From: Enterocloster clostridioformis
GTDB lineage: Bacteria; Bacillota; Clostridia; Lachnospirales; Lachnospiraceae
Direction: 5' to 3'
DNA: 64,000 nucleotides
Assembly: GCF_020297485.1 (NCBI RefSeq)
Contig: NZ_JAIWZC010000001.1
Location: forward strand, 1,860,001-1,924,000
Under the pieces are notes generated by a model. It made no database searches and had not been told where the DNA came from. It saw only the letters and a list, made by a program, of their open reading frames with translations. This document shows, one piece after another, positions 1 to 64,000 of this stretch. How positions within the stretch are numbered: the stretch's first letter is position 1; each line of letters opens with the position of its first letter. The position numbers were made by a program, and so were the translations under genes.

Positions 1-505
1 TGGTTGATATTCAGCCTCGTCTTGCACCAATTGTTGCTTCAAAAAAGATACTTGTAATTCATCAAATACTGTTTTCGAGATTTTAAAACAAAGAGAGGGC
101 ATTTTACAGCTATATCAGACCTTTGCCCTCATACTGCCTTCACTTATGGTTTTTGCCTTGCAGGAGTGTGATGTGGAGATAATGCCCCACTATAAACAGG
201 CTATGAAAGCATTGCGTTTGGGAGATGCCTCAGGTGAATGGTCTTCTCCTTCTAAATTAGGATATGTTATACTGTCCGAAACCAATCACCTTCTTGAATG
301 GGGACATCATTTTGCTTACTATCCATCCAAAAGGCATACTCTCTCTCATCTGAACAAAAAAGCCATTACCGCACTTCGGCAATTATGTGAGGGAAATGCA
401 AGTTCCTTTGCGGATGGTATGGCTGATTGCTACCGTTATATTTTGATTTGTATGAAAAAAATTCCCATGAACTACTCATTAAAAACCTTCCCTCCTCGGC
501 GCTAA
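1..505 (+). pseudogene. Broken copy of a GntR-type regulator (copy 1)
   Basis: This stretch is nearly identical to the intact regulator gene at 15282-16745; window base 1 matches base 15457. It is broken three ways. The window edge removes the first HTH. A run of seven A near 15500 is six A here (near base 45), which shifts the frame. A 765-bp internal segment (255 codons) is missing: the text jumps from the equivalent of 15719 to 16484 at the near-identical 12-mers ATATGATATACT/ATATGTTATACT. The deletion keeps frame, so an open frame of 119 residues (146-505) survives, but it lacks both DNA-binding domains and ends in unrelated sequence. Probably non-functional. Confidence 0.85.
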
Positions 506-588
506 AATATTTTGCTTTAGCGTTGCCGCCTCATTTCCTTGATTCTGCCACAATTCCAAGAGAGTTTTTCCAGGCTCATTTCCTCCCT
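461..588. repeat. Dispersed repeat, pairs with 18418-18545
   Basis: About 128 bp are nearly identical to 18418-18545. In copy 1 the repeat follows directly on the regulator remnant. In copy 2 the regulator and repeat are separated by about 1.7 kb carrying an ATPase gene. The repeat contains a small A/T-rich dyad (GCTAAA...TTTAGC) near 500-521. It marks the boundary of a duplicated block that was later rearranged. Confidence 0.85.
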
Positions 589-639
589 CAACAGGTTTAG
601 CCCGTCTCCCCGGTAAGGGTCTTCCTGCGTAAATCTCCC

Positions 640-1220
640 CACCACTGCAGGACTCCCCCAGTTTTTCTACCCTGGAGGATCTGGATTATATTGAGCTGAA
701 GGAACTTGGCAGGTTCCGCCAGAAGACCGTCAAACAGCGTACCCGTTTAAAAATACAACTGACTTCCTATATGGATCAGGTCTTTCCGGAACTTCAATAT
801 TTTTTCAAATCCGGTCTGCATCAGAAAGCTGTCTATGCACTCTAAAAAGAGGCTCCTATGCCAAAAAGCATTGCTTCCCTGCACCTGACTCATCTCTCCA
901 ATCTCCTTGTGAAATCCTCCCATGGACGCTTCACGAAAGATCTTGTCACCTGCCTGCACTCTGTACTCATGACCATTCCCGGCATTGGAACCGTAAATGG
1001 CGGGATGATTCTGGGCGAAATCGGTGATATCCACCGGTTCTCAACGCCAGGAAAACTGCTTGCATTTGCCGGACTGGATCCAACCGTATATCAGTCTGGA
1101 AACTTTTAGGCCAAAAGAACCCGTATGTTCAAGCGAGGGTCACGTGTACTTCGGTATGCCCTCATGAATGCAACTCATAACGTTGTAAAGAACAATGCGA
1201 CTTTCAAGGCGTATTATGAT
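640..1220 (+). pseudogene. IS110-family transposase remnant
   Basis: One reading frame carries the C-terminal half of an IS110/IS1111-type transposase: a helical segment (ELKELGRFRQKTVKQR at about 693-740), the family core ([19 protein letters not shown], then [19 protein letters not shown]) and KRGSRVLRYALMNATHNVV. Two in-frame stops interrupt it, TAA at 843-845 and TAG at 1107-1109; the latter sits where the family usually has glutamine or glycine. The N-terminal DEDD catalytic part is missing and the C-terminus stops abruptly near 1218. Inactive remnant. Confidence 0.85.
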
Positions 1221-1240
1221 GTTACGCCACCCAGGCAGGG

Positions 1241-1267
1241 ACATCGCCCGGCAAAGCCGGGCGATGT
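1241..1267 (-). terminator. Intrinsic terminator-like hairpin
   Basis: A perfect dyad (ACATCGCCCGGC, AAA loop, GCCGGGCGATGT) lies just downstream of the minus-strand gene ending at 1271. The tail after the stem is only weakly T-rich. A similar hairpin sits downstream of the minus-strand gene ending at 2224. Confidence 0.6.
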
Positions 1268-1270
1268 ATA

Positions 1271-1513
1271 TCACTCTTTTTCTAAACAATAGACCATAAT
1301 AGGCGAATCATTACCTTTTTCGTATACATAAATTCTCTTGCATACTGGACATCTCCAAACATTATACTTAGGTAAAGGAATCATCCAAGGTTGTATACTT
1401 TCACCATCAAAAATATCTTCCCATTCCTTATCGGTATAAACCCTCAGTTCTACATCATTTGGAGCTTCATGATTATCTAATTTTGCCCCACAAGTACAAG
1501 TCATTCTTGCCAT
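1271..1513 (-). CDS. Small zinc-ribbon-like protein, possible immunity protein
   Basis: An 80-residue acidic protein with two Cys pairs (CTCGAK near the N-terminus and CPVCKR near residue 57), consistent with a small zinc-binding fold. I do not recognise a named family. It sits 4 bp downstream of a short ORF (1518-1712) that looks like the 3' end of a larger gene, and is followed by a strong hairpin. The same small-gene-plus-hairpin arrangement is seen at 2182-2448 next to a TNT toxin domain. By this context, and only by context, it could be the immunity gene of a polymorphic-toxin cassette. ATG with an upstream AGGAGATGAT ribosome site. Confidence 0.6.
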   Translation of the reverse strand: MARMTCTCGAKLDNHEAPNDVELRVYTDKEWEDIFDGESIQPWMIPLPKYNVWRCPVCKRIYVYEKGNDSPIMVYCLEKE

Positions 1514-1517
1514 TATA

Positions 1518-1712
1518 TCATCTCCTTATTATTCCTTCATTTGTCCAAATCTCAACTTTTCCCGGCAAAGTTCCACCATACTTTTCCGATGCTCGATTAA
1601 TAACAGTATCGGTTTGTTCTAAAGTTATTCCAGTTTTTCTTCCGTCAATAAGACGAGAAAGTATTTTTATATTCGACAAATCAATCATTCTCTGTAAAAT
1701 TTTAAAAGGCAC
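1518..1712 (-). CDS. Short ORF, probable 3' remnant of a larger gene
   Basis: 64 codons starting at a GTG that lies inside the palindrome at 1706-1732, with no good ribosome site. The sequence (RMIDLSNIKILSRLIDG..., ...YGGTLPGKVEIWTNEGIIRR) looks like the C-terminal end of a folded domain rather than a complete protein. It is followed after 4 bp by the small Cys-pair protein gene. The best guess is the truncated C-terminus of a polymorphic toxin whose immunity gene follows. Family not recognised. Confidence 0.4.
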   Translation of the reverse strand: MPFKILQRMIDLSNIKILSRLIDGRKTGITLEQTDTVINRASEKYGGTLPGKVEIWTNEGIIRR

Positions 1713-1732
1713 TTGAAAATTTCAAGTGCCTT
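1706..1732. repeat. Perfect 13-bp-arm palindrome
   Basis: AAGGCACTTGAAA and its exact complement surround a single central A. It lies at the 5' boundary of the minus-strand ORF at 1518-1712. It could be a terminator of the upstream minus-strand toxin transcript or a recombination scar. Confidence 0.6.
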
Positions 1733-1793
1733 GTGTATAATCAAGTTAGAAAGAGTATCAGATACAAAATCTGATGCCCTCAGTATTAAGTGC

Positions 1794-1840
1794 AAAATAG
1801 CATCCTAAAACTTCAGGCGGTTTGGAGGATGCTATTTTTT
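1794..1840. terminator. Hairpin at the 3' end of the holin-like toxin gene
   Basis: Arms AAAATAGCATCCT and AGGATGCTATTTT pair around a 19-nt loop. T runs follow on both strands, so it can terminate in either direction. On the minus strand it overlaps the stop codon of the toxin at 1832-1915. On the plus strand it ends with six T and could end an antisense RNA. Confidence 0.65.
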
Positions 1841-1915
1841 GTTGTGTTTATTGTCTATGTATGACAATGCCGCAAATATCACAAGCAATAATGTCAATAC
1901 TTCTATGACGCTCAT
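1832..1915 (-). CDS. Putative holin-like type I toxin
   Basis: A 27-residue ORF, MSVIEVLTLLLVIFAALS followed by YIDNKHNKK. It has a short acidic start, one hydrophobic membrane segment (about residues 6-20) and a basic polar tail. This is the layout of the putative holin-like toxin family (Hol_Tox), small membrane peptides of type I toxin-antitoxin systems in Firmicutes, normally silenced by an antisense RNA. An AAGGAGGGTGAT ribosome site lies just upstream of the ATG. The stop codon is embedded in a terminator hairpin, and a long leader and promoter-like boxes lie upstream. The antitoxin RNA would be read from the opposite strand; I cannot locate its start. Confidence 0.8.
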   Translation of the reverse strand: MSVIEVLTLLLVIFAALSYIDNKHNKK

Positions 1916-1995
1916 AGGCATCACCCTCCTTCATTTACTAGAGGGTTCACAACTTTGCATCCCTTTTTCTCTCTTCCTTGCTGTTACACAAGACT

Positions 1996-2025
1996 ATTTT
2001 AACATATTCAGTGTTCCTAAGTAAA
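1996..2025 (-). promoter_or_regulatory. Candidate promoter of the holin-like toxin
   Basis: On the minus strand TTTACT (2025-2020) and TAAAAT (2001-1996) are 18 bp apart, giving a leader of about 75-80 nt before the toxin ATG. Long leaders are usual for type I toxin mRNAs. Match to consensus is moderate. Confidence 0.4.
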
Positions 2026-2186
2026 CCATTTTACGACAAAGTATTGCTTTTTCAGTCCTATTTTTACAAGCAGAAAAAGAACATGCCAATTTACGCCATA
2101 CGGCCACGGCCATCGCTTTCAATGGGGCGAAAAAAGATAAAAATCGTTATTCATGGGTAGCTTGATGCCACCCAGCCCAGAGGACA

Positions 2187-2206
2187 TCGCCCAGCAAAGC
2201 CGGGCG
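2187..2206 (-). terminator. Imperfect hairpin downstream of the small gene at 2224
   Basis: TCGCCCAGC AA AGCCGGGCGA forms a stem with one mismatch. The sequence around it (CCACCCAG..., GGACATCGCCC.GCAAAGCCGGGCGA) resembles 1225-1266, so the two cassettes share a 3' flank. Confidence 0.45.
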
Positions 2207-2223
2207 AAAATCAATACACCAAG

Positions 2224-2448
2224 CTAATGAAAGGTATTGACTAATTTTGCATACATATATTCACATGCTTCTTCCTCAGAATCAAATTGCCGTAACTGCG
2301 TCTTTTGCCCCTTCTCACTATAGTATACTTCCCATTGTTTTTCCTCTGCTATACAAAAACTCTCATTTGGCAAACCACCAAACAATGAATATGCATCATG
2401 AGGAATTCTCTTTTTTATAAGTTCTTTAGATAATTCTTCTCTGTTCAT
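2224..2448 (-). CDS. Small protein, likely immunity partner of the TNT domain
   Basis: A 74-residue acidic protein (NREELSKELIKKRIPHDAYS..., ...QFDSEEEACEYMYAKLV). It begins 3 bp after the TNT-domain gene and is translated from the same strand. Polymorphic toxin genes are normally followed by a small cognate immunity gene, and this is the expected position. The fold (two short strands and C-terminal helix) resembles small immunity proteins, but I cannot assign a named family from sequence alone. It would act in the cytoplasm by blocking the NAD-glycohydrolase active site of the toxin. ATG start; overlapping transcription with the toxin is likely. Confidence 0.65.
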   Translation of the reverse strand: MNREELSKELIKKRIPHDAYSLFGGLPNESFCIAEEKQWEVYYSEKGQKTQLRQFDSEEEACEYMYAKLVNTFH

Positions 2449-2451
2449 TTA

Positions 2452-2865
2452 TTATCCTACTTTCTTTAATATTCCTTGTTCTAGTAATTCAGAAATGGAC
2501 TCACTAAATTCATATTGAATTCCACCTCCTTCTTCTCCATACCATGGAGCAATCTTTCCCCCTTGTACTTCAACTGGTTTAGCCACCTCAAACACTGTAT
2601 AAGGCTTGCTTTCTGTCCCGGGTGCCAATGCTCGCTGTGAATATGGAGTTCCTTCTGGGGAAACAAATGTTCCTCCGTCATAACCATATCGATCAATTCT
2701 AGTCCCCGGTTGTAAAGTTGTTGTTACAGGTTCTCCATCAAATCCTCTATTAGGCGGCCAAATAGGATTACCTTGTTCATCGAACCATTGAGCCCCACTA
2801 CCCCCCTCACCGGAAAAGCAATATCCCAGGTAAGGAAGTACAGCACAGCGCCCGATGGACAGCAT
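2452..2865 (-). CDS. Orphan TNT (tuberculosis necrotizing toxin) domain protein
   Basis: 137 residues whose C-terminal 100 match the TNT family (NAD(P)+ glycohydrolase): IWPPNRGFDGEPVTTTL, PGTRIDRYGYDGGTFVSPEG, TPYSQRALAPGTES, then APWYGEEGGGIQYEF and a final SELLEQGILKKV. The conserved RYG...G.F..P.G and GGGIQY motifs are present. TNT domains are normally the C-terminal effector of long secreted proteins. Here no secretion or repeat domain precedes it: residues 1-19 come from the dispersed repeat that recurs at 18542-18600, so the ORF start is a rearrangement product. Probably a displaced toxin tip or cassette, expression doubtful. Confidence 0.85.
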   Translation of the reverse strand: MLSIGRCAVLPYLGYCFSGEGGSGAQWFDEQGNPIWPPNRGFDGEPVTTTLQPGTRIDRYGYDGGTFVSPEGTPYSQRALAPGTESKPYTVFEVAKPVEVQGGKIAPWYGEEGGGIQYEFSESISELLEQGILKKVG

Positions 2866-3390
2866 CGCCCGCTCTTTATCTACAATTCCCGATTCACCAA
2901 CTGATGAAGTTTTTCCTGTATATTATCAGTTCCTTTTATACCTATCATTGGAACCGACATATTTTCCTGCAAAAGTTGATTAACTATTTTTTCTACAAAG
3001 AGTCCCATTCCATTGATTTCTGCATTATTGTCTGAGGTTGTTTCTACGCCACAATTGGGAGAACGGTTTGCCCCGATAATCCCGATGATTTCAAATCCAT
3101 ATTTTTTATATTCTATGATTTGTTGTACTACATAATCAGCCAGCCTCGATAGCTTCATATTCGTGCTATCATTTTTCATTGCTGAACGTATTCTTGTATT
3201 CTCTGCCACGACTGGGCTATCAGCACCATGAATATTGCCCCTATCCAGTCCCAAACAGCAAAACTCTGGACAGGGCATTTGGACAATACTAATATCAGCA
3301 TTTAAGAAGAAATCAATAACATCTTTAAATGCTGCAGGATAAACTGCCGTTCCATCAGAAATGGCATTTTGATTTAAAAGGCAATGTGCA
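2804..3390. repeat. Dispersed repeat, pairs with 18542-19128
   Basis: About 587 bp almost identical to 18542-19128, carrying most of the TudS-related gene plus about 75 bp of its 3' flank. In copy 2 it is joined directly to the other repeat (18418-18545) at the short shared word CCCTCA. The 2.2 kb of transposase and toxin cassettes present in copy 1 is absent there. Confidence 0.9.
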
Positions 3391-3428
3391 ATAAAAATAA
3401 CCTTTTTGCTTCTTCCATCGTTGAACAT
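2880..3428 (-). CDS. TudS-related DUF523-type putative desulfidase
   Basis: About 182 residues. It shows the DUF523/TudS-like cysteine pattern: AHCLLNQNA near the N-terminus, MPCPEFCCLGLDR in the middle and ANRSPNCGVETT towards the C-terminus. In TudS the three conserved cysteines bind a [4Fe-4S] cluster used to remove sulfur from thiouracil. This subfamily (called CD3072-type in clostridia) is only a putative desulfidase and its substrate is unknown. Start chosen at the ATG at 3428, preceded by GGAGG; the longer GTG start lies inside that ribosome site. A second, N-terminally damaged copy is at 18618. Confidence 0.75.
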   Translation of the reverse strand: MFNDGRSKKVIFIAHCLLNQNAISDGTAVYPAAFKDVIDFFLNADISIVQMPCPEFCCLGLDRGNIHGADSPVVAENTRIRSAMKNDSTNMKLSRLADYVVQQIIEYKKYGFEIIGIIGANRSPNCGVETTSDNNAEINGMGLFVEKIVNQLLQENMSVPMIGIKGTDNIQEKLHQLVNREL

Positions 3429-3508
3429 AATATTCCTCCGCACCTTCTAATTAATCAACCTTACAAACTGGGCTGTTCTTTCACGTTCGATGCAACCCAC
3501 TCAGCCGG

Positions 3509-4009
3509 CTATTCACCAGCTTTTAAAATATTCTTGAAACACCTTGCGAATTTCCTTATTGTTATCCTCGTTACCACGAGAAATGATTTCCTGTGTTTTC
3601 CCACGGCATGCATGGAAACCTTATCCTCTTTGGGAACAAAATCCTCCACAAACTCCGATCGCACCGTTCCATCGCCCCATTTGCGGTCAAGAAATGTGTC
3701 AAAATCCGCATTGTATTTTTTAAATAAATCCAGAATTTGGAACAAGTGCTTTTGGGAAACCGCAAACAGCTCCGCATTGCTCGAATAGCCGTCTTGGGCA
3801 TATCGTCTGATGTTCTCTCGGGCATGATTGAAAAGCGTACTGAGCGGCGGAAATCCAAATCGCGGTTCGCCATTCAGAAGCGGCTTATAAATAGTCAGTT
3901 TATCGGAATTTGCACAGAACAAAAAACTGTCAGAATCGTGGCAAATAATCCTCTGGGAGCCTCCCAATACCGTGGCCGAAAATGCCTCCGACACATAACC
4001 GGCCTGCAT
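3509..4009 (-). CDS. Hypothetical protein, possibly degraded
   Basis: 166 residues, not recognised. The central part reads like a folded domain (LLNGEPRFGFPPLSTLFNHA, then QKHLFQILDLFKKYNADFD). The last 40 residues (HRKSFLVVTRITIRKFARC...) turn basic and look like read-through into another frame, so the true C-terminus may be lost. It starts 9 bp after the gene at 4018-4623 on the same strand. No signal peptide or membrane segment. Function unknown. Confidence 0.45.
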   Translation of the reverse strand: MQAGYVSEAFSATVLGGSQRIICHDSDSFLFCANSDKLTIYKPLLNGEPRFGFPPLSTLFNHARENIRRYAQDGYSSNAELFAVSQKHLFQILDLFKKYNADFDTFLDRKWGDGTVRSEFVEDFVPKEDKVSMHAVGKHRKSFLVVTRITIRKFARCFKNILKAGE

Positions 4010-4017
4010 ACCCGCGT

Positions 4018-4623
4018 TTACTTTTCTACTGAAATAAATGGCGGAAAGATATCGGGACTATTGAAGCGCTGCATTGTTTTTGTATCCACGTCAAAACATT
4101 TTCCATCATATTCATAGTGTAGTTTTCCATCTTTACTATAAAAACGATGTTCTGCCTGAAATGCTACAGGTTTGAAGCTCTCACCTTGTATGGGCTGATC
4201 GCGATACAATGCTTGATTTTCATAGAATTTTAACACATCATCTTCAATGCGTATATCATAGATACCACTTATAATAGCTTCTGCCGCTACCTGTTTCCCA
4301 GAAGCAGATATGAACCGAAAACAGCCTGTAACAGCATTGGTGCTTTTACGTTGTGCCAGTTCAAAGCGAAATAATGAAACAGCGCTAAAATCCTTTCGCA
4401 ATTTTTCCCGTTGTCCACTCGGTCCCATAAGCCATATTTTTTCGTTAGATACAATGAACATATCCAGCTGGAATCCGCTTTGGGAATATTTAAGATTAGA
4501 AAAGGATATCTGGTCAGAATATACGCCCTGCAACGCACCATCCTCCAGTTTGTAAATTAGTTCCTTTGTATACAGCGTTTTTCCATTTACGTTCGCCTCA
4601 AGAAAGTTAATTATATCTTTCAT
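4018..4623 (-). CDS. Hypothetical protein
   Basis: About 201 residues beginning MKDIINFLEANVNGKTLYT. The ATG at 4623 is preferred over 4638 because GAGGAG sits about 9 bp upstream. The sequence alternates beta-strand-like segments (ISFSNLKYSQSGFQLDMFIV, CFRFISASGKQVAAEAII) with few charged loops, suggesting a beta-sandwich or barrel. No signal peptide, membrane segment or known catalytic motif. It is followed after 8 bp by the damaged hypothetical gene at 3509-4009, so the two may have formed one operon. I do not recognise the family. Confidence 0.6.
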   Translation of the reverse strand: MKDIINFLEANVNGKTLYTKELIYKLEDGALQGVYSDQISFSNLKYSQSGFQLDMFIVSNEKIWLMGPSGQREKLRKDFSAVSLFRFELAQRKSTNAVTGCFRFISASGKQVAAEAIISGIYDIRIEDDVLKFYENQALYRDQPIQGESFKPVAFQAEHRFYSKDGKLHYEYDGKCFDVDTKTMQRFNSPDIFPPFISVEK

Positions 4624-4802
4624 CCTGCATCTCCTCATTCTACCAATTAAAATAATACTTATCCTTTTAATTTTGCATTATTTGACTATATTAAAGGTGC
4701 CATCTAAAATAGAATACTATATCGATTCATTGTATAACGTGATTATGCTGTTTTATAATGGACCGGGAAAATGCTGCCGGCACTTACATACTGGAATTGA
4801 AC

Positions 4803-4848
4803 AAAATCGCTGTGCGATGGCCTGCCAAGGCTGTGGCATAGCGATTTT
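4803..4848 (+). terminator. Hairpin with T-rich tail
   Basis: AAAATCGCT and AGCGATTTT pair around a 28-nt interior that contains a GGCC/GGCT sub-stem, followed by CTGTTT. No clear plus-strand gene precedes it; the 62-codon frame at 4673-4861 spans it and is not credible. Confidence 0.4.
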
Positions 4849-5060
4849 CTGTTTCCTATAACAAAAAGCGGTGGAAAGCAAGTCCTAAAAGTAGTTTTGT
4901 TAAGTCACCACAACAAAACAATCAAACAGGATCGACCTTTCCACTGCCTATGAAAAGAATACCACCCTTCCGCTTGGTTGGCAAGCGGTTTTATGACCCA
5001 AATGCACCTCCGTGTAAAGCAGTGTTTTGATTATTACTGATTTTACATGGAGGATTTTAT

Positions 5061-5489
5061 TATGTACGAAAAATATTTAGAACAGTTTCTTACTTTCTGA
5101 AATATCAAGGTAAAAATCCGGAAGAACTTACCTGCCAGGATGTCAGGAATTTTCTGTTTGCGAAAAAAGAGGAAGGGCTGAAAGCCACAACTCTGAATCT
5201 TTATAATTCTGCCATCCGCTTTTTCTATCGGAATGTCCTGAATATCCCTTGGGATGATATCACGGTTCCACGTATGATTCTGGAACACAAGCTTCCAACG
5301 GTACTGACTGCCCCTGAAATCGACCGTCTGTTAGAAGCTGTCGATGATATCAAATATAAAGCGATGTTTGCAGCGATGTATTCTTCCGGAATGCGTGTTT
5401 CTGAAGTCATTCATCTTCATATCAGTAATAAGTCCCTGATGGGAATCCAAAGTCCGTTTGACTGGAAAGCAGGTGCTGATTATGAATAA
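5061..5489 (+). pseudogene. Tyrosine recombinase of the IS91-like element, truncated and frameshifted
   Basis: The frame starts well (ATGTACGAAAAATATTTAG at 5061 with GGAGG upstream) but meets TGA at 5097. Removing one base restores the N-terminal SAM-like domain (LKYQGKNPEELTCQDVRNF, TTLNLYNSAIRFFYRNVLNI) and the start of the catalytic domain (TAPEIDRLLEAVDDIKYKAM, SSGMRVSEVIHL with the first catalytic Arg). After HLHISN (near 5425) homology ends; the K, HxxR, H/W and Tyr boxes are missing. The frame then runs into the transposase gene start. Confidence 0.8.
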
Positions 5490-6414
5490 ACCGACCGTAC
5501 AGGATATCTTCCAGCGTTTACTTGATGCCCCTTACTTCCACATGGTATTTACAGTGCCGGACATTTTAAACCCAATCATTTACAGTAATCAGAAACGATT
5601 ATATGACACTCTGTATCGTGCTGCTTCTGCCACAATCAGTGAATTGGCGGTTGATCCAAAGCATCTTGGAGCCACTGTTGGATATATCTGTATCTTACAT
5701 ACATGGGGTTCTGAAATGAACTTTCATCCTCATATCCATACAATACTCCTCGGTGGTGGTCTGACATCCAAAAATAAATGGAAAGACAACGGTACTGAGT
5801 TTTTTCTTCCCATACGAGCTGTTTCCAAGGTATTCCGTGGAAAATATATGGAAGAACTGAAAAATCTCTGGAATGCGAATCAGCTTAAGTTTCATGGAAC
5901 TGCTGAAAAATACCGTAACCATTATGCGTTCAAAGAACTGCTTGATTCCTGTTATTGTGCAGAATGGATTCCTTATTGTAAGAAAACTTTTAACGGTGCA
6001 CAGTCTGTGATTGATTACCTTGGAAAATATACCCATCGGATTGCCATCAGCAATCACCGCATTATCTGCATGGATGATGAAACCGTCACTTTTTCTATAA
6101 AAGATTACCGGAACAAAGGACAATGGAAAGAGCTGATTCTTTCCGGTGTCGAATTCATACGACGGTTTCTGATGCATGTGCCACCAAAACGCTTTGTCAG
6201 GATTCGGCATTACGGACTTCTTTGTTCCCGCATCAAACGCAAAAAGCTTATTTTATGTAGGAATCTTCTTGGCTGCCAAAAGTATCTCTCAAAACTTCAG
6301 GATAAGGAGATGCCTGAAATACTAAAACAGCTTTATGGGATAAATGTCTGTGTATGTAAAGCCTTTGGAGGTCATCTTGGAAAACCACAGCTTCGAATAC
6401 CACAAAGATGTTAA
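5482..6414 (+). pseudogene. IS91-family Y2 transposase lacking its zinc finger
   Basis: About 310 residues. It starts MNKPTVQDIFQRL and jumps directly to LDAPYFHMVFTVPDILNPI. In the IS91/IS801 family a Cys-rich zinc-finger segment of about 50 residues normally lies between these parts, so an in-frame deletion has removed it. The HUH-like core is present (HPHIHTILLGGG), as are the region of the two catalytic tyrosines (SVIDYLGKYTHRIAISNHR) and the C-terminal PKRFVRIRHYGLL. Probably inactive. Start at 5482 overlaps the recombinase remnant. Confidence 0.8.
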
Positions 6415-6705
6415 ACGTTTATTCTTTCATACTTTTTTTGAAGCCTCAAAGTTTAAGGTTTTGTTGTCGTACCTATTTATCTGGAAACACTTGATTTCTG
6501 TAGCTTCTGCGCAGGAAATCCTGTATAACCATGGGTAAGAGCAAAAGATTGAAAGTCCATAGGTAGTATCTACCCGGACGCTCACTTTGTTCAATTAGGT
6601 CAAATCGAAAATGGTGTAAACGAAGGGGCAGTTCACTGGAATGCAAAAGCTGCTTTTTCGTTTCCCCCATCATCGATTCTAACCTAAAGAATTTGTTAAT
6701 TGCTT
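6415..6705. other. No gene recognised
   Basis: About 290 bp between the IS91-like transposase and the acetyltransferase. A minus-strand frame of 78 codons (6473-6709) crosses it but has no ribosome site and no recognisable domain. Probably the 3' end of the element plus decayed flank. Confidence 0.5.
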
Positions 6706-7161
6706 TCATTTGCGGCGATACCGCATAAAAATCTTCTCATTAAAGCCTTTTTGCTTACCGTGTTTTTCTGGAATACGCTTAAATTCATCAAACCCAATAT
6801 TCGTATAACACTTGATGGCATTATTATTTATATCAGTAACATCAAGCACAAAATCTTGATAATTTGTAAGCAGCATACTTTCTTGAAGCATAGTTGTAGC
6901 AATGCCTTGTTTACGGTATTTTTTTCGCACTGTTACAAATTCTATGTATCCTGTTGTGATAGGATACTCAAGCTGCCCTTCAAATTCTTCTTTCAAAACA
7001 AAAGCACCGAACATTCCTTTCAAAAACCCAAAATGTCTTTTTAGAGATGCTTTTTCTACTCTCGCCGCTCTGCCGGTACAATCAGAAATTGCCAACACTT
7101 CTGCAATACATAAGGCTACGTTATTACGGTCTGTTTCTTTTGCTTTCCTTATATGCACCAT
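6706..7161 (-). CDS. GNAT-family N-acetyltransferase
   Basis: 151 residues with the GNAT fold: N-terminal IRKAKETDRNNVALCIAEVL, strand TTGYIEFVTVRKKYRKQGIA (motif A, the Q/RxxGxA acetyl-CoA pyrophosphate loop appears as RKQGIA), and C-terminal NNNAIKCYTNIGFDEFKR (motif B, typical N..A...Y...GF). It would transfer an acetyl group from acetyl-CoA to an amine; the substrate cannot be read from sequence. ATG start with GGAG a few bases upstream. Stands alone between an IS remnant and a broken flavodoxin. Confidence 0.85.
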   Translation of the reverse strand: MVHIRKAKETDRNNVALCIAEVLAISDCTGRAARVEKASLKRHFGFLKGMFGAFVLKEEFEGQLEYPITTGYIEFVTVRKKYRKQGIATTMLQESMLLTNYQDFVLDVTDINNNAIKCYTNIGFDEFKRIPEKHGKQKGFNEKIFMRYRRK

Positions 7162-7261
7162 TTTTATATGTTCTCCTCACCTTATGAAATCCCAATTTTT
7201 CCTTATTTGCAATCTCCCGACAAATGGGAAATTTCTCATCCTCTGTGACTGGAACTCGTAT

Positions 7262-7800
7262 CTATACGAACTGCATCATCCAGCGCACGGGCAGGGAAAA
7301 ATATTCCGGGTCAGTAAATTTCTTTGCTTCCTCACGGAAAAACCCGTCTCCCTTCGCAAACAATTCGCCCATCGCCTGATACGGTTTTGTGACATGCTTC
7401 TGCTTTTCATCATCCAGCATCCGGATTCCGAAATTGTCTCCTTTGACCAAACAGCCGCCATAACGAACCCCCAGATATTCCGGCAGCTTCGCCAGAAATT
7501 CCTCGCCGCAACGAAGCTGGCATCCTTCAGCAAAACCACTCAGCAAAAGAAAAGAAAGTCTTGTATGTTCATCCTTTTTCGGCAGGGTTTCCAGAAATTC
7601 CAAAAGAAGACCAGGTACACATTCCACATATAACGGAAGCGCAATCAGAATTTCCCTATTCTTTCTGTATGCCTCCTGAATTGTTTCCCATGATTGGCGA
7701 TTGGATTTTCTTTAAACCCTTTTGTAAAGGAAGCAATAATTTTCTCCGTGTTGCTATACTTTTGCACTCGAGGACTTCCATTGATGATTACAACATACAT
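7262..7800 (-). pseudogene. Flavodoxin/FMN-reductase-like gene, frame broken by a deletion
   Basis: The start at 7800 encodes MYVVIINGSPRVQKYSNTEK, the phosphate-binding loop of NADPH-dependent FMN reductase-like flavoproteins. After about 36 codons (KGFKEN) the frame changes. The rest (RQSWETIQEAYRKNREILIA, then PLYVECVPGLLLEFLETLPK to 7262) lies in another frame, so roughly 10 codons plus a frame offset have been lost. The start codon overlaps the end of the neighbouring flavoprotein gene (7788-8324), so the two were translationally coupled. The downstream half may still be made as a fragment. Confidence 0.75.
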
Positions 7801-8324
7801 AAAACCGCCTCCTTTCTGTGTTCTGCAGGAAAAGCTCCCAGAGAATTACTTTCGAGATTAAGTGCTGTGCGCTTGCACCACTGTTCCAGATAAGCCTGAT
7901 CGCCATCTCCGGTATAGATAATTCCAATATCCGGCTGATGGTCATAGCGCATTACATGACGCATCTGCCCGTCCTTGATTTTCAGATACATGGTGACAAG
8001 GGACATCACCCTGTCTGCAATGTTTTTGGTCCGATAGGAGATAAACCCAAAGTGCGTATCTGAGATCAACCAGACCTGACTGGCTTTACTCATCTTTTTT
8101 TTAATCGGTGCATAATCGTCCTTGATGGCGCATATCCCTGGCGTTTTCAGCCAACAGTAATTACAACCGACGCAGTGATAAATATTCATCCCAGTGGTGT
8201 CAATCAACTCCATTTCGGCTGAATTCCCACCACTACGAAGCAATCCTTCTGCAATTTGCTTTCCTACTTGCTCTTTCGTCGTATCTATCATCAAAACCAT
8301 TTTATATTCCTCCATCTCCTCCAT
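7788..8324 (-). CDS. Flavodoxin-family protein with Cys-rich loop
   Basis: 178 residues. The motif CVGCNYCWLKTPGICAIKDD is typical of NADPH-dependent FMN reductase-like and iron-sulfur flavoproteins (GCxxCxxxxxGxCxxxDD), with the expected helix and strand order after it. The N-terminus reads MVLMIDTTKEQVGKQIAEGL, where family members have a GSPR.xGNT phosphate loop; this loop is degenerate here, so FMN binding may be impaired. It probably acted in the cytoplasm in electron transfer or quinone/nitro reduction. The 3' end overlaps the start of the broken flavoprotein gene. Confidence 0.7.
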   Translation of the reverse strand: MEEMEEYKMVLMIDTTKEQVGKQIAEGLLRSGGNSAEMELIDTTGMNIYHCVGCNYCWLKTPGICAIKDDYAPIKKKMSKASQVWLISDTHFGFISYRTKNIADRVMSLVTMYLKIKDGQMRHVMRYDHQPDIGIIYTGDGDQAYLEQWCKRTALNLESNSLGAFPAEHRKEAVLCML

Positions 8325-8395
8325 AAAGCCCGATTGCGATTCTGTATCTGACCGTATATGTAACCTTATCTTATTTCCACAGACAGGGCAATACT

Positions 8396-8876
8396 TTAAA
8401 TATTCAGCCCAGCCACCCAGGCAGAAAGCTCAGATTTGCTTGTATTACTACTGAAAACCTTTCCCTCAATCAGTTTTGCACCCTTGCAGCTCGGTAAAAT
8501 TCTCTCATAAATTTCACCCATACCGCTGCCACCGGAAGTCGCAAAGAGAATAACTATTTTTCCAGAAAAATCATAACTCTCAAGGAATGTATTAACAATC
8601 GTCGGTGCAAAATACCACCATATAGGAAAGCCCACAAAGACTGTTTTGTAGGCATCCATATTATCCCTTTTATATTTAATCGCCGGACGAGAATACGGGT
8701 CTTTCATCTCAACACTGCTGCGGGAGTAATCATTTTTTCCAGTTAAGATCTTCTTTGGTATAAGGAATCTCTGGCTCAATACCGAAAATGTCTGCCCCAA
8801 TTGATTCCGCCAAATTCCCTGCAACCTTTGCTGTAATTCCGCTTGCGGAGAAATATGCTACTAATGTTCTTCTCAT
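8396..8876 (-). pseudogene. Flavodoxin with a frameshift in an A6 run
   Basis: The ATG at 8876 starts a typical flavodoxin (RRTLVAYFSASGITAKVAGN, then ADIFGIEPEIPYTKEDLNWK). At a run of six A (plus-strand T run at 8733-8738) the frame ends in TGA. One A fewer would continue into NDYSRSSVEMKDPYSRPAIK and FVGFPIWWYFAPTIVNTFLE, the rest of the protein. So a single extra A breaks an otherwise complete gene of about 160 codons. It may be a real mutation, a sequencing error or a slippage site. Confidence 0.8.
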
Positions 8877-8898
8877 ATGTGTTACCTCACTGTCTATA

Positions 8899-10152
8899 TC
8901 ATATATTTAAACTGTTTTCGTCAAGCAGAAAATTGCGAAGGCCAATGGTAGTAATACCTTCTTCATTCCTTCTGACTTTGATGTTATCTGCCACGATAAT
9001 GATTTTTTTGAACGAATCCGAAATATTGACTAAGGAGCGCTGTTCCTGGGCAATCTTTTCCTCATTATTCATATCAAAAGCAGACTGGATGTAATACTTT
9101 TCACTGCCCTTAGTTGCTACAAAATCAACTTCCAACTGCTTTTTTTGTCTCTTTCCATCCTTGCCGGTGCTATAATGCTCCACAAGACCGACATCTACCT
9201 TATATCCCCGGATCCGCAGCTCATTATAGATGATATTCTCCATAATATGCGTGATTTCAACCTGCCTGAAGTTTAAACGTGCATTACGAAGTCCGATATC
9301 CTCAAAATAATATTTGGCAGGAGATCCTATATAGCGTTTCCCTTTGATATCAAACCTCTCCGCTTTACTGATCATAAAGGCATCTATCAAATAATCAATG
9401 TAATTTTTCAGGGTTTTATCGCTGATTGCCTTGCCTTTTACACTTTTGAAGGTCTTTGCCAATTTACTGGGGTTCGTCAGACTGCCGATTGCCGATGCCA
9501 GAATATCCACCAGCTCGTCCAATTCATCCTTATTTCTAACTTTATTCCTCTCAACAATGTCGGAAAGATACACTTTCTGGAATAGCGAAGTGAGATATTC
9601 AATTTTATCTTCCACCGTCTCCATGGAAAGAATCAGCGGCAGGCCGCCGTAGTTAAAATACTCATCCCATGCTTCATCCAGGGAACCATCATAAACTGAA
9701 ACGAACTCCCGAAAGCTGAGGGTGTAAATCCGGATCTCATCGCCCCTCCCCCTGAATTCGGTAATTAAATCGGAGGAAAGGAATTTGGAATTGCTGCCGG
9801 TAACATAAATATCTGCATTCCTGATATGAAGGAAACTGTTGAGGACGTCTTCAAATTCATCCAAAAGCTGAACCTCATCAAGAATAATGTAGTAAGTCTC
9901 CTTATCGACAATTCGTTCCTTTACGAATTTAAGCATATTGTCCGGATTACGCAGTTCCTTGTTGCTGCGGTCATCCAGAGCCACCTCTATGATGTGCTCC
10001 TCATCTACACCTTCTTCCAGCAAGTGATTGTGGAATAGGTTAAACAGCAGATACGATTTTCCGCACCTTCGGACACCGGTAACAATCTTAATTAAGCCGT
10101 TATTCTTCTTGCGAATCAATTTGTTCAAATATGAATCACGTTTAATTTCCAT
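8899..10152 (-). CDS. AAA_14 / DUF4143 ATPase
   Basis: 417 residues. Walker A GVRRCGKSYLLFNLF (about residue 26), Walker B YYIILDEVQLLDEF (about 88), sensor-like YVTGSNSKFLSSDL, then a winged-helix-like stretch (LTNPSKLAKTFKSV) and the DUF4143 nuclease-like C-terminus (AKYYFEDIGLRNARL, MENIIYNELRIRGYKVDVG, QLEVDFVATKG). This is the family often called ATP-binding protein of the archaeal/bacterial AAA_14 group; its role is unknown. It has its own sigma-A promoter (10204-10232), and duplicated 38-bp dyads lie in its leader. A second member lies at 17010-18203. Confidence 0.9.
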   Translation of the reverse strand: MEIKRDSYLNKLIRKKNNGLIKIVTGVRRCGKSYLLFNLFHNHLLEEGVDEEHIIEVALDDRSNKELRNPDNMLKFVKERIVDKETYYIILDEVQLLDEFEDVLNSFLHIRNADIYVTGSNSKFLSSDLITEFRGRGDEIRIYTLSFREFVSVYDGSLDEAWDEYFNYGGLPLILSMETVEDKIEYLTSLFQKVYLSDIVERNKVRNKDELDELVDILASAIGSLTNPSKLAKTFKSVKGKAISDKTLKNYIDYLIDAFMISKAERFDIKGKRYIGSPAKYYFEDIGLRNARLNFRQVEITHIMENIIYNELRIRGYKVDVGLVEHYSTGKDGKRQKKQLEVDFVATKGSEKYYIQSAFDMNNEEKIAQEQRSLVNISDSFKKIIIVADNIKVRRNEEGITTIGLRNFLLDENSLNI

Positions 10153-10163
10153 AGCAATCCTCC

Positions 10164-10201
10164 ATTACGAGAGCAAGTGCGTTTGCACCTTTTTTCGTAA
10201 T
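10164..10201. repeat. 38-bp dyad, unit A
   Basis: Begins ATTACGA and ends TCGTAAT. It shares GCACCTTTTTTCGTAAT and the preceding CTCC with unit B. Unit A lies between the -10 box and the start codon of the ATPase gene, and would form a stem just before its ribosome site. Confidence 0.7.
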
Positions 10202-10203
10202 AT

Positions 10204-10232
10204 ATTATATCCAGTTTTAGTAAGTGTGTCAA
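10204..10232 (-). promoter_or_regulatory. Sigma-A promoter of the ATPase gene
   Basis: On the minus strand a perfect TTGACA (10232-10227) and a perfect TATAAT (10209-10204) are 17 bp apart, about 50 bp upstream of the start at 10152. Confidence 0.85.
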
Positions 10233-10250
10233 TAGGAGCGGATAATCTCC

Positions 10251-10288
10251 ATTACGAATAAACAGGGAAATGCACCTTTTTTCGTAAT
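10251..10288. repeat. 38-bp dyad, unit B
   Basis: Same length and ends as unit A (ATTACGA...TCGTAAT), 87 bp away. It lies upstream of the -35 box. It overlaps the terminator dyad of the recombinase gene. Confidence 0.7.
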
Positions 10289-10300
10289 AGCATTTCCCTG
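10263..10300 (-). terminator. Terminator hairpin of the recombinase gene
   Basis: CAGGGAAATGC and GCATTTCCCTG (11-bp perfect arms) are followed on the minus strand by a short T-rich stretch, 35 bp after the recombinase stop. Confidence 0.6.
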
Positions 10301-10334
10301 ATTCAATCAATTATTCTGTTTTCCTCTAAATCGG

Positions 10335-11120
10335 TTACTCTTCCGGCCTTAATATGCACTTGCTGTGCCCTGCCTGATTGGCGACTTCGTGAATGGAATA
10401 TCCGTTCTCCAGAGCATTGGAACAAAAATAATGCCGCAGCGTCTTCGGTGTAATAACATCCGAGTATCGGTTAAATATCTGATTGATACGGGAAGGATTC
10501 AGCTTCTCACTCTGGCGGCTGACGAACAGATATGGGCTTTCCGAATCACGCACCTTTAGGTACTCCCGAATCGCGTAAACAATTTTGTCATTGATATAGA
10601 CCAGGCGGTGCTTGTCTCCCTTACCGACAATCCGGATCTCCTTTGCTGTCAGATCAACCTTATCCAGCTTCAGATTGACGCATTCACTCCGTCGCATACC
10701 GGAATAGGCATAAAGTGTGACCAGGCAAAAGTCCCGTTTACTGCCACTCTCCAGAAGACGTTGGCGGAATGCCTCTACATCTTTTTTCTCCACAGTGCAG
10801 GGACTGGCATACTGTATCTGGATTTTCATAAAATCGCTGTCCAGCACAGCAGCTTCCGTCTGCCGCCCACTCATAATCAGATACTCATTTAGGCTCTTCA
10901 GGGAAGAAAGGTGGTTATTTACGGTACGCGGATGATAACCCCGAATATTTCGCATATAGGAAATGTAATCCAAAATATTGGCACGGTATAAAAGCTGTGG
11001 CTCTTCTCCAAAACTGTCCCGGCACCAATGCAGATACATCGTTACATCATGACTGTACGTCCGGATTGTGTTTTCAGACTTTCCCAAGCTTTGCAGATGA
11101 GCAGTAAATTCTTCGATCAT
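10335..11120 (-). CDS. Tyrosine recombinase lacking the catalytic tyrosine
   Basis: About 261 residues from the ATG at 11120, which has GGAGG 8 bp upstream (a TTG at 11150 would add ten residues). N-terminal SAM-like domain (LQSLGKSENTIRTYSHDVTM), then the catalytic domain with the first Arg (YAYSGMRRSECVNLKL) and the beta-strand Lys (IRIVGKGDKHRLVY). The HxxR box reads KTLRH, so the His is Lys. The box II His is in NQAGHSKC. The chain then ends ILRPEE, before the segment that normally carries the nucleophilic Tyr about 9 residues later. Probably inactive for recombination, or a C-terminal frameshift. Confidence 0.8.
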   Translation of the reverse strand: MIEEFTAHLQSLGKSENTIRTYSHDVTMYLHWCRDSFGEEPQLLYRANILDYISYMRNIRGYHPRTVNNHLSSLKSLNEYLIMSGRQTEAAVLDSDFMKIQIQYASPCTVEKKDVEAFRQRLLESGSKRDFCLVTLYAYSGMRRSECVNLKLDKVDLTAKEIRIVGKGDKHRLVYINDKIVYAIREYLKVRDSESPYLFVSRQSEKLNPSRINQIFNRYSDVITPKTLRHYFCSNALENGYSIHEVANQAGHSKCILRPEE

Positions 11121-11398
11121 TTGATTCGCCTCCTCATTGTTATTACACAATCCATCAAGGCAATCTACAACCGATTTGATTATATTTAACTCATTTAGGC
11201 AGGATATCTTTATAATTGTGTTTAACTGAGAGCAGGCTTTGCCATTAATTCGTCCTGCGAGTTCAATATAATTTGTATTATATTGAGGTCATTCTGTATT
11301 TAAAAACAAAAAACTGTTTGGCTGATAATCCCTGCTCGCCTAACACATAATATATAAGTCGAGTTTTTCAAGCCAAAGACTCTTAAAAGCTCCATATT

Positions 11399-11456
11399 GT
11401 TTCATTCATTTTTGACAAGTTTCATTGTATATGGTATAATGTCTTTTCGATGAAAC
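11399..11456. promoter_or_regulatory. Candidate operator with three GTTTCAT boxes
   Basis: GTTTCAT occurs at 11399-11405 and 11419-11425 (20 bp apart, same direction) and inverted as ATGAAAC at 11450-11456. The boxes bracket the -35/-10 region of the toxin-antitoxin pair. AbiEi-type antitoxins are known to bind repeats at their own promoter, so autoregulation is a reasonable inference. Confidence 0.5.
11412..11440 (+). promoter_or_regulatory. Sigma-A promoter of the AbiE-like pair
   Basis: Perfect TTGACA (11412-11417) and perfect TATAAT (11435-11440), 17-bp spacer. Confidence 0.9.
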
Positions 11457-11487
11457 AAGTTCGCAGAGTCTTGAAAGGGGGAAAAAT

Positions 11488-12468
11488 ATGTTTGATTTTT
11501 TAAAAACGATATTTGGGGACAATATTAAAGTTTCAGAATTTGATTGTCCGGCCAAAACGCCTTTTTATATTCGTGACGGATATAAGATTCAAAGCCTGTC
11601 CTGGAATAAAAGCCAGTGTGTACTGCTGTCTCCTATTGATTCTTCCTGGAGACTTCCAACATTAAAAAAGCAGTTAATTAAATTTCAGGAGATATGCGAA
11701 TTTCCCTGTGCGCTGTGTCTTGAAAACATAACATCCAAGCAGCGGCGTAACCTGATTGAAAGCAATATACCATTTATTTCACCATCCCAACAGGTTTATC
11801 TCCCATTCTGGGGCTGTTCCTTTTGGGAAAAATTTAAAGCGGAAACAACTGTTCCTGACAAAATGGCGCCCGGAACCCAGCTCGTGTTCCTGTATCTGTA
11901 TTATTTGCAGACTACTGATACCGTCAATTTGACGCAAATATCCAGAGATCTTCTGCTCTCCAAAGCTACCTGCACCAGAGCAATTAATGATCTTACCGTA
12001 TCCGGCCTTATTACTCACAGGACCGAGGGAACAAACAAATGGATTTCTCCATCCTTTAAAAAACCCGAATTTTTAAAGAAAGGTTATCCCCGCTTAAAAT
12101 CACCGGTAGAACGACTTATATATGTCAGAACCCCCTTCCATGATTCAGCATTGCCCAAAAGCGGTATCCTTGCTTTGGCGGATATTTCAATGGTTGGGGC
12201 AAACGAACAGGATGGGGCAACTGCCATCTCAAAAAAAGCCGGCACACAAATCCCGCCTGCAGAAATTATCTCTGAGCAGGATTTCCGGGATTTTGGAGGG
12301 CACATTCTTGAAGTATGGCGCTATGATCCGATTTTGTTGGCACATAACGGTCGGGTTGATGATATCTCATTGCTGTTAAGTTTGGAAGATAATCCAAATG
12401 AACGGATTCAAATGGGTCTGGACGATATAAGAGAAAAACACGAACTTCCAATCAAGCATGAGGAATAA
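11488..12468 (+). CDS. AbiEi-like winged-helix antitoxin / regulator
   Basis: 326 residues, ATG preceded by AAGGGGG. The middle carries a winged-helix of MarR-like type (LVFLYLYYLQ, VNLTQISRDLLLSKATCTRA, INDLTVSGLITHRTEG, residues about 130-195). The N-terminal 120 residues and the C-terminal 120 are not recognised DNA-binding parts and may contact the toxin. The next gene is a nucleotidyltransferase 15 bp downstream, the arrangement of AbiE-type type IV toxin-antitoxin systems, where AbiEi neutralises AbiEii and represses the promoter. Strong promoter with repeated boxes upstream. Assignment rests on HTH plus gene context. Confidence 0.65.
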   Translation: MFDFLKTIFGDNIKVSEFDCPAKTPFYIRDGYKIQSLSWNKSQCVLLSPIDSSWRLPTLKKQLIKFQEICEFPCALCLENITSKQRRNLIESNIPFISPSQQVYLPFWGCSFWEKFKAETTVPDKMAPGTQLVFLYLYYLQTTDTVNLTQISRDLLLSKATCTRAINDLTVSGLITHRTEGTNKWISPSFKKPEFLKKGYPRLKSPVERLIYVRTPFHDSALPKSGILALADISMVGANEQDGATAISKKAGTQIPPAEIISEQDFRDFGGHILEVWRYDPILLAHNGRVDDISLLLSLEDNPNERIQMGLDDIREKHELPIKHEE

Positions 12469-12483
12469 TAAGGAGAAATACAC

Positions 12484-13239
12484 ATGGTAAACGGAATAGA
12501 TATTTTCAGAGAACATTTCGACAATTATAAAGACCAGTATACGGTTATTGGGGGATTTGCCTGCGATCTGCTTATGTCAGATGCCGGACTTGACTTTCGT
12601 CAGACCGTTGATATCGACATGGTAATTATCGTGGAGGCACTGACAACAGAATTTGCAAAAGCATTTTGGGATTTCATCGAAGCCGGAGGCTATCATACCA
12701 GACAGAGAAGCACAGGACAACCTGAATTCTATCGCTTCATTGACCCGGCCAATCCCTCTTACCCTAAGATGATAGAGCTTTTTTCCAGACCGCAGAATCA
12801 TGTGGAGCTTCAGGCTGATACCCATCTCATACCCCTGCATATTGATGATGAGGTATCCAGTCTGTCCGCAATTCTTCTTAATGACGACTACTATCATTTT
12901 CTTTTAGATGGCCGAACCGTCACGGATGGGATATCCATCTTAGATGCCGAGCACATCATTCCCTTGAAAATGAAAGCTTGGCTCGATCTCAAGAGCAAAA
13001 AGGCGCAGGGATTCCATGTGAATTCCCGTGACATTCGGAAACATCGTCTGGATGTATTTCGCCTTTTTCCGTTAATTCGGGAAGACCTGAGGATTTCAGT
13101 ACCATCCTCCGTTGGGGAGGACATCCAAAACTTTATTGCACAGATACGTGAAACTGATATTAGACTAACAGATATCGGTATTTCCCGTTCCAAAGATTCG
13201 ATTCTCGATATCTACAATAATATGTACATAGTGGACTGA
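12484..13239 (+). CDS. AbiEii-like nucleotidyltransferase toxin
   Basis: 251 residues. The N-terminus has the nucleotidyltransferase signature: YTVIGGFACDLLMSDAG (GG/S-type motif) followed by DFRQTVDIDMVIIVE (the D-x-D metal ligands). Later come a third acidic strand (ISILDAEHIIPLKMKAWLDL) and a helical C-terminus, as in the AbiEii/DUF1814-like nucleotidyltransferases. Such toxins transfer nucleotides to RNA or tRNA and arrest growth during phage infection. Ribosome site AAGGAGAAAT; co-transcribed with the gene at 11488. No frameshift seen, so the pair looks intact. Confidence 0.75.
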   Translation: MVNGIDIFREHFDNYKDQYTVIGGFACDLLMSDAGLDFRQTVDIDMVIIVEALTTEFAKAFWDFIEAGGYHTRQRSTGQPEFYRFIDPANPSYPKMIELFSRPQNHVELQADTHLIPLHIDDEVSSLSAILLNDDYYHFLLDGRTVTDGISILDAEHIIPLKMKAWLDLKSKKAQGFHVNSRDIRKHRLDVFRLFPLIREDLRISVPSSVGEDIQNFIAQIRETDIRLTDIGISRSKDSILDIYNNMYIVD

Positions 13240-13349
13240 TATTCAACAGTATTTTCAGGTATCAAGAAGCTGGAGGAGGAACCGTTCGCAGCAAGAAGAT
13301 TCTGGACTCTTGAATAACAGATGATTGTTAAGATAAAGGTGGTGGGCAA

Positions 13350-13771
13350 ATGCCGAGATATTTTAAGAAAGCAAGGCAAATTAATAATTTGAAAGTAATT
13401 GACGGTTTGGTCCGCGAATCATGGTTGGATGCTGGTCAACACCATCAATCATACTCTGATGCTCTCAAACGGGCAAACCATTCCGTTCTCTGATGCCCAA
13501 AAGCTGTTTACGCTGCCGCAGTTGTTTTCCGAACCGAGTCTGCCATCCGGAAAGCCTCTTATCTTATCTTATCTTATCTTATCTTATCTTATCTGAGATC
13601 CAGCAATTTACTCAGATATGGCTGGAACCCATTTCTCCAGACTCAGATTTGCGGACTGAACTACGCGGTTGGTATCAGGTAAAAAACATTACGTTCAAAA
13701 TGAGTATGGAAACCGGTTTTATTTAGATACTTATGAAGCTAAATGGCTCGCCTTCCATCCTGAACAGCAAT
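13350..13771 (+). pseudogene. Decayed coding sequence containing a pentanucleotide repeat
   Basis: Pieces of protein-like sequence appear in successive frames: WMLVNTINHTLMLSNGQTIP and FSDAQKLFTLPQLFSE before the (TTATC)7 tract, IQQFTQIWLEPISPDSDLRT after it, and, after a likely one-base loss in an A run near 13682, HYVQNEYGNRFYLDTYEAKW to a stop at 13771. No single frame is open across the region. Family not recognised. An ATG at 13350 opens another 47-codon frame. Confidence 0.45.
13559..13593. repeat. TTATC pentanucleotide microsatellite, 7 units
   Basis: Seven perfect consecutive copies of TTATC. A unit of 5 changes frame with each copy gained or lost. Confidence 0.95.
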
Positions 13772-13781
13772 AAAGTAAAAG

Positions 13782-13819
13782 CACCGATACCCAATATAAA
13801 ACCAGGCATCGGTGTATTT
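13782..13819 (+). terminator. Weak hairpin downstream of the decayed gene
   Basis: CACCGAT (13782-13788) and ATCGGTG (13808-13814) pair, extended by CC/GG with a mismatch, followed by TATTTGTTGTTT. Confidence 0.45.
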
Positions 13820-14174
13820 GTTGTTTACGCTTTTGAACAGGCCGCCAAACAATATTCAATTGTAAGACTTATACCGAACCACGGACAACGCTGTAAGGAG
13901 ATTTTCTATCTTCTATATATACACAGCCCCTCCTCCCTTACAATTTACCCGACTATGCGGCAGATCTCATCCGCTTTTGCTGTGTAAATTGTACCAGGGA
14001 GAATTCCGTTTTCTTTCCTGATTTGTCCTGCTATCATCCTATTTTTTGTGAATTTCTTCGTTGTAAAATTTCACTCTGCAAGTCAGATCAGCACAAAACA
14101 TACCAAATACAAGAAAAGTAATGAGTATGTTTTACAATCAGCAAATCTACGTTTCAGTGGGACTCTTAACTACC
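13820..14174. other. Intergenic region without recognised gene
   Basis: About 350 A/T-rich bp between the decayed gene and the response-regulator fusion (minus strand, ending at 14175). I see no open frame with a ribosome site and no clear terminator. Confidence 0.5.
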
Positions 14175-15119
14175 TTAAACTTTCCCCAACACGGTTCTAA
14201 CAGTCTGCTCTAAAACCGCCATATCAACAGGTTTGGCAGCATGAGCATTCATGCCGGCATCCAGCGCAGCCCTGATATCCTCCGCAAAGGCGTTGGCCGT
14301 CATAGCGATGATAGGGATGCTCTGCGCCATTAGATGGTTCAGTTTTCGTATAGCCCTCGTCGCCTCATAACCGTTCATCACCGGCATCTGCACATCCATC
14401 AGTATCATCTGATACTGCCCAGGTGTGGACTTTTCAAACGCATCCATCGCAAGCTCTCCATTCTCACAGATGTCGCAGGTAGCGCCCACCATATCCAACA
14501 GCTCGCCGAGTATCTCCGCATTGATCTCATTGTCCTCTGCCACAAGGATATGCATCCCCTGCAGAACGCTCTCCTCTTCTTCAGCAGCCTCCCCATGCCT
14601 TAGCGTATTGTTTAGTACGAAATCCACCTTCTGACGGAAACTGCTACGGAAGAAAGGCTTTTGCAAAAACGCATCAATCCCCACATTTGTGGCCTCCTCT
14701 TCAATTTCCTCCCAGTCATAGCTGGTCAGAATCAGAATCGGGATATCCTCTGAAATTTCCTGACGGATGCGCCTCGCAGTTTCTATTCCGTCAAGTCCGG
14801 GCATCTTCCAATCCAGGAGCACCACATGATAGGGCTGACTTTCTGGTTCGCCAGACTTCAACACATCCAACGCAGCCTGCCCGCTCAGCACGTACTCCAC
14901 CGAAACTTCGGTTTCTTCCATCGCTATCTGAATATTCTGGCAGATCACTTCTTCATCGTCTACCACCAGGATTTTGGTAATTCTATGCCTTGAAAGAAGA
15001 GAAATTGCTTCTACACCATTTTCAGCCTCTGCCACATCATATTGCTCTTCCAGGATATCTATCAAAAGCGCGCGATTCATTTCTGAATCGTCTGCAATTA
15101 AGATTTTTTGTTTTTCCAT
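14175..15119 (-). CDS. Response-regulator fusion: truncated REC plus two REC domains
   Basis: 314 residues. Residues 1-46 (KILIADDSEMNRALLIDILE, YDVAEAENGVEAI) are the first third of a receiver domain like the REC of the HD-GYP protein at 40440. At about residue 47 (base 14978) the frame continues straight into two complete receivers that match the C-terminus of the hybrid kinase at 35643: ITKILVVDDEEVICQNIQIA with VVLLDWKMPGLDGIETA, and HILVAEDNEINAEILGELLD with MILMDVQMPVMNGYEATRAI. The protein thus has two phospho-Asp sites but no kinase and no output domain. It appears to be the product of a large deletion that fused the two ends of a signalling cassette. Confidence 0.85.
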   Translation of the reverse strand: MEKQKILIADDSEMNRALLIDILEEQYDVAEAENGVEAISLLSRHRITKILVVDDEEVICQNIQIAMEETEVSVEYVLSGQAALDVLKSGEPESQPYHVVLLDWKMPGLDGIETARRIRQEISEDIPILILTSYDWEEIEEEATNVGIDAFLQKPFFRSSFRQKVDFVLNNTLRHGEAAEEEESVLQGMHILVAEDNEINAEILGELLDMVGATCDICENGELAMDAFEKSTPGQYQMILMDVQMPVMNGYEATRAIRKLNHLMAQSIPIIAMTANAFAEDIRAALDAGMNAHAAKPVDMAVLEQTVRTVLGKV

Positions 15120-15230
15120 GGTTCTTAAACTCTTTCCAAATAATTTTACTGTTTTATTATAAATGTTATATTAACATTCTGGCAACATCCATATTGGTAA
15201 GGTGTACAAATAGATTGATAACTTTTTATA

Positions 15231-15259
15231 CTGACAGCATTGGTTTGACATGATATAAT
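15231..15259 (+). promoter_or_regulatory. Promoter of the GntR-type regulator
   Basis: CTGACA (15231-15236) and perfect TATAAT (15254-15259) with 17-bp spacing, 22 bp before the GTG start and its GAGGAGG site. Confidence 0.75.
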
Positions 15260-15281
15260 TCAGACAGAGAGGAGGCGGGTT

Positions 15282-16745
15282 GTGAAACCACAAGAAACAA
15301 AATTTACATTTGTATATAATGAAATTAAGCAGTGTATTTTGGAAGGCCAAATACCTCCTGGAAATACCCTGCCATCTTCAAGGATGTATTGCGAGCAATT
15401 TCATGTAAGCAGATATACGATTAACCGTGTCTTTGACGCATTGAGGACAGAAGGGCTGGTTGATATTCAGCCTCGTCTTGCACCAATTGTTGCTTCAAAA
15501 AAAGATACTTGTAATTCATCAAATACTGTTTTCGAGATTTTAAAACAAAGAGAAGGCATTTTACAGCTATATCAGACCTTTGCCCTCATACTGCCTTCAC
15601 TTATGGTTTTTGCCTTGCAGGAGTGTGATGTGGAGATAATGCCCCACTATAAACAGGCTATGAAAGCATTGCGTTTAGGAGATGCCTCAGGTGAATGGTC
15701 TCCTCCTTCTAAATTAGGATATGATATACTAAGGATAGGTGGGAATTCCTTATTCAGCGAACTCTATTCTACATTTGGCCTTTATAATAAGCTTGCATTC
15801 TTTGCAGAAGACTGTCCCTATTTCTCTAAGCACTTTTTGCGTGGGGCTGTGTCTGTAACCAGTGTTATTATAGATACATTAAAGGGCGATGATCCACTCA
15901 CAAAGTACAACCAGTTATCTGATATGTATCAGAAACTTACGGATTCCATTGAACATACGTTAAATTATCTATCAGAGACAACGCCCAAATGTCCTGCACA
16001 AACTGGTTTGAAGTTTTCGTGGAATCCCATGCGCGGCCAGGATTATTATTACTCAAAAATTGTTGATGACATGAATCTGAAAATCGGCCTTGGAGAATAT
16101 TCTGTTGGAATATATCTTCCATATGAAAAGCAACTGGCTAACCAGTACGATGTCTCTTTATCGACAGTCAGAAAGGCATTGTCAGAACTCGAACAGCGGG
16201 GATTCGTAAAAAAATTAAATGGTAAAGGCACTATAGTCATAGAACCGGATGATACGAAACTTCATCAGCTGGCTCTTAATTCCGGATATGTAGAAAAAGC
16301 ATTACGTTATCTTCATGCCTTGCAGCTAATGATATTCATTATTCGTCCGGCGGCGTTAGCTGCGGCAGCGCGGTTTACCAGAGAAGAATTGGACGAGTTA
16401 GCAGACAGATTTACTTCACCAGGTTCTGTTCATTTAGCAGATATTCTAGAAGCCATATTGAAACATACCACGTTAGAACCTTTATATGTTATACTGTCCG
16501 AAACCAATCACCTTCTTGAATGGGGACATCATTTTGCTTACTATCCGTCCAAGAGGCATACTCTCTCTCATCTGAACAAAAAAGCCATTACCGCACTTCG
16601 GCAATTATATGAGGGAAATGCAAGTTCCTTTGCGGATGGTATGGCTGATTGCTACCGTTATATTTTGATTTGTATGAAAAAAAACATGGTAGAAAAATAT
16701 AAGTTTCATAACGTAGCTAATATTCGAGTTCCAGAAAAATATTAG
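15282..16745 (+). CDS. GntR-type regulator with two winged helices
   Basis: 487 residues from a GTG with GAGGAGG upstream. Residues 1-72 are a GntR winged helix (KFTFVYNEIKQCILEGQIPP, PSSRMYCEQFHVSRYTINRV, LRTEGLVDIQPRLAPIVASK). A second winged helix lies at about 255-325 (SVGIYLPYEKQLANQYDVSL, STVRKALSELEQRGFVKKLN, GKGTIVIEPDD). The rest is helical and unlike usual GntR ligand domains. The same architecture and neighbourhood (divergent from receiver-domain genes) is seen at 42307-43749. It probably controls the adjacent signalling genes. A broken copy lies at 1-505. Confidence 0.85.
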   Translation: MKPQETKFTFVYNEIKQCILEGQIPPGNTLPSSRMYCEQFHVSRYTINRVFDALRTEGLVDIQPRLAPIVASKKDTCNSSNTVFEILKQREGILQLYQTFALILPSLMVFALQECDVEIMPHYKQAMKALRLGDASGEWSPPSKLGYDILRIGGNSLFSELYSTFGLYNKLAFFAEDCPYFSKHFLRGAVSVTSVIIDTLKGDDPLTKYNQLSDMYQKLTDSIEHTLNYLSETTPKCPAQTGLKFSWNPMRGQDYYYSKIVDDMNLKIGLGEYSVGIYLPYEKQLANQYDVSLSTVRKALSELEQRGFVKKLNGKGTIVIEPDDTKLHQLALNSGYVEKALRYLHALQLMIFIIRPAALAAAARFTREELDELADRFTSPGSVHLADILEAILKHTTLEPLYVILSETNHLLEWGHHFAYYPSKRHTLSHLNKKAITALRQLYEGNASSFADGMADCYRYILICMKKNMVEKYKFHNVANIRVPEKY

Positions 16746-16852
16746 TTGTTAGCTGCAAGCACTAGAAAGGAATATGCGCTCCGCCTGTTGAGAATTTTCT
16801 CAATCCCCAGTTTACAAGGAACTACACGCAGACCGGGAAACGGGCTGCTGAT

Positions 16853-16899
16853 AACAGACGGCGGTATGCTCCCGAAAAGGGGCGCATGCCGCCTGTTTT
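16853..16899 (+). terminator. Intrinsic terminator of the GntR-type gene
   Basis: AACAG.CGGCGGTATGC and GCATGCCGCCTGTT form a strong stem followed by TTG. Confidence 0.75.
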
Positions 16900-17009
16900 G
16901 TTGTCCGGTGTTTCCAAAGCAGCTCCCATTAGCAATCAGCAGACAGGGGGTATATGAAACTTCCTTTCGGCGCAAACTCCTGTGTCTCATTAGTAACAGA
17001 TATTTCTGA

Positions 17010-18203
17010 CTATTTCTTTAGAAGCCATTCCAAAACATTAACCTGCTTGATACCATTATAGGATGTCAGTGGCGTATAATCCATAGTAAGAAGATACTTC
17101 GGATTATGGTCTTTTATTGCATCCAGTGATGAAAGTTCCCGCTTTAGTGTCTGCTCTTCCAATACGGTCTGAGATACTTGATAATATTCTTCCCCTTCGG
17201 CGCCTATGGCAATAAAATCAACCTCAGCATCTCCAACTTTTCCTATATGGACTTCATAACCTCGTCTTATAAGTTCCAAGTAAACAATGTTCTCTAAGAT
17301 GTGCCCCATGTCTGCCTGCTTTGTGCCTAATATAAAATAACGAAGCCCTATATCCGCCGCATAGTATTTCGCTCCTGTAGCGAGATACTGCTTCCCTTTT
17401 ATATCATATCTTCCTACCTTATATAGAATAAAACTGTCACAAAGAGCAGAAAGATAGTTTTCCACAGTAGGTACACTGATTTTCCTCCCTGATGATGTCA
17501 TTGCATTTGCAATCTTAGTAGAGGAACACATATTTCCAATGTTATCAAACATAAACTCCACCACGCTTTGAAGCATAAATGGATCAGATATTTTCTTTCT
17601 GGTAACGATATCTTTGAGTAAGATTGTATTGTAAATTCCCTCAAGATAAACTCTGATATCCTGTTTTCTTGCAAGTTCAAGAGTTCCTGGAAAAGAACTG
17701 TTTTGTAAATAATTCATATACAGTGCACCCGTATTTGTGTTTCCAGGGTATGCTGATATATATTCCTTAAAAGAAAGGGGAAGCATTTTTATCTCAACAT
17801 ACCTGCCTGAGAGCAATGTGGCAAGTTCTCCGGAAAGCAGAAACGCATTAGACCCCGTAATATATAAATCCACATTTTTCTTTACATAAAGCCAGTCTAC
17901 TGCTTCCTGGAAATTTTCAACTTGCTGCACTTCATCTAAAAATACATAGTTTTTATTACTCTTTACCAGTTTACTTTCCACATATTGATATAGCTTCTCT
18001 GATGTGCGAATACCGCGATAATCCCCGTCCTCCAAATTAACGGTTATGATTTGTTCCTCTTCTACTCCATTCTCTTTTAAATAGGACTGATACAATTCAA
18101 ACATCGTTGACTTACCACAGCGGCGAATTCCGGTTATTACTTTTATTAGGTTTTTATCTTTAAAACTAATTAAATTTTCGAGATATTCATTTCGTTCAAT
18201 CAT
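17010..18203 (-). CDS. AAA_14 / DUF4143 ATPase (second member)
   Basis: 397 residues. Walker A GIRRCGKSTMFELYQSYL, Walker B NYVFLDEVQQVENF, then YITGSNAFLLSGELATLLSG, a winged-helix stretch (GNMCSSTKIANAMTSSGRKI) and the DUF4143 part (AKYYAADIGLRYFILGTKQA, ENIVYLELIRRGYEVHIG, DAEVDFIAIGAEGEEYYQ). Same family as 8899-10152 but clearly diverged. AGGTGTAACAG ribosome site. Upstream, TTTACA and TATTGT 17 bp apart could be its promoter. It lies inside the duplicated block and is absent from copy 1. Cellular role unknown. Confidence 0.9.
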   Translation of the reverse strand: MIERNEYLENLISFKDKNLIKVITGIRRCGKSTMFELYQSYLKENGVEEEQIITVNLEDGDYRGIRTSEKLYQYVESKLVKSNKNYVFLDEVQQVENFQEAVDWLYVKKNVDLYITGSNAFLLSGELATLLSGRYVEIKMLPLSFKEYISAYPGNTNTGALYMNYLQNSSFPGTLELARKQDIRVYLEGIYNTILLKDIVTRKKISDPFMLQSVVEFMFDNIGNMCSSTKIANAMTSSGRKISVPTVENYLSALCDSFILYKVGRYDIKGKQYLATGAKYYAADIGLRYFILGTKQADMGHILENIVYLELIRRGYEVHIGKVGDAEVDFIAIGAEGEEYYQVSQTVLEEQTLKRELSSLDAIKDHNPKYLLTMDYTPLTSYNGIKQVNVLEWLLKK

Positions 18204-18417
18204 CTGTTACACCTCCGCATAGTTTTTATAAACCAACAATATCACATCTCCCTGTTCTTGTAAAGTTTGTAATTCCTATTTTACGAATTCATTTATAATT
18301 GAACATTTGTAAGATGCATTATCATTATGCCCTTTTCTCACTATTGTACGCAAGAAGCACCTTGCCGATGATTTAAATCCGAAAACTATCGTAACCTGCC
18401 ATATATAGAGCCTCATG
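18204..18417. other. Leader of the second ATPase and intergenic sequence
   Basis: Contains promoter-like boxes (minus strand TTTACA near 18266 and TATTGT near 18240) and otherwise no gene. A TTTTACGAATTC near 18280 faintly recalls the ATTACGA boxes of the first ATPase. Confidence 0.4.
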
Positions 18418-18545
18418 ATTCCCATGAACTACTCATTAAAAACCTTCCCTCCTTGGCGCTAAAATATTTTGCTTTAGCGTTGCCGCCTCATTTCCTTGAT
18501 TCTGCCACAATTCCAAGAGTTTTTTTCCAGACTAATTTCCTCCCT
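18418..18545. repeat. Dispersed repeat, pairs with 461-588
   Basis: See the partner at 461-588. Here it joins directly to the 18542-19128 repeat at CCCTCA. Confidence 0.85.
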
Positions 18546-18617
18546 CACCGGAAAAGCAATCTCCCAGGTAAGGAAGTACAGCAAAGCGCCCGATGAACAG
18601 CATCGCCCGCTCTTTAT

Positions 18618-19166
18618 CTACAATTCCCGATTCACCAACTGATGAAGTTTTTCCTGTATATTATCAGTTCCTTTTATACCTATCATTGGAACCGACATAT
18701 TTTCCTGCAAAAGTTGATTAACTATTTTTTCTACAAAGAGTCCCATTCCATTGATTTCTGCATTATTGTCTGAGGTTGTTTCTACGCCACAATTGGGAGA
18801 ACGGTTTGCCCCGATAATCCCGATGATTTCAAATCCATATTTTTTATATTCTATGATTTGTTGTACTACATAATCAGCCAGCCTCGATAGCTTCATATTC
18901 GTGCTATCATTTTTCATTGCTGAACGTATTCTTGTATTCTCTGCCACGACTGGACTATCAGCACCATGAATATTTCCCCTATCCAATCCCAAACAGCAAA
19001 ACTCTGGACAGGGCATTTGGACAATACTAATATCAGCATTTAAGAAGAAATCAATAATATCTTTAAATGCTGCAGGATAAACTGCCGTTCCATCAGAAAT
19101 GGCATTTTGATTTAAAAGGCAATGGGGATAAATAGGCTTGAGGGTTTGAAGCATACTAATCTGCAT
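18618..19166 (-). pseudogene. TudS-related gene, copy 2, with replaced N-terminus
   Basis: From PHCLLNQNAISDGTAVYP to the end it is nearly identical to the intact gene at 2880-3428. The first 15 or so residues differ: copy 1 reads KKVIFIAHCLL, this copy QTLKPIYPHCLL, because homology stops at base 19128. The replaced part belongs to an unrelated minus-strand frame (19112-19309). No ribosome site precedes the apparent start at 19166. The cluster cysteines are retained, but the lost first beta-strand makes function unlikely. Confidence 0.75.
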
Positions 19167-19309
19167 GCAGCACTTTCAGGATATACACCTATGGCTGTGG
19201 AACAGTTGAATCCCAATAGTATTTCTGTTATATGCTCAAGTTCATAGTATCTTTTTGTGAATTTATCACTCATAACTCCCTCGGTTTGCTCAATTTCAAT
19301 CACATACAT
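19112..19309 (-). CDS. Truncated hypothetical ORF at a rearrangement junction
   Basis: 65 codons (YVIEIEQTEGVMSDKFTKRY, YELEHITEILLGFN) that run across the junction at about 19128 into the TudS-related copy. It begins inside the end of the next upstream ORF (19296-19628). The first 45 residues look like genuine coding sequence; the tail is a fusion artefact. Not recognised. Confidence 0.35.
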   Translation of the reverse strand: MYVIEIEQTEGVMSDKFTKRYYELEHITEILLGFNCSTAIGVYPESAACRLVCFKPSSLFIPIAF

Positions 19310-19628
19310 TGTTTCTATCCAATTTTAATACACGCTTGTTCAAAAAAGCATATATGTATTCCTTTTCAAAATAAATACATCTGGCAGCATCTCTTGTCAG
19401 AACACTCGCCAGTTCTTCTCCTGTCTCAATAGGTAATTTTCTTAAACGCATACTGGAATAGTAAGAACCGTGACCATCCGAAACATAAAAAACAGACTTA
19501 CCAATCGCATCTATGGTGGGCAGTATTACATCGCCCATCCCTGCAATATTATTTTTAGGCTGGATACTCCATTTTTGATTAACGCGCATATCTTCACTCG
19601 CTTTCGTTCCATTGCTTATTTGTCCCAC
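19296..19628 (-). CDS. Hypothetical protein, beta-rich
   Basis: 110 residues, beta-strand rich (WSIQPKNNIAGMGDVILPTI, DAIGKSVFYVSDGHGSYYSS, IYFEKEYIYAFLNKRVLKLD), like one or two blades of a beta-propeller. No signal peptide. Its likely start could be the Met of MRVNQKW about 14 residues in. The overlap with the ORF at 19112 suggests that both are parts of one gene broken by a frameshift. Family not recognised. Confidence 0.4.
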   Translation of the reverse strand: MGQISNGTKASEDMRVNQKWSIQPKNNIAGMGDVILPTIDAIGKSVFYVSDGHGSYYSSMRLRKLPIETGEELASVLTRDAARCIYFEKEYIYAFLNKRVLKLDRNNVCD

Positions 19629-19649
19629 AAACTGAAATTTGGGCTACGA

Positions 19650-20189
19650 TTACATCCCAACTATTTTCCTAACAGTGTTTGCGGTTCTAATCGTCAGCTT
19701 ACTGCTGATGTTCGCGCTTGCAGTCTTTGACCACCAGTTTGTCTTTTGATAATCTTTTCGGCTGAAAGACCAGAATACCGTTTCTCTATATTCTTTGATC
19801 TTCTCTAATTCTTCCTTCGGTTCCCCAATTTCTCCCCATACTTCAGAAAATGTGGCTGGAGGCATAATAAAAATCAGATTATCATAAATCTCTTTATTCT
19901 CATCGCCCCACCACTCAGGAGCATTCTGTAAAATATCCTCAAGTTTTTCTTTTGAAATGACGAAAACAGGAATATCCAAACCAAATTGCCTGTTTATTAT
20001 CATTTCAGCCTGGCTTGTAAGCACCTCTATGTTATCCTCATCGCTTGAAAAAGCCACATTCCCACTGTTCAGATATGTCTTAACTTCACTAAAATCAAGT
20101 TCTTCAAAGCATCTCTTTAATTCAGCCATCGGTACTTTATTTTTTCCGCTTATATTAACACCACGCAAAAAAGCGATGTATCTTTTCAT
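19650..20189 (-). CDS. DUF1697 family protein
   Basis: 179 residues with the family hallmarks: start KRYIAFLRGVNISGKNKVPM, MAELKRCFEELDFSEVKTYL, NSGNVAFSSDE, and the C-terminal SKLTIRTANTVRKIVGM. Full length for the family. The fold resembles two ferredoxin-like halves; biochemical function is unknown. Stand-alone gene with ATG and a GGAGGAATCAACAG site. Confidence 0.9.
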   Translation of the reverse strand: MKRYIAFLRGVNISGKNKVPMAELKRCFEELDFSEVKTYLNSGNVAFSSDEDNIEVLTSQAEMIINRQFGLDIPVFVISKEKLEDILQNAPEWWGDENKEIYDNLIFIMPPATFSEVWGEIGEPKEELEKIKEYRETVFWSFSRKDYQKTNWWSKTASANISSKLTIRTANTVRKIVGM

Positions 20190-20328
20190 ATCTGTTGATT
20201 CCTCCGCACAAACTTTTCAGACTTACAAACTGGGGGATACTATTTCATTTTTTCATATTTTTCTCTCTGCTGTTCCATGAAATACTCTAAACCATGCGTT
20301 TACACAAAACAGCTATTTTTCACAAGGC

Positions 20329-20913
20329 TTGCTACGTTTTGTTGTAGAACGATACTTATCATTAAACAATGTTGTCATTAATCAACTTTTTTCATATAAT
20401 ATTATAAAGAATGCCTTGGAGACTAAAGTGCTTAACAATCAATATACTAACTCGCCTTCCTATTTCTCAGGAGCTTCCTACCCAAGATTCCAATCAAATG
20501 TGGCAACTGATTACGGCCCAAATCCGTTCACTATTAATATTAGCAATGCTGCTATGAATAATGACACATTTCGCACTGCCTTATGGACAGGTGACAACCT
20601 GCAGCTTACTCTGATGAGCATACCAGCTGGTGAGGAAATAGGCGTAGAGGTGCATCCAGACGATGATCAATTTTTGCATATTGAATCTGGTCGCGGGGTT
20701 GTCCAAATGGGTAAGCAAATGGACAATTTAAATTTTCAACAACCAGTCTTTGTAGACAGCGCCATATTCGTTCCTGCCGGAATCTGGCACAATATAGTAA
20801 ATACTGGCGATATTCCATTAAAATTATATTCGATTTATGCACCGCCTCATCATCCCTGGGGTACTGTTCACCAAACTAAAGCTATCGCTGAAGCAAATAC
20901 AAATCATTATTGA
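20329..20913 (+). CDS. Cupin-domain protein
   Basis: 194 residues; residues about 75-180 form a cupin barrel: LTLMSIPAGEEIGVEVHPDD, DDQFLHIESGRGVVQMG, and the second motif FVPAGIWHNIVNTGDIPLKL. Metal ligands H, D/E-rich DDDQ and the later H of IWHNI are visible. A linker like ASYPRFQSNVATDYGPNPFT precedes it. The first 30 residues look unlike the family and lack a ribosome site, so the true 5' end may be lost or start later. Possibly a spore- or stress-related sugar-binding cupin; substrate unknown. Confidence 0.75.
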   Translation: MLRFVVERYLSLNNVVINQLFSYNIIKNALETKVLNNQYTNSPSYFSGASYPRFQSNVATDYGPNPFTINISNAAMNNDTFRTALWTGDNLQLTLMSIPAGEEIGVEVHPDDDQFLHIESGRGVVQMGKQMDNLNFQQPVFVDSAIFVPAGIWHNIVNTGDIPLKLYSIYAPPHHPWGTVHQTKAIAEANTNHY

Positions 20914-20996
20914 TTACAACCTCGTCAGTTCTCCAATAGGGACTGGCGAGTCTTTGATTTACCACAACTCTAAAACATTAATTTCCCCGCCATCTT

Positions 20997-21221
20997 TCAT
21001 AGTGTAACAACCATCTTTTTGATTCTGTAATATTTTTTTATTTCCATCACCTCGTCTAAAGTGAATATTTCATCCTTAAATGGTGCTTCCTTTAGCATTG
21101 TCTCATCTCCTAATATGCCATCATCAGAAACCAGACTGATAATCATGACATCGGCGTCAAAATACAATTCATCGATAGGCATACTTTTCTCTTGAATGAA
21201 ATTCATAAATTTCTTTTGCAA
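20997..21221 (-). CDS. Hypothetical protein, 3' part of a probably broken gene
   Basis: 74 residues, acidic (PIDELYFDADVMIISLVSDD, EIFTLDEVMEIKKYYRIKKM). Upstream, another frame continues in coding-like fashion (EFYQNIEKLQNFAKEIYEFH), suggesting a frameshift near 21190. No recognised domain. Confidence 0.4.
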   Translation of the reverse strand: MQKKFMNFIQEKSMPIDELYFDADVMIISLVSDDGILGDETMLKEAPFKDEIFTLDEVMEIKKYYRIKKMVVTL

Positions 21222-21333
21222 AGTTCTGTAGCTTTTCGATATTTTGATAGAATTCCTTGTATAAGCAATTTTTCCAATACAGAGCCATCATCAAGCAAAA
21301 AATACTCACTTCCAGAAGCTTCCTTTGCAAAGG

Positions 21334-21458
21334 TTGACCTCCAAGCGCTCCACTTCCTCCATTGTCAGCGTGGTTCCCTTCCCCATCTTCTCATGGTCCG
21401 GCGCCCAATCGCGGATATCATATTTGGCTCCCCCGCCATTCCGGCTAATTTACTTCAT
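21334..21458 (-). pseudogene. Fragment of a YdbC/PC4-type protein
   Basis: About 40 codons read AKYDIRDWAPDHEKMGKGTT LTMEEVERL in one minus-strand frame, matching the C-terminal half of YdbC-family (PC4-like, nucleic-acid-binding) proteins, where KYDIR.W.P.H..M..G.TL...E is conserved. A stop lies upstream in the same frame and no start is present. Confidence 0.7.
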
Positions 21459-21600
21459 TAAAAAAGCCGTTTCATTCCCTCTTTTAAAACTTCCATGAGC
21501 AATTCCCTTAAACCCATGTACTCTTCCCCAACGCCCTCTCTCCAGGTATCGCCAGCCGCCACCTTCACTATATTAAGCTAGCCGAACCGGATTTACTGCA
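21459..21600 (-). pseudogene. Fragment of an unrecognised C-terminus
   Basis: The minus strand reads AAGDTWREGVGEEYMGLREL LMEVLKEGMKRLF then stop, with no start. It looks like the C-terminal end of a helical protein, cut off on its upstream side near the end of the transporter operon. Confidence 0.4.
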
Positions 21601-21615
21601 TAGCATCTTCCATCT

Positions 21616-22719
21616 TCATAATGCCTGCCCGGTTTCTTTATGGAATAGGTGGATTTTTTCAGATAGCAAACGGACCGATACCGACTGTCCGGGCTGGCCG
21701 GAGAAGTCAGCTCCTGTTATCATTGTCAGATCCGGCATCCCGGGAGCCGTAAGAAAAACTGCCATCTCCCGGCCGGTATTTTCCAGAATATTGATTTTCA
21801 TCTGTATGGCGCCGGGTTCCCCTGAAGCGGCAGGCATTATGTGTTCCGGGCGAATGCCGGCCTTTATTCCGCCCTTTAGGTAATCCGGCGGCAGGTTTCT
21901 TTTATCCATGGGAATCCTGGCATGACCCAGAGTCAGATAACAATGCCCTTGTTCCGCAACAGGCTCTGTATCCCACAAGTTCATATTGGGAGAGCCTATA
22001 AAGCCCGCAACGAACAGGTTTGCAGGATGCCTGTATACCTCCTGCGGCGTTCCAAACTGCTGCAGAACCCCTTCATTGATAACAGCAATACGTGTTCCCA
22101 TCGTCATTGCCTCGGTCTGGTCATGGGTAACATAGATGGTTGTAACCCCCAGTTCCCTCTGCAGGGTTATGATTTCTCTCCGCATTTCTGTTCGGAGTCT
22201 GGCGTCCAGATTTGCTAATGGCTCATCCATCAGAAAAAGCTTCGGCTTTCTCACCATGGAACGGGCCAGGGCCACTCTCTGGCGCTGGCCGCCGGAAAGA
22301 GCTCCCGGTTTTCTTTCAAGTAATGTGTCTAACTCCAGCTTTCGCGCTACCTCTGCCACCCTGCTTTTGGTTTCCTGTTTTCCAGTATGACGCATTTTAA
22401 GAGGGAATGCAATATTGTCTTTTACTTTCATATTGGGATAGAGGGCATAGTTTTGAAACACCATCGCGATATCTCTATTCTTTGGCGGCACCTTGTTTAC
22501 GACCCTCCCATCCATAATGACCTCACCGCCGCTGATCGTTTCAAGCCCTGCAATCATACGCAGCAGCGTTGTCTTCCCACATCCGGATGGGCCGACAAAA
22601 ACAATAAATTCACCCTGATTTATTTCCATATTCATATCTATGACAGCATGCACCTTGCCCGGATACCATTTATTTACGTTATGTATCTGCAGTTCTCCTG
22701 CCAGACTCTCTTTTTCCAT
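21616..22719 (-). CDS. ABC transporter ATPase, MalK/UgpC type
   Basis: 367 residues. Walker A FVGPSGCGKTTLLRMIAGL, Q-loop VFQNYALYPNMKV, signature ALSGGQRQRVALARS, Walker B LFLMDEPLANLDARLRTEM, H-loop YVTHDQTEAM, followed by the OB-type regulatory domain of sugar importer ATPases (FIGSPNMNL, GIRPEHI). It energises the MalF/MalG-type permeases encoded just upstream. Last gene of the operon; 19 bp after the permease gene. Full length for the family. Confidence 0.93.
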   Translation of the reverse strand: MEKESLAGELQIHNVNKWYPGKVHAVIDMNMEINQGEFIVFVGPSGCGKTTLLRMIAGLETISGGEVIMDGRVVNKVPPKNRDIAMVFQNYALYPNMKVKDNIAFPLKMRHTGKQETKSRVAEVARKLELDTLLERKPGALSGGQRQRVALARSMVRKPKLFLMDEPLANLDARLRTEMRREIITLQRELGVTTIYVTHDQTEAMTMGTRIAVINEGVLQQFGTPQEVYRHPANLFVAGFIGSPNMNLWDTEPVAEQGHCYLTLGHARIPMDKRNLPPDYLKGGIKAGIRPEHIMPAASGEPGAIQMKINILENTGREMAVFLTAPGMPDLTMITGADFSGQPGQSVSVRLLSEKIHLFHKETGQAL

Positions 22720-22738
22720 AACCTGTTCCTTCCTTATT

Positions 22739-23578
22739 TTAATCCTTCATTCCGGAAGATATGATGCCCTGTTCCAGATATCTCTGCCCGAACAGAAATA
22801 TCAGGAGAGGAGGCATCAGTGTGATGAGTGATGCAATCAGCGATACCCCTGCATTGTCAACGGTGATATTGGCCATATATAATGACAGCGGCCAAAGGGC
22901 CTGGTTCTTTAAAAATGCCTGCGGCGCTTCCATGGCATTCCAGTACTCCAGAAACCCCAGCACTACCGCTGAGAGGATTCCCGCCGCACCCAGGGGGATT
23001 CCAAACCATACAAATGTCTGGAAGGGGGAAGCACCATCTACGGCTGCCGCCTCCATAATCGCCTCTGGTATCGTCATAAAGAAACGCGTCATAATGAATA
23101 TGGGAAAGGTTGACGCTGCCCCCGGTAGGATGACCGCCCATACAGTATCAATCAGCCTCAGTTTGTTTAGTACAAGATAACTGGAAACCATCGTCACCTG
23201 AAACGGCATTAGCATAAGGACAATGTATAAGGTATAGAGTATCTTTTTTCCACGAAAGTGAAATTTCGCAAATGCCCATGCCGCGGGAGCGCCTAACAAA
23301 ACATGCCCGAGTATGATGGGTAAAACCTGCCTGCAGGAATTCCAAAATACCGTAAAAAACTGAGGCGTGTCTAAGAGCAGCTCCACATAGGCCTGTAAAG
23401 TCGGATACTGCGCAATGACCGGCCACACAGCAGTCCCTTCGCCTCCTTCCAGGACCGGAACAAGATTTTCATACAATTCTGCGCTACCCATAATGGTACC
23501 GGATAATAACATCCAAAGGGGAAGCCATATAAAGGCTGCGATACAAACAAGAATTGACCCTATCAGCCATTTTTTCAT
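22739..23578 (-). CDS. Carbohydrate ABC permease, MalG type
   Basis: 279 residues with six predicted membrane segments. The EAA loop reads EAAAVDGASPFQTFVWFGIP, as in MalG-family permeases. N-terminal membrane segment SILVCIAAFIWLPLWMLLSG and a large loop follow. Its start overlaps the stop of the upstream permease gene by 4 bp (ATGA), so the two are translationally coupled. It forms the membrane channel together with the MalF-type protein. Confidence 0.92.
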   Translation of the reverse strand: MKKWLIGSILVCIAAFIWLPLWMLLSGTIMGSAELYENLVPVLEGGEGTAVWPVIAQYPTLQAYVELLLDTPQFFTVFWNSCRQVLPIILGHVLLGAPAAWAFAKFHFRGKKILYTLYIVLMLMPFQVTMVSSYLVLNKLRLIDTVWAVILPGAASTFPIFIMTRFFMTIPEAIMEAAAVDGASPFQTFVWFGIPLGAAGILSAVVLGFLEYWNAMEAPQAFLKNQALWPLSLYMANITVDNAGVSLIASLITLMPPLLIFLFGQRYLEQGIISSGMKD

Positions 23579-24462
23579 GCATTGTCACCTCGGTTTAAGA
23601 TTTTCTGCAGCAGCATTATCAATACAAATACAAAAAGTGCCATCATTACGGCTCCTGCGCACATTTTATCCACGTCCAGATTCCCGTACCAGTTGTTGAA
23701 CAGATGCTGGAGCATATAGATACTGTCATTTGGATAGCTTCCTGCTATCAAATACGCCTCCCTGAACACCTTAAAGGAATTGAGCAGTGAAAGCACTGTA
23801 ATCGTAAATAACGTCGGCATAAGATTGGGGAACGTAATCCGTACAAACCTGCGGATGCTGCCTGCCCCATCAATCTGGGCCGCCTCATATAATGCCGGGT
23901 TGATGGCACTGAGTCCAGATAACCACAGCACCATATCATATCCAAAGTTTTTCCATAGATAAGCAAAGACCAGTACCCCAAAGGCAGCCCCGCTTCCAAT
24001 CCAATCAACCGGTGTTTTATCCCAAAGTGCAAGAAAGGCATTGAACAGTCCGTTTTTATGAAAGATCACGCGCCACAAAAGGACGATGGAAGCTACTGGT
24101 ATTGCCATAGGTACAAGGTAGGAGGTTTTGAAAATACCTCTTGTTTCCTTGTAGGCCGACAAAAGCAGGGAAACTGCCAGGGATATGAATAACAACAATG
24201 GAATGCAGACAGCGGCAAATTTCAAGGTATTTCCTGCGGCCAGCTTAAACGCACTATTGCCAAGAACCGCCGCGTAATTTTGAAATCCCACAAACCGGTC
24301 ACTGGCAGCCATAAAAAAGGAACGGCGGAATGCATCCAAAAGGGGGATTAGTACAATAATACTTACAAAAAACAGGCTCGGTGACAAAAAAAGCCATGGC
24401 ACCATGCGTTCTTTTAAAGGAACCGCATCCTCATATTGTTTTCTTCTGTTTACTTTTGTCAT
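23575..24462 (-). CDS. Carbohydrate ABC permease, MalF type
   Basis: About 295 residues from the ATG at 24462, preceded by AAAGGAGATTTTCGG; a longer start at 24531 would overlap the upstream gene by 100 bp and has no ribosome site. Six predicted membrane segments; EAA loop EAAQIDGAGSIRRFVRITFP. N-terminal MTKVNRRKQYEDAVPLKERM is cytosolic. Overlaps the upstream membrane-protein gene by 32 bp, consistent with a tight operon. Confidence 0.92.
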   Translation of the reverse strand: MTKVNRRKQYEDAVPLKERMVPWLFLSPSLFFVSIIVLIPLLDAFRRSFFMAASDRFVGFQNYAAVLGNSAFKLAAGNTLKFAAVCIPLLLFISLAVSLLLSAYKETRGIFKTSYLVPMAIPVASIVLLWRVIFHKNGLFNAFLALWDKTPVDWIGSGAAFGVLVFAYLWKNFGYDMVLWLSGLSAINPALYEAAQIDGAGSIRRFVRITFPNLMPTLFTITVLSLLNSFKVFREAYLIAGSYPNDSIYMLQHLFNNWYGNLDVDKMCAGAVMMALFVFVLIMLLQKILNRGDNA

Positions 24463-25489
24463 CCGAAAATCTCCTTTCGTGAGGAACACAGATAAGCTTC
24501 TCTCTCTGCCGGTTAAACATAAAATCTGCACAGAGCCACAAACAGGGCATCACATACATTGCTTTGCAGAACATCATACTGCGGGTCCATGCCATATGAA
24601 GAGACAGCAAACTAAGCGTCAGTGTATATGCCGCACAGCCCAGGACCATACCTCTATAAGTACGTATCGATATTAGAATTGCTGCTTTTGCTGCACAGAC
24701 AGAGGCGCCCAGGGAAAATAATATGGTCATAAACGAGGCGGCCATAAGCTCTACATCCCGGAAGGTGGATACTGCCAGAATCCAGGCAACCAGATTCTTC
24801 CAATGTCCCACAAACAGATTTTTCCAAAATTCAAAGTCAGACCACATTGTGGGAATGAATCCGGCTGGCATTTCCGGCAGGTCCATACAAATGATGGATG
24901 CGGCTGACACAGCAAGGGCAGGCGGCAGATAGAACGCCAACAGCAGGGGGTAGTGCCAAAGCCTGCATCCACGCCTTATGGCACGAATAAGAATCCCCAA
25001 TGACAGAATCATGGCGGGCAGCCTGAAAAAAATGTCAAGTCCCCATTCTATCAGCGGCAATTCAAGAAGCATTCCCTCCGGGAACCCTGCAGCTGAAAGA
25101 TATTGCCTGGCCCTTTCGCTGGTTCCTGTCCCGGAAAAATTAAGCTGCATATTGGATAATGGTTCTTTCGATTCAGCTTGCACCTGGCGGAATAACCGCG
25201 GTTCCTCCTCCTTAAATACGCCGCGGACGTAAAACACGTTTCCTTCTATTTTTATCGGCAGCCCCAAAACTTCGGTGCTTCCCCATAGCGAGAATGCCAA
25301 ACCCGAACTGACCGCACATCCGGACTGGTCAGATTGGGCCGGAAAGGAGCCATAAATCATGATTGCTGTTGTAATATCCCTGCAGTCCCCAAAAACAAGA
25401 ACTGCATCTGCAATCATGCTTTTCTTATCCGCGGCCCTCGCTTCCTGGTCCGGATGGATTTTCCATAATGTGGCCTCCGGCTGTTCCGG
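24431..25489 (-). pseudogene. Membrane protein gene split by an IS: 3' part
   Basis: Joined in frame with 27423-27620 across the 8-bp target duplication, this would encode about 418 residues. The 5' part gives one membrane segment. This part starts in the extracytoplasmic domain (ADAVLVFGDCRDITTAIMIY, GSTEVLGLPIKIEGNVFYVR) and has four or more further membrane segments (LPAMILSLGILIRAI, YPLLLAFYLPPALAVSAASI). The extracytoplasmic part resembles the periplasmic domain of MacB/FtsX-like permeases. Between the HlyD-type and MalF-type genes, it probably couples the two halves of the operon. An internal Met frame (from 25417) could be made, lacking the first membrane segment. Confidence 0.8.
25482..25489. 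repeat. Target site duplication, left
   Basis: TGTTCCGG directly abuts the left inverted repeat of the IS; the right copy is at 27415-27422. Confidence 0.9.
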
Positions 25490-27414
25490 GGTAGTGTCAA
25501 GTTTACTACCTCATTTTTTGTTACAAACCTTGTATTTTTAGGGATTACACCACTTTTTCAAAGAAAAAAGCAATGACCTCCCTTTTTGTGTCAATACTTT
25601 AGGTAAACCAATCCCACAAACACAGAAAGGAATTTCATTGCTTATGAATAGTATTACCTATTTATTGTCACTCATTCAATTTCTTTACCAGCAGAACTGC
25701 TGGCTCATTACTTTTATCTGCAAATATATCCCTCTCAAACAATGGGCTTTTGATGATTCCCATTCCCCTAAATACCAAAAATTCAGAACCGATGAACTCC
25801 CTATGCTTCAGTTTCATCAAAACGATTGGGACTGGCAGCTCCTCATCCCTTACTTCGAATATAAATACCATAAGAAGATTCGGCCTGTTGCACGGCGCAA
25901 GGAATGCGATATCTCTCCTGACTGTACCTGTCCCTCCTGCCATGCTCCTCAGCCTTTTCTTTATCGTAATAATGGTTCCAAAGGACAGTTAAAATGCAAA
26001 GTATGTGATACCAACTTCTCTACTGATGATAACCGCTTCTCCAAGCACTATACCCTGCGCTGTCCCCACTGCGGACATGCCCTTGTCCACAAAAAGGACC
26101 GGAAACACTTCATCCTCCACAAATGCGTCAACCAGAAATGTCCCTACTATCTCCATAACCTCAAAAACGTCGATAAAGAACACCTGGAGAAAGACTATGG
26201 CAAAAATGAATACAAGCTTCACTACCTCTACCGCGAATTCACGATAGATTTCTTTCGCATGGACTTAAACTCCCTGCCAAAGAATGCCTCCTCCCTCAAA
26301 TTCAATAAGTTCGATTCCCATGTCATGTCCCTGTGCCTCACCCTTCATGTAAACCTTTCCCTTTCTCTGCGTAAGACTTCCCAGGCCCTGAAAGACCTCT
26401 ACAACATCCAAATCTCTCATCAGCAGATCGCTAACTACTGCAAGAGCGCCGCCATCTGTATCAAGCCCTTTGTTGATAACTATGATTACGGCGCTGGCAC
26501 TACCTTTACCGCCGACGAGACCTACATCAAAGTTCGCGGCATCAAATCTTATATCTGGTTTATCATGGATGCCGCCAAACGCTCCATCATCGGCTACAGG
26601 GTCTCAGATAACCGGGGCGTCGGCCCCTGTATCATGGCCATGCGCATGGCATTCCGCCACTTTAAGGAGCTTCCCAAAAACTTCCGCTTTATTGCCGATG
26701 GCTATAGTGCGTATCCTCTTGCCGCCCAGCAGTTCTTTCATGAATTCGGCGATGCTTTTAAGTTCCACATCACCCAGGTCATCGGGCTTACCAATGATGA
26801 CGCCGTCTCCAAAGAATTCCGGCCTTTTAAGCAGATGATCGAACGGCTTAACCGCACCTACAAGGCTTCCTATCGAAAGACCAACGGCTTTGACACCATC
26901 GATGGAGCCAACTATGACCTTGCCCTGTGGGTCGCTTATTACAACTTTCTACGCCCTCATAAACACAACAACTACCATGTGCTCAATGATGTGGAAATCC
27001 TGCGGGGAGCAGACAACATGCCGGGCAAATGGCAGCTTCTCATCTTTCTGGGCCAGCAGACCATCCTAAATCTCCGGAAAACAGCCGCAGTCTAAAAGGA
27101 GCGGAACTGTTGTCAGGAGGACCGTGGAATACCGGAGCACAAAGTGCGAGGATATGCCGCGAAAGCCTCTTGACATAAGGTTCACGGATAATCCTGTAAA
27201 ACAGAAAAGGGGGCAGGTGCGCCCTTTTCCTGCCTTCCGGCGAGGACGGGTTCGGGCAGAGCCCGATATTGGGTCAAGGGACAGGTCCCTTGCAAGTTCT
27301 TAGGGCGGCGCCCTAAGCTCCCGGAGGGCCTGGCTCTTGGTATATCTGCAGTTTTCAAGGTTCATTTGAGCCGATTTTTTCCGGCTTAGTTTTCATAGAT
27401 TACTTGACACTACC
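25490..27414 (+). mobile_element. Insertion sequence, 1925 bp, with 13-bp terminal repeats
   Basis: Ends GGTAGTGTCAAGT and ACTTGACACTACC are perfect inverted repeats. Identical 8-bp target duplications flank it. One transposase gene fills most of it; about 320 bp after the gene (27096-27414) are non-coding. The clean duplication and intact gene indicate a fairly recent insertion. Confidence 0.93.
25638..27095 (+). CDS. DDE transposase with zinc-ribbon N-terminus (IS6-like)
   Basis: 485 residues. N-terminal Cys pairs CTCPSCHAPQPF, KCKVCDTNFS, RCPHCGHAL and KCVNQKCPYY suggest two zinc ribbons. The DDE catalytic core follows: TFTADETYIKVRGIKSYIWF (first D), RFIADGYSAYPLAAQ (second D) and QMIERLNRTYKASYRKTNGF (E). 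The DETYIKV...IWF and IER.NR patterns are those of IS6-like transposases, but the length is about twice that of classic IS6 enzymes. The 8-bp target duplication agrees with that group. TTG at 25638 has a better-spaced AAGGAA; ATG at 25644 is possible. Confidence 0.88.
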   Translation: MLMNSITYLLSLIQFLYQQNCWLITFICKYIPLKQWAFDDSHSPKYQKFRTDELPMLQFHQNDWDWQLLIPYFEYKYHKKIRPVARRKECDISPDCTCPSCHAPQPFLYRNNGSKGQLKCKVCDTNFSTDDNRFSKHYTLRCPHCGHALVHKKDRKHFILHKCVNQKCPYYLHNLKNVDKEHLEKDYGKNEYKLHYLYREFTIDFFRMDLNSLPKNASSLKFNKFDSHVMSLCLTLHVNLSLSLRKTSQALKDLYNIQISHQQIANYCKSAAICIKPFVDNYDYGAGTTFTADETYIKVRGIKSYIWFIMDAAKRSIIGYRVSDNRGVGPCIMAMRMAFRHFKELPKNFRFIADGYSAYPLAAQQFFHEFGDAFKFHITQVIGLTNDDAVSKEFRPFKQMIERLNRTYKASYRKTNGFDTIDGANYDLALWVAYYNFLRPHKHNNYHVLNDVEILRGADNMPGKWQLLIFLGQQTILNLRKTAAV

Positions 27415-27422
27415 TGTTCCGG
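27415..27422. repeat. Target site duplication, right
   Basis: TGTTCCGG, identical to 25482-25489. Confidence 0.9.
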
Positions 27423-27620
27423 TGCGCCATCCTGTTTTGCATAGGACTGCTGCCTGACGAGGGCGATGGGGCTGATGCCGCCGTTTTCCCACTTGATTCC
27501 CACGCTTGAGCATAGGCTTATAGCCGAACTGTAGAACGAGCAGGCCATGCACCAAAAGAAAACTGCCAGCAATGCCCATATCACCGGCACCATATAATGA
27601 ACATAATTGTCAGTTTTCAA
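27423..27620 (-). pseudogene. Membrane protein gene split by an IS: 5' part
   Basis: Start ATG at 27620, encoding MKTDNYVHYMVPVIWALLAV FFWCMACSFY (one membrane segment) and a short outside stretch ending QDGAPEQ, where the IS interrupts it. The reading frame resumes at 25489 with PEATLWKIHPDQEARAADKK. The start overlaps the 3' end of the HlyD-type gene by 11 bp. Confidence 0.85.
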
Positions 27621-29601
27621 TACGAACCCTGTCTCCTTCCGCTATCGCCTTATTTGAACTTGTTATCACCTGGTCGGAGTAAGTAAGCGCGCTCTCAACG
27701 CTCATCATTTTACTGTCTCTGTCCTTTACATTGATATCAATCCTTGCAGTGACCCACTCTGTTCCCATCACAGAATTCTGTCTGCGAATCACCAACACGT
27801 GATCACCTCTGGAATCTGTTCTAAGTGCTGTAATAGGCAGACAGCTTTGATACGTCTCGCTTTTCCTGCTCAATGACAGCTGTGCGGGCAGACCAACTGA
27901 ATAACTTCCTTCGGGTAAAACTGCAGATACAAAAACCTTATCCTCCTCATCCGATGTACTGACAGAATTAATCGCCACCTCTATCTTCTGCGTACTTCCA
28001 TCCGCTTGAAACGTAAGTTCTCCCTTGTCTCCGGCTATAAAGTGCTGTGCAGATTCCTTATCCAGGACTCCTTCAAAAACAAATCCTCTGTCATCACAGG
28101 AAAGCGTGACTACCTCCTCATCTGCTTCTGTTTTAGCGCCTCTTTTCACAGTACTTAATACGGTTCCGGACGCCGGAGCCAGCAATTGCCCATCATGGGC
28201 CAACATTTCCCGCAGCAATTGCCATGCTTTTTCTTTCTCAGCCAATTCAGACCCGCAGGTAATCCTTGTGATTTCATCTTCTTTCTGTGACGCATCCGTC
28301 TGCTTCTGTGCATTTTCCAATGCTATCTGCGCTGCTTCAATCGCCCTTTGTGCCTCATAAAGTTCCTCTTCTCTCTGATACCAATTGTCTTCTGATTCAC
28401 GCCTGACCTCTGTCAAGGTATCCTTTACAGCCTCAACCGCTGCCTGGGCTTCTATGACCGCGGCTTCGTCAGAAAAGTCGGTACGCTTCTTTGCCTTTGT
28501 CAGCGCTGCTCTTGCATCCCTGAGGGTATCTCTGGCCCTTTCTATCCTGTTATCCCAGCGCTCCTCAATGGCATCCAGATTATCTGCAGCACTGTCATAG
28601 GACGAAGTTTTATAGTCTGCTCCTGACAATTCCTTTTTGGCCTGTTTCAATTCCTCCTTTGCATTGGAAAGTTCCTCTTTTGCTGCATTTAGCTCCTCGG
28701 TATAATCAGAGGTGTCTCCAGGCTCCTGCTTTGCAATCGCCTCCTTGATATCGTTCACCGCCTGATTCGCATCGTTAAGATTACGTTCCGCCTGATTATA
28801 AGCCTCCAACAACTCCTGATACGCCTCCCTTGAGGCATCCAGATGGTCTGAGGCATCATCACGCTCTCTTCTGGCATCATAGATAGCCTCCTCTGCCGCA
28901 TCTTTGATATCCTCCAGATTTTCTTTTGCTTCCTTAACCACCGCCTCTGCTTTATCAATAAGGTCCTGCCTGGTTGCAGCGACAGCCTTTTCATCTCTGG
29001 TCTCGGCAGCCGCGAGCTTCTCTTCCAGCTTTGAATAATCTTCCTGTAATCTTGTGTTTTGCCGGGCATATTTTTCAGATAAGCGATGATACGCCTGCCT
29101 GGCATCCTCAAGATTACGTTGTGCCGTGATTACATCATTGCCGCCCTCACTTCCGGAAAGCTCTATTTTCAATTGCAGGATACGGATTTCATCTTCCAGT
29201 TTCTTAGCCTGTTCTTCAATGGAAGAAACGTCAAATTCAAGCAGTGCATCACCCGCGTTTACCTGACTGCCTTTTCCTGTCTTAACCGCCACGACCTTAA
29301 GCCCCTCCGGCAGCGTAATGCCCCTGTCAGATGCTGCTTGAATCGTTCCTTCTGCTTCAGCCCGGTCCGTTAAGGCCCCGCTTGTCAGGGTCGCTACATG
29401 GATGCTGGCAGTTGTAAAGGAATGGGAAACACGGGATATGATTGTGCATACAAATATCAGTGTAAAAAACGCAACAATAGAATGTACAGCTATGCGCTGC
29501 ACACGATTTTCTATGAGAGGCCTGTATTTCTCTCCAGAAGCAAGCATGCTTTTTTGCTGTTTTAAAACCATATTCATTTTTTCTACAATATGTAAGCGCA
29601 T
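27610..29601 (-). CDS. HlyD-type membrane-fusion adaptor with long coiled coil
   Basis: 663 residues. One N-terminal membrane segment (about 39-58, HSIVAFFTLIFVCTIISRV). A first lipoyl-like half follows (DRGITLPEGLKVVAVKTGKG, VNAGDALLEFD), then roughly 320 residues of heptad-rich coiled coil rich in A, E, K, R (about 125-455). The second lipoyl half (HDGQLLAPASGTVLSTVKRG) and a beta-barrel/C-terminal part come next. This is the architecture of HlyD/MacA adaptors. In a Gram-positive operon with a MalFGK-type importer it is unusual; it might link the membrane protein to the lipoproteins outside. Ribosome site AGGAGACGATACAG; the next gene overlaps its end. Confidence 0.85.
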   Translation of the reverse strand: MRLHIVEKMNMVLKQQKSMLASGEKYRPLIENRVQRIAVHSIVAFFTLIFVCTIISRVSHSFTTASIHVATLTSGALTDRAEAEGTIQAASDRGITLPEGLKVVAVKTGKGSQVNAGDALLEFDVSSIEEQAKKLEDEIRILQLKIELSGSEGGNDVITAQRNLEDARQAYHRLSEKYARQNTRLQEDYSKLEEKLAAAETRDEKAVAATRQDLIDKAEAVVKEAKENLEDIKDAAEEAIYDARRERDDASDHLDASREAYQELLEAYNQAERNLNDANQAVNDIKEAIAKQEPGDTSDYTEELNAAKEELSNAKEELKQAKKELSGADYKTSSYDSAADNLDAIEERWDNRIERARDTLRDARAALTKAKKRTDFSDEAAVIEAQAAVEAVKDTLTEVRRESEDNWYQREEELYEAQRAIEAAQIALENAQKQTDASQKEDEITRITCGSELAEKEKAWQLLREMLAHDGQLLAPASGTVLSTVKRGAKTEADEEVVTLSCDDRGFVFEGVLDKESAQHFIAGDKGELTFQADGSTQKIEVAINSVSTSDEEDKVFVSAVLPEGSYSVGLPAQLSLSRKSETYQSCLPITALRTDSRGDHVLVIRRQNSVMGTEWVTARIDINVKDRDSKMMSVESALTYSDQVITSSNKAIAEGDRVRIEN

Positions 29602-29622
29602 AGCTGTATCGTCTCCTACAGG

Positions 29623-30225
29623 TTAGTTGAATTCAATCACAATGATTCTGTCTGCCAAAAAAGTACCGTCTTCCTGCTGGTTTCCGAAACATAATACAAA
29701 GTCTTTATCCTTCAGCCCACTCTTTTCACTGTCTTTCAGAGAATAACTGCTTCCGTCTGATTTCACAAGCCCCTTTTGAAATACGGCCCCGTCTGCATAA
29801 ACAATCTTTATACTGCCTCCATCCCCGGAAGATGAACTGCCGTCTGCGAAGGGGGAGGTATTCATCATAAAGCCTGCATCCGAGCACCCACCGGCTGTCC
29901 CGCTTACATCGGCAGATTCTATCATGTCACTCGCGTCTGTGAATGTGTCCAGCGTTTCCGCCTCTTTTTCTCCTTGGTCCGCATCAGTTCCTTCGGCGGC
30001 AGCATCTGGACTCACCATCTCCGTTTCCTTCGTAACTTCCTCCTGATCGGCCTCTATACTGAGATACGTGACAGATTCATTCTCCAGGTTGCTGGACACT
30101 TCTGTTGTCCCGGTTTTTGCCTGCGTATTGGCATCTGAGCCAGCACACCCGGCAGATAAAAGCATACCGGCACAGATTACTGCACACAGCCCGGCCGTTT
30201 TTCTTTTTACAACATATTTCTTCAT
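29623..30225 (-). CDS. Lipoprotein of the transport operon
   Basis: 200 residues. Signal peptide with lipobox LSAGC (Cys 26), so it is anchored outside the membrane. Then comes a low-complexity acidic/Thr/Ser linker (about 30-105), and a C-terminal compact beta domain (SIKIVYADGAVFQKGLVKSD, DFVLCFGNQQEDGTFLADRI IVIEF) resembling small OB-like domains. It lies between the solute-binding lipoprotein and the HlyD-type adaptor, and is likely part of their extracellular complex. Family not certain. Confidence 0.7.
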   Translation of the reverse strand: MKKYVVKRKTAGLCAVICAGMLLSAGCAGSDANTQAKTGTTEVSSNLENESVTYLSIEADQEEVTKETEMVSPDAAAEGTDADQGEKEAETLDTFTDASDMIESADVSGTAGGCSDAGFMMNTSPFADGSSSSGDGGSIKIVYADGAVFQKGLVKSDGSSYSLKDSEKSGLKDKDFVLCFGNQQEDGTFLADRIIVIEFN

Positions 30226-30256
30226 CGTTCTAACTCCTCTCTATCCCTATTTCATG

Positions 30257-32377
30257 TTACATTTGCTCATTGATATAAAGGCTGGCACGGCTCTGGATTC
30301 GTTCAGCCGCTTCCTTTGCATTCCTTGCCCCAGAAAAGTACTCACGGGCTTCTTCCAGTATGATTTGTTCCAGCGTCTGATTGTCATTTACCACATAGGC
30401 GGCATTGCTTAGAAGCTGCCTTGTCACTTGAGCATCCTCCGTTGTTGCCTTTCCATTTTCATAAAGCCATGTCCAGATTGATTTTCCGTCAATCGCTGCC
30501 TGCATGACTGTATCAAAGGCGCCTTGATGGACCGGCAGCATGCTGCAGGACTTCTGATGCTCTTCTGTCAATAATGTCCTGACAAACTCCCAGGCGCCGT
30601 CTTTCTGCCCGCTGGCCGAAGATATTCCGATTTTTACTTCGGGTTTGAGGGCATGATACTCACCGCTGCTGCTTGGAAGGCCCAGCAGTTCCAGGTTCCC
30701 GTGATAATAGTCCCTATACTGGGTAATCTGGTAAATACTGAGGATGGTTTCATATGCTGCTACATAAGTACCGCTTAGATTTTCTCCTCCAAAGCCGTTT
30801 TTACTGTTATCCTGTATCCGTCCGGCAAATTCCAGTAATTTTATGAATTCAGGTGAATCAAAGGAACACTTGCCCGAGGCCCAGTCAACAAAGCTGTTAT
30901 CCGTCTGAAGCATGACTTTAAGAAAAGATGCCCCCGACATATTGCTTATGGAATTAGATCCGGAAGCGTTCAGGACATTCTCCAAATCCTGCAGTGTCCA
31001 CCCGGTTCTTCCCTTCATGATGTCTGCATCAGCCAGCATGGTTGATACTGCTACCCCGTCTGTAATATAAGGTAATTTCCCATCAAGGCTTATGGCCTTA
31101 AAAACATTTTCAAAATAGTCCTCCATATGGAGCATTGGGTCCTTCTCTATATACGGATAAAGGTCTTCCAACAGCCCTTTACTATGGTAAATCTGGACCG
31201 AAAGATTACTCATATCCAGAATATCCGGAATATCACCAGAAATAATCCGTGTATTCAGATTGACAACCGCACTGTCCCATTCCTCATCGGACACGTTTTG
31301 CTCAAATGGAAAATACTCCGTCCGTTCAATCCTGTATTGGCTGTTTGTTTTGTTAAAGTCAGAAACTGCCTGAACGACCCCTGGTCCTGCGGTCAAACTC
31401 ACCATACTCAGGACGGTTCGCTCATCCACTCCCTGAGAAAGTACTGCCATCTCATACGTAAATGCCGTAGTCTGATTGGGCGAAGCAGCTGCCACAATCA
31501 ATCTTCCATCTGAAAGTTCACCCAAGTGAACATCCGATGCGCTAAGTCCCACGTCCGACCAGTTGAAAACATGCCTGCCTTCCTGTGAGCCTGCAGCGTA
31601 GCTATACAGGCTGGAGGAATCAAACCGGTAGAAGCTATTGCTGCTCCCTCCATACAGACCTGCGGTTGCTTTCAGGTAAATCCTATCCTTATTCCAGTCC
31701 CGACTTTTCATATCCACCGTGAGCAGATCATAATCCATCCGGTTCGCTGATGATGCGCAGACTCCAATCTGCCCTTCAGCCGTTGTTATTGTGTTCAGAA
31801 GATTTCCCTCATACGTAAGGGGGAATAAAAACTGCCCTTTATCATCAAATATATATGCGGATGTATTTCCTCTTTTTTCCGCAACACAGATATATCCCTC
31901 CGCATCGATGCTCAGGAACAAATCCCTGCCGGCCCCGGCAGCGTTTGTGGTTTCCAATACCTCGTTCAAATCAATGTTTTGGATTACCTGCCCGTCCCGG
32001 TCAAATTTCTTAAGACTATAACGGTCGGTATCATCCATGCAAACCGCCCATGTGCTGCCCTTGGAATCAAATGCAAAATCTAACAGGGAAGTGGATGCCT
32101 CCACTTCTAATGGCAGTTTTTGAAATTCACCATCACCAACGGTCATGGACGCCAGATAGGAGATACCACTTTCTTCAAAGCAGCACATATAAGCTGTATT
32201 ATCCTTTATCAGGAGCCTTGAGATATACGCCACCGTATCCGGTATATCAAAAAAGCTCGCGATGTAGGATGCTTCGGGCGCTTCGGTTTTGGTTTGTTTT
32301 CCACAGGCCGTCATACTAAAAAGCATTCCTGTCAGACCCAGGACTGTGAGGACCTGCCGTATCATCTTCATTTTCAA
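30257..32377 (-). CDS. Large lipoprotein: propeller-like domain plus ABC solute-binding domain
   Basis: 706 residues. Lipobox MTACG (Cys 25). Residues about 45-325 are repetitive beta sequence (YLASMTVGDGEFQKLPLEVE, DLFLSIDAEGYICVAEKRG, GVCASSANRMDYDLLTVDMK), consistent with a beta-propeller. Residues about 330-700 form an extracellular solute-binding domain of the sugar type (VVQAVSDFNKTNSQYRIERT, TRIISGDIPDILDMSNLSVQ, GAWEFVRTLLTEEHQKSCS, VHQGAF). Ordinary binding proteins lack the propeller. TTG at 32377 is preferred as start because AGGAGGTGAAAA lies 6 bp before it. First gene of the transporter operon. Confidence 0.85.
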   Translation of the reverse strand: MKMKMIRQVLTVLGLTGMLFSMTACGKQTKTEAPEASYIASFFDIPDTVAYISRLLIKDNTAYMCCFEESGISYLASMTVGDGEFQKLPLEVEASTSLLDFAFDSKGSTWAVCMDDTDRYSLKKFDRDGQVIQNIDLNEVLETTNAAGAGRDLFLSIDAEGYICVAEKRGNTSAYIFDDKGQFLFPLTYEGNLLNTITTAEGQIGVCASSANRMDYDLLTVDMKSRDWNKDRIYLKATAGLYGGSSNSFYRFDSSSLYSYAAGSQEGRHVFNWSDVGLSASDVHLGELSDGRLIVAAASPNQTTAFTYEMAVLSQGVDERTVLSMVSLTAGPGVVQAVSDFNKTNSQYRIERTEYFPFEQNVSDEEWDSAVVNLNTRIISGDIPDILDMSNLSVQIYHSKGLLEDLYPYIEKDPMLHMEDYFENVFKAISLDGKLPYITDGVAVSTMLADADIMKGRTGWTLQDLENVLNASGSNSISNMSGASFLKVMLQTDNSFVDWASGKCSFDSPEFIKLLEFAGRIQDNSKNGFGGENLSGTYVAAYETILSIYQITQYRDYYHGNLELLGLPSSSGEYHALKPEVKIGISSASGQKDGAWEFVRTLLTEEHQKSCSMLPVHQGAFDTVMQAAIDGKSIWTWLYENGKATTEDAQVTRQLLSNAAYVVNDNQTLEQIILEEAREYFSGARNAKEAAERIQSRASLYINEQM

Positions 32378-32473
32378 TTTTCACCTCCTGTTTTAACGTG
32401 CAATCTGTATTTTTGTACACAGCACAATGATTAGTCATATGGATCCATCTTTGAATTCTCCCTTCATAAAAAT

Positions 32474-32519
32474 TGCCTGTTCTTTTAGGCATATTCAGAA
32501 TACCATGAAAGAACAGGCA
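32474..32519 (-). terminator. Hairpin between VanZ-like gene and the transport operon
   Basis: TGCCTGTTCTTT and AAAGAACAGGCA (12-bp arms) followed on the minus strand by ATTTTTATG. Its loop contains CATGGTATT, as does the hairpin at 33245-33290. Confidence 0.75.
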
Positions 32520-32620
32520 GTGTTTTAATTTCATATAAGCGTTTTTCTAAGAATTGGTAAATGAATTCCTAAGGAAACCCTAAGGCATCGACATTACAAA
32601 TGTGATTGCAGGGCCTAACG

Positions 32621-33220
32621 TCAGGCCCCTTGTATCAAACGCCACAGGAACGGGTAAATCAGTGGCTGAACAAAAAACATCACTGCAGCAACCGTTCCAT
32701 ATAGAAGATATAGCTCACCTTCCCGGCTTCCAAGCTTATCTAATTGAGGAGATTTCTTAATAATCACTCTGCTGATGAAATAGCCGATGATGGTACCTGT
32801 TACGTTCGTTATTAAATCATCTACATCGGTTGCCCGAAAGGTGAATATCTGTAAGACTTCAATACTCAGCGAAGTAAGAAAACCTAAAAGTACCATCTTC
32901 TTCATCATTCTATATTTACTCCATATGCATGGAACCAGTATTCCCAATGGGATAAAAAGCAAAATGTTCAGGAAACTGGCCGAAAGGCCAGACATCATGC
33001 CAGCCAGGGGAATAAAATTATAAGAAAACACAACATGCAGCCCCGTTATATATGGAAAGCCGACCAACGAACACATGGCGGTCAAATAGAGTGTGACGAT
33101 GATATACACAAATGTCTTTATTACGTTGTGGAATATCAATTTTTGGTACAGAAGCAGAATTGGGATCAGTACAACGGATGCGGCTGCCACTTCGATACTC
33201 ATTGAAACTAGTCTGTGCAT
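32621..33220 (-). CDS. VanZ-like membrane protein
   Basis: About 199 residues from the ATG at 33220 (GGAGAG 9 bp upstream; a start at 33277 would lie inside a hairpin). Five or so membrane segments (VAAASVVLIPILLLYQKLIF, FVYIIVTLYLTAMCSLVGFP, ILLFIPLGILVPCIW). The VanZ hallmark reads FIPLGILVPCIW then KMVLLGFLTSLSIEVLQIFT and RATDVDDLITNVTGTIIGYF. VanZ proteins raise teicoplanin resistance or act in lipid/envelope homeostasis; the exact role here is unknown. Downstream of a VanS-like kinase, so likely under its control. Confidence 0.9.
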   Translation of the reverse strand: MHRLVSMSIEVAAASVVLIPILLLYQKLIFHNVIKTFVYIIVTLYLTAMCSLVGFPYITGLHVVFSYNFIPLAGMMSGLSASFLNILLFIPLGILVPCIWSKYRMMKKMVLLGFLTSLSIEVLQIFTFRATDVDDLITNVTGTIIGYFISRVIIKKSPQLDKLGSREGELYLLYGTVAAVMFFVQPLIYPFLWRLIQGA

Positions 33221-33244
33221 AATAATAACTCTCCTTATAAAAGC

Positions 33245-33290
33245 TGCCTGCTCCCGCAGGTACATTTGCAATACCATGGATGAACAGGCA
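33245..33290 (-). terminator. Hairpin between kinase and VanZ-like gene
   Basis: TGCCTGCTC and GAACAGGCA pair with one mismatch; the loop holds CATGGTATT and a second small stem. On the minus strand GCTTTTAT follows. Similar in both arms and loop to 32474-32519. Confidence 0.65.
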
Positions 33291-33324
33291 CTTTTTTAGT
33301 TATAGTATACGATTTTTTTCATCT

Positions 33325-34485
33325 TTAACTCGCCATGCTGAGGTCTTTACATACGGCTGACGGGATTTCAATGATAAAGGCAGTATATCCGTTGTTGCTT
33401 TCAGCCTGTATCCGGCCGCCATGCAAGGTAATAATGTCCTTTGCAATGGCAAGTCCAAGGCCAGAGCCTCCGGTGTCACTCTGTCTTGCGCTGTTCAGAC
33501 GATAAAATTTGTCAAACACCAGGTTAAGCTTATCATTTGGAATATTTCCCTTGTTTTCAAATCGGATTACCGTCTTTTCAGGGAATTCTTTTGCAGATAC
33601 CGATATCGCGCTGTTGTCCTCACTGTAGGATATGGCATTTTTCAGAATATTATTAAATACTCTGGCCAGCTTTTCAGAATCTCCATACACAGATATGTTC
33701 TCATCCACATTGTTTTCTATGTGTTTTTTGCAGGTACTCAGCTGCGGATACAATTCTTCCGAAATTTGTATGAGCATATAATAAAGATCAATTTTTGTCT
33801 TATGGAGCGTTGTGGATTCTGAATAGCTGCGGGTAATTTCAAAAAATTCGTTCACCAGTATCCTAAGGCGGTTCGCTTTTTCCCATGCAGTGTGAACACA
33901 TTTTGCTTTCTTATCATCTGACATATCAGGATTTTCATCCAAAAGACTGAGATATCCAATTACGGAAGTCAGCGGTGTCTTAATATCATGGGCCAGATAT
34001 ACCACAAGGTCATTCTTTTGCTGCTCCATTTTTTTTGCCTCATCGGCCCGTGCTTTCAGTGTCTGTTTGGCATAATTCAATTTACATTCAACCGTTTCCA
34101 ATTCCGGTGACAGGGATATGCGGCCCCCATCTTCCATGAGCTTATCGATTCCTAACAAAACTTCATCAAAGTACCTTTTATAGGAATGCAGCAGCATGTG
34201 GAACAGTAAAAACACAAATAGAATGATTACAATACCAAGTATAAACTGCATATTAGCCGTTACGACTTTGAAATATACTATATCAGCCTGGGTTTCACTC
34301 ATGGAAAACCCCTGCGCAATCCATCTGACAATCGTATCTGCCAAATGTCCCCTGGTCAGCGCCCGCAGTAAAAAGACGGATACGACCGCACCCAGTGTAA
34401 TTCCAAGCCCTCTAATAAACGTGATACGGCTAAGCTTTGTATAATCCGATTTCATTTTCTTATATCTCTCCAATTTTATATCCAA
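33325..34485 (-). CDS. VanS-like sensor histidine kinase
   Basis: 386 residues. Two membrane segments (FIRGLGITLGAVVSVFLLRA and QFILGIVIILFVFLLFHML) frame a short extracytoplasmic loop of about 35 residues. The H-box YLAHDIKTPLTSVIGYLSLL, the N-box FNNILKNAISYSEDNS and the G2 box DTGGSGLGLAIAKDIITLHG are intact. Close to VanS in H-box and length. The short sensor loop suggests detection within or near the membrane, e.g. an envelope-acting antibiotic. Overlaps the regulator gene upstream by 26 bp. Confidence 0.92.
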   Translation of the reverse strand: MDIKLERYKKMKSDYTKLSRITFIRGLGITLGAVVSVFLLRALTRGHLADTIVRWIAQGFSMSETQADIVYFKVVTANMQFILGIVIILFVFLLFHMLLHSYKRYFDEVLLGIDKLMEDGGRISLSPELETVECKLNYAKQTLKARADEAKKMEQQKNDLVVYLAHDIKTPLTSVIGYLSLLDENPDMSDDKKAKCVHTAWEKANRLRILVNEFFEITRSYSESTTLHKTKIDLYYMLIQISEELYPQLSTCKKHIENNVDENISVYGDSEKLARVFNNILKNAISYSEDNSAISVSAKEFPEKTVIRFENKGNIPNDKLNLVFDKFYRLNSARQSDTGGSGLGLAIAKDIITLHGGRIQAESNNGYTAFIIEIPSAVCKDLSMAS

Positions 34486-35167
34486 TCCCCCACACTGTTT
34501 TTATATATCTGGGGCTTTCACCAGTATCCCTCATTTTCTCACGAAGATGACGAATGTGTACTGTAATTGTATTATTGCTCTTGCTGTAATACTCTTCCTG
34601 CCATATTTCATGAAATAATTCCTCAGAGCGGACTACACTGCCCTTATGCTCTAAAAGAACCTTTAGTATCGTAAATTCCGTAGGAGTAAGCGCCAGACTT
34701 TTTTCATCAAGCCAGCACTCATACGTTTTAAGCTTCATAACCAGTCCGGCATGTCTAAGAACCTTCTCTGCTGCCGGAGCAGCGGAATTTACATTATATT
34801 TCTTATACCGCCTAAGCTGGGCTTTTATTCTCGCTATCAGTTCCAGCGGAAGGAACGGTTTTGTGATATAATCATCTGCCCCCAGTGTAAGTCCGGTGAT
34901 TTTATCTGTCTCTCCATCCTTTGCCGTCAGCATGATTACCGGATATGTATATTCCTTACTCCGTATCATCTGGCAGATGGAAAGGCCGCTGATATCCGGA
35001 AGCATAATATCCAATATGGCCAAATCAAAATCCGTACTCTTGATACAGGAAAGAGCTTCCTCACCAGAGTAGAATTTATATACATCCATGTTTTCATTTT
35101 GTAAATATACTTCGATCAGATCCGCTATTTCTTTCTCATCATCTACAACCAGTATTTTTTCATTCAA
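34460..35167 (-). CDS. VanR-like response regulator (OmpR family)
   Basis: 235 residues. Receiver: ILVVDDEKEIADLIEVYLQN (acidic pocket), DLAILDIMLPDISGLSIC (phospho-Asp), VIMLTAKDGE, ADDYITKPF (Lys). OmpR winged helix: LTPTEFTILKVLLEHKGSVV, NNTITVHIRHLREKMRDTGE, YIKTVWGIGYKIGEI. Full length for the family. Starts at TTG (35167) with GGAG upstream; an ATG at 35163 is out of frame. Own promoter at 35200-35227. Confidence 0.93.
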   Translation of the reverse strand: MNEKILVVDDEKEIADLIEVYLQNENMDVYKFYSGEEALSCIKSTDFDLAILDIMLPDISGLSICQMIRSKEYTYPVIMLTAKDGETDKITGLTLGADDYITKPFLPLELIARIKAQLRRYKKYNVNSAAPAAEKVLRHAGLVMKLKTYECWLDEKSLALTPTEFTILKVLLEHKGSVVRSEELFHEIWQEEYYSKSNNTITVHIRHLREKMRDTGESPRYIKTVWGIGYKIGEI

Positions 35168-35199
35168 AGCACCGCGCTCCTTTTCATTCCTTTATACAT

Positions 35200-35227
35200 A
35201 TTATATTAGGTATGCAGAACGAATGTA
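35200..35227 (-). promoter_or_regulatory. Promoter of the VanRS-like operon
   Basis: Minus-strand TACATT (35227-35222) and TATAAT (35205-35200), 16-bp spacer, 33 bp before the TTG start. Confidence 0.6.
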
Positions 35228-35276
35228 TTATTAAATAATAGAGATTTTATTAATCCTTTCCTAAGATACAGGTACA

Positions 35277-35627
35277 TTATCCTAATGCCTGAATTGCAGA
35301 AACGGCCTGTTCATAATCAATGCAGACTTGATTCTTCAAGACAACCAAATCTTCAGAAGGATTCCCTGTCCGCAGTGCCTCTGTCAGCATGCTGCTGGAC
35401 TTGCGCAGATTTGACAATCCAAGATTATCGCAAACCCCTTTTAACGTATGGGCCGCGCGAAATGCTTCCTGATAATCCTGTGCTTCAAGCTTCTCTAATA
35501 AAAGCTTGTAAGTTCCATCGTTTAAAAACTTAATGAGAAATCTTCTTATCATATCCTCACTGTAAAGCCGTGTCAGTACTTCGTCATAATCTCCGCCCAG
35601 CTTTCTGTAACATTCCTTCAGATTCAT
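35277..35627 (-). CDS. Hpt-domain phosphotransfer protein
   Basis: 116 residues from the ATG at 35627 (GGAGG 5 bp upstream). The Hpt signature is EAFRAAHTLKGVCDNLGLSN, in which the His accepts phosphate, followed by LRKSSSMLTEALRTG. All-helical. It starts 16 bp after the hybrid kinase and is its likely phosphorelay partner, passing phosphate between receivers in this cassette. Confidence 0.9.
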   Translation of the reverse strand: MNLKECYRKLGGDYDEVLTRLYSEDMIRRFLIKFLNDGTYKLLLEKLEAQDYQEAFRAAHTLKGVCDNLGLSNLRKSSSMLTEALRTGNPSEDLVVLKNQVCIDYEQAVSAIQALG

Positions 35628-35642
35628 AAATACCTCCACATT

Positions 35643-38564
35643 TTATCCTTGTTTCTTTTTTATCAGTTCCGCTATCACTGCTTCCAGATGTTTCATGTCA
35701 ATCGGCTTAGGTACATGGGCGTCCATCCCGGCATCGGCCGATTCCTTCACATCTTCTGCAAACGTATTTGCCGTCATGGCAATGATTGGAATTATCTTCC
35801 CATGGGGATGACGGCCGGCCCGAATTGCCCTGACCGCATCATATCCATTCATGACAGGCATCTGTATATCCGTTAAAATCAAGTCATACTGGCCGGAGCC
35901 GGATTTCTCAAATGCGTCTAAGAGTTCCTGACCGTTACTAACGATATCACATATCACGCCGTTCATATGAAGCAGCTCTCGTAATATCTCGGCATTTAAC
36001 TCATTGTCTTCCGCTGCAAGAATTTTTACACCTGACAGCCTGCAATCCGAACCTTCTGCACCAGGCATTTTTTGCTCCTTTGCCTGAACCGTTACAATCG
36101 CCTGTTTAAAGCTTGTCAGGAAAAACGGTTTTGCAAGGAAACCATCAAAGCCGGCCGCAAGAGCCTCTTCCTCAATCTCCTCCCATTCGTATGCGGTAAG
36201 AAGGATAATCGGTATATGTTCCGGCAGCATCGCCCGAATATTCCTGGCCGTTTGGATGCCGTCCATATCAGGCATTTTCCAATCCAGAAGTACAAGGTCA
36301 AATGGGGTCCCCTCCTGATGCGACTGTTTGATTTGACGGATAGCCCGGTCGCCGCCCAGGGCGTATTGGACGGACACCCCGGTGCCTTCCATGACACGGA
36401 TTACATTGATACAGATGGTCTCATCATCATCTACAACCAGTATGCGGGTGATTCCGTGTTTTTCCCAAAATCCCTCATCCACGTTCTGGTCCTGGATGCG
36501 AAGTTCCAGTTCAACGGTAAAGATACTTCCCTCGCCCTGCTTACTTTTCACATCAATCCTTCCGCCCATCAGCTCTACCAAATTTTTTACAATGGGCATT
36601 CCAAGGCCGGTTCCCTGGATTTGATTTGTCACACTATTGATTTCACGGGCAAAGGGTTCAAAAATAATTGTTAAAAACTCTTCCGACATCCCAATACCGT
36701 TATCCTGGACCTCAAACCGCAGCCGGGCAAAATCTTTTGTTTTTTGCGGAAGCTGGGTTACAGTCATTCGGATTCGGCCGCCGGCCGGTGTATATTTTAC
36801 TGCATTTGATAAGATGTTTATCAACACCTGGTTGATTCTCATCCTGTCACCGATTAGATGTTCCGATGTCACATCCGCCAGAAAGAGTTCAAATTCCTGC
36901 TGCTTTGCTTTGGCCTGCGGCCGGATCATGGTCCCCAGCTCCTCTATAAGCTCTGCCAGGTTGATTTCCGTGATGTTAAGTGTTGTTTTTCCGCTCTCAA
37001 TCTTGCTCATATCCAATACATCATTGATTAAACCCAGGAGATACTGACTGGAAGCTGTAATCTTTCGGGCATATTCCTTTACCCGTTCCGAATCGCCGGC
37101 ATCATGGTTTAACAGCACGGTAAGACCTACGATTGCATTCATAGGGGTCCGGATATCATGGCTGATATTATTCAAAAAGGTACTCTTTGCCTTATTGGCG
37201 GCATTTGCCGCATTCAATGCCGTTTCCAAAGCAAACTTACTCTGCCGGTCTTTTGTCCTGTCAGACAACACCACAATAAACTTGTCCGATTGGCCATAAC
37301 CTACCCGGTATACGGTTTCATAAAACCACCTTTTTTCCCCGGTCTTTCGATGCATACGCTCACTTTCCAGCAGAATCGACTGGCCTGATTCCATCAAACC
37401 CAACTCCGCATAAGAGACGGTCTTTCCATCTATGTATGTGGCTTTTCCTAAGGATTTAATGTCTGCTTCTACATCATCCGGGGAGATGCCAAGCACACGC
37501 TTTACATTGGGCGTCACATATTCTACCGCGTAGGACCCGCTGTTCAACATTAAAAACACATCATCTATATGTTCTGAAAGAATGCTGAACATCAGTTCCC
37601 GGTATTGTATATCCTGCTCCTTCCGTTCAATACGCTTGCGGCTGTGCCGTTCAAAAAGCTGGAATATGAGACCAATGATAAACACAATAAAGACAACAAA
37701 AATAAATATCTGGGACGACTGCAGAATATGATTGGTATATTCCATAATAACGCTGCTTGGGATTACGGAGATGATATACCAGCCATCCACGACTTCTATT
37801 GGTGAAAAGGTAACGATGTTCTTTGCTCCGTTAAAGGAGAATTGGATGACCCCGGAATGTCCCTTGGATAAACTTTCCTTGAAGGCTTGAATGTCCTCCT
37901 CATTATTTTCTTCTGCAATCATGTCAAAAATATTTAAAAACGTCCGGTTGCTGTTTTTTTGGTAAGGACGAATCAGGACTTCCCCCTTCTGATTGGTAAT
38001 ATAAGAAAAACCATTGTCATCATAAAAGGAAATAGAAAACTTTTTGGACAGCTCCGAAACCTTCTCCCCTTTTTGCATGACTCCATGCGCGCCGTCGGCA
38101 AACAGAAAACATTCATAGACTCCCAGGGTATTCTGCCCATCGTAGAGATTTAAATAGTTTTCCCTGATACCCTTACCGGAAAAGGTATGATAAAATGCCA
38201 GTTCCTCCGCACTAAGAATGCGCCGGTCTTCTAAACGGTTTGAGTACATAAACCCGTGGTCCAAATCAACAACCGTATAATTGGACGTCTCACCGCCGAG
38301 CAGGTTCAAATTATTTAATATTTTGCTTTCCTCATGAGATTCTAATTCTGATATCTTATTAGCCAGACCGTGTACCCGTTCCTGTTCAATTTCAATATAA
38401 GTCTCAAATGCGCGGCCGCCCTGACTTGTAATCTCCAGGGCTTGTTCCGCATTCTGCGTCCACAGGGAAGTCTGAACGCTTTTTATATAGTAATAACAGC
38501 CTACGAGAATACTGCCGAGAATCATTACAACCAGACCATTTATCCAAAATCGTTTTATGTTCAT
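35643..38564 (-). CDS. Hybrid sensor histidine kinase with two receiver domains
   Basis: 973 residues; the second ATG (38564) is 8 bp after GGAGG. Order: membrane segment (about 8-28), a large extracytoplasmic sensor (about 30-275, Cache/PAS-like, with KKFSISFYDDNGFSYITNQK), a second membrane segment (SSQIFIFVVFIVFIIGLIFQ), a PAS domain, H-box FLNNISHDIRTPMNAIVGLT (about residue 470), ATPase (LINILSNAVKYTPAGGRIRM, GTGLGMPIVKNLVELMGGRI), REC1 (ITRILVVDDDETICINVIRV, LVLLDWKMPDMDGIQTARNI) and REC2 (VKILAAEDNELNAEILRELL, DLILTDIQMPVMNGYDAVRA). The neighbouring solute-binding lipoprotein may present its ligand. Confidence 0.93.
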   Translation of the reverse strand: MNIKRFWINGLVVMILGSILVGCYYYIKSVQTSLWTQNAEQALEITSQGGRAFETYIEIEQERVHGLANKISELESHEESKILNNLNLLGGETSNYTVVDLDHGFMYSNRLEDRRILSAEELAFYHTFSGKGIRENYLNLYDGQNTLGVYECFLFADGAHGVMQKGEKVSELSKKFSISFYDDNGFSYITNQKGEVLIRPYQKNSNRTFLNIFDMIAEENNEEDIQAFKESLSKGHSGVIQFSFNGAKNIVTFSPIEVVDGWYIISVIPSSVIMEYTNHILQSSQIFIFVVFIVFIIGLIFQLFERHSRKRIERKEQDIQYRELMFSILSEHIDDVFLMLNSGSYAVEYVTPNVKRVLGISPDDVEADIKSLGKATYIDGKTVSYAELGLMESGQSILLESERMHRKTGEKRWFYETVYRVGYGQSDKFIVVLSDRTKDRQSKFALETALNAANAANKAKSTFLNNISHDIRTPMNAIVGLTVLLNHDAGDSERVKEYARKITASSQYLLGLINDVLDMSKIESGKTTLNITEINLAELIEELGTMIRPQAKAKQQEFELFLADVTSEHLIGDRMRINQVLINILSNAVKYTPAGGRIRMTVTQLPQKTKDFARLRFEVQDNGIGMSEEFLTIIFEPFAREINSVTNQIQGTGLGMPIVKNLVELMGGRIDVKSKQGEGSIFTVELELRIQDQNVDEGFWEKHGITRILVVDDDETICINVIRVMEGTGVSVQYALGGDRAIRQIKQSHQEGTPFDLVLLDWKMPDMDGIQTARNIRAMLPEHIPIILLTAYEWEEIEEEALAAGFDGFLAKPFFLTSFKQAIVTVQAKEQKMPGAEGSDCRLSGVKILAAEDNELNAEILRELLHMNGVICDIVSNGQELLDAFEKSGSGQYDLILTDIQMPVMNGYDAVRAIRAGRHPHGKIIPIIAMTANTFAEDVKESADAGMDAHVPKPIDMKHLEAVIAELIKKKQG

Positions 38565-38582
38565 TATCATTTCCTCCGGACG

Positions 38583-39848
38583 CTACTGTGTCAGAAGCTG
38601 ATTCAGCCGGGCAACGGCCTTATCCGCGGGCATCCCCTTCAGCATCTGCCGCGTTATTTCAGAGAGAGAGGCATCCAGTGGCAGGTCCAGCCTAAAATCT
38701 GAGCCTATCACAATCCGCCCGCATTCAAAACATTCAGCGGCCGGAAGGATTGTCCTATCAGCAGGCATTCTATCATCCTGCAATGGTGTATAGGAACTTT
38801 GGCTGTCGCAGTATTCCCATATGGAATCCGGCTGCGTGATACACTCGATGAGCCGCATGACTTCTTCCAGGTGTTCGCTGCCGGCGTTAACACTGATGCA
38901 GGTGTTCCCTTCTACCACCAGCACACTGCCCTTATCGAGAATAGGAAACGGGTGTACGCCATATGAAAAGTCAGGCTCCATATCTTGTACCCTGGCCGCA
39001 GCCCAGCCTCCGGTTACCATAAACGGCCGGTTGCCATCCACAAATAGCTGAAGGTCATCGGATGTTTGTTCCGTTTCCAAGACTTCTGCGCAGTCAATCC
39101 ATTTACGGTCAATCATTTCTTCAACCATTTCTATTCCCGGCCACAATGTATTTGCCAGCTTGGCCGGTTCGCGGTTAAATTCTTTGATTGCCGCAGCGGT
39201 ATCCTGCTGATACACCGAATACAGTGATTTCGCAGCGATAAGCTTTCTGAGCGAGGCATAGTTATTTGCTATGACAGGCGTAATGCCTTTTGCCGCAAAA
39301 TAGTTGCAGACTTCCATAAAATCCGACCAGTTTTCCGGAACCTTCTGTCCATGTGCTTCCAGCAGGCTGTAGTTGATGTACAGTCCGTAGAGTGATATAC
39401 ATATAGGCAGGAAGTAAACGGAACCGTCCTCTCTGATGAACTGCTCTTTCATCCTATCCTGATAATTCTCAATGGTAGAAAGGCTGGACAGGTCTGCTAA
39501 CCTGCCCTTATCCGCCATATCCATAACCCGGTCATGATCAACCATAAATACATCATCCAGCACATTGGCCTCTGCCCGTCTTTCTAAGGCTTTCCAGTAA
39601 TCAATCCCCTTTACACCTTCGTATGTTACAATGATATCAGGGTTTTGCTCCATAAATTGGTTCAATATTTTTTCAATCGCTATCAGATTGCGTACGTCTG
39701 CCTTATATCCGTAAACAGACAGAAACATATGCTCTTGTTTCATAGACGGTTCACTTTCAATCAGCATGATTTCACTGGACCGTTGGCTGCAGCCTGTCAG
39801 AATAACGCTGATTAAAATAATAGACAGAACCCGTTTACAACCGTTCAT
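38583..39848 (-). CDS. Solute-binding lipoprotein linked to the signalling cassette
   Basis: 421 residues. Lipobox LTGCS (Cys 20). Sugar-type extracellular binding-protein fold (IEKILNQFMEQNPDIIVTYE, YFLPICISLYGLYINYSLLE, QDMEPDFSYGVHPFPILDKG). There is no permease or ATPase gene beside it; instead it is placed between a GGDEF-type gene and the hybrid kinase. This suggests a sensing role, ligand capture for the kinase, rather than transport. Its start overlaps the 3' end of the GGDEF-type gene by 14 bp. Confidence 0.85.
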   Translation of the reverse strand: MNGCKRVLSIILISVILTGCSQRSSEIMLIESEPSMKQEHMFLSVYGYKADVRNLIAIEKILNQFMEQNPDIIVTYEGVKGIDYWKALERRAEANVLDDVFMVDHDRVMDMADKGRLADLSSLSTIENYQDRMKEQFIREDGSVYFLPICISLYGLYINYSLLEAHGQKVPENWSDFMEVCNYFAAKGITPVIANNYASLRKLIAAKSLYSVYQQDTAAAIKEFNREPAKLANTLWPGIEMVEEMIDRKWIDCAEVLETEQTSDDLQLFVDGNRPFMVTGGWAAARVQDMEPDFSYGVHPFPILDKGSVLVVEGNTCISVNAGSEHLEEVMRLIECITQPDSIWEYCDSQSSYTPLQDDRMPADRTILPAAECFECGRIVIGSDFRLDLPLDASLSEITRQMLKGMPADKAVARLNQLLTQ

Positions 39849-40416
39849 TCATCTTCTCCTTTATCTTCAATCCGGCTTTTTCTCTTTTTACCTGAAATAA
39901 CAGCCTGTCTGCTGCCTCCATTAAATCCGAAACCTGGCCTGGTCCGTAAACACCGCCGATACTGATGGATAACTTAAGCTGCGGATAATCCGGAATAACA
40001 GCTTTATCAACGCAGGATCTGATTTCTTCCAGTTTTTCTTGAAGCATATGAAACGGTATATCCCCAAACACAACGAAAATTTCATCCCCACCAAACCGCA
40101 CCACGGAATCTGTTCTTTTTACACAATTTTTTATCGCTTTGGCTGCCTGCTTTAGTGCCAGGTCGCCAACCGGATGACCATATGTGTCATTAATGGCGTT
40201 AAAATGGTCCATATGGGTTTCCTCTGTAATCTGGACAACCAGTTCCAGTAAATACGGATAACCGTCAACCTCCACATAGGTTGACCGTACATGATAGACA
40301 TTCTGGTTTATAAACTCAATTTTGGTCAGGTTCTCTTTGCCAGACATACCGTTAGCTGCAATCCCATTTTCAAGCTGGTTTCCTTGGCCCCATATTCCAT
40401 GACTGTTAAATTCCAA
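39835..40416 (-). CDS. Degenerate GGDEF-domain protein
   Basis: 193 residues from a TTG. The first 70 residues look like a PAS-type sandwich (KIEFINQNVYHVRSTYVEVD, GYPYLLELVVQITEETHM). The GGDEF domain then begins late: THMDHFNAINDTYGHPVGDL, so about 40 residues normally holding the D.LTG..NRR part are missing, and the active-site motif reads GGDEIF instead of GGDEF. The later helix and strand (LKLSISIGGVYGPGQVSDLM) are normal. Cyclase activity is doubtful; it may only bind c-di-GMP or GTP, or be inert. The frame opens 24 bp after the HD-GYP gene, probably by coupling. Confidence 0.75.
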   Translation of the reverse strand: MEFNSHGIWGQGNQLENGIAANGMSGKENLTKIEFINQNVYHVRSTYVEVDGYPYLLELVVQITEETHMDHFNAINDTYGHPVGDLALKQAAKAIKNCVKRTDSVVRFGGDEIFVVFGDIPFHMLQEKLEEIRSCVDKAVIPDYPQLKLSISIGGVYGPGQVSDLMEAADRLLFQVKREKAGLKIKEKMNERL

Positions 40417-40439
40417 GATTTGTTGGTTACCTGCCTCAT

Positions 40440-41993
40440 CTATGTTCGCTCTGTATCTGGCATATGGTTCTGATCAATCTTCCGAAGTTTTCCCATGACA
40501 CCCGCATAGTGTTTCACATTTTCATTTGTCCAGATAACATGAAAGATGCCGTGAAACCATTGATTCTCCTGTTTAATTGTAAGCGGCACATCCATTTGAA
40601 AATCCGGCTGCGCCGGAGTTGCTTCCTGAACCTTCTCCACGATACGATTCAGGACATCTTTATCAATGCATCTTAACAGATTCCCGTTCTCCAGCGGTTG
40701 GAATAAATCATTCCCTATGCTTAGATGTTCTGCTCCATATTGATTGAAACATAAAATAGATGGTTCAACCGCATAATTGAAAAAAATCTCCTCGGTTTTA
40801 TCCAGCAGGAAACGAAAATGCTGCTGTTCATATGAACGCTGTCGCAGCAGCCGTTCCGAATCCCCCAGACCATAGTGCTGCAGCTGTTCTGTAATATGAC
40901 TGGTTTCTTTGGGCGTGTTTTCTGCTTCCAGCATATTTTGGACCGTCAGTTCCTGTTCAAGCGTATCTCCAATGTCACGCAGGCATTCCAAAAGCAATGG
41001 CTGAAAGGCTCCGCACTGTCCGTCAAGAATCATTTTCATTGCTGCATCGTGGGAATATGCCGGCTTATAGCACCGTTCACTGGTTAATGCATCATAAACA
41101 TCTGCCAGGGCAACCACCTGTGCTGAGAGCGGAATGGCATCCCCCTTTAAGCCGTCCGGATAGCCTCTGCCGTCATACCGTTCATGATGCCATCGGCAGA
41201 TTTCATATGCCGTTTTCAGCAAAGGCTCATTCCGGTCAATCGGCAAGTCCATGAGTAGATTCGCGCCTGCCATAGAATGGCCCTGCATGATGCGAAATTC
41301 CTCTGCCGTAAGGCGGCCGGGCTTATTCAAAATCTCTTCCGGGACCGATATCTTACCGATATCGTGCAGTGCCGAGGCCATACTTATCAGGGATATATCT
41401 TCATTTGTCATTTTATTGCGGTCTGTTTTTAACATGAGCTGCCTCAGCAGAAGGTCCGTAATAAGATTGATATGCAGGACATGAAGTCCGCTTTCACCAT
41501 TCCGGAATTCTACAATATGGGACAGGATGGAAAGCATGAGCCGGTTATCCTTTTCCTTTTTACTGATTTGATGGGTAATAATTTCCATCATCTGGCGTTG
41601 TTTCGCAAAGGATAAAATAACATTGGCTACACGGCGGCGTACAATCGCCGTGTTATAAGGACGAGCAATATAGTCTGTTGCTCCAAGCTCATATGCACGC
41701 TCTATAAATTGGGGCGAAATTTCGCTGGAAATCATAATAACAGGAATCATATCAATACAATGAAAACGGTTCATATGTATCAATACCTCAAAGCCGTCCA
41801 TCTGCGGCATTTGAATATCCAGCAGGACGAGGGACAGGTTGGATGCATTTTCACGCAATATATCAACCGCTTGCGCCCCGTTTTCTGCTTCCACTATTTC
41901 ATATTCATCTCCCAGCATAGAGCCCAGCATCTCTCGATTTAACTCAGAATCGTCCACGATTAAAACCTTCAATTGGGGCCTGACGTTTGACAT
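40440..41993 (-). CDS. REC-HD-GYP response regulator with C-terminal PAS-like domain
   Basis: 517 residues from the ATG at 41993 (GGAG upstream; the track of in-frame Met at 42050 lacks a ribosome site). Receiver KVLIVDDSELNREMLGSMLG, LVLLDIQMPQMDGFEVLIHM, DYIARPYN. HD-GYP: ASALHDIGKISVPEEILNKP (HD), IMQGHSMAGANLL, ICRWHHERYDGRGYPDGLKG (GYP), LADVYDALTSERCYKPAYSH. This domain degrades c-di-GMP. The last 120 residues resemble a PAS-type fold (FNYAVEPSILCFNQYGAEHL). Signal output of the phosphorelay is thus likely c-di-GMP turnover. Confidence 0.92.
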   Translation of the reverse strand: MSNVRPQLKVLIVDDSELNREMLGSMLGDEYEIVEAENGAQAVDILRENASNLSLVLLDIQMPQMDGFEVLIHMNRFHCIDMIPVIMISSEISPQFIERAYELGATDYIARPYNTAIVRRRVANVILSFAKQRQMMEIITHQISKKEKDNRLMLSILSHIVEFRNGESGLHVLHINLITDLLLRQLMLKTDRNKMTNEDISLISMASALHDIGKISVPEEILNKPGRLTAEEFRIMQGHSMAGANLLMDLPIDRNEPLLKTAYEICRWHHERYDGRGYPDGLKGDAIPLSAQVVALADVYDALTSERCYKPAYSHDAAMKMILDGQCGAFQPLLLECLRDIGDTLEQELTVQNMLEAENTPKETSHITEQLQHYGLGDSERLLRQRSYEQQHFRFLLDKTEEIFFNYAVEPSILCFNQYGAEHLSIGNDLFQPLENGNLLRCIDKDVLNRIVEKVQEATPAQPDFQMDVPLTIKQENQWFHGIFHVIWTNENVKHYAGVMGKLRKIDQNHMPDTERT

Positions 41994-42215
41994 ATAATCA
42001 CTCCAATGAATTCTTTTATAAAACCAGTTAGCTTCAACCAATCTGCTCACCTATACAAATAGGTTGTTATAGATTTTTACGGCCCTTTGGACCGCGCTTC
42101 CAATGTGGTCTTAACTAACATTTATTTTTGCCTTATTATTTTATCATTTCAGTCTATAATACTCAAGATGAAAATCCTGTAATTTCTTTAAGTGGCATCT
42201 GATGAATGATAGACA

Positions 42216-42245
42216 TTGCCTATGTTCATAATTTTATAGTATAAT
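42216..42245 (+). promoter_or_regulatory. Promoter of the second GntR-type regulator
   Basis: TTGCCT (42216-42221) and perfect TATAAT (42240-42245) with an 18-bp spacer. The divergent HD-GYP gene starts at 41993, so the 310-bp region serves both directions. Confidence 0.6.
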
Positions 42246-42306
42246 GGATAGAACGCTCCTTGTCTATTGAGGGCATATTTGTATTTTTTAGAAAGGCAGC
42301 TATTTT

Positions 42307-43749
42307 ATGAAACGTCAGGAAACCCGATTTTCTTATGTATATGAAGATTTAAAAAGACGAATTGTCTCAGGACAATTCCGGCCCGGCAGTAAGCTGCCAT
42401 CTTCCAGAAATCTATGCGAAGAATATAATGTTGGAATTGCTACCATCACGCGGGCCCTTGATGCCTTAAAGGCGGAAGGATTGATTGATATCCAGATAAG
42501 GCGTGCACCTGTAGTTCTATCGCAGGACTTGCAAATCCCGGGAATATCCACGATTTTAGAGCAGCGGGACTATATTCTGCAGGTATATGAGACATATGAA
42601 TTATTATTGCCTTACCTGCTTGTATTCGCTGCACGGGATTGCTCCATTGAGATTATGCCCCATTATCGGCAGGCTCAAAAAGCGGCGCGGTCCGGGGATA
42701 ACGCTGAGAGCTGGAAAGCTTTAATTGCATTGACACGAGATATTCTTGGCGCCAGCCAAAATCCTCTGTTATGTGACCTGCACACGGCGTTTGAGCTTCA
42801 GGGGAATTTTGCCTACTTTTTGGAAAAAAGCATCTATTCCCGGGGCTCCATCCGCTTAAGGCCAACCTTTGAACCAAAATATATCATTGCAATATTACAA
42901 AATCGGAATCCGGTTGAGCAGTTTCATCATTTAAAGGCACTCTATAAGGACATGTATGACATCATTTCAGAAATCTTCAATCAAATGTCAGACAATGTCT
43001 CAACGGTTCCTGCACAGGTATCAAGTACATTTGAATGGAATCCCTTAAGGGGGAGAAATTATTATTACACCCGTATTGTCCGTGACCTGACCCGGAAGAT
43101 AGGAACGGGTATTTATGCAGCAGGTTCCTATTTGCCCTATGAAGCGCAGCTGGCAAAGCAGTATGGTGTGTCGGCATATACGGTCAGAAAGGCATTGGGG
43201 CTGTTGGAACGCAGAGGCTATACAAAGACATTAAATGGCAAGGGTACGGTGGTTCTGACTCCTGATCAGCTTAATACGGAACAGGCCCTGTTGGATTTTA
43301 CAACGAAGCAGGAGGCTCTTACATACCTTCATTCGTTGCAGCTCATGGCGCTTTTGTCGTATCCGGTCGCAGCCTATACCGCACCTCAATTTAGTGCAGA
43401 TGATTTAAACCAATTGGCTGCCCATATCAGGAAACCGGGAATCTTTCTTACTGATTTGCTTCAGATGATTTTAGAACGGCTGTCATTAAAACCATTGAAC
43501 GTCATTTGGATTGAAACCAGCCGAATTACAGAATGGGGATTTTATCTCGCGTTTTATCCGCAAGGAATCGGTGTGATTGAGCAGCTCAATGAAATCACAA
43601 GGAATGCATATCAATGTTTGTGTGAAGGAAACCACGAAGCGTTTGCCAAGAACCTGGCGGACTCCTATCGTCTAATCTTAAGCTCCGTTCAAGCATATAT
43701 GGTGGAAAAATATAAATTTACTGAGGCTTTATCGGTTAAGGTTCCTTGA
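42307..43749 (+). CDS. GntR-type regulator with two winged helices
   Basis: 480 residues. Winged helix 1: RFSYVYEDLKRRIVSGQFRP, PSSRNLCEEYNVGIATITRA, LKAEGLIDIQIRRAPVVLSQ. Winged helix 2 (about 250-325): AGSYLPYEAQLAKQYGVSAY, TVRKALGLLERRGYTKTLNG. It is a paralogue of 15282-16745 with the same domain order and the same ending (ANLADSYRLIL.SVQAYMVEKYKF-like). It stands divergently to the HD-GYP gene and probably controls the cassette. ATG with GAAAGGCAG upstream. Confidence 0.88.
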   Translation: MKRQETRFSYVYEDLKRRIVSGQFRPGSKLPSSRNLCEEYNVGIATITRALDALKAEGLIDIQIRRAPVVLSQDLQIPGISTILEQRDYILQVYETYELLLPYLLVFAARDCSIEIMPHYRQAQKAARSGDNAESWKALIALTRDILGASQNPLLCDLHTAFELQGNFAYFLEKSIYSRGSIRLRPTFEPKYIIAILQNRNPVEQFHHLKALYKDMYDIISEIFNQMSDNVSTVPAQVSSTFEWNPLRGRNYYYTRIVRDLTRKIGTGIYAAGSYLPYEAQLAKQYGVSAYTVRKALGLLERRGYTKTLNGKGTVVLTPDQLNTEQALLDFTTKQEALTYLHSLQLMALLSYPVAAYTAPQFSADDLNQLAAHIRKPGIFLTDLLQMILERLSLKPLNVIWIETSRITEWGFYLAFYPQGIGVIEQLNEITRNAYQCLCEGNHEAFAKNLADSYRLILSSVQAYMVEKYKFTEALSVKVP

Positions 43750-43787
43750 AAAAACAACAAAATCAGGTTAAATTAGGTTTTTCAAGG
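43744..43787. terminator. Bidirectional terminator between convergent genes
   Basis: CCTTGAAAAA.C and GTTTTTCAAGG pair around a 20-nt loop with T/A-rich flanks on both strands, just at the ends of the regulator gene (plus) and the sortase gene (minus). Confidence 0.7.
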
Positions 43788-44565
43788 CAGATGCAATCTG
43801 TTTATGCTGCCAATATACGAAAATCTTCTTAGCATCTGCCTCTATTGCCAGCCGTTCCTCATTTTTCCCGGCCACGCAGGTCACCAGTGTGACCCTGGCA
43901 TCTCGGTCCGTTTTGCCATCTTCCCCCGGTTCCTCCTCTTTATCCTGCATTTCAGAGAAAAAGTCGGTCTGCGCAGAAATCCTGCGGCGGTCTGTAATAT
44001 GGCACAGGAAAATCTCCCCTTCTGCCGTGTACAGGTAAAAAGAGGAATGTTCCCTATAATATTCATTGTCCCAGTAACGCTTCAGGGAACCGAACATGGA
44101 GCCGTTTTTCATGTTATGCCCATAGAGGACCGTGTTCCCGCCCTCTGAGGGCAGACTGCTTCTGTAATCCATGAAAATACATCCGGCCCCGTTATATGCC
44201 TTGGAAAATGTCCTGTTCAGGTAATAGGAATTGTCCTCCCCCTGGGTCACAGGGTAGCTTACCGGCGTCCCCGGAATATGAATCCATGCAATGATATGGG
44301 GATTCAGCTTTTTAAGGGCCTCAAAATCAACAGCCAGCATGGGTTCCTGCTCCCCCGCAGACAGGCTGTACGGGGACCGGGATTCAGGTTCCCGGCCAGG
44401 TGCTTTGGCTGCATACCGCTGGAGCAGCCCGTACTCCTTCTCCCCTTTTCTGTATTCATACAGGGAGCGGCACAGCAGGCCGGCGGACACCAGAAAGATT
44501 CCCAGTACCACCAGTATGGACAGGGTCAGGACCGTGTGTCCCGTCCCCTGCTTTTTGTCCTTCAC
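43768..44565 (-). CDS. Class B sortase
   Basis: 265 residues. N-terminal membrane segment (TVLTLSILVVLGIFLVSAGL). Core: IIAWIHIPGTPVSYPVTQGE, DNSYYLNRTFSKAYNGAGCI FMDYR, catalytic His in TVLYGHNMKNGSMFGSL (about 148), catalytic Cys in VTLVTCVAGKNEERLAIEA (about 228) with the Arg shortly after. The sequence and FMDYR/YYLNR motifs are those of class B sortases. It overlaps the LPKTG-protein gene by 4 bp (ATGA), so this protein is the obvious substrate. Last gene of the surface operon. Confidence 0.93.
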   Translation of the reverse strand: MKDKKQGTGHTVLTLSILVVLGIFLVSAGLLCRSLYEYRKGEKEYGLLQRYAAKAPGREPESRSPYSLSAGEQEPMLAVDFEALKKLNPHIIAWIHIPGTPVSYPVTQGEDNSYYLNRTFSKAYNGAGCIFMDYRSSLPSEGGNTVLYGHNMKNGSMFGSLKRYWDNEYYREHSSFYLYTAEGEIFLCHITDRRRISAQTDFFSEMQDKEEEPGEDGKTDRDARVTLVTCVAGKNEERLAIEADAKKIFVYWQHKQIASALKNLI

Positions 44566-46214
44566 GCCTTATCCTCTTTTCTGCGCATCCTAATCCATAA
44601 GATTCCCAGTGCGGACAGGAGGAGAAAACTGACCGCGGTCATGGCTCCCAGCATAAGCAGCGGGGTGGTGTCCCCTGTTTTTGGAAGAGAAGCCAGCGGT
44701 ATCTCCGGATCAGGAATCATAACAGCCTGTGGAACCGCTTCATCATCAATGGTGGTTAAGGTGGTTACACTTCTTCGGCCTCTGCCTCTGCCACCACCGC
44801 CTCCACCGCCACCGCCGCCGCCGCCATTTTCTGAGAATGTCTGAATCATAAATTCCCAGTCAATCTTGGCCAGCTGGTCGGCATAGATGCACGCTCCCGT
44901 TACCGGGTCACAGGTAATGGAGGAATCCAGCTGCAGCTCTACCTGGATTTCCTCAGATGTCCCGCTTTTCAGATAACACAGGGGAATCAGCTCCTGGAGG
45001 TTCTCACCTTCCCCGTATCTGGCGCCTGTCACCTTTCCTTCATATAGGACACTGCCCTGGAATGTGACCTTCATGGTAATCTTTTCCAGGAGCTCGTCTT
45101 TTATCTGCTCCTGTACTCTTGGATCGATCCGCATATAGACTCTGGCGGTCTGGTTGGATGTGGTATTCTCCACCTTCAGGCGGTCTTTGTAGATGCCTCC
45201 CGGCACCATGTCCGTAAAACTCATGAACCAGTTCCCTTCCTCCTCCCCGGTCCCTGAGCGGTAGGGTACATACTCAAGCCTCTGGCTTCCCCAGTTGTAG
45301 ACCAGGGTCAGCTTCTTTTCCAGGCCGGAGGCGTCATAGACGCCGGGATCCGCCACCTGATCGGCCAGGTATCGGATCACTTCCTGGTTAAACCCGCCGG
45401 TGAACGTATGCTCCACCGCTGCCTTGGTGGCCTGCACCGTGGTGGCCTTTATATCCATGGTATATCTGCTGCTGTCATACCCGTATTTGGCATTGGTGCG
45501 GGTCACGGTAATCTGCTTGTAACCATCCTCTGTCTTCTCATAATAGGTGTCTTTTCCCGTTATAGTGTTCTCCAGAAGGGGGTTCATGGTCACGCTTTCC
45601 AAAAACACCGGCGAGTCTTCCCCCGGCTGTATCACCCCTATGTAATACAATATATAATTTCCTGTCTCCGATGGCTCCTCATCCACCAGGAGCCATTTTT
45701 CCCTGGCCTCCTCCACCTTGTCTGCATAGGGCAGATTCAGGCGCATGCCGGCATCCTGCGCCATTCCGGACCGGAGCACCATGACGGATTCTTTATTAAA
45801 TGCGGGGATTGCCGCATACTGACGCTCTCCCTGGTCTGTCACAAAGTCAGGGGGCAGCGCTTCCCCCTCAAGGGGAGGGACCGCTGTCTCATTGCCATCC
45901 TGATCCAGGACGTAAACATTTTCCCGCCGTATCCAGCTCTGGTGGATTTCCACCCTGGCAATGGCAGGCACGCCGCTCTCCAGGCTGCCGTCCTCTGCCT
46001 TCAGGCTGTTGGATACCCATACCTGCTTTTGTGTGGTTATACCTGGCTGCCAGTCATCCGGCTGGCGGAAATGCTCCTCAAGGCTGGTTTTGTACCTGGG
46101 AACCCTGTATTCATTGCCGGTCCGTATTACCTGGGACCACGCCGCCCAGGTAGTTCCCACCGATGCAGCCGCCAGAACTGCCAGGCCCAATAACATGATT
46201 TTGCCTTTTTTCAT
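44562..46214 (-). CDS. LPKTG-anchored surface protein with SipW-type signal and poly-Gly hinge
   Basis: 550 residues. The N-terminus (GLAVLAAASVGTTWAAWSQV) is a SipW-type signal peptide. Two extracellular domains follow, the second with conserved MVPGGIYKDRLKVENTTSNQ typical of camelysin/BsaA-like proteins. Residues near 465-484 are twelve consecutive Gly then RGRGRR, a flexible basic hinge. The C-terminus is a sortase signal: LASLPKTGDTTP, hydrophobic LLMLGAMTAVSFLLLSALGI, and positive tail RMRRKEDKA. Anchored to peptidoglycan by the sortase gene with which it overlaps. Role in a biofilm or surface fibre is inferred from the operon. Confidence 0.88.
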   Translation of the reverse strand: MKKGKIMLLGLAVLAAASVGTTWAAWSQVIRTGNEYRVPRYKTSLEEHFRQPDDWQPGITTQKQVWVSNSLKAEDGSLESGVPAIARVEIHQSWIRRENVYVLDQDGNETAVPPLEGEALPPDFVTDQGERQYAAIPAFNKESVMVLRSGMAQDAGMRLNLPYADKVEEAREKWLLVDEEPSETGNYILYYIGVIQPGEDSPVFLESVTMNPLLENTITGKDTYYEKTEDGYKQITVTRTNAKYGYDSSRYTMDIKATTVQATKAAVEHTFTGGFNQEVIRYLADQVADPGVYDASGLEKKLTLVYNWGSQRLEYVPYRSGTGEEEGNWFMSFTDMVPGGIYKDRLKVENTTSNQTARVYMRIDPRVQEQIKDELLEKITMKVTFQGSVLYEGKVTGARYGEGENLQELIPLCYLKSGTSEEIQVELQLDSSITCDPVTGACIYADQLAKIDWEFMIQTFSENGGGGGGGGGGGGRGRGRRSVTTLTTIDDEAVPQAVMIPDPEIPLASLPKTGDTTPLLMLGAMTAVSFLLLSALGILWIRMRRKEDKA

Positions 46215-46264
46215 AACATCAATCTCCTGTCCAAACGGATTACAGCTCTGCTTCCAACAGGCGT

Positions 46265-46762
46265 TTATGCCTTTTCCTCCCGTTTCTTTCCCGGGCAGAT
46301 AAAATCAAGTAATATCCCAATCACCAGGATTCCTCCCATGCTCCCAATTGCCTGGGGTGTCCTGCCATAGGTGACAAAGTATCCGGCATAGGGAATCTTC
46401 ACATCAGACGCCCTGCCTGCCACGCGGTCATATGAAACCGGGTTGGGATCCGCAGTCTCATTGGCATCTCCTTTAGTGATAAAATCACTGCTCAGCTCCT
46501 GCTTTTCCACTACCCTGTGGGTGACCAGCGAGCCATCCTCACCTGCATGGAAGGTGATGGGGTCTCCCTCCTGAATCTGCTCAAAGGAGGCCGCTTTATA
46601 GTAAATTACGCTTCCGACAGGAAAGGTGGGCTCCATACTTCCGCTGAGCACCACCACCGGCCGGTAACCGGCCAGCATGGGCGCTGCAATCAGAAGGTAT
46701 CCCGCAATGCACAGATACACGGGCCATGATAGGATATTAAACAATTGTTTCAGAACGTTCAT
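46265..46762 (-). CDS. sipW: Signal peptidase I, SipW (ER) type
   Basis: 165 residues. The nucleophile Ser lies in VVVLSGSMEPTFPVGSVIYY. The general base is His (SLVTHRVVEKQ) in place of Lys, the mark of SipW/ER-type signal peptidases. Membrane segments at both ends (SWPVYLCIAGYLLIAAPML and IGSMGGILVIGILLDFI). It should cleave the SipW-type signals of the BsaA-like proteins encoded around it. Located between those genes and the LPKTG protein gene in one operon. Confidence 0.93.
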   Translation of the reverse strand: MNVLKQLFNILSWPVYLCIAGYLLIAAPMLAGYRPVVVLSGSMEPTFPVGSVIYYKAASFEQIQEGDPITFHAGEDGSLVTHRVVEKQELSSDFITKGDANETADPNPVSYDRVAGRASDVKIPYAGYFVTYGRTPQAIGSMGGILVIGILLDFICPGKKREEKA

Positions 46763-46777
46763 TCATCGGCCTCTGTA

Positions 46778-47713
46778 TTATGGTGCAACCGTTTTATTCT
46801 CAAGATTTACGTTATCCTCTGCATTAACCTGGACATTGGTCAACTTAGTGATATCGAAATCTTGCCAGGAATCGGTCACTGCATCCTTTGTGGCCTGGAC
46901 AAACTCAGAGGTAACGGTCAGTGTGTAGTTGGAGTCTCCGTAGCCCTTCCTATCGCTGTCTAAATTGGATTCGGATTTGCGGAACAGGCTCTCTCCCTCC
47001 GGAATATTTATGACAGCTGCCAGGTCGCGTATATCTGTAAGGCCGTCATCATTCTCATCATTAACCTTGGTCCAGTCAATCAGTGTCCAGGCATCGGTAT
47101 TATGCAGATCCGGCTGTGTTGCCGCAACGGCATAGTACTCTTTTGTCTCATAGCAGCCAAGGTCAATATCTGTAGCCATGGTCAGTCCTTCCAGCAGGTG
47201 GGTGGTGCCGGACTTATCTGAGCCCTTTTTCTCCAGAACGCCGTTCCAGTACCAGTATCCGTCCCCTCCATCAATCCAGCCATCACCAGTCAGGATGTTC
47301 TTATGCACCACGGTGCCGTCCGATTCCGGTGTCAGGCCATCGGTATCATTATCCTGGGCTGCATCAAAGATTCCGCCGGCATAGGTTCCGTTGTTAAACA
47401 GGTCTGAATCACTCAAAATGGTTTTATAGGAATCCGCTGCTTTCTTGTAGGACCAGTTTTCTTTCATGCTTATCCTGACAAGGACGGGATAATCTCCGGT
47501 ATTCTCCGCCCCTACATTCTTATCCCACTTGGCGCCCGGCTTTAAATCCTCCGTTGGCGGTGTGTAATCCTCCACCAGCTGGGTGGTATATTTGCCCGTG
47601 CTCAGCGGGTTATCCAGGGACGCTGTCTGTGAATAGTACGCAAATGTTCCTCCCACCAGCGCTAATGCTCCCAGCCCGATTCCTGCTGCTGCTTTCTTAT
47701 TTAACTTTTTCAT
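46778..47713 (-). CDS. BsaA-like SipW-dependent surface protein 1
   Basis: 311 residues. Signal AAAGIGLGALALVGGTFAYY, then QTASLDNPLSTGKYTTQLVE, the typical start of BsaA/camelysin (TasA-like) biofilm proteins. A KWDKNVGAENTGDYPVLVRI motif (jelly-roll strand) and a C-terminal YGDSNYTLTVTSEFVQATKD block are repeated in its paralogues. Immediately before sipW. It lacks a sortase signal, so it may polymerise into fibres as TasA does or be retained by partners. Confidence 0.85.
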   Translation of the reverse strand: MKKLNKKAAAGIGLGALALVGGTFAYYSQTASLDNPLSTGKYTTQLVEDYTPPTEDLKPGAKWDKNVGAENTGDYPVLVRISMKENWSYKKAADSYKTILSDSDLFNNGTYAGGIFDAAQDNDTDGLTPESDGTVVHKNILTGDGWIDGGDGYWYWNGVLEKKGSDKSGTTHLLEGLTMATDIDLGCYETKEYYAVAATQPDLHNTDAWTLIDWTKVNDENDDGLTDIRDLAAVINIPEGESLFRKSESNLDSDRKGYGDSNYTLTVTSEFVQATKDAVTDSWQDFDITKLTNVQVNAEDNVNLENKTVAP

Positions 47714-47829
47714 GTCTTTTCCTCCTGCTTTTTCATATTATAATGCTTTCATTTTGTTATATTGGTCCGTCCATCTAAAAACACAGACGGTAATAACCTG
47801 TTTGATTATTCTCCTTTAGGCTGCTGAAC
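47714..47829. other. Gap between BsaA-like genes
   Basis: 116 bp containing the AGGAGGAAAAGAC ribosome site of the gene at 46778-47713; no terminator, so transcription likely continues. Confidence 0.5.
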
Positions 47830-48795
47830 TTACTTCTGGACCTCTGATTCGCTGATCAGCTTCCAATCACATCCAAGCTGCCTAAAATCAAATACACCCC
47901 CGCCTCCAAATACCGTGTTAACGGCCTGGTCCGTTGCCTGTACGGTCTGGGCTGCCACCACCAGGGTATAATCAGCATCACTGTACCCGGCCAGCCTGGC
48001 ATCTCTGAGCTTAGTGACTGATTTCATAAAGGTTATCTGGCTTCCATCCGCTTTCAGGCGCTCATTCATTTCCCTGGTGGAAATGTAATCATATCCAAGA
48101 GGGCTGGACGCATTGCTGGCCGTGGCGAATTCCACCCAGTCGCTGCTCTCACTTTCCGGTCTTTGACCCGTGGTGGCATAATACCGGGTCTCCTTGTAGG
48201 AACCCATATCCACATTTTCCGCCAGGGCCACTTCGTCAAGGAGCTTGGTTGTCTCCGCAATTTCTTGGCTGCCATCCTCTTTCTCTACCGCGCCGGGAAG
48301 GACATACATATAGTAATAATATCCATCCGCCGGATTATATACCCAGCCGCCGTCCGGCATCATGCTTTTAAATACCACTGAGTCATCCGCGTCAGGATTG
48401 GCAATTCCGTCTTCCGGGTCACCCTGGTAAACATTCTCAAATGCATTGTTGGCATTGGATGGGCTTCCAATGGCAGCCGGCCGCTCCTTTTCCTGAGAGG
48501 TGTCTGTAAAATAAAATTCCTCTTGTCCTCTGACCCACTTTTCCTGAAATTTCACCCGCACCACCACGGGAAGGGTGCCTGTGTTGCGGATTGTCACATC
48601 CTTATTCACACTGGTTCCAGGCCCCCAGTTCTCGCCCTCCGAAGGCTTAAACTCTTCAACCAGTTCCGTATCATATTTCCCTGTATCAAATATGTTGGCG
48701 GCTGTCAGAGTCTGGTTAAAGTAAGCAAATGTCCCGCCGATCCCGGCCACTGCCAGCATTGCGGCCACCGCTATCACTTTTCCATTTATTCTCAT
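47830..48795 (-). CDS. BsaA-like SipW-dependent surface protein 2
   Basis: About 321 residues from the ATG at 48795, which follows AGGAGGACAGGAGA. Signal GKVIAVAAMLAVAGIGGTFA followed by YFNQTLTAANIFDTGKYDTE LVEEFKP. Contains VNKDVTIRNTGTLPVVVRVK and the late LAGYSDADYTLVVAAQTVQA block shared with protein 1 (46778). Likely an extracellular beta-sandwich fibre subunit. Four-member paralogue cluster with the genes at 46778, 48813 and 49569. Confidence 0.85.
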   Translation of the reverse strand: MRINGKVIAVAAMLAVAGIGGTFAYFNQTLTAANIFDTGKYDTELVEEFKPSEGENWGPGTSVNKDVTIRNTGTLPVVVRVKFQEKWVRGQEEFYFTDTSQEKERPAAIGSPSNANNAFENVYQGDPEDGIANPDADDSVVFKSMMPDGGWVYNPADGYYYYMYVLPGAVEKEDGSQEIAETTKLLDEVALAENVDMGSYKETRYYATTGQRPESESSDWVEFATASNASSPLGYDYISTREMNERLKADGSQITFMKSVTKLRDARLAGYSDADYTLVVAAQTVQATDQAVNTVFGGGGVFDFRQLGCDWKLISESEVQK

Positions 48796-48812
48796 TCTCC
48801 TGTCCTCCTGTA

Positions 48813-49556
48813 TCATTCACCGGCCCGGCTGCCCTGACTCCATGTCAGTACGCCGCTGCTGTCTTCCTGAACCACCATATTCCACTGTGACTGTACCCCC
48901 GGTGCCGAATCATGTTCCTCAACAGGAACCGCCTCTGCATGGAAGGTCAGTTTATAAATCTTATCGCTGTAATCCACGTCATGCCGGTCATTTGACACTT
49001 CATCGCTCAGGCTGATGCTCTCAAGGATACAGTCCGTGGTTTCCCCTGCCGGGAGGACCTGTTTATAATACCGGTAGCTCTTTCCGTTCTCATCCGTGTA
49101 TGACTTTGACCAGAACGCAGTCTCCATGTTCATATAATCTACATTTCCCTCTTCCTGGCCGGAATCGGTCCAGACTCCCGGATTCCAATGTTTGATCACA
49201 TGATCCGTATCGTAGCCGGCCTCCTTTTCAAGGATAACAGGCGGGCTGCTCCCCTGTCCCTTTTGGTACCAGTTCTCCTGTGGAGGTACTTCAACACGCA
49301 GGAACAGGTCCATTTTACCTGTGTTTTGGAACGAAACTTTTTTAATCACTGTCTCTCCGGGCAGGAACGAGCTTTCCGGGTCAAAGCTTTCCACCATGGC
49401 CGCCCCGCTGTGGGAAGTTCCCAGGGGATTGGCCAGGGTCAGCACATCATTGTAATATGCCAATGTGACTGCAAATGACAGGAGCAATATAACCAGTATC
49501 AGGAGACCGGCTGTCTTTTTGTTTTTCAGCCATGTATGAATCTCTAATCGTTTCAA
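48813..49556 (-). CDS. BsaA-like SipW-dependent surface protein 3
   Basis: About 247 residues; TTG at 49556 is 8 bp after GGAGG. Signal KTAGLLILVILLLSFAVTLA then YYNDVLTLANPLGTSHSGAA MVESFDP, as in the other members. Strand motif VIKKVSFQNTGKMDLFLRVE. Ends with a helical/strand block NDRHDVDYSDKIYKLTFHAE. Ends 18 bp before the start of protein 2. Confidence 0.82.
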   Translation of the reverse strand: MKRLEIHTWLKNKKTAGLLILVILLLSFAVTLAYYNDVLTLANPLGTSHSGAAMVESFDPESSFLPGETVIKKVSFQNTGKMDLFLRVEVPPQENWYQKGQGSSPPVILEKEAGYDTDHVIKHWNPGVWTDSGQEEGNVDYMNMETAFWSKSYTDENGKSYRYYKQVLPAGETTDCILESISLSDEVSNDRHDVDYSDKIYKLTFHAEAVPVEEHDSAPGVQSQWNMVVQEDSSGVLTWSQGSRAGE

Positions 49557-49568
49557 AACAACCACCTC

Positions 49569-50228
49569 CTAATTTTTTCCGGAATCAGAATTCCAGTTAA
49601 TACTGCATCCATATTTATCGCCGTCCCAGTTATCCGGCGTCACTGAAATGTCCCTGTCAAAAAGCCGCTGCACAGCCTTCCTGCTGACATTCCAGTCATC
49701 GCTGGACTGCACGATTTCCATTGTGAAATGGAATTGATACTCCGCATTTTGATACCGCTGATCCTCTATCCCTGACATATCTATAAAATCCACGCCGCGG
49801 ACCAGCTTTTCCGTACTGCGGTCCTGGATGCCTGATACGGAACCGGGAAGCACTTTTTTGTAGTAATACCATCCATCCTCCCCGCTTTCCCAATTGCCGT
49901 CCAATGAAAGGCTGGGTACAGCCGCAGGCAGAGACCGGCCGGATGCATCCACTATATGATTAGGGAGCACCGTGCCATCCTGTGCAACCCATGACTGTGC
50001 AAATGCAACTCTTAAAAATACATCTGCCTCCCCATTATTTGTAAAAGAAACCTCCTTCGCCCCCTGGTCCAGGTTTTCTGTTACTCCCCCTTCTACCACA
50101 GGCGTCTTTATGGGATTTTCCAGCTGCATGGAGTGGATGACCGTGGCGCCTGTTACTCCGGCTGCAATGGATACGGATATCAGCACGATTATTGGCAGCA
50201 GCTTGGATAAGACCTTTCTTTTATCCAT
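49569..50228 (-). CDS. BsaA-like SipW-dependent surface protein 4
   Basis: About 219 residues; ATG at 50228 with AAAGGAG about 9 bp upstream. Signal LLPIIVLISVSIAAGVTGAT, then a TasA-like sandwich (GAKEVSFTNNGEADVFLRVA, DGWYYYKKVLPGSVSGIQDR, NAEYQFHFTMEIVQSSDDWN). First small gene after the giant adhesin; the adhesin stop lies at 50221, so the two genes overlap by about 8 bp and are probably coupled. Confidence 0.82.
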   Translation of the reverse strand: MDKRKVLSKLLPIIVLISVSIAAGVTGATVIHSMQLENPIKTPVVEGGVTENLDQGAKEVSFTNNGEADVFLRVAFAQSWVAQDGTVLPNHIVDASGRSLPAAVPSLSLDGNWESGEDGWYYYKKVLPGSVSGIQDRSTEKLVRGVDFIDMSGIEDQRYQNAEYQFHFTMEIVQSSDDWNVSRKAVQRLFDRDISVTPDNWDGDKYGCSINWNSDSGKN

Positions 50229-53200
50229 AAAGATCATCTCCTTTCTCCAGTTTTCTCTGGCCGCGCGCTACACCTCTGTCTTCAATAAACGCCATGATGC
50301 AGTCCGAGGTAAAGGCCGATGCCATATACTGAGGATTGTCACTTCCATGATATTCTGTAAATGGGTTCTCCGGCCTGAAATCCGTTCCCTCCCCATTTGT
50401 AAATCCCTTTACATTGGTGACTGATGCGGTGTGATGGAAATAGCTCTCATGATCAGGGGTGTTTGTAAGAATGACCAGGATATCGTCACCTGGTTTCACT
50501 GTAACCTTATCCCCGTTCTCAGCTCCTGAGAGCGCGTCTGCCGGTTGGCTTTCCATACGTGACATGGTGTATTCCATGGGTACGATCTCCGCAATGGAAA
50601 AGATCTGGCCTTCCTTGGGAGGAATCACAAGGATTGCCCCGCTTTCCTCTCCATTTCCAAGAGCAGTCTGTGTATAGACAGCTCCCTTGCTGTCCAGGAC
50701 CTGTATCACAAACTTGTAGGCAGAATCAATGGGTTCATTTTCAAGGCCGTTCTGTTCCACTGTCTTTTTGATCCTCAGCTTTGCCGCCAAAAGGGTATTG
50801 GTTATTTTAAACGGATTGGCGGATGTACCCGTACCGCTGGAATCGTAGGATGCTGTGTAGGTGTATCCGGTGGACAGTACTGCCATACTGCCATCCTCTA
50901 TGGGCTGGCCCGCCTGGTCCAGTTCTCTCACCGTGTAAACATATGGCGGGGAGCTTCCATCGGCTTTTACAGGCAGGTCTTTCCAGCCTGCCGTCCATTG
51001 GTTGGCTTCACTGAGTTTTACAGGTTCATCAAAGGCCGCCCCATTCTGATACAGCCGGACCTCCAATATCTCAGGCCGCGTATGGTAGGCATTTTCATAA
51101 TCCACCCATACTTTTTTCACTGTCAGGTCTTTCTGATTATAAGTATTGGTTATCACAGAATGGTCGCTGCTGTAAGTGACAATATATTGCCCCTCCCCAA
51201 TCCGCACCGTGCTTCCGGCTTCCACCTTATGACCGGAGGAATCGACCTCATAGGGAACATAGTTAATCTTTGTCCCTCCGGAGTCATACCCCGGCAGGTT
51301 CTGCCATACGCCGGACCAGTTATTGGAGCTGTCCAGTGTGATGATATCACCTGTTCTTGTGCTCCCATCCTTAAACAATCCCACCTGGACAGACTCCTCT
51401 CCGGCACTGCCAACCCACTGTTTCCTCACATTGATATCCGTGATCCGTGTATTCGTAATAGTCATCCCATTGATGCTTGATGCATAACCAACAATGTTGC
51501 CGATTTCCTCTACGGTATAAACATGCTCCTCATTTGAATTTACTTCTTTATATTTGGGCAGGTTATCCCACGTATACCTCCAGCCGTTGGATGCCTCCAG
51601 CCTGACCGCACTACCAAAAGAAGCGCCATTTTGTTTCAGCTGGACATAGATATATTCAGGCCGTTTCTTATCCTCATTGTTTCCATCCAGCCACAGCTTC
51701 CGGACCGTGCGGGAAACCGTCTCGGATTCCGGGGTTGGGATGGATGTGACGCTTGGGAGTGTGAATTTCATGTAACAGCAGGAACCGGTTCCCCCTCTCT
51801 CTATAAAGAAGACCGACATGGTATGTTTCTGGTTTTTATCCCTTAGAAGGCCCTTGTTCTGCATCCATGACTTCAAATCCACATAGGCGCCTTCCGCGGA
51901 ATGGATTCCTCCCAGATCAACGTCACTTACCAGATTACCGTCCACATACAGCCAGAAATCATCATCTCCCCTGAAATAATAGTCCATAGGCCCTGTGTAA
52001 TCTCCCAGGACAAACTCAAAGTCATAGCGCATTCCGAAAAACCAGTTGTGGGGAATCCCCTCTTTGTTCACGTCCTCATCATTTTGAGGAAACCCGTAAT
52101 GGTCATAGCCAAACAGAGGGTCCCTGTTTTTTCCCTCAACCGCATTGTCGTAACCGACATTGTCCAAAGGCCAGAAAAGATTGGAATAAAGTTTCTTGGT
52201 TTTGTTCCAGTTGTCACATGTATATACAATCTGATCCAGGTCTTTCAAAAGTGTTTTTCCCGAACTGTCATATACGGACTTCAGCGTATAAGTATCCCCC
52301 TGGCGTTCAAACCCCAGCTGATAGTTTGGCAGGTATTTCTTGGCATAATAGGCCACCTTTTTACCGTCCTTATATGTTTCACTGGTGATGATATCCCAGG
52401 TTGCAAAAAGGCCCGGGTCCTGATAATTAAACTTAATCGTATTGTCCGCGGCCAGGGTTCCTTCGGGAATCCCTGTCACCACGGAACCTGCCTTGTTTGG
52501 CACCCCTGTATAACCATGGCGTATCTGTGCCTGGCCGTTCCCTCCGATTCCCACACCGATGCGGGTGGAGCTGCTTCTCAGGGAGGTATTGTTCATTCCC
52601 ACCTTGCTGGTGTTAAGGGTTCCATGGTTTCCATCCGTGGTGGTTCCCTCCACCGTAACATTATAGTCGTGAAAACCTGTATATCCCTTAATGGTGCCTG
52701 ATGTGGGCACATAGTTAATCTTTATCTTATTGTTTGTGGCAGCGAGATAAATCTTCTGGTCTGCTGCAGTTTCCGTAAATGTCTGTCCATTGGGGTAATT
52801 TGCATTGGTTATGGTCACGCTTTTTACCGTATAATTACCTCCCAGGGCGACCTTACTCCAGTTGGAGACCGCAATGGAGTAATCCAACCCTGTGCCAGAG
52901 CCATTGGGCAGGGTCAGGTTATCATCGCTGTATATCTTTACCTCCTGCTTTGCATACGTGCTTCCGCTTTGGGCTCCCGGATACAGTCTGTTCCCGGAGA
53001 CAGATTCCTTTATTTTACCGTTACTGTCAAAGGTCATCTTATCCAGCTGGGCCCAGTGCTCCACTGTCACAGGCACTTCTTTTACCTCCGGCACATTGAC
53101 CACAATGTATATGGAAAAGTGGTCTGTTTCCATCACTACAGTTCCGTCTGATGCCACCGTGCTGTTCATCTCATTTGCCACAGCCTGCGTTTCATCCAGA

Positions 53201-55269
53201 TGGTAGACTTTGATTTCCTCTCCTCCGGATTGGAGCCGTTCACTGGAATCCGCCGGTTCCTCCTGCCGGGGCAGCACCTGGGCAGCCGCCGGTACATCTG
53301 CCTGGGCGTTGGACGCGGCAGCAGGATTACGTTTTTCCAGCTCCAGGTTTTTAAAAGCTACATTGATGGGCCCTACCGGTTCAACCTCAGCTCCGTCCGC
53401 GTAGAGCTTAATATCCAGGGCTTTGTAGGATTGGATGGAAAGCCCCTCTTCCTGAGACTTCTTCACCAATGCCTCATCCACCTGGGCCATCTGATCCTGC
53501 TCTACCTCAGAGACGCTCACTGCCAGCTGGTCTGCCTCAGGGAAGGAATCCACCGGCCCGCTGACCGTGACGGCAGCATCCCCAATCCGGCCTTCCAGGG
53601 AGATTTCCCCATCACCTGTTACAATCAGTGAAAAACCCTGGGTGGATTTGCAGGTCTTTCCTTTTATCCTGCTCTCCTGGGTGATTTTTCCAAAGTAGAT
53701 TCCAGGATTCACATCCCCGGACACGCGGAACGAACAAATCAGCATATTCTCCCTAACATCATCCACCATTGCCTTTCTCACCTTAAAGCTGTTTAACTTG
53801 GCGTTATACATTTCAATCCTGTAATTTACTTTCCCAAGGTCTACCGTATAATCTTCGCTTTCCTCCTCATCTGCATCTTTCTGGGTTTCCCTGGTATCTT
53901 CCGCAGTCGTGCCTTTATGTTCATTTGAAGAATCTTCTGCTTTTGATTCAATTACAACCACAGATTCAGATTCCATTTCTTCACTTTGGTCCTGATCTGT
54001 CACCTCTGCCTCTGTTGAATCCTCTTGAACGGGTTCTGATGACATGGTTGGCGCTGCTTCTGTGTCTGCTGCTTCTGTTGGTTCTGCCTCGGCTGATGCC
54101 TGGATTGTGGTTTCCTCTGAATCGGCCGGCTCTGTCTCCGTGGCTGCCTGGGTCTGGTTTTCCCCCGTATCAGCGGGTGACGATTCAGCAGATACCTGGG
54201 TCTCAGTTTCCTCCGGATTGGCAGGCGCTTCCTCTGCCGCTGTCGGCAATGTTTCTATGGAAGTCTGGATCTGACTTTCCCCCGTATCAGCGGGTTCCTG
54301 GGGTTCCGTTTCCTGTGGTATGCCCGCGCCTTCTTCCGGCGTCTCTGGTGCCGGCTTTGAAGGTATATCCGGCCGTGCCTGTGACGGTGTGGCAGGCCGT
54401 GCTTCCGATGGCGTAGCCAGTGGAACGGCCGGGGTAGCCTCTGACGGTGTAGCAGGTGCAATATCTGTCTCATCCTTAAAGGAATCTTCCAGGATTGCAT
54501 CAAAATCAAACATGGATGCATGGATTCCCATAGTGACCATTTCACCTGTTCCTATGCGGTTTCCATCCTGAAATTCAACAGGATCTATGTTCAGATAATT
54601 GACTGTATATAAAAAATTCTCACGGACGCGTATTCGTTTTTCTTCGCCTTTTCCGTCAAACTGGAATTTTACCTGCTGGCTTCGTACCCCTTCAATATCT
54701 TCATCAATGACAAATGTAAAACGTACTGAATATATCTGTCCGGGAACCAGTTCAATCCCCTCAATCCGTTCCAGTCCCTCTGTTCCATCATCCGCTATGC
54801 CACTGTCCAATGCACTGTCATCTGCCATACCATTGTCCGGTGCACCGTCATCCACTATACCGGTATCAAACGCATCCTCTCCTGATTCCTCCAAAAGAGA
54901 AAACTCCGCCGAGCCTTCCTGAATCCCCTTTGCGCTATATGTCAGTGAGCCGTCTGTGACCACGGTTCCTGTCTCATTCTTAAGGTGTACATCCAGGGTA
55001 ACCAGACCTCCTGGACGGTAATCCCCCTCCTCTGAAAGAATGCTGATTACAACATCATCCTTTTTTGAATTTTTAAAGCTGGCATTGCTGACCGTGGCCT
55101 TGGAAAATTCGCCAAGCTCCGACAAATCCGTCTCCTCCCGGTAGAACCTGTCATCATATTCTTCGGCAAATGCAATACCGGAATTGCCCAGTATCAGTAT
55201 GCTCACAATGGTAAACGCCAAAAAACCAGACGTTATTCTCTTCCAGCCCGCTTCCAATCTCCGATTCAT
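50221..55269 (-). CDS. Giant surface adhesin with fibro-slime and Cna-B domains
   Basis: 1682 residues; second ATG (55269) is better spaced from GGAGG. Signal peptide 1-38 (...GNSGIAFAEEYDD). About 130-165: acidic DDG-type repeats. About 270-300: ATPSEA/ATPSQA-type proline repeats, then a Thr/Glu/Ser-rich stalk to about 470. About 1060-1165: a fibro-slime/PA14-like domain (PHNWFFGMRYDFEFVLGDYT, YYFRGDDDFWLYVDGNLVSD, MSVFFIERGGTGSCCYMKF). About 1183-1274, 1280-1374 and 1379-1494: three Cna-B repeats (VRKLWLDGNNEDKKRPEYIY, VYTVEEIG, TVKKVWVDYENAYHTRPEIL). About 1497-1605: a DUF7601-like repeat. There is no LPXTG. It heads the surface operon. Confidence 0.9.
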   Translation of the reverse strand: MNRRLEAGWKRITSGFLAFTIVSILILGNSGIAFAEEYDDRFYREETDLSELGEFSKATVSNASFKNSKKDDVVISILSEEGDYRPGGLVTLDVHLKNETGTVVTDGSLTYSAKGIQEGSAEFSLLEESGEDAFDTGIVDDGAPDNGMADDSALDSGIADDGTEGLERIEGIELVPGQIYSVRFTFVIDEDIEGVRSQQVKFQFDGKGEEKRIRVRENFLYTVNYLNIDPVEFQDGNRIGTGEMVTMGIHASMFDFDAILEDSFKDETDIAPATPSEATPAVPLATPSEARPATPSQARPDIPSKPAPETPEEGAGIPQETEPQEPADTGESQIQTSIETLPTAAEEAPANPEETETQVSAESSPADTGENQTQAATETEPADSEETTIQASAEAEPTEAADTEAAPTMSSEPVQEDSTEAEVTDQDQSEEMESESVVVIESKAEDSSNEHKGTTAEDTRETQKDADEEESEDYTVDLGKVNYRIEMYNAKLNSFKVRKAMVDDVRENMLICSFRVSGDVNPGIYFGKITQESRIKGKTCKSTQGFSLIVTGDGEISLEGRIGDAAVTVSGPVDSFPEADQLAVSVSEVEQDQMAQVDEALVKKSQEEGLSIQSYKALDIKLYADGAEVEPVGPINVAFKNLELEKRNPAAASNAQADVPAAAQVLPRQEEPADSSERLQSGGEEIKVYHLDETQAVANEMNSTVASDGTVVMETDHFSIYIVVNVPEVKEVPVTVEHWAQLDKMTFDSNGKIKESVSGNRLYPGAQSGSTYAKQEVKIYSDDNLTLPNGSGTGLDYSIAVSNWSKVALGGNYTVKSVTITNANYPNGQTFTETAADQKIYLAATNNKIKINYVPTSGTIKGYTGFHDYNVTVEGTTTDGNHGTLNTSKVGMNNTSLRSSSTRIGVGIGGNGQAQIRHGYTGVPNKAGSVVTGIPEGTLAADNTIKFNYQDPGLFATWDIITSETYKDGKKVAYYAKKYLPNYQLGFERQGDTYTLKSVYDSSGKTLLKDLDQIVYTCDNWNKTKKLYSNLFWPLDNVGYDNAVEGKNRDPLFGYDHYGFPQNDEDVNKEGIPHNWFFGMRYDFEFVLGDYTGPMDYYFRGDDDFWLYVDGNLVSDVDLGGIHSAEGAYVDLKSWMQNKGLLRDKNQKHTMSVFFIERGGTGSCCYMKFTLPSVTSIPTPESETVSRTVRKLWLDGNNEDKKRPEYIYVQLKQNGASFGSAVRLEASNGWRYTWDNLPKYKEVNSNEEHVYTVEEIGNIVGYASSINGMTITNTRITDINVRKQWVGSAGEESVQVGLFKDGSTRTGDIITLDSSNNWSGVWQNLPGYDSGGTKINYVPYEVDSSGHKVEAGSTVRIGEGQYIVTYSSDHSVITNTYNQKDLTVKKVWVDYENAYHTRPEILEVRLYQNGAAFDEPVKLSEANQWTAGWKDLPVKADGSSPPYVYTVRELDQAGQPIEDGSMAVLSTGYTYTASYDSSGTGTSANPFKITNTLLAAKLRIKKTVEQNGLENEPIDSAYKFVIQVLDSKGAVYTQTALGNGEESGAILVIPPKEGQIFSIAEIVPMEYTMSRMESQPADALSGAENGDKVTVKPGDDILVILTNTPDHESYFHHTASVTNVKGFTNGEGTDFRPENPFTEYHGSDNPQYMASAFTSDCIMAFIEDRGVARGQRKLEKGDDLYG

Positions 55270-55414
55270 CATTTACCTCCTGTATGTTCTGCAAACTCTT
55301 ATATTTTTCTTAATCCAGGGCATCGTTCCTTAATGTTAATTTTATCAAAAGGGGTATCCTGCATCCTGCCACATCCGGTGCATTTTCCCATTTTTCTATG
55401 AATGACACAAAAAT

Positions 55415-55441
55415 ATCGCCATCCGGCAATGCAATGGCGAT
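55415..55441 (-). terminator. Terminator hairpin in the left repeat unit
   Basis: ATCGCCAT and ATGGCGAT arms; on the minus strand ATTTTTG follows. Confidence 0.65.
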
Positions 55442-55695
55442 ACAGGTTCTATTCCAACATAATCTTTTCAGTTTCCGGCACATGGCCACATGGCACCACA
55501 GCTCTCCCCGGCGGTCCGGGCCCCTTATTGCAGGCGGATTCAATCCGCTGAAATATGATACTGCAGAATTCCTTTTTAATCCTGATGAGAAGGAGGATAT
55601 AGTGACGGTTTCCGTACCTCACTTTATCAAAGGGGTATCCCGCATCCTGCCACATCTGGTGCCTCTTCCCATTTTTCTATGGATGACGCAAAAAT

Positions 55696-55722
55696 ATCGC
55701 CATCCGGCAATGCAATGGCGAT
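55696..55722 (-). terminator. Terminator of the SARP-type regulator gene
   Basis: Same hairpin as at 55415-55441, placed 7 bp after the stop codon at 55730; ATTTTTG follows on the minus strand. Confidence 0.75.
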
Positions 55723-55729
55723 ACAGGTT

Positions 55730-56981
55730 CTATTCCAACATAGTTTTCTCCAGTTCCTGGGTCATGGTCACGTGATACCACAGCTCTCCCCGGCTGCCTG
55801 GCACCTTATTGTAGGCGGATTCAATCCGCTGAAATATGATACTGCAGGATTCCTTATTAATCTTGGTGAGAAGGAGGATATAGTGGCGGCTTCCGTACCG
55901 TGTATAAGCATCCCCTTTTCTCAGGGAACTGCCGATTGCGTCTTTCAGCAGCTCCATCTGATATATACGGTTATCCTGCCCTCTTCTTTTTCCCTGCTGT
56001 CCCAAGGTGAGGAACATCAGCACCGGCTTCAGGTCATGGCGCTCCCTGGCCCGAAGCAGCAGACGGCAGTAGTCAACAAAGCTTGGATAGGTGCAGTAAT
56101 ACGCTCCCGTGATATTGCCTTTCTCAAATATGGTCCCGATTATACCCCCCCCCCCCGACTTCCATATAATACTGACTCGTTATGTGCCATGCCTGAACGC
56201 TCCGTTTGTGTTTCCGTTCAAACAATTCCAGGTCTTCAAAACACTTCTGCATCTCTTCCATTGGGGGATTCCCCATCTCCCTTGCGTAGAGTTCCATGGT
56301 CCTGTTATAAATATTAATGGCTTCCTCATACCTGTACATTTCCAGGCAGCACCGTATCTGCTCTGTCTGCCAATTCTCAAAGGGATAAATCGCAGATGCC
56401 CTGGTGTAAAGTTTAAGCAGGTTCTGGTAGTCATGATTGGATTTAAACGCCTGCTCCAGCTCCCGGATTGTCTCTATATAAAGGCGCTTAAATGATTCGC
56501 TTTTCTCATAGAACCACATGTCGGACTGGTTCATGGGCAGCAGCTCTCCGTAATAGCTTTGATTAGCCTGAAGGAACAGCGCGGCCCGTTCCCGTCCCCG
56601 GCTTCCTTCCGCCTTATGTACCAGTGTTTCAAAATAAGCCGCATCCAGTTCAATCTTAAAACTGCTCTTCCACCTGCATACCCCATCCTGTATTACCACA
56701 TATTCCTCCTCCGGAAGGCCGGAAGCCGCCAGCTGTCCCTTGAGCCGGTAACACAGATTGTTCAGGTTTTTATTGCGGTTGCCTGCGTCAGTCCCCTCGC
56801 TCCACCCATAGAGAAAATCCATAATCTCGCTTTTTGCAATTCCCTGCTCTCCTGATAGCAGCAGCATCTGGAGAAGACGTACGGATTTTGCATTGCCTGT
56901 TTTATGAAACAGTATGTGGTCTTCCCCATACCGCATTGTAAATTTACCCAGCATCTGTACACGCAGAATCTTACCGCCCAT
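55730..56981 (-). CDS. SARP/BTAD-type regulator interrupted by a G12 tract (phase-variable candidate)
   Basis: The start ATG at 56981 follows GGAGG by 8 bp. Residues 1-100 form an OmpR-like DNA-binding domain (ILRVQMLGKFTMRYGEDHIL, AKSVRLLQMLLLSGEQGIAK) and about 100-255 the helical bacterial transcriptional activation domain (AAYFETLVHKAEGSRGRERA, NYQ..KLYTRASAIYPFENW-like). At residue 276 twelve G (56156-56145) encode GGGG, after which the frame ends at 56124 (285 residues). With 11 or 14 G it would read on (GTIFEKGNITGAYYCTYPSF, KGDAYTRYGSRHYILLL) to 55730, giving about 416 residues, the tail resembling a degenerate nucleotide-cyclase fold. 40 bp after the gene at 57046; likely activator of the surface operon. 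Confidence 0.85.
56145..56156 (-). repeat. Homopolymer tract of 12 G (minus strand)
   Basis: Twelve consecutive C on the plus strand inside the SARP-type gene, by far the longest homopolymer G/C run seen in the window. Confidence 0.95.
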
Positions 56982-57045
56982 GCGGTCCGCCTCCTTTATC
57001 ATCATATGCCGGAGCTTATTGTACTGAAAGCTCCCCGCCCCTGGT

Positions 57046-57552
57046 TTACAGCTGTATCATGCTAATCATGCGCATCAGTTCCAGGGCACTTCTGAAATTT
57101 ACCACCTTACCCTTGGTAATCTTTCCTCTGATGCTTCCCTGTAAACTGGAGAACTGTCTGTATTTCACATAGACAATCAGCACTTCCCTGGCTTTTAACG
57201 CCTGCTTAAAGGGAATCTGGTCCATGGTGTACGTCAGGTTGCTCCTGTCAGCCTGCGGATGATGGGAACTGGCCTCCCTGTAACGCCTCTCCGTCTCCAG
57301 ATTCAGGAAACGCGGATCCGTGGTTGCATGGGGCATACCAACCCAGTTGCACATTTCATCCAGCTTCAGCACCAAATCCCCCACTCCCCTAAACCATATG
57401 GGGTCCTTAAGGTAACAGCTGTAAATTTCCCCGCACAGCTCCCCCTCTTCGGTTCCCTGTACACAGACCAGCATGGTGCTGGACCGGTCCGATACCACCA
57501 GTTCTTCAATTCGTTTCATGGCCTCTTCGTCCTGTATAATCTCACTGCCCAT
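57046..57552 (-). CDS. Hypothetical regulator-like protein downstream of the switch
   Basis: 168 residues, not recognised. A fold of alternating strands and helices is suggested (SSTMLVCVQGTEEGELCGEI, DPIWFRGVGDLVLKLDEMCN, REVLIVYVKYRQFSSLQGSI), ending in KVVNFRSALELMRMISMIQL. No signal peptide or membrane segment. It is the first gene after the invertible segment (ATG 39 bp from the left inverted repeat) and is followed after 40 bp by the SARP-type regulator, so both are presumably transcribed from the switch promoter when it faces left. Function could be regulatory; no motif proves it. Confidence 0.65.
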   Translation of the reverse strand: MGSEIIQDEEAMKRIEELVVSDRSSTMLVCVQGTEEGELCGEIYSCYLKDPIWFRGVGDLVLKLDEMCNWVGMPHATTDPRFLNLETERRYREASSHHPQADRSNLTYTMDQIPFKQALKAREVLIVYVKYRQFSSLQGSIRGKITKGKVVNFRSALELMRMISMIQL

Positions 57553-57590
57553 CTCTTCTTCTCCCTCACTTAAAGTACCTTGGCTTCTAT

Positions 57591-57620
57591 TTACAACAGA
57601 ATTCCTCTTTTGTTGTAAAC
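57591..57620. repeat. Left inverted repeat of the invertible segment
   Basis: 30 bp, perfect inverted copy of 57828-57857. It is itself a near-dyad: TTACAACA and TGTTGTAA arms around a 12-bp centre, the layout of a tyrosine recombinase crossover site. Confidence 0.95.
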
Positions 57621-57685
57621 TTTCCCATTGTTACTGTCTCCCCATCCATTTAATCCTTTGAATCCTCTGAGGGAAAAATAAAATA

Positions 57686-57740
57686 GGCACAATAAATAAG
57701 CTGGAAAAAAATTGATTTAAACCAGCTTATTTATTGTGCC
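57686..57740 (-). terminator. Terminator inside the invertible segment
   Basis: Perfect 19-bp arms (GGCACAATAAATAAGCTGG and its complement) with a 17-nt loop. On the minus strand TATTTTATTTTT follows; on the plus strand only TTAATTTC. As drawn it blocks leftward read-through from the recombinase gene towards the regulators. Confidence 0.85.
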
Positions 57741-57777
57741 TTAATTTCAAAAAACGTATGAGACAATCACATTACTA

Positions 57778-57806
57778 TGGCAAACACAAAAAATATGTAG
57801 TATAAT
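57778..57806 (+). promoter_or_regulatory. Promoter within the invertible segment
   Basis: Perfect TATAAT at 57801-57806; the -35 position (57778-57783, TGGCAA, 17-bp spacer) is weak, so an activator may be needed. In this orientation it would produce RNA antisense to the 3' end of the recombinase gene. Confidence 0.6.
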
Positions 57807-57827
57807 AGCTCCAAACAATATCCTTCT

Positions 57828-57857
57828 GTTTACAACAAAAGAGGAATTCTGTTGTAA
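57828..57857. repeat. Right inverted repeat of the invertible segment
   Basis: Perfect inverted copy of 57591-57620. It also encodes the last nine codons of the recombinase (HYNRIPLLL) and its stop. Confidence 0.95.
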
Positions 57858-58708
57858 TGTTCTATAAGCAGCCCCATTCGTTCCAACTGTCTGACATGAT
57901 TCTCTCCGCTTTCCATTGTATAGATACGTGTGGTATTGACACTGCTGTGGCCCAGTATGTCTGACAGCCGCAGCAGATCCTTTTCCTGGCTGTAGTATAC
58001 CCTTGCAAAGAGGTGCCGTAGATTGTGGGGAAATATCTTTTGCGGATTAATTCCTGCCTTTTTTCCGATTTTTTTCATCTCACGCCATATATTGCTGCGG
58101 TCCATGGGCTTTCCGCTGCGTGTCACAAAGATGGGGCCGGACTGTACTTTTCTTTTCTCCGCATACTCCTTAAGAAGCCTGCACAGCTGCCGGGTGAGGA
58201 AGATAGTCCTGACCTTTCCTTTGCAGTCCACCTGGACAATCTGTTTTTCCACTGCGGTAACCGTAATATAGGAAAGCTCCGATATGCGGATTCCTGTGGA
58301 GCACAGGGTCTGGATTAAAAGACATAACCGTTCATTCCCATCTTTTTGCGCGGCCTCAACCAGCTGCAGGTATTCCTCCCGTTTCAGTTCCTTTTGTCCG
58401 GAACAAAATACCTGCTGTTTTACTTTTATAAACTTGACCAGACAGTCATTCCATCCCAGATACCGAAAAAATCCATTGACAGCAGCCAGGGCGCCGTTGA
58501 CCGTCACCGGCGACAGATTTCTCCTAAGTGTTTCCTTCCAGACCATGACCCTCTCTTTGGTAACTGCCGCCCCATCCATAAACTGTTCAAGCTGGTTCAG
58601 ATAATATCTGTATTTATAGATGGTTCCCTGGCTCATCTCATTATGCTGCAGCCAGAGACAGTATTCTTCAATCGTTTTGCCTGCAATTGCTCGTTTCAAC
58701 ATGTTCAT
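57830..58708 (-). CDS. Tyrosine recombinase, candidate invertase of the adjacent switch
   Basis: 292 residues. N-terminal SAM-like DNA-binding domain (CLWLQHNEMSQGTIYKYRYY, SPVTVNGALAAVNGFFRYLG). Catalytic residues all present: Arg in CSTGIRISELSYITV, Lys in VDCKGKVRTIFLT, HxxR in FPHNLRHLFARVYYS, His in ILGHSSVNTT, Tyr in TRIYTMESGE. It is of XerC-like length with no phage or ICE accessory genes beside it. The gene's 3' end coincides with the right inverted repeat; since the repeats are identical, inversion leaves its C-terminus unchanged. AGGAGGAATGAAC ribosome site with ATG 58708 or 58702. Confidence 0.93.
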   Translation of the reverse strand: MNMLKRAIAGKTIEEYCLWLQHNEMSQGTIYKYRYYLNQLEQFMDGAAVTKERVMVWKETLRRNLSPVTVNGALAAVNGFFRYLGWNDCLVKFIKVKQQVFCSGQKELKREEYLQLVEAAQKDGNERLCLLIQTLCSTGIRISELSYITVTAVEKQIVQVDCKGKVRTIFLTRQLCRLLKEYAEKRKVQSGPIFVTRSGKPMDRSNIWREMKKIGKKAGINPQKIFPHNLRHLFARVYYSQEKDLLRLSDILGHSSVNTTRIYTMESGENHVRQLERMGLLIEHYNRIPLLL

Positions 58709-58752
58709 TCCTCCTTGATTGTTTTTGTTTCTTCCTTTGCCGGGAAATATAG

Positions 58753-58781
58753 AAAAGGAAGCCCGTATAAGGCTTCCTTTT
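58753..58781. terminator. Hairpin in the recombinase leader
   Basis: AAAAGGAAGCC and GGCTTCCTTTT (11-bp arms, 7-nt loop) lie 45 bp upstream of the recombinase start; on the minus strand TTTTCTAT follows. If transcription starts upstream (a TATAAT-like box lies on the minus strand at 58809-58804) it would act as an attenuator of recombinase expression; otherwise it insulates the locus. Confidence 0.6.
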
Positions 58782-58958
58782 AGCTTGGTTTTTTATTTCG
58801 TAAATTATACTTGCATTCCTGTTCTTTACCGTGCAAAAAAATATATAGCATTTTAATGTCAAAAAAAACCAAGCAGCGAACTCCCTTTGCAAAGGAAACA
58901 CGGTAGAAGGAGAATGCCGGACAGATGCCCGGCATATACAAATTGGTAAGGTTCCATA
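58782..58958. other. A/T-rich leader region
   Basis: Holds the minus-strand -10-like box at 58809-58804 and a small GCCGG/CCCGGC hairpin near 58915-58935. No gene. Confidence 0.4.
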
Positions 58959-59060
58959 TCATAATGCTTTATCTTTCAGATTGGTATATCCGTACGCGTT
59001 CACCAGCGCCTCCAGCCTCTTGCACTGCTTGCAGAACAGGCAGTCCCTGTAAGTGAGAAG
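58959..59060 (-). pseudogene. 3' fragment of a Cys-rich protein gene
   Basis: A minus-strand frame reads CLFCKQCKRLEALVNAYGYT NLKDKAL then stop, with two Cys pairs as in a zinc-binding C-terminus. No start is present and the frame closes upstream. It probably marks the end of a lost gene. Confidence 0.45.
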
Positions 59061-59082
59061 GTTCCTTTCTCAAAATAAAATA

Positions 59083-59112
59083 GACGGGAAAGTCCTTTAG
59101 GGCTTTCCCGTC
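59083..59112. terminator. Strong hairpin
   Basis: GACGGGAAAG and CTTTCCCGTC arms around CCTTTAGG-like loop sequence. No convincing T tail on either strand. Confidence 0.5.
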
Positions 59113-59260
59113 ATGCTTGGGTCTTCCCCGATAGGTGGGAATATTTTGATTAACACGGGCGGTCCACTGCTGTAGGAGTATGGGCATACAAACAGCCATG
59201 TAGAATTTCAGAATCGCAACGGGCTAATACCGGACATTTTTCTGCTAAATATAGTAAGCA

Positions 59261-60100
59261 CTAACCTTTTCTTCCAATATTTTTTAATATTTCTTGATAA
59301 TGGATTGTCGCGAGCTCACTAGTCTTGCCTTTTTTACAAAAATTAAGCTTTGCAAGTTTTGGCACAACTCTTTCCACAGGGATTTCCCCATTCACAGTTT
59401 TATCTTCCAGTGCCTTTAACGCTTCAAGAAAACGTCCGTCCTCCTTCGCGCTGTCATAGAATGACAGAATATACACATAGTAAAACAGATTATACCCCCG
59501 AAACGGATATTCAATCTGCATGAACAATGTGCCTATTCCATAGTGGCAGGGACTGATGGGCTTACGGATATTCCAGTGTTCCAACAGAAAATCAACAGCC
59601 TTATCTAATCGGGCATCCTTGTTAAAATATGGGGAATAGCGCAGCAAATCCAACACAACCAAAGTGGTATAGGGTGTTGAATATTCGGTCTCTTCGCCCC
59701 GGCCAAAGCTATATTTATTACATTTCCAGCCACCGTCTTCCTGTTGGGTATCAAGGAAGTATGCAAACGACTTTTTTATCCTGTCATCATTTGAATATCC
59801 CATATGACATAGGGTATTGACAGCTAACGCAGTTTGGCATGGATAAATCCCGCCTGTCGGAGAAGTTTTCACCCGCCCGTCCTCTTTCCAGTTACTGAAG
59901 ATAAGTCCGGCAGCATTCTTCATCACTTCATCATCAGGCGATACGCCTAATTCCAGTAGATACAATATACTTTCTAAGGTGGTATAAGGTGCGCCTTTTA
60001 ATAATTTGTGATCGATAGTAGTCCAAAAATCCGCACCATTATCATGTCTGTGTGATAAGATTGTTTCCACATCAGAGATGTATTTTTTCTCAACGCTCAT
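59261..60100 (-). CDS. Prenyltransferase/squalene-cyclase-repeat protein
   Basis: 279 residues with alpha-toroid repeats: APYTTLESILYLLELGVSPD, GGIYPCQTALAVNTLCHMGY, DTQQEDGGWKCNKYSFGRGE, STPYTTLVVLDLLRYSPYF. QxDGGW-type motifs are those of the prenyltransferase/squalene oxidase repeat, but the protein is too short for a cyclase and no DXDD motif is visible. A terpenoid- or peptide-binding role is possible. ATG with GAGGTTATATT upstream. Stand-alone gene. Confidence 0.8.
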   Translation of the reverse strand: MSVEKKYISDVETILSHRHDNGADFWTTIDHKLLKGAPYTTLESILYLLELGVSPDDEVMKNAAGLIFSNWKEDGRVKTSPTGGIYPCQTALAVNTLCHMGYSNDDRIKKSFAYFLDTQQEDGGWKCNKYSFGRGEETEYSTPYTTLVVLDLLRYSPYFNKDARLDKAVDFLLEHWNIRKPISPCHYGIGTLFMQIEYPFRGYNLFYYVYILSFYDSAKEDGRFLEALKALEDKTVNGEIPVERVVPKLAKLNFCKKGKTSELATIHYQEILKNIGRKG

Positions 60101-60239
60101 AATATAACCTCACTCCTCATTTTCATAGCTTTCGTATAGCATTTATGCGGTGCAATCACATTTTCATATCCCGCCACTTGGTCTGCGGCGTTATCTGTAT
60201 CTGCCCTATTGCTGCAAACACTGCTAAGGTCCCCCATGT

Positions 60240-60893
60240 TTAATCAAGCCTTTCTATGTTGACCGTCGCAATTGCTGATTGACCGGGTTCCCCCGTAATA
60301 AGATTTTGAGGAGCTGGTATTAGCATCATAAACCCTGCTTTTCCATATCGCGGTTCATAAGCCTGTGCGTATTCTTCCTCAATCGAAATATGCTGTACCT
60401 GACCGGCAATCATAGCCGTAATTCCTGCGCCGCTTAAATCCTGTATATCTTTCAGGGTACATTCCATATTCATAAATGCCTCTTGGATGGCTGGCGCTTG
60501 AATCGTTTTCGCATTGGTAAGTGTAAAACTTCCTATTGCGAATTCATCTGCTTCTAAATCGTTATGGTTAATCGTAGCTATTAATTTATCATAATAACTT
60601 ATCGGGAGAAAATTAATGCAGAAGCATTTTTCTCTTTTGATATTTGCATAGGTATGTGTATGCTGGTACAAATTCCCCATAACAGCAAAGAATGCAGTCT
60701 TATCTCCGTGAAAGCAGCTCCATGAGTGAAAACAAACATTCGGCTTTCCATTTTCTTTCCATGTAGTTATCGCAAATAAAACTGTAGGTATACCTGCAGT
60801 CGTTTCAAAATGCGAAAATAATGCAAACTCCTCTGGATATGAAGGCTTAAAGTATTGCGGAAAATCCTTACCAATCTCTATTTTCATTGTCAT
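60240..60893 (-). CDS. Flavin reductase-like FMN-binding protein
   Basis: 217 residues. A split-barrel flavin reductase pattern is visible: PTVLFAITTWKENGKPNVCF HSWSCF, FFAVMGNLYQHTHTYANIKR, EKCFCINFLPISYYDKLIAT, NDLEADEFAIGSFTLTNAKT and EAFMNMECTLKDIQDL. Such proteins bind FMN and transfer electrons from NAD(P)H or partner proteins. ATG with GGGGGAGATGAC upstream. Neighbour of a broken pyridoxamine-phosphate-oxidase-like gene. Confidence 0.85.
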   Translation of the reverse strand: MTMKIEIGKDFPQYFKPSYPEEFALFSHFETTAGIPTVLFAITTWKENGKPNVCFHSWSCFHGDKTAFFAVMGNLYQHTHTYANIKREKCFCINFLPISYYDKLIATINHNDLEADEFAIGSFTLTNAKTIQAPAIQEAFMNMECTLKDIQDLSGAGITAMIAGQVQHISIEEEYAQAYEPRYGKAGFMMLIPAPQNLITGEPGQSAIATVNIERLD

Positions 60894-60950
60894 CTCCCCC
60901 TATTAACTGCTATATTTTTTAATTCTGAGAACTGATACTCCTCTCATCAA

Positions 60951-61164
60951 TTATCTAAAAACCGATATCATATCTTTGTGTCCGTTGTCAATCCATTCGC
61001 TAAATGCTTTTCTCAATTTTTGCGCAATTGAAGTGTTATCTTCTTTGCAAAACCATCCCTACATTTGGAATATTATCACCAAGCGCAGCAAGGGCAATTA
61101 ATGTATCATATCCAAATCTTTCGTCCATTATTTTTTTGGCTTCTTGCGGGAACTTCTTATCCAT
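60951..61164 (-). pseudogene. Pyridoxamine 5'-phosphate oxidase-like gene with internal deletion
   Basis: The start (61164) reads MDKKFPQEAKKIMDERFGYD TLIALAALGDNIPNVG, the N-terminus of small PNPOx-family flavoproteins. After a stop, another frame carries DNTSIAQKLRKAFSEWIDNG HKD, a C-terminal motif of the same family. About 70 codons in between are missing. GGAGAAATATGCT precedes the ATG. Confidence 0.75.
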
Positions 61165-61270
61165 AGCATATTTCTCCTTAAACTGGCAATGCACTATTTT
61201 CTCTTTTCGGGCCTTGCGCAGTTAATTTATCTTTATGCCTCTGTGCACTTACAGCGCAAAGCGCGTCACT
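61165..61270. other. Intergenic
   Basis: About 105 bp upstream of the broken oxidase-like gene; no feature recognised. Confidence 0.4.
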
Positions 61271-61618
61271 TTAGTCAAAAAATTTCCCTTTAAAGAAATT
61301 CTTTTTGCCTGTTGGCTTTGCCGTAAGTCTAAACATGACACACCCATCAGGACATACGACAGTTTTACTGTACTTTCCGTCCCCACCGATATTCTCTAAA
61401 TCTCCACCGCTTCTGACAGCTTCCATAATAGGGAACATAACCATCATGCACTTAGAACAAATGCCATGTCCATCTTGATTGACCGGGCAGCCATACGTGC
61501 AAGTGTACTTATCGCCAATCTCTTCTCCATTACGGCAATACCGCTCCGTGTGATCGCCGCGCAAAAATCCAATAACTTCAATTTCCCATTCATATTCCTC
61601 ATCATACCATTTTTTCAT
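61271..61618 (-). CDS. TIGR04076-family Cys-rich protein
   Basis: 115 residues: WEIEVIGFLRGDHTERYCRN GEEIGDKYTCTYGCP, then ICSKCMMVMFPIMEAVRSGG DLENIGGDGKYSKTVVCPDG CVMFRLTA. The Cys spacing and GDGKY...CPDG.V.FRL pattern fit TIGR04076, small proteins often near redox genes; function unknown. Complete gene with AGGTATTATATG start region. Confidence 0.8.
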   Translation of the reverse strand: MKKWYDEEYEWEIEVIGFLRGDHTERYCRNGEEIGDKYTCTYGCPVNQDGHGICSKCMMVMFPIMEAVRSGGDLENIGGDGKYSKTVVCPDGCVMFRLTAKPTGKKNFFKGKFFD

Positions 61619-61758
61619 ATAATACCTCCAGTTCTATTTCATGTGTACAGTTACAAATATATAAGCTTACCCATAACTTTGTCAAGTCGCGAGCAGGAAT
61701 GTCCTTTTTACATACCATTCTTCCCTCTTATGAGACTATTATGAAAACTACGTATTCG

Positions 61759-62121
61759 TCAGCATCGCCAATCCTCCACCGACTGGTCCAGTATGTTCTG
61801 AGGCTTGTTATATCCGTGGGAAACAGCAAGGATATCCAGGCCGCCGTACTGTTTTGCGGCAAACGCAACCAATCCCTTTACCTGTTCTTCCACGGACGGG
61901 TCGGCTGCATAAGGCAGCGCCTCTCCACCTGCATCACGTATCTCCCCTGCAAGAACCTCCAGCTTTTCCTTGTTCCGTCCGGTGAGCACCACCTTTGCCC
62001 CGCACATTGCATAGGCTACCGCGATAGCTCCTCCCAGGGCGCCGGTGGCGCCGGTGACAATGGCTGTCCTGCCCTCAATGGAAAACATCTTTGCAACATA
62101 GTCTTTGTAAAAATCCACCAT
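61759..62121 (-). pseudogene. Truncated short-chain dehydrogenase (SDR)
   Basis: 120 residues from the ATG at 62121 (GGAGG 9 bp upstream). The Rossmann start is intact (GRTAIVTGATGALGGAIAVA, AKVVLTGRNKEKLEVLAGEI) up to DILAVSHGYNKPQNILDQSV EDW, then the frame ends. SDRs of the gluconate 5-dehydrogenase type are about 260 residues; the catalytic YxxxK half is absent. Follows the cupin gene (stop at 62139) by 17 bp. Confidence 0.85.
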
Positions 62122-62138
62122 ACTGAATTTCCTCCTTA

Positions 62139-62369
62139 TCATGCTTCCGGGTAGTTGATAATGACCAGCATACGGGCCGGAAGGTTACTTTCATTCTTCA
62201 GGTATCTGCCCTCAAAGGGCTTGAATGAAATGGATTCATCCTTGTGAATCACATAGGTGCTCCCCTCATTGTCCTTTACCGTCATTTCCCCCTCTAATAC
62301 GTAGTAAACTTTTTCCAGAGGATTGTCCTCATAGGCATACTCTGCCCCGCATGTCCGGAAAGAAAACAT
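62139..62369 (-). pseudogene. Cupin-domain protein, 5' end lost
   Basis: 76 residues holding one cupin motif (EKVYYVLEGEMTVKDNEGST) and the following strands. The first motif and its metal ligands, normally further upstream, are missing. There is no ribosome site at the apparent start; the sequence changes at 62370 into the leader of a divergent gene. Confidence 0.65.
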
Positions 62370-62390
62370 ACCAAAAAGGAGGTACCCACC

Positions 62391-62633
62391 ATGCCAAAAA
62401 AATCAAACCGCGGTGTCGAAGTCAATCCCTATCACTACATACTCCAATGTCTGGGCGGGAAATGGAAAATGACTCTTGCCATCCGCCAGATGACGGATAA
62501 AGGGATTCCAATTGATGCTGACAATTTTGTAGTGCATCTGTCAGAGAAATACGTGGATTCGCTCAGGGAGTATATCAAGGAGGAAAATTTATTTCAGGCA
62601 GCTCAGAGAAAACGCAATACAAAGAATGAATGA
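62391..62633 (+). pseudogene. HxlR-like N-terminus fused to another fragment
   Basis: 80 codons, AAGGAGG upstream. MPKKSNRGVEVNPYHYILQC LGGKWKMT is the N-terminus of an HxlR-type regulator (C...Y.L..LGGKWK). At about residue 29 it changes to LAIRQMTDKGIPIDADNFVV HLSEKYVDSLREYIKEE, which is not the HxlR winged helix. A deletion appears to have joined two genes in frame. Confidence 0.6.
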
Positions 62634-62872
62634 GATGGATGGCCGAGGAAGAAAAACAGCGGCTTACCCGGATTGCACAGTAATCCGAACTGCTGAAATC
62701 CTCTGCACCGCAGAGAGGAAAATAGAGAAGATAACAGAAGTTGATTTGTAAGGGGATAACAAATGAATTTTATTGATAAAGCATAAGCTGATATGAACGG
62801 TTTGGCGAGCATAATAGCCGGTTCCTTGGGTAACAGATATAATCCAATAAAAATTCGGTTCTAATGTAATCA
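62634..62872. other. No gene recognised
   Basis: About 240 bp after the fused fragment with short frames only (e.g. MAEEEKQRLTRIAQ). Probably a remnant of the gene behind the fusion. Confidence 0.45.
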
Positions 62873-62904
62873 AGGCGGGAAAGCCCTGAAACGGCTTCCC
62901 GCCC
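62873..62904. terminator. Terminator hairpin downstream of the dehydrogenase gene
   Basis: GGCGGGAAAGCC and GGCTTCCCGCC with a one-base bulge. The minus-strand dehydrogenase gene ends 70 bp away. Confidence 0.6.
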
Positions 62905-62973
62905 ATATCAAATTTGAGTGCGAAAACCACTGCCCCATCTCTGGGCACCGTGACCACAAGCAAGAAGCTTGGG

Positions 62974-63936
62974 TTATTCATTAATTACATTGACAGGTTT
63001 CCCATTTATGTATGCTTTCAGATTATCGACTGCAATATTCATCAGCCTTTGTCTGGATTCCTTAGAAGCCCAAGAAATATGAGGAGTAATGATACAGTTA
63101 TTCGCCATAAGTAATGGATTGTCTATCCTGATTGGCTCTGTGGAAACTACATCCACTGCTGCCCCGGCCACCTTACCGCTGTTAAGGGCATCTCTCAAAT
63201 CTTCTTCCACTATTAATTGCCCCCTAGAGTTGTTTATAATCATCACCCCATCCTTCATCTTAGCAATACTCTCCCTGTTGATTATTCCCTGCGTTTCCAG
63301 GAATAATGGACAATGCAGGGAAATGACATCGGAAGCAGCTAGCAACTCATCCATTTCTACATACCGACAGGTTGCGCTCTCTAAAGATTTATTTTTACGC
63401 GTATCATAAACAAGAACCTTCATTCCAAGTGCTTGGGCAATTCTTCCTGTTCCTTGTCCAATACGACCAAACCCAATAATTCCCATTGTTTTTCCTGCTA
63501 ACTCAACCAAAGGATGGTTCCAGAAACACCAATCAGGATTGTTAGTCCAATCCCCATTCTTCACGCACTCTGCATGTTCACCAATATGGTGGCATAATTC
63601 CAACAAAAGCGCAATTGCAAACTGTGATACAGCATCCGACCCATAAGTTGGAATATTAGTAACAATCACCCCAGCCTCCTTGGCAGCCTTCACGTCTACT
63701 ACATTATAACCAGTTGCCAAAACACCAATATATTTCAAATTCCGGCAGGACTCAATAGTTTTTTTTGTAATGGGTGTCTTATTGGTGTAAACCACCTGCG
63801 CATCCCCAATGCGCTCCACTATCTCCATCGAGTCTGCGGTGCGGTCATAAACTGTCAGTTTACCCAGCTTCTCAAAGCCATCCCAGCTTAAATCTCCCGG
63901 ATTCTCTGTATAACCATCCAAAATAACGATTTTCAT
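62974..63936 (-). CDS. D-2-hydroxyacid dehydrogenase (hydroxypyruvate reductase-like)
   Basis: 320 residues. NAD-binding loop TMGIIGFGRIGQGTGRIAQA with VLVYDTRKN (Asp at the end of strand 2, NAD preference). Catalytic Arg in MIINNSRGQLIVEEDLRDAL, Glu in AAVDVVSTEPIRIDNPLL, His in CIITPHISWASKESRQRL. Closest in pattern to glycerate dehydrogenase/hydroxypyruvate reductase, which reduces hydroxypyruvate or glyoxylate with NADH. Complete; ATG with GGAGGACATGA upstream. Confidence 0.9.
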   Translation of the reverse strand: MKIVILDGYTENPGDLSWDGFEKLGKLTVYDRTADSMEIVERIGDAQVVYTNKTPITKKTIESCRNLKYIGVLATGYNVVDVKAAKEAGVIVTNIPTYGSDAVSQFAIALLLELCHHIGEHAECVKNGDWTNNPDWCFWNHPLVELAGKTMGIIGFGRIGQGTGRIAQALGMKVLVYDTRKNKSLESATCRYVEMDELLAASDVISLHCPLFLETQGIINRESIAKMKDGVMIINNSRGQLIVEEDLRDALNSGKVAGAAVDVVSTEPIRIDNPLLMANNCIITPHISWASKESRQRLMNIAVDNLKAYINGKPVNVINE

Positions 63937-64000
63937 TCATGTCCTCCTCATTTCTATAAAATATTATCACGCTAATTCTGTGCCATAAACAGCATTCTCT

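Follow-up and report, generated by a model that had tools for sequence, protein, structure and literature searches.

A probable invertible promoter beside its tyrosine recombinase gene, upstream of a surface-fibre locus in Enterocloster clostridioformis

In the genome of Enterocloster clostridioformis, a long perfect inverted repeat lies next to a tyrosine recombinase gene and upstream of genes for surface-type proteins, which raises the question of whether the DNA enclosed by the repeat is a promoter that can be turned around. We analyzed this locus in a stretch of 64,000 nucleotides of contig NZ_JAIWZC010000001.1 (positions 1,860,001 to 1,924,000, forward strand), hereafter the window, in which the coordinates of the locus are given. 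The original prediction, made from the sequence alone, had proposed an invertible promoter upstream of a surface-structure locus. Promoter inversion by tyrosine recombinases is an established mode of switching. According to our analysis, the window very likely (probability about 0.9) carries a self-contained invertible promoter that would be flipped by the adjacent recombinase. This reading, which follows the prediction, is backed by reversed cores in relatives, a paralogous assembly that holds both orientations, the matching of the two arms within each locus, the promoter-to-arm spacing and the specificity of the sites.

The two arms of the repeat, each a putative recombination site, lie at 57591..57620 (distal, upstream of a 168-aa ORF) and 57828..57857 (proximal). 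As predicted, they are 30 nt long and 100% complementary (30/30), with a spacing of 207 nt. The pair tops a longest-first list of inverted repeats between 54000 and 62000 (best 25 of 36 pairs), and a search of the 5.87-Mb genome at up to 3 mismatches did not find the arm sequence anywhere besides the pair itself. The 207-bp core enclosed by the arms (57621..57827) is represented in a single orientation in the genome assembly. By the direction of its promoter, which points toward the recombinase, this is the OFF state.

The proposed cis-acting invertase is encoded on the minus strand at 57830..58708. The gene is complete, as had been claimed, and specifies an intact XerA/XerC/XerD-like tyrosine recombinase of 292 aa with a Phage_integrase domain (1.2e-29) and an N-terminal SAM-like domain; its R, K, HxxR, H and Y residues, matched by eye, are presumably those of the tyrosine-recombinase motif. 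Models for tyrosine-type DNA invertases matched the protein at E 1e-7 only, far under the model cut-offs. The gene ends within the proximal arm, which includes its final eight codons and TAA stop, so that inversion would keep the protein and change the sequence after the stop. The overlap of the site with the stop codon had been overlooked in the original prediction. The second contig of the same genome has two more recombinases of this family (G000:C2:127224-128093 and C2:388797-389621), each with its own repeat pair; the match at C2:388797-389621 contains one internal stop.

To compare this arrangement among relatives, we collected 25 relative loci from genome contigs by protein search. In addition, 17 genomes of the genus gave 42 recombinase matches at E 1e-60 or better, of which 40 besides the window were taken with their flanks. 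Removal of four duplicates left 62 distinct loci, window included. An inverted-repeat pair is present at the 3' end of the recombinase gene in 50 of them, with arms of 18-74 nt (at most 2 mismatches) and cores of 118-330 bp (median 216). In 40 of these 50 loci, the proximal arm extends into the coding sequence (counted with its stop); the arm reaches the stop codon in 22 and encloses all of it in 20. Among the 12 loci where a pair was not found, four contigs stop 28-113 bp past the gene, with one site visible, two stop 507-643 bp past the gene, with a site visible, and three have an assembly gap there. We infer that contig breaks at the site are the expected result of mixed orientations. The last three (L020, L101, and L116) have no repeat pair, although the sequence runs on beyond the gene. 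In L101, we observed a G13 tract between the recombinase stop and a site-like palindrome, 57 bp past the stop.

A plasmid collection contained five distant relatives of the recombinase, and a repeat pair follows the recombinase in 4/4 examined. Two records of Subdoligranulum variabile in this collection are different loci (one 92-bp match) and hence gave no orientation comparison. Several loci (L114, L113, L117, L121, L015, and L154) have two or three arm copies on one side; L114 has three, 42 bp apart. Such extra copies could permit more than two states.

Both orientations of the core occur in nature among these relatives, while the window locus itself was found in one. When cores were compared with each other, 14 of the 46 pairs with a whole or partial match were mainly reversed, as for L004 and L084 (80% over 142 bp) or L118 and L120 (84% over 150 bp); three pairs in which a minor match to the opposite strand falls at or close to the hairpin were not included in the 14 on that account. 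The loci behind the reversed pairs, L004, L094, L104, and L118, were called ON on a separate basis, their promoter score. L004, whose recombinase shows 69% identity, has a relative of the 168-aa ORF downstream and a promoter aimed at that ORF. The nearest thing to direct evidence for a mixed population is the assembly of L100 (G003:C2:381468-397304), a paralogue from what we take to be E. citroniae. It holds both core orientations, in the order recombinase end and core one way, gap, same recombinase end and core the other way. In the gapped relative L119, the core has the same orientation on either side of the gap, and L115, also gapped, is uninformative on orientation. The two nearest orthologues, L001 and L002, have their core in the same orientation as the window.

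We compared the putative crossover region in 12 hand-picked loci of the TACAAC...GTTGTA type (window, L084, L004, L003, L005, L007, L008, and L087-L091), leaving out L001 and L002 as identical to the window. At the five central positions (12-16), the two arms differ in 0/12 loci, whereas comparisons between loci show differences there in 17-67% of cases. In total, the 12 loci have 8 mismatches between their own two arms, compared to a mean of 37.9 and a minimum of 17 in 20,000 trials of random re-pairing, a contrast that kinship among the loci somewhat inflates. Without exchange or constraint the arms would drift apart, yet within each locus they still match. Position 12 is an example from six close loci: both arms have T in the window, L001 and L002, both have C in L084 and L004, and both have A in L003.

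The same sites were searched for across the 17 genomes, where all 23 exact matches of the site motif (23/23) fall at 12 loci of the window recombinase's family. The other places listed are the same sites read backwards and two strays with 2 mismatches. Since exact sites stand solely beside family recombinases, the pattern suggests that the recombinase acts in cis; action on dissimilar unlinked sites would be compatible with it. A blastn search against 50,697 phage records gave no match, nor did a search for the exact site pattern in IMG/VR.

Inside the core, the predicted TATAAT box is present at 57801-57806 on the plus strand, pointing away from the regulators. Together with ATGGCA, a weak -35 box 18 bp upstream, it forms a candidate promoter (57777..57806, plus strand) that faces the proximal arm at 21 bp and, as now oriented, would produce antisense transcription of the 3' end of the recombinase gene. 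A generic promoter scan of 57400-59000 found three promoter-like sites against a shuffle mean of 3.0, thus no excess, and the promoter case therefore depends on the comparison with relatives. On sequence only, what marks an outward-facing promoter is the distance from the TATAAT to the faced arm, which is conserved in the family, the generic scan being at chance. Using a simple sigma-70 score on the 50 cores, we obtained a clear promoter orientation in 44 and none in 6. In 37 of the 44 oriented cores, 18-50 bp separate the -10 box from the faced arm, and in 7 the distance falls outside this range; shuffled cores reach a mean of 16% and a maximum of 35%, the range having been picked after the distances had been inspected. 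The distance is 20-24 bp in 11 oriented cores and 39-47 bp in 20. Of the 37 promoters within range, 28 point at the recombinase (OFF) and 9 in the other direction (ON). The best promoter scores have a mean of 13.2 in cores and 10.0 in shuffles, with half of the cores scoring above the 95th percentile of the shuffles. L002 has an ambiguous score, though alignment gives its core the same orientation as that of the window.

The core also contains a hairpin with a T-rich tail (57673..57741, minus strand), a probable terminator between the recombinase and the regulators in the present orientation. Its stem has 20 pairs (57685-57704/57722-57741) around a 17-nt loop, and the minus strand folds at -32.6 kcal/mol against a shuffle mean of -7.0 (z -12.2). 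The tail, ATTTTATTTTTC, belongs to the minus strand and lies on the regulators' side; the side had been correctly predicted, and the stem length, given as 19 bp, had to be corrected. The terminator search of the generic scan (57400-59000, loop limit 8) did not list the 57685-57741 hairpin. As a family-wide feature the terminator was rejected: a strong hairpin is present only in the window's clade, and a crude finder detected stems of at least 12 in 4 of the 50 cores.

The first gene that the promoter would drive in the ON orientation is the 168-aa ORF (57046..57552, minus strand), a member of an unnamed conserved family. It has no Pfam match above the cut-off, and searching the PDB with its predicted structure (mean pLDDT 79) gave no hit at E 0.001 or below. 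Two similar strand-helix halves are visible in the predicted model, and the protein carries a C-terminal QG..G..T....FRSALELMRM motif. In the clostridioforme copy of L002 (around 7150-7262), this ORF is mostly deleted, with its first and last codons remaining.

Behind this ORF lies the gene of a BTAD transcriptional activator. Its 5' part (56124..57005, minus strand) ends shortly past a run of 12 C at 56145..56156, and 55730..56146 (minus strand), which is read in a different frame, has a GGDEF-like match below the Pfam cut-off. Since the frame is broken at the C12 tract, 55730-56146 is the 3' part of the same regulator gene. The genes that had been placed at 57552 to 55730 are thus present as the 168-aa ORF and a regulator, but the latter is one frame-broken gene. 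A tandem duplication (55348-55618/55629-55899, spacing 281-282 bp) covers the 3' end of the BTAD gene; its two longer blocks are 91% identical, and a block of 51 nt is 78% identical.

The next large gene downstream (50221..55272, minus strand) encodes a 1683-aa protein with three Cna_B stretches. Beyond it, genes of the surface-fibre type (43768..50237, minus strand) encode three BsaA-family SipW-dependent proteins, one with an LPXTG-type anchor, a SipW-like signal peptidase, a class B sortase and two ORFs without a Pfam match. The surface-type proteins, the peptidase and the sortase bear out the predicted surface-structure locus. Both the Cna_B gene and the fibre genes may be under the control of the switch, which the regulator would relay to them. 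We also scanned 114 cargo proteins, namely 113 downstream proteins of relatives and the Cna_B protein of the window, against Pfam (E 1e-5). Wzz was found in 10 and CpsB_CapC in 9, so members of the family precede capsule or surface-protein genes; BTAD was found in just 4, and a regulator is therefore not a general cargo.

The C12 tract, which reads G12 in the sense of the gene, is the sole run of G or C of at least 8 within the window and a candidate slipped-strand switch; the frame break that it causes had escaped the original prediction. In L001 and L002, the BTAD gene runs through in one frame (423 aa) and lacks such a tract. Tract forms were drawn, at the protein level, from 12 of 120 database proteins listed. 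Among those with 95-100% identity to the query, P0050, P0053, P0055, and P0056 are full-length and bear the tract, P0052 and P0057 are full-length without it, and P0051 and P0054 are truncated forms that diverge at the tract. At this level, a long coding tract is thus found in the BTAD gene with both frames in the population. The proteins derive from assemblies, with clustering at 90%. Full-length forms with the tract are in small clusters of 1-2 members each, versus 372 for P0051 and 195 for P0052, so that single cases could be due to sequencing error.

G/C tracts of at least 10 number 132 in the approximately 59.5 Mb (sizes rounded) of 13 genomes. The switch neighbourhoods (476 kb) contain 9 of them versus 1.14 expected (P about 3e-6), an approximately eightfold enrichment measured against whole genomes, while surface loci may be tract-rich in general. 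With the window left out, 8 tracts were found versus 1.08 expected (P about 2e-5); those of L113, L117, and L121 have similar positions within related operons and do not count as independent. G012 has an abnormally high number of G10 tracts (804/1063 overlapping matches), which is probably an assembly artefact.

In the mechanism that we propose, the recombinase of 57830-58708 would recombine the two 30-bp repeats and thereby flip the 207-bp core. In the present OFF state, the promoter would point toward the recombinase gene, and antisense into it, and the 20-bp hairpin would halt transcripts from the recombinase side ahead of the regulators. In the ON state, which inversion would create, the -10 box would sit within the core at 21 bp from the distal arm. 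From there the promoter would drive the 168-aa ORF and the gene of the BTAD activator, and the activator in turn would increase expression of the downstream SipW/TasA-type fibre and Cna_B surface genes. A further proposal, to which we would give somewhat less than even odds, is that the switch has two locks. Inversion would set transcription of the BTAD gene, the poly-G tract would set whether the regulator is full length, and the fibres would fire when both locks are open; the pairing of inverton and poly-G tract would be recurrent in the genus. We place the tract, just as tentatively, in a linker between the BTAD part and the GGDEF-like part. Since the site is the recombinase's own 3' end, orientation would also feed back on recombinase expression. 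The truncated BTAD regulator may be an activator released from its sensor part.

The feedback on the recombinase could also be the main effect, inversion serving to tune the recombinase itself, through antisense transcription or an altered 3' end in the OFF state, with control of the targets secondary. The overlap of the proximal arm with the coding sequence (40/50) and with the whole stop (20/50) speaks for such a role, as does the aim of the OFF promoter into the recombinase 3' end, and in E. coli a phase-variable 3' end of fimE alters the fimE level, according to the available sections of PMC2784873. We consider it rather unlikely as the principal function, given that the surface-protein or capsule genes on the distal side in many relatives fit target control; the two effects may both operate. 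The single orientation found here and shared by the two nearest orthologues, together with the broken frame of the regulator, would agree with an ancestral switch that is locked OFF in this lineage, the element being a relic with a dead recombinase or dead sites and the fibres being off or otherwise driven. Such a relic is improbable: the recombinase is intact, the arms are identical at 30/30, and position 12 varies across six close loci yet is equal in both arms, whereas locked arms should drift.

Long perfect inverted repeats with an enclosed hairpin can mark small mobile elements or attenuators, and the repeats of the window have this appearance. A reading of them as the ends of a small mobile cassette, or as an RNA or terminator structure, in place of a recombination site, is already disfavoured and has very little probability. 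Exact sites occur in the 17 genomes only beside the recombinase family, the two strays having 2 mismatches; the phage records and IMG/VR gave no match in the searches described above; the core of L004 is reversed in front of the same downstream ORF; and the promoter-to-arm spacing is conserved.

An invertible promoter flipped by the adjacent recombinase has several counterparts. In a 2025 read-mapping study of the hCom2 community, the available text of which ties inverton group 139 to invertase group 35 (PMC11892184), this group comprises 33 invertons, 32 of them from Clostridia and nearly all near a tyrosine-type recombinase. One named example there has 26-bp arms and a 205-bp core, and orientation shifts across passages were derived from metagenomes. 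The sizes of arms and core agree with those of the window element, which is likened to the group by size and setting, not by motif, and probably belongs to this type. The same text makes no mention of a recombinase stop-codon overlap or of G tracts for group 139, and the terms bolteae, clostridioforme, citroniae, Lachnospiraceae, and SARP are absent from the main text of the study. The original prediction knew of no description of this switch, which holds for the window locus itself, for which none was found, but not for the general type, invertons of Clostridia being on record in the portion of PMC11892184 cited here. Among the literature matches listed, as judged by titles and abstract openings, none dealt with this locus or a BTAD/SARP inverton and none with the pairing of an inverton and a poly-G tract in Clostridia. 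No report among the matches listed, with subscription papers mostly outside their scope, described a site that is the recombinase's own stop region across a family.

The Cdi/RecV switches of C. difficile, as described in parts of PMC2784873 and PMC5903667, resemble the window element in their short inverted repeats around approximately 200 bp, their tyrosine recombinase and their surface targets. However, these sources describe RecV as serving several unlinked switches, whereas the window recombinase adjoins its switch; only Cdi7 of R20291 is reported there to have a recombinase nearby. The cwpV promoter is placed outside the invertible part, while that of the window is inside, and RecV's own sites differ in sequence (same sections of PMC2784873 and PMC5903667). 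Like fimS of E. coli (FimB/FimE), as covered in excerpts of PMC2784873, the window has a promoter in an invertible segment beside a tyrosine recombinase gene, and the orientation-dependent end of the recombinase transcript described there has a likeness here. In contrast to fimS, the window has one recombinase, the site is embedded in the recombinase's own 3' end, and regulator genes, not a pilin gene, lie directly behind the switch. The tract resembles homopolymer phase variation in its location in a coding gene and in the intact and truncated forms among near-identical proteins; its particular setting here is a regulator gene placed straight after an invertible promoter. For the MBA of Ureaplasma, PMC3047005 names both inversion and slipped-strand mispairing, and the layering as such may therefore not be new.

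The surprising part of our proposal is the double lock, the switch itself being a variant of known systems. If the switch works as proposed, the TasA/SipW-type fibre genes of a gut commensal would be under a genetic coin toss, and the pairing with poly-G suggests two independent clocks on one regulator. The family would be a compact one of recombinases and sites, traceable by sequence, in which each recombinase has its own site at its 3' end. Since its members precede genes for capsules and surface proteins, ordinary metagenomes could reveal the orientation, which could then be tied to colonisation, phage or immune pressure.
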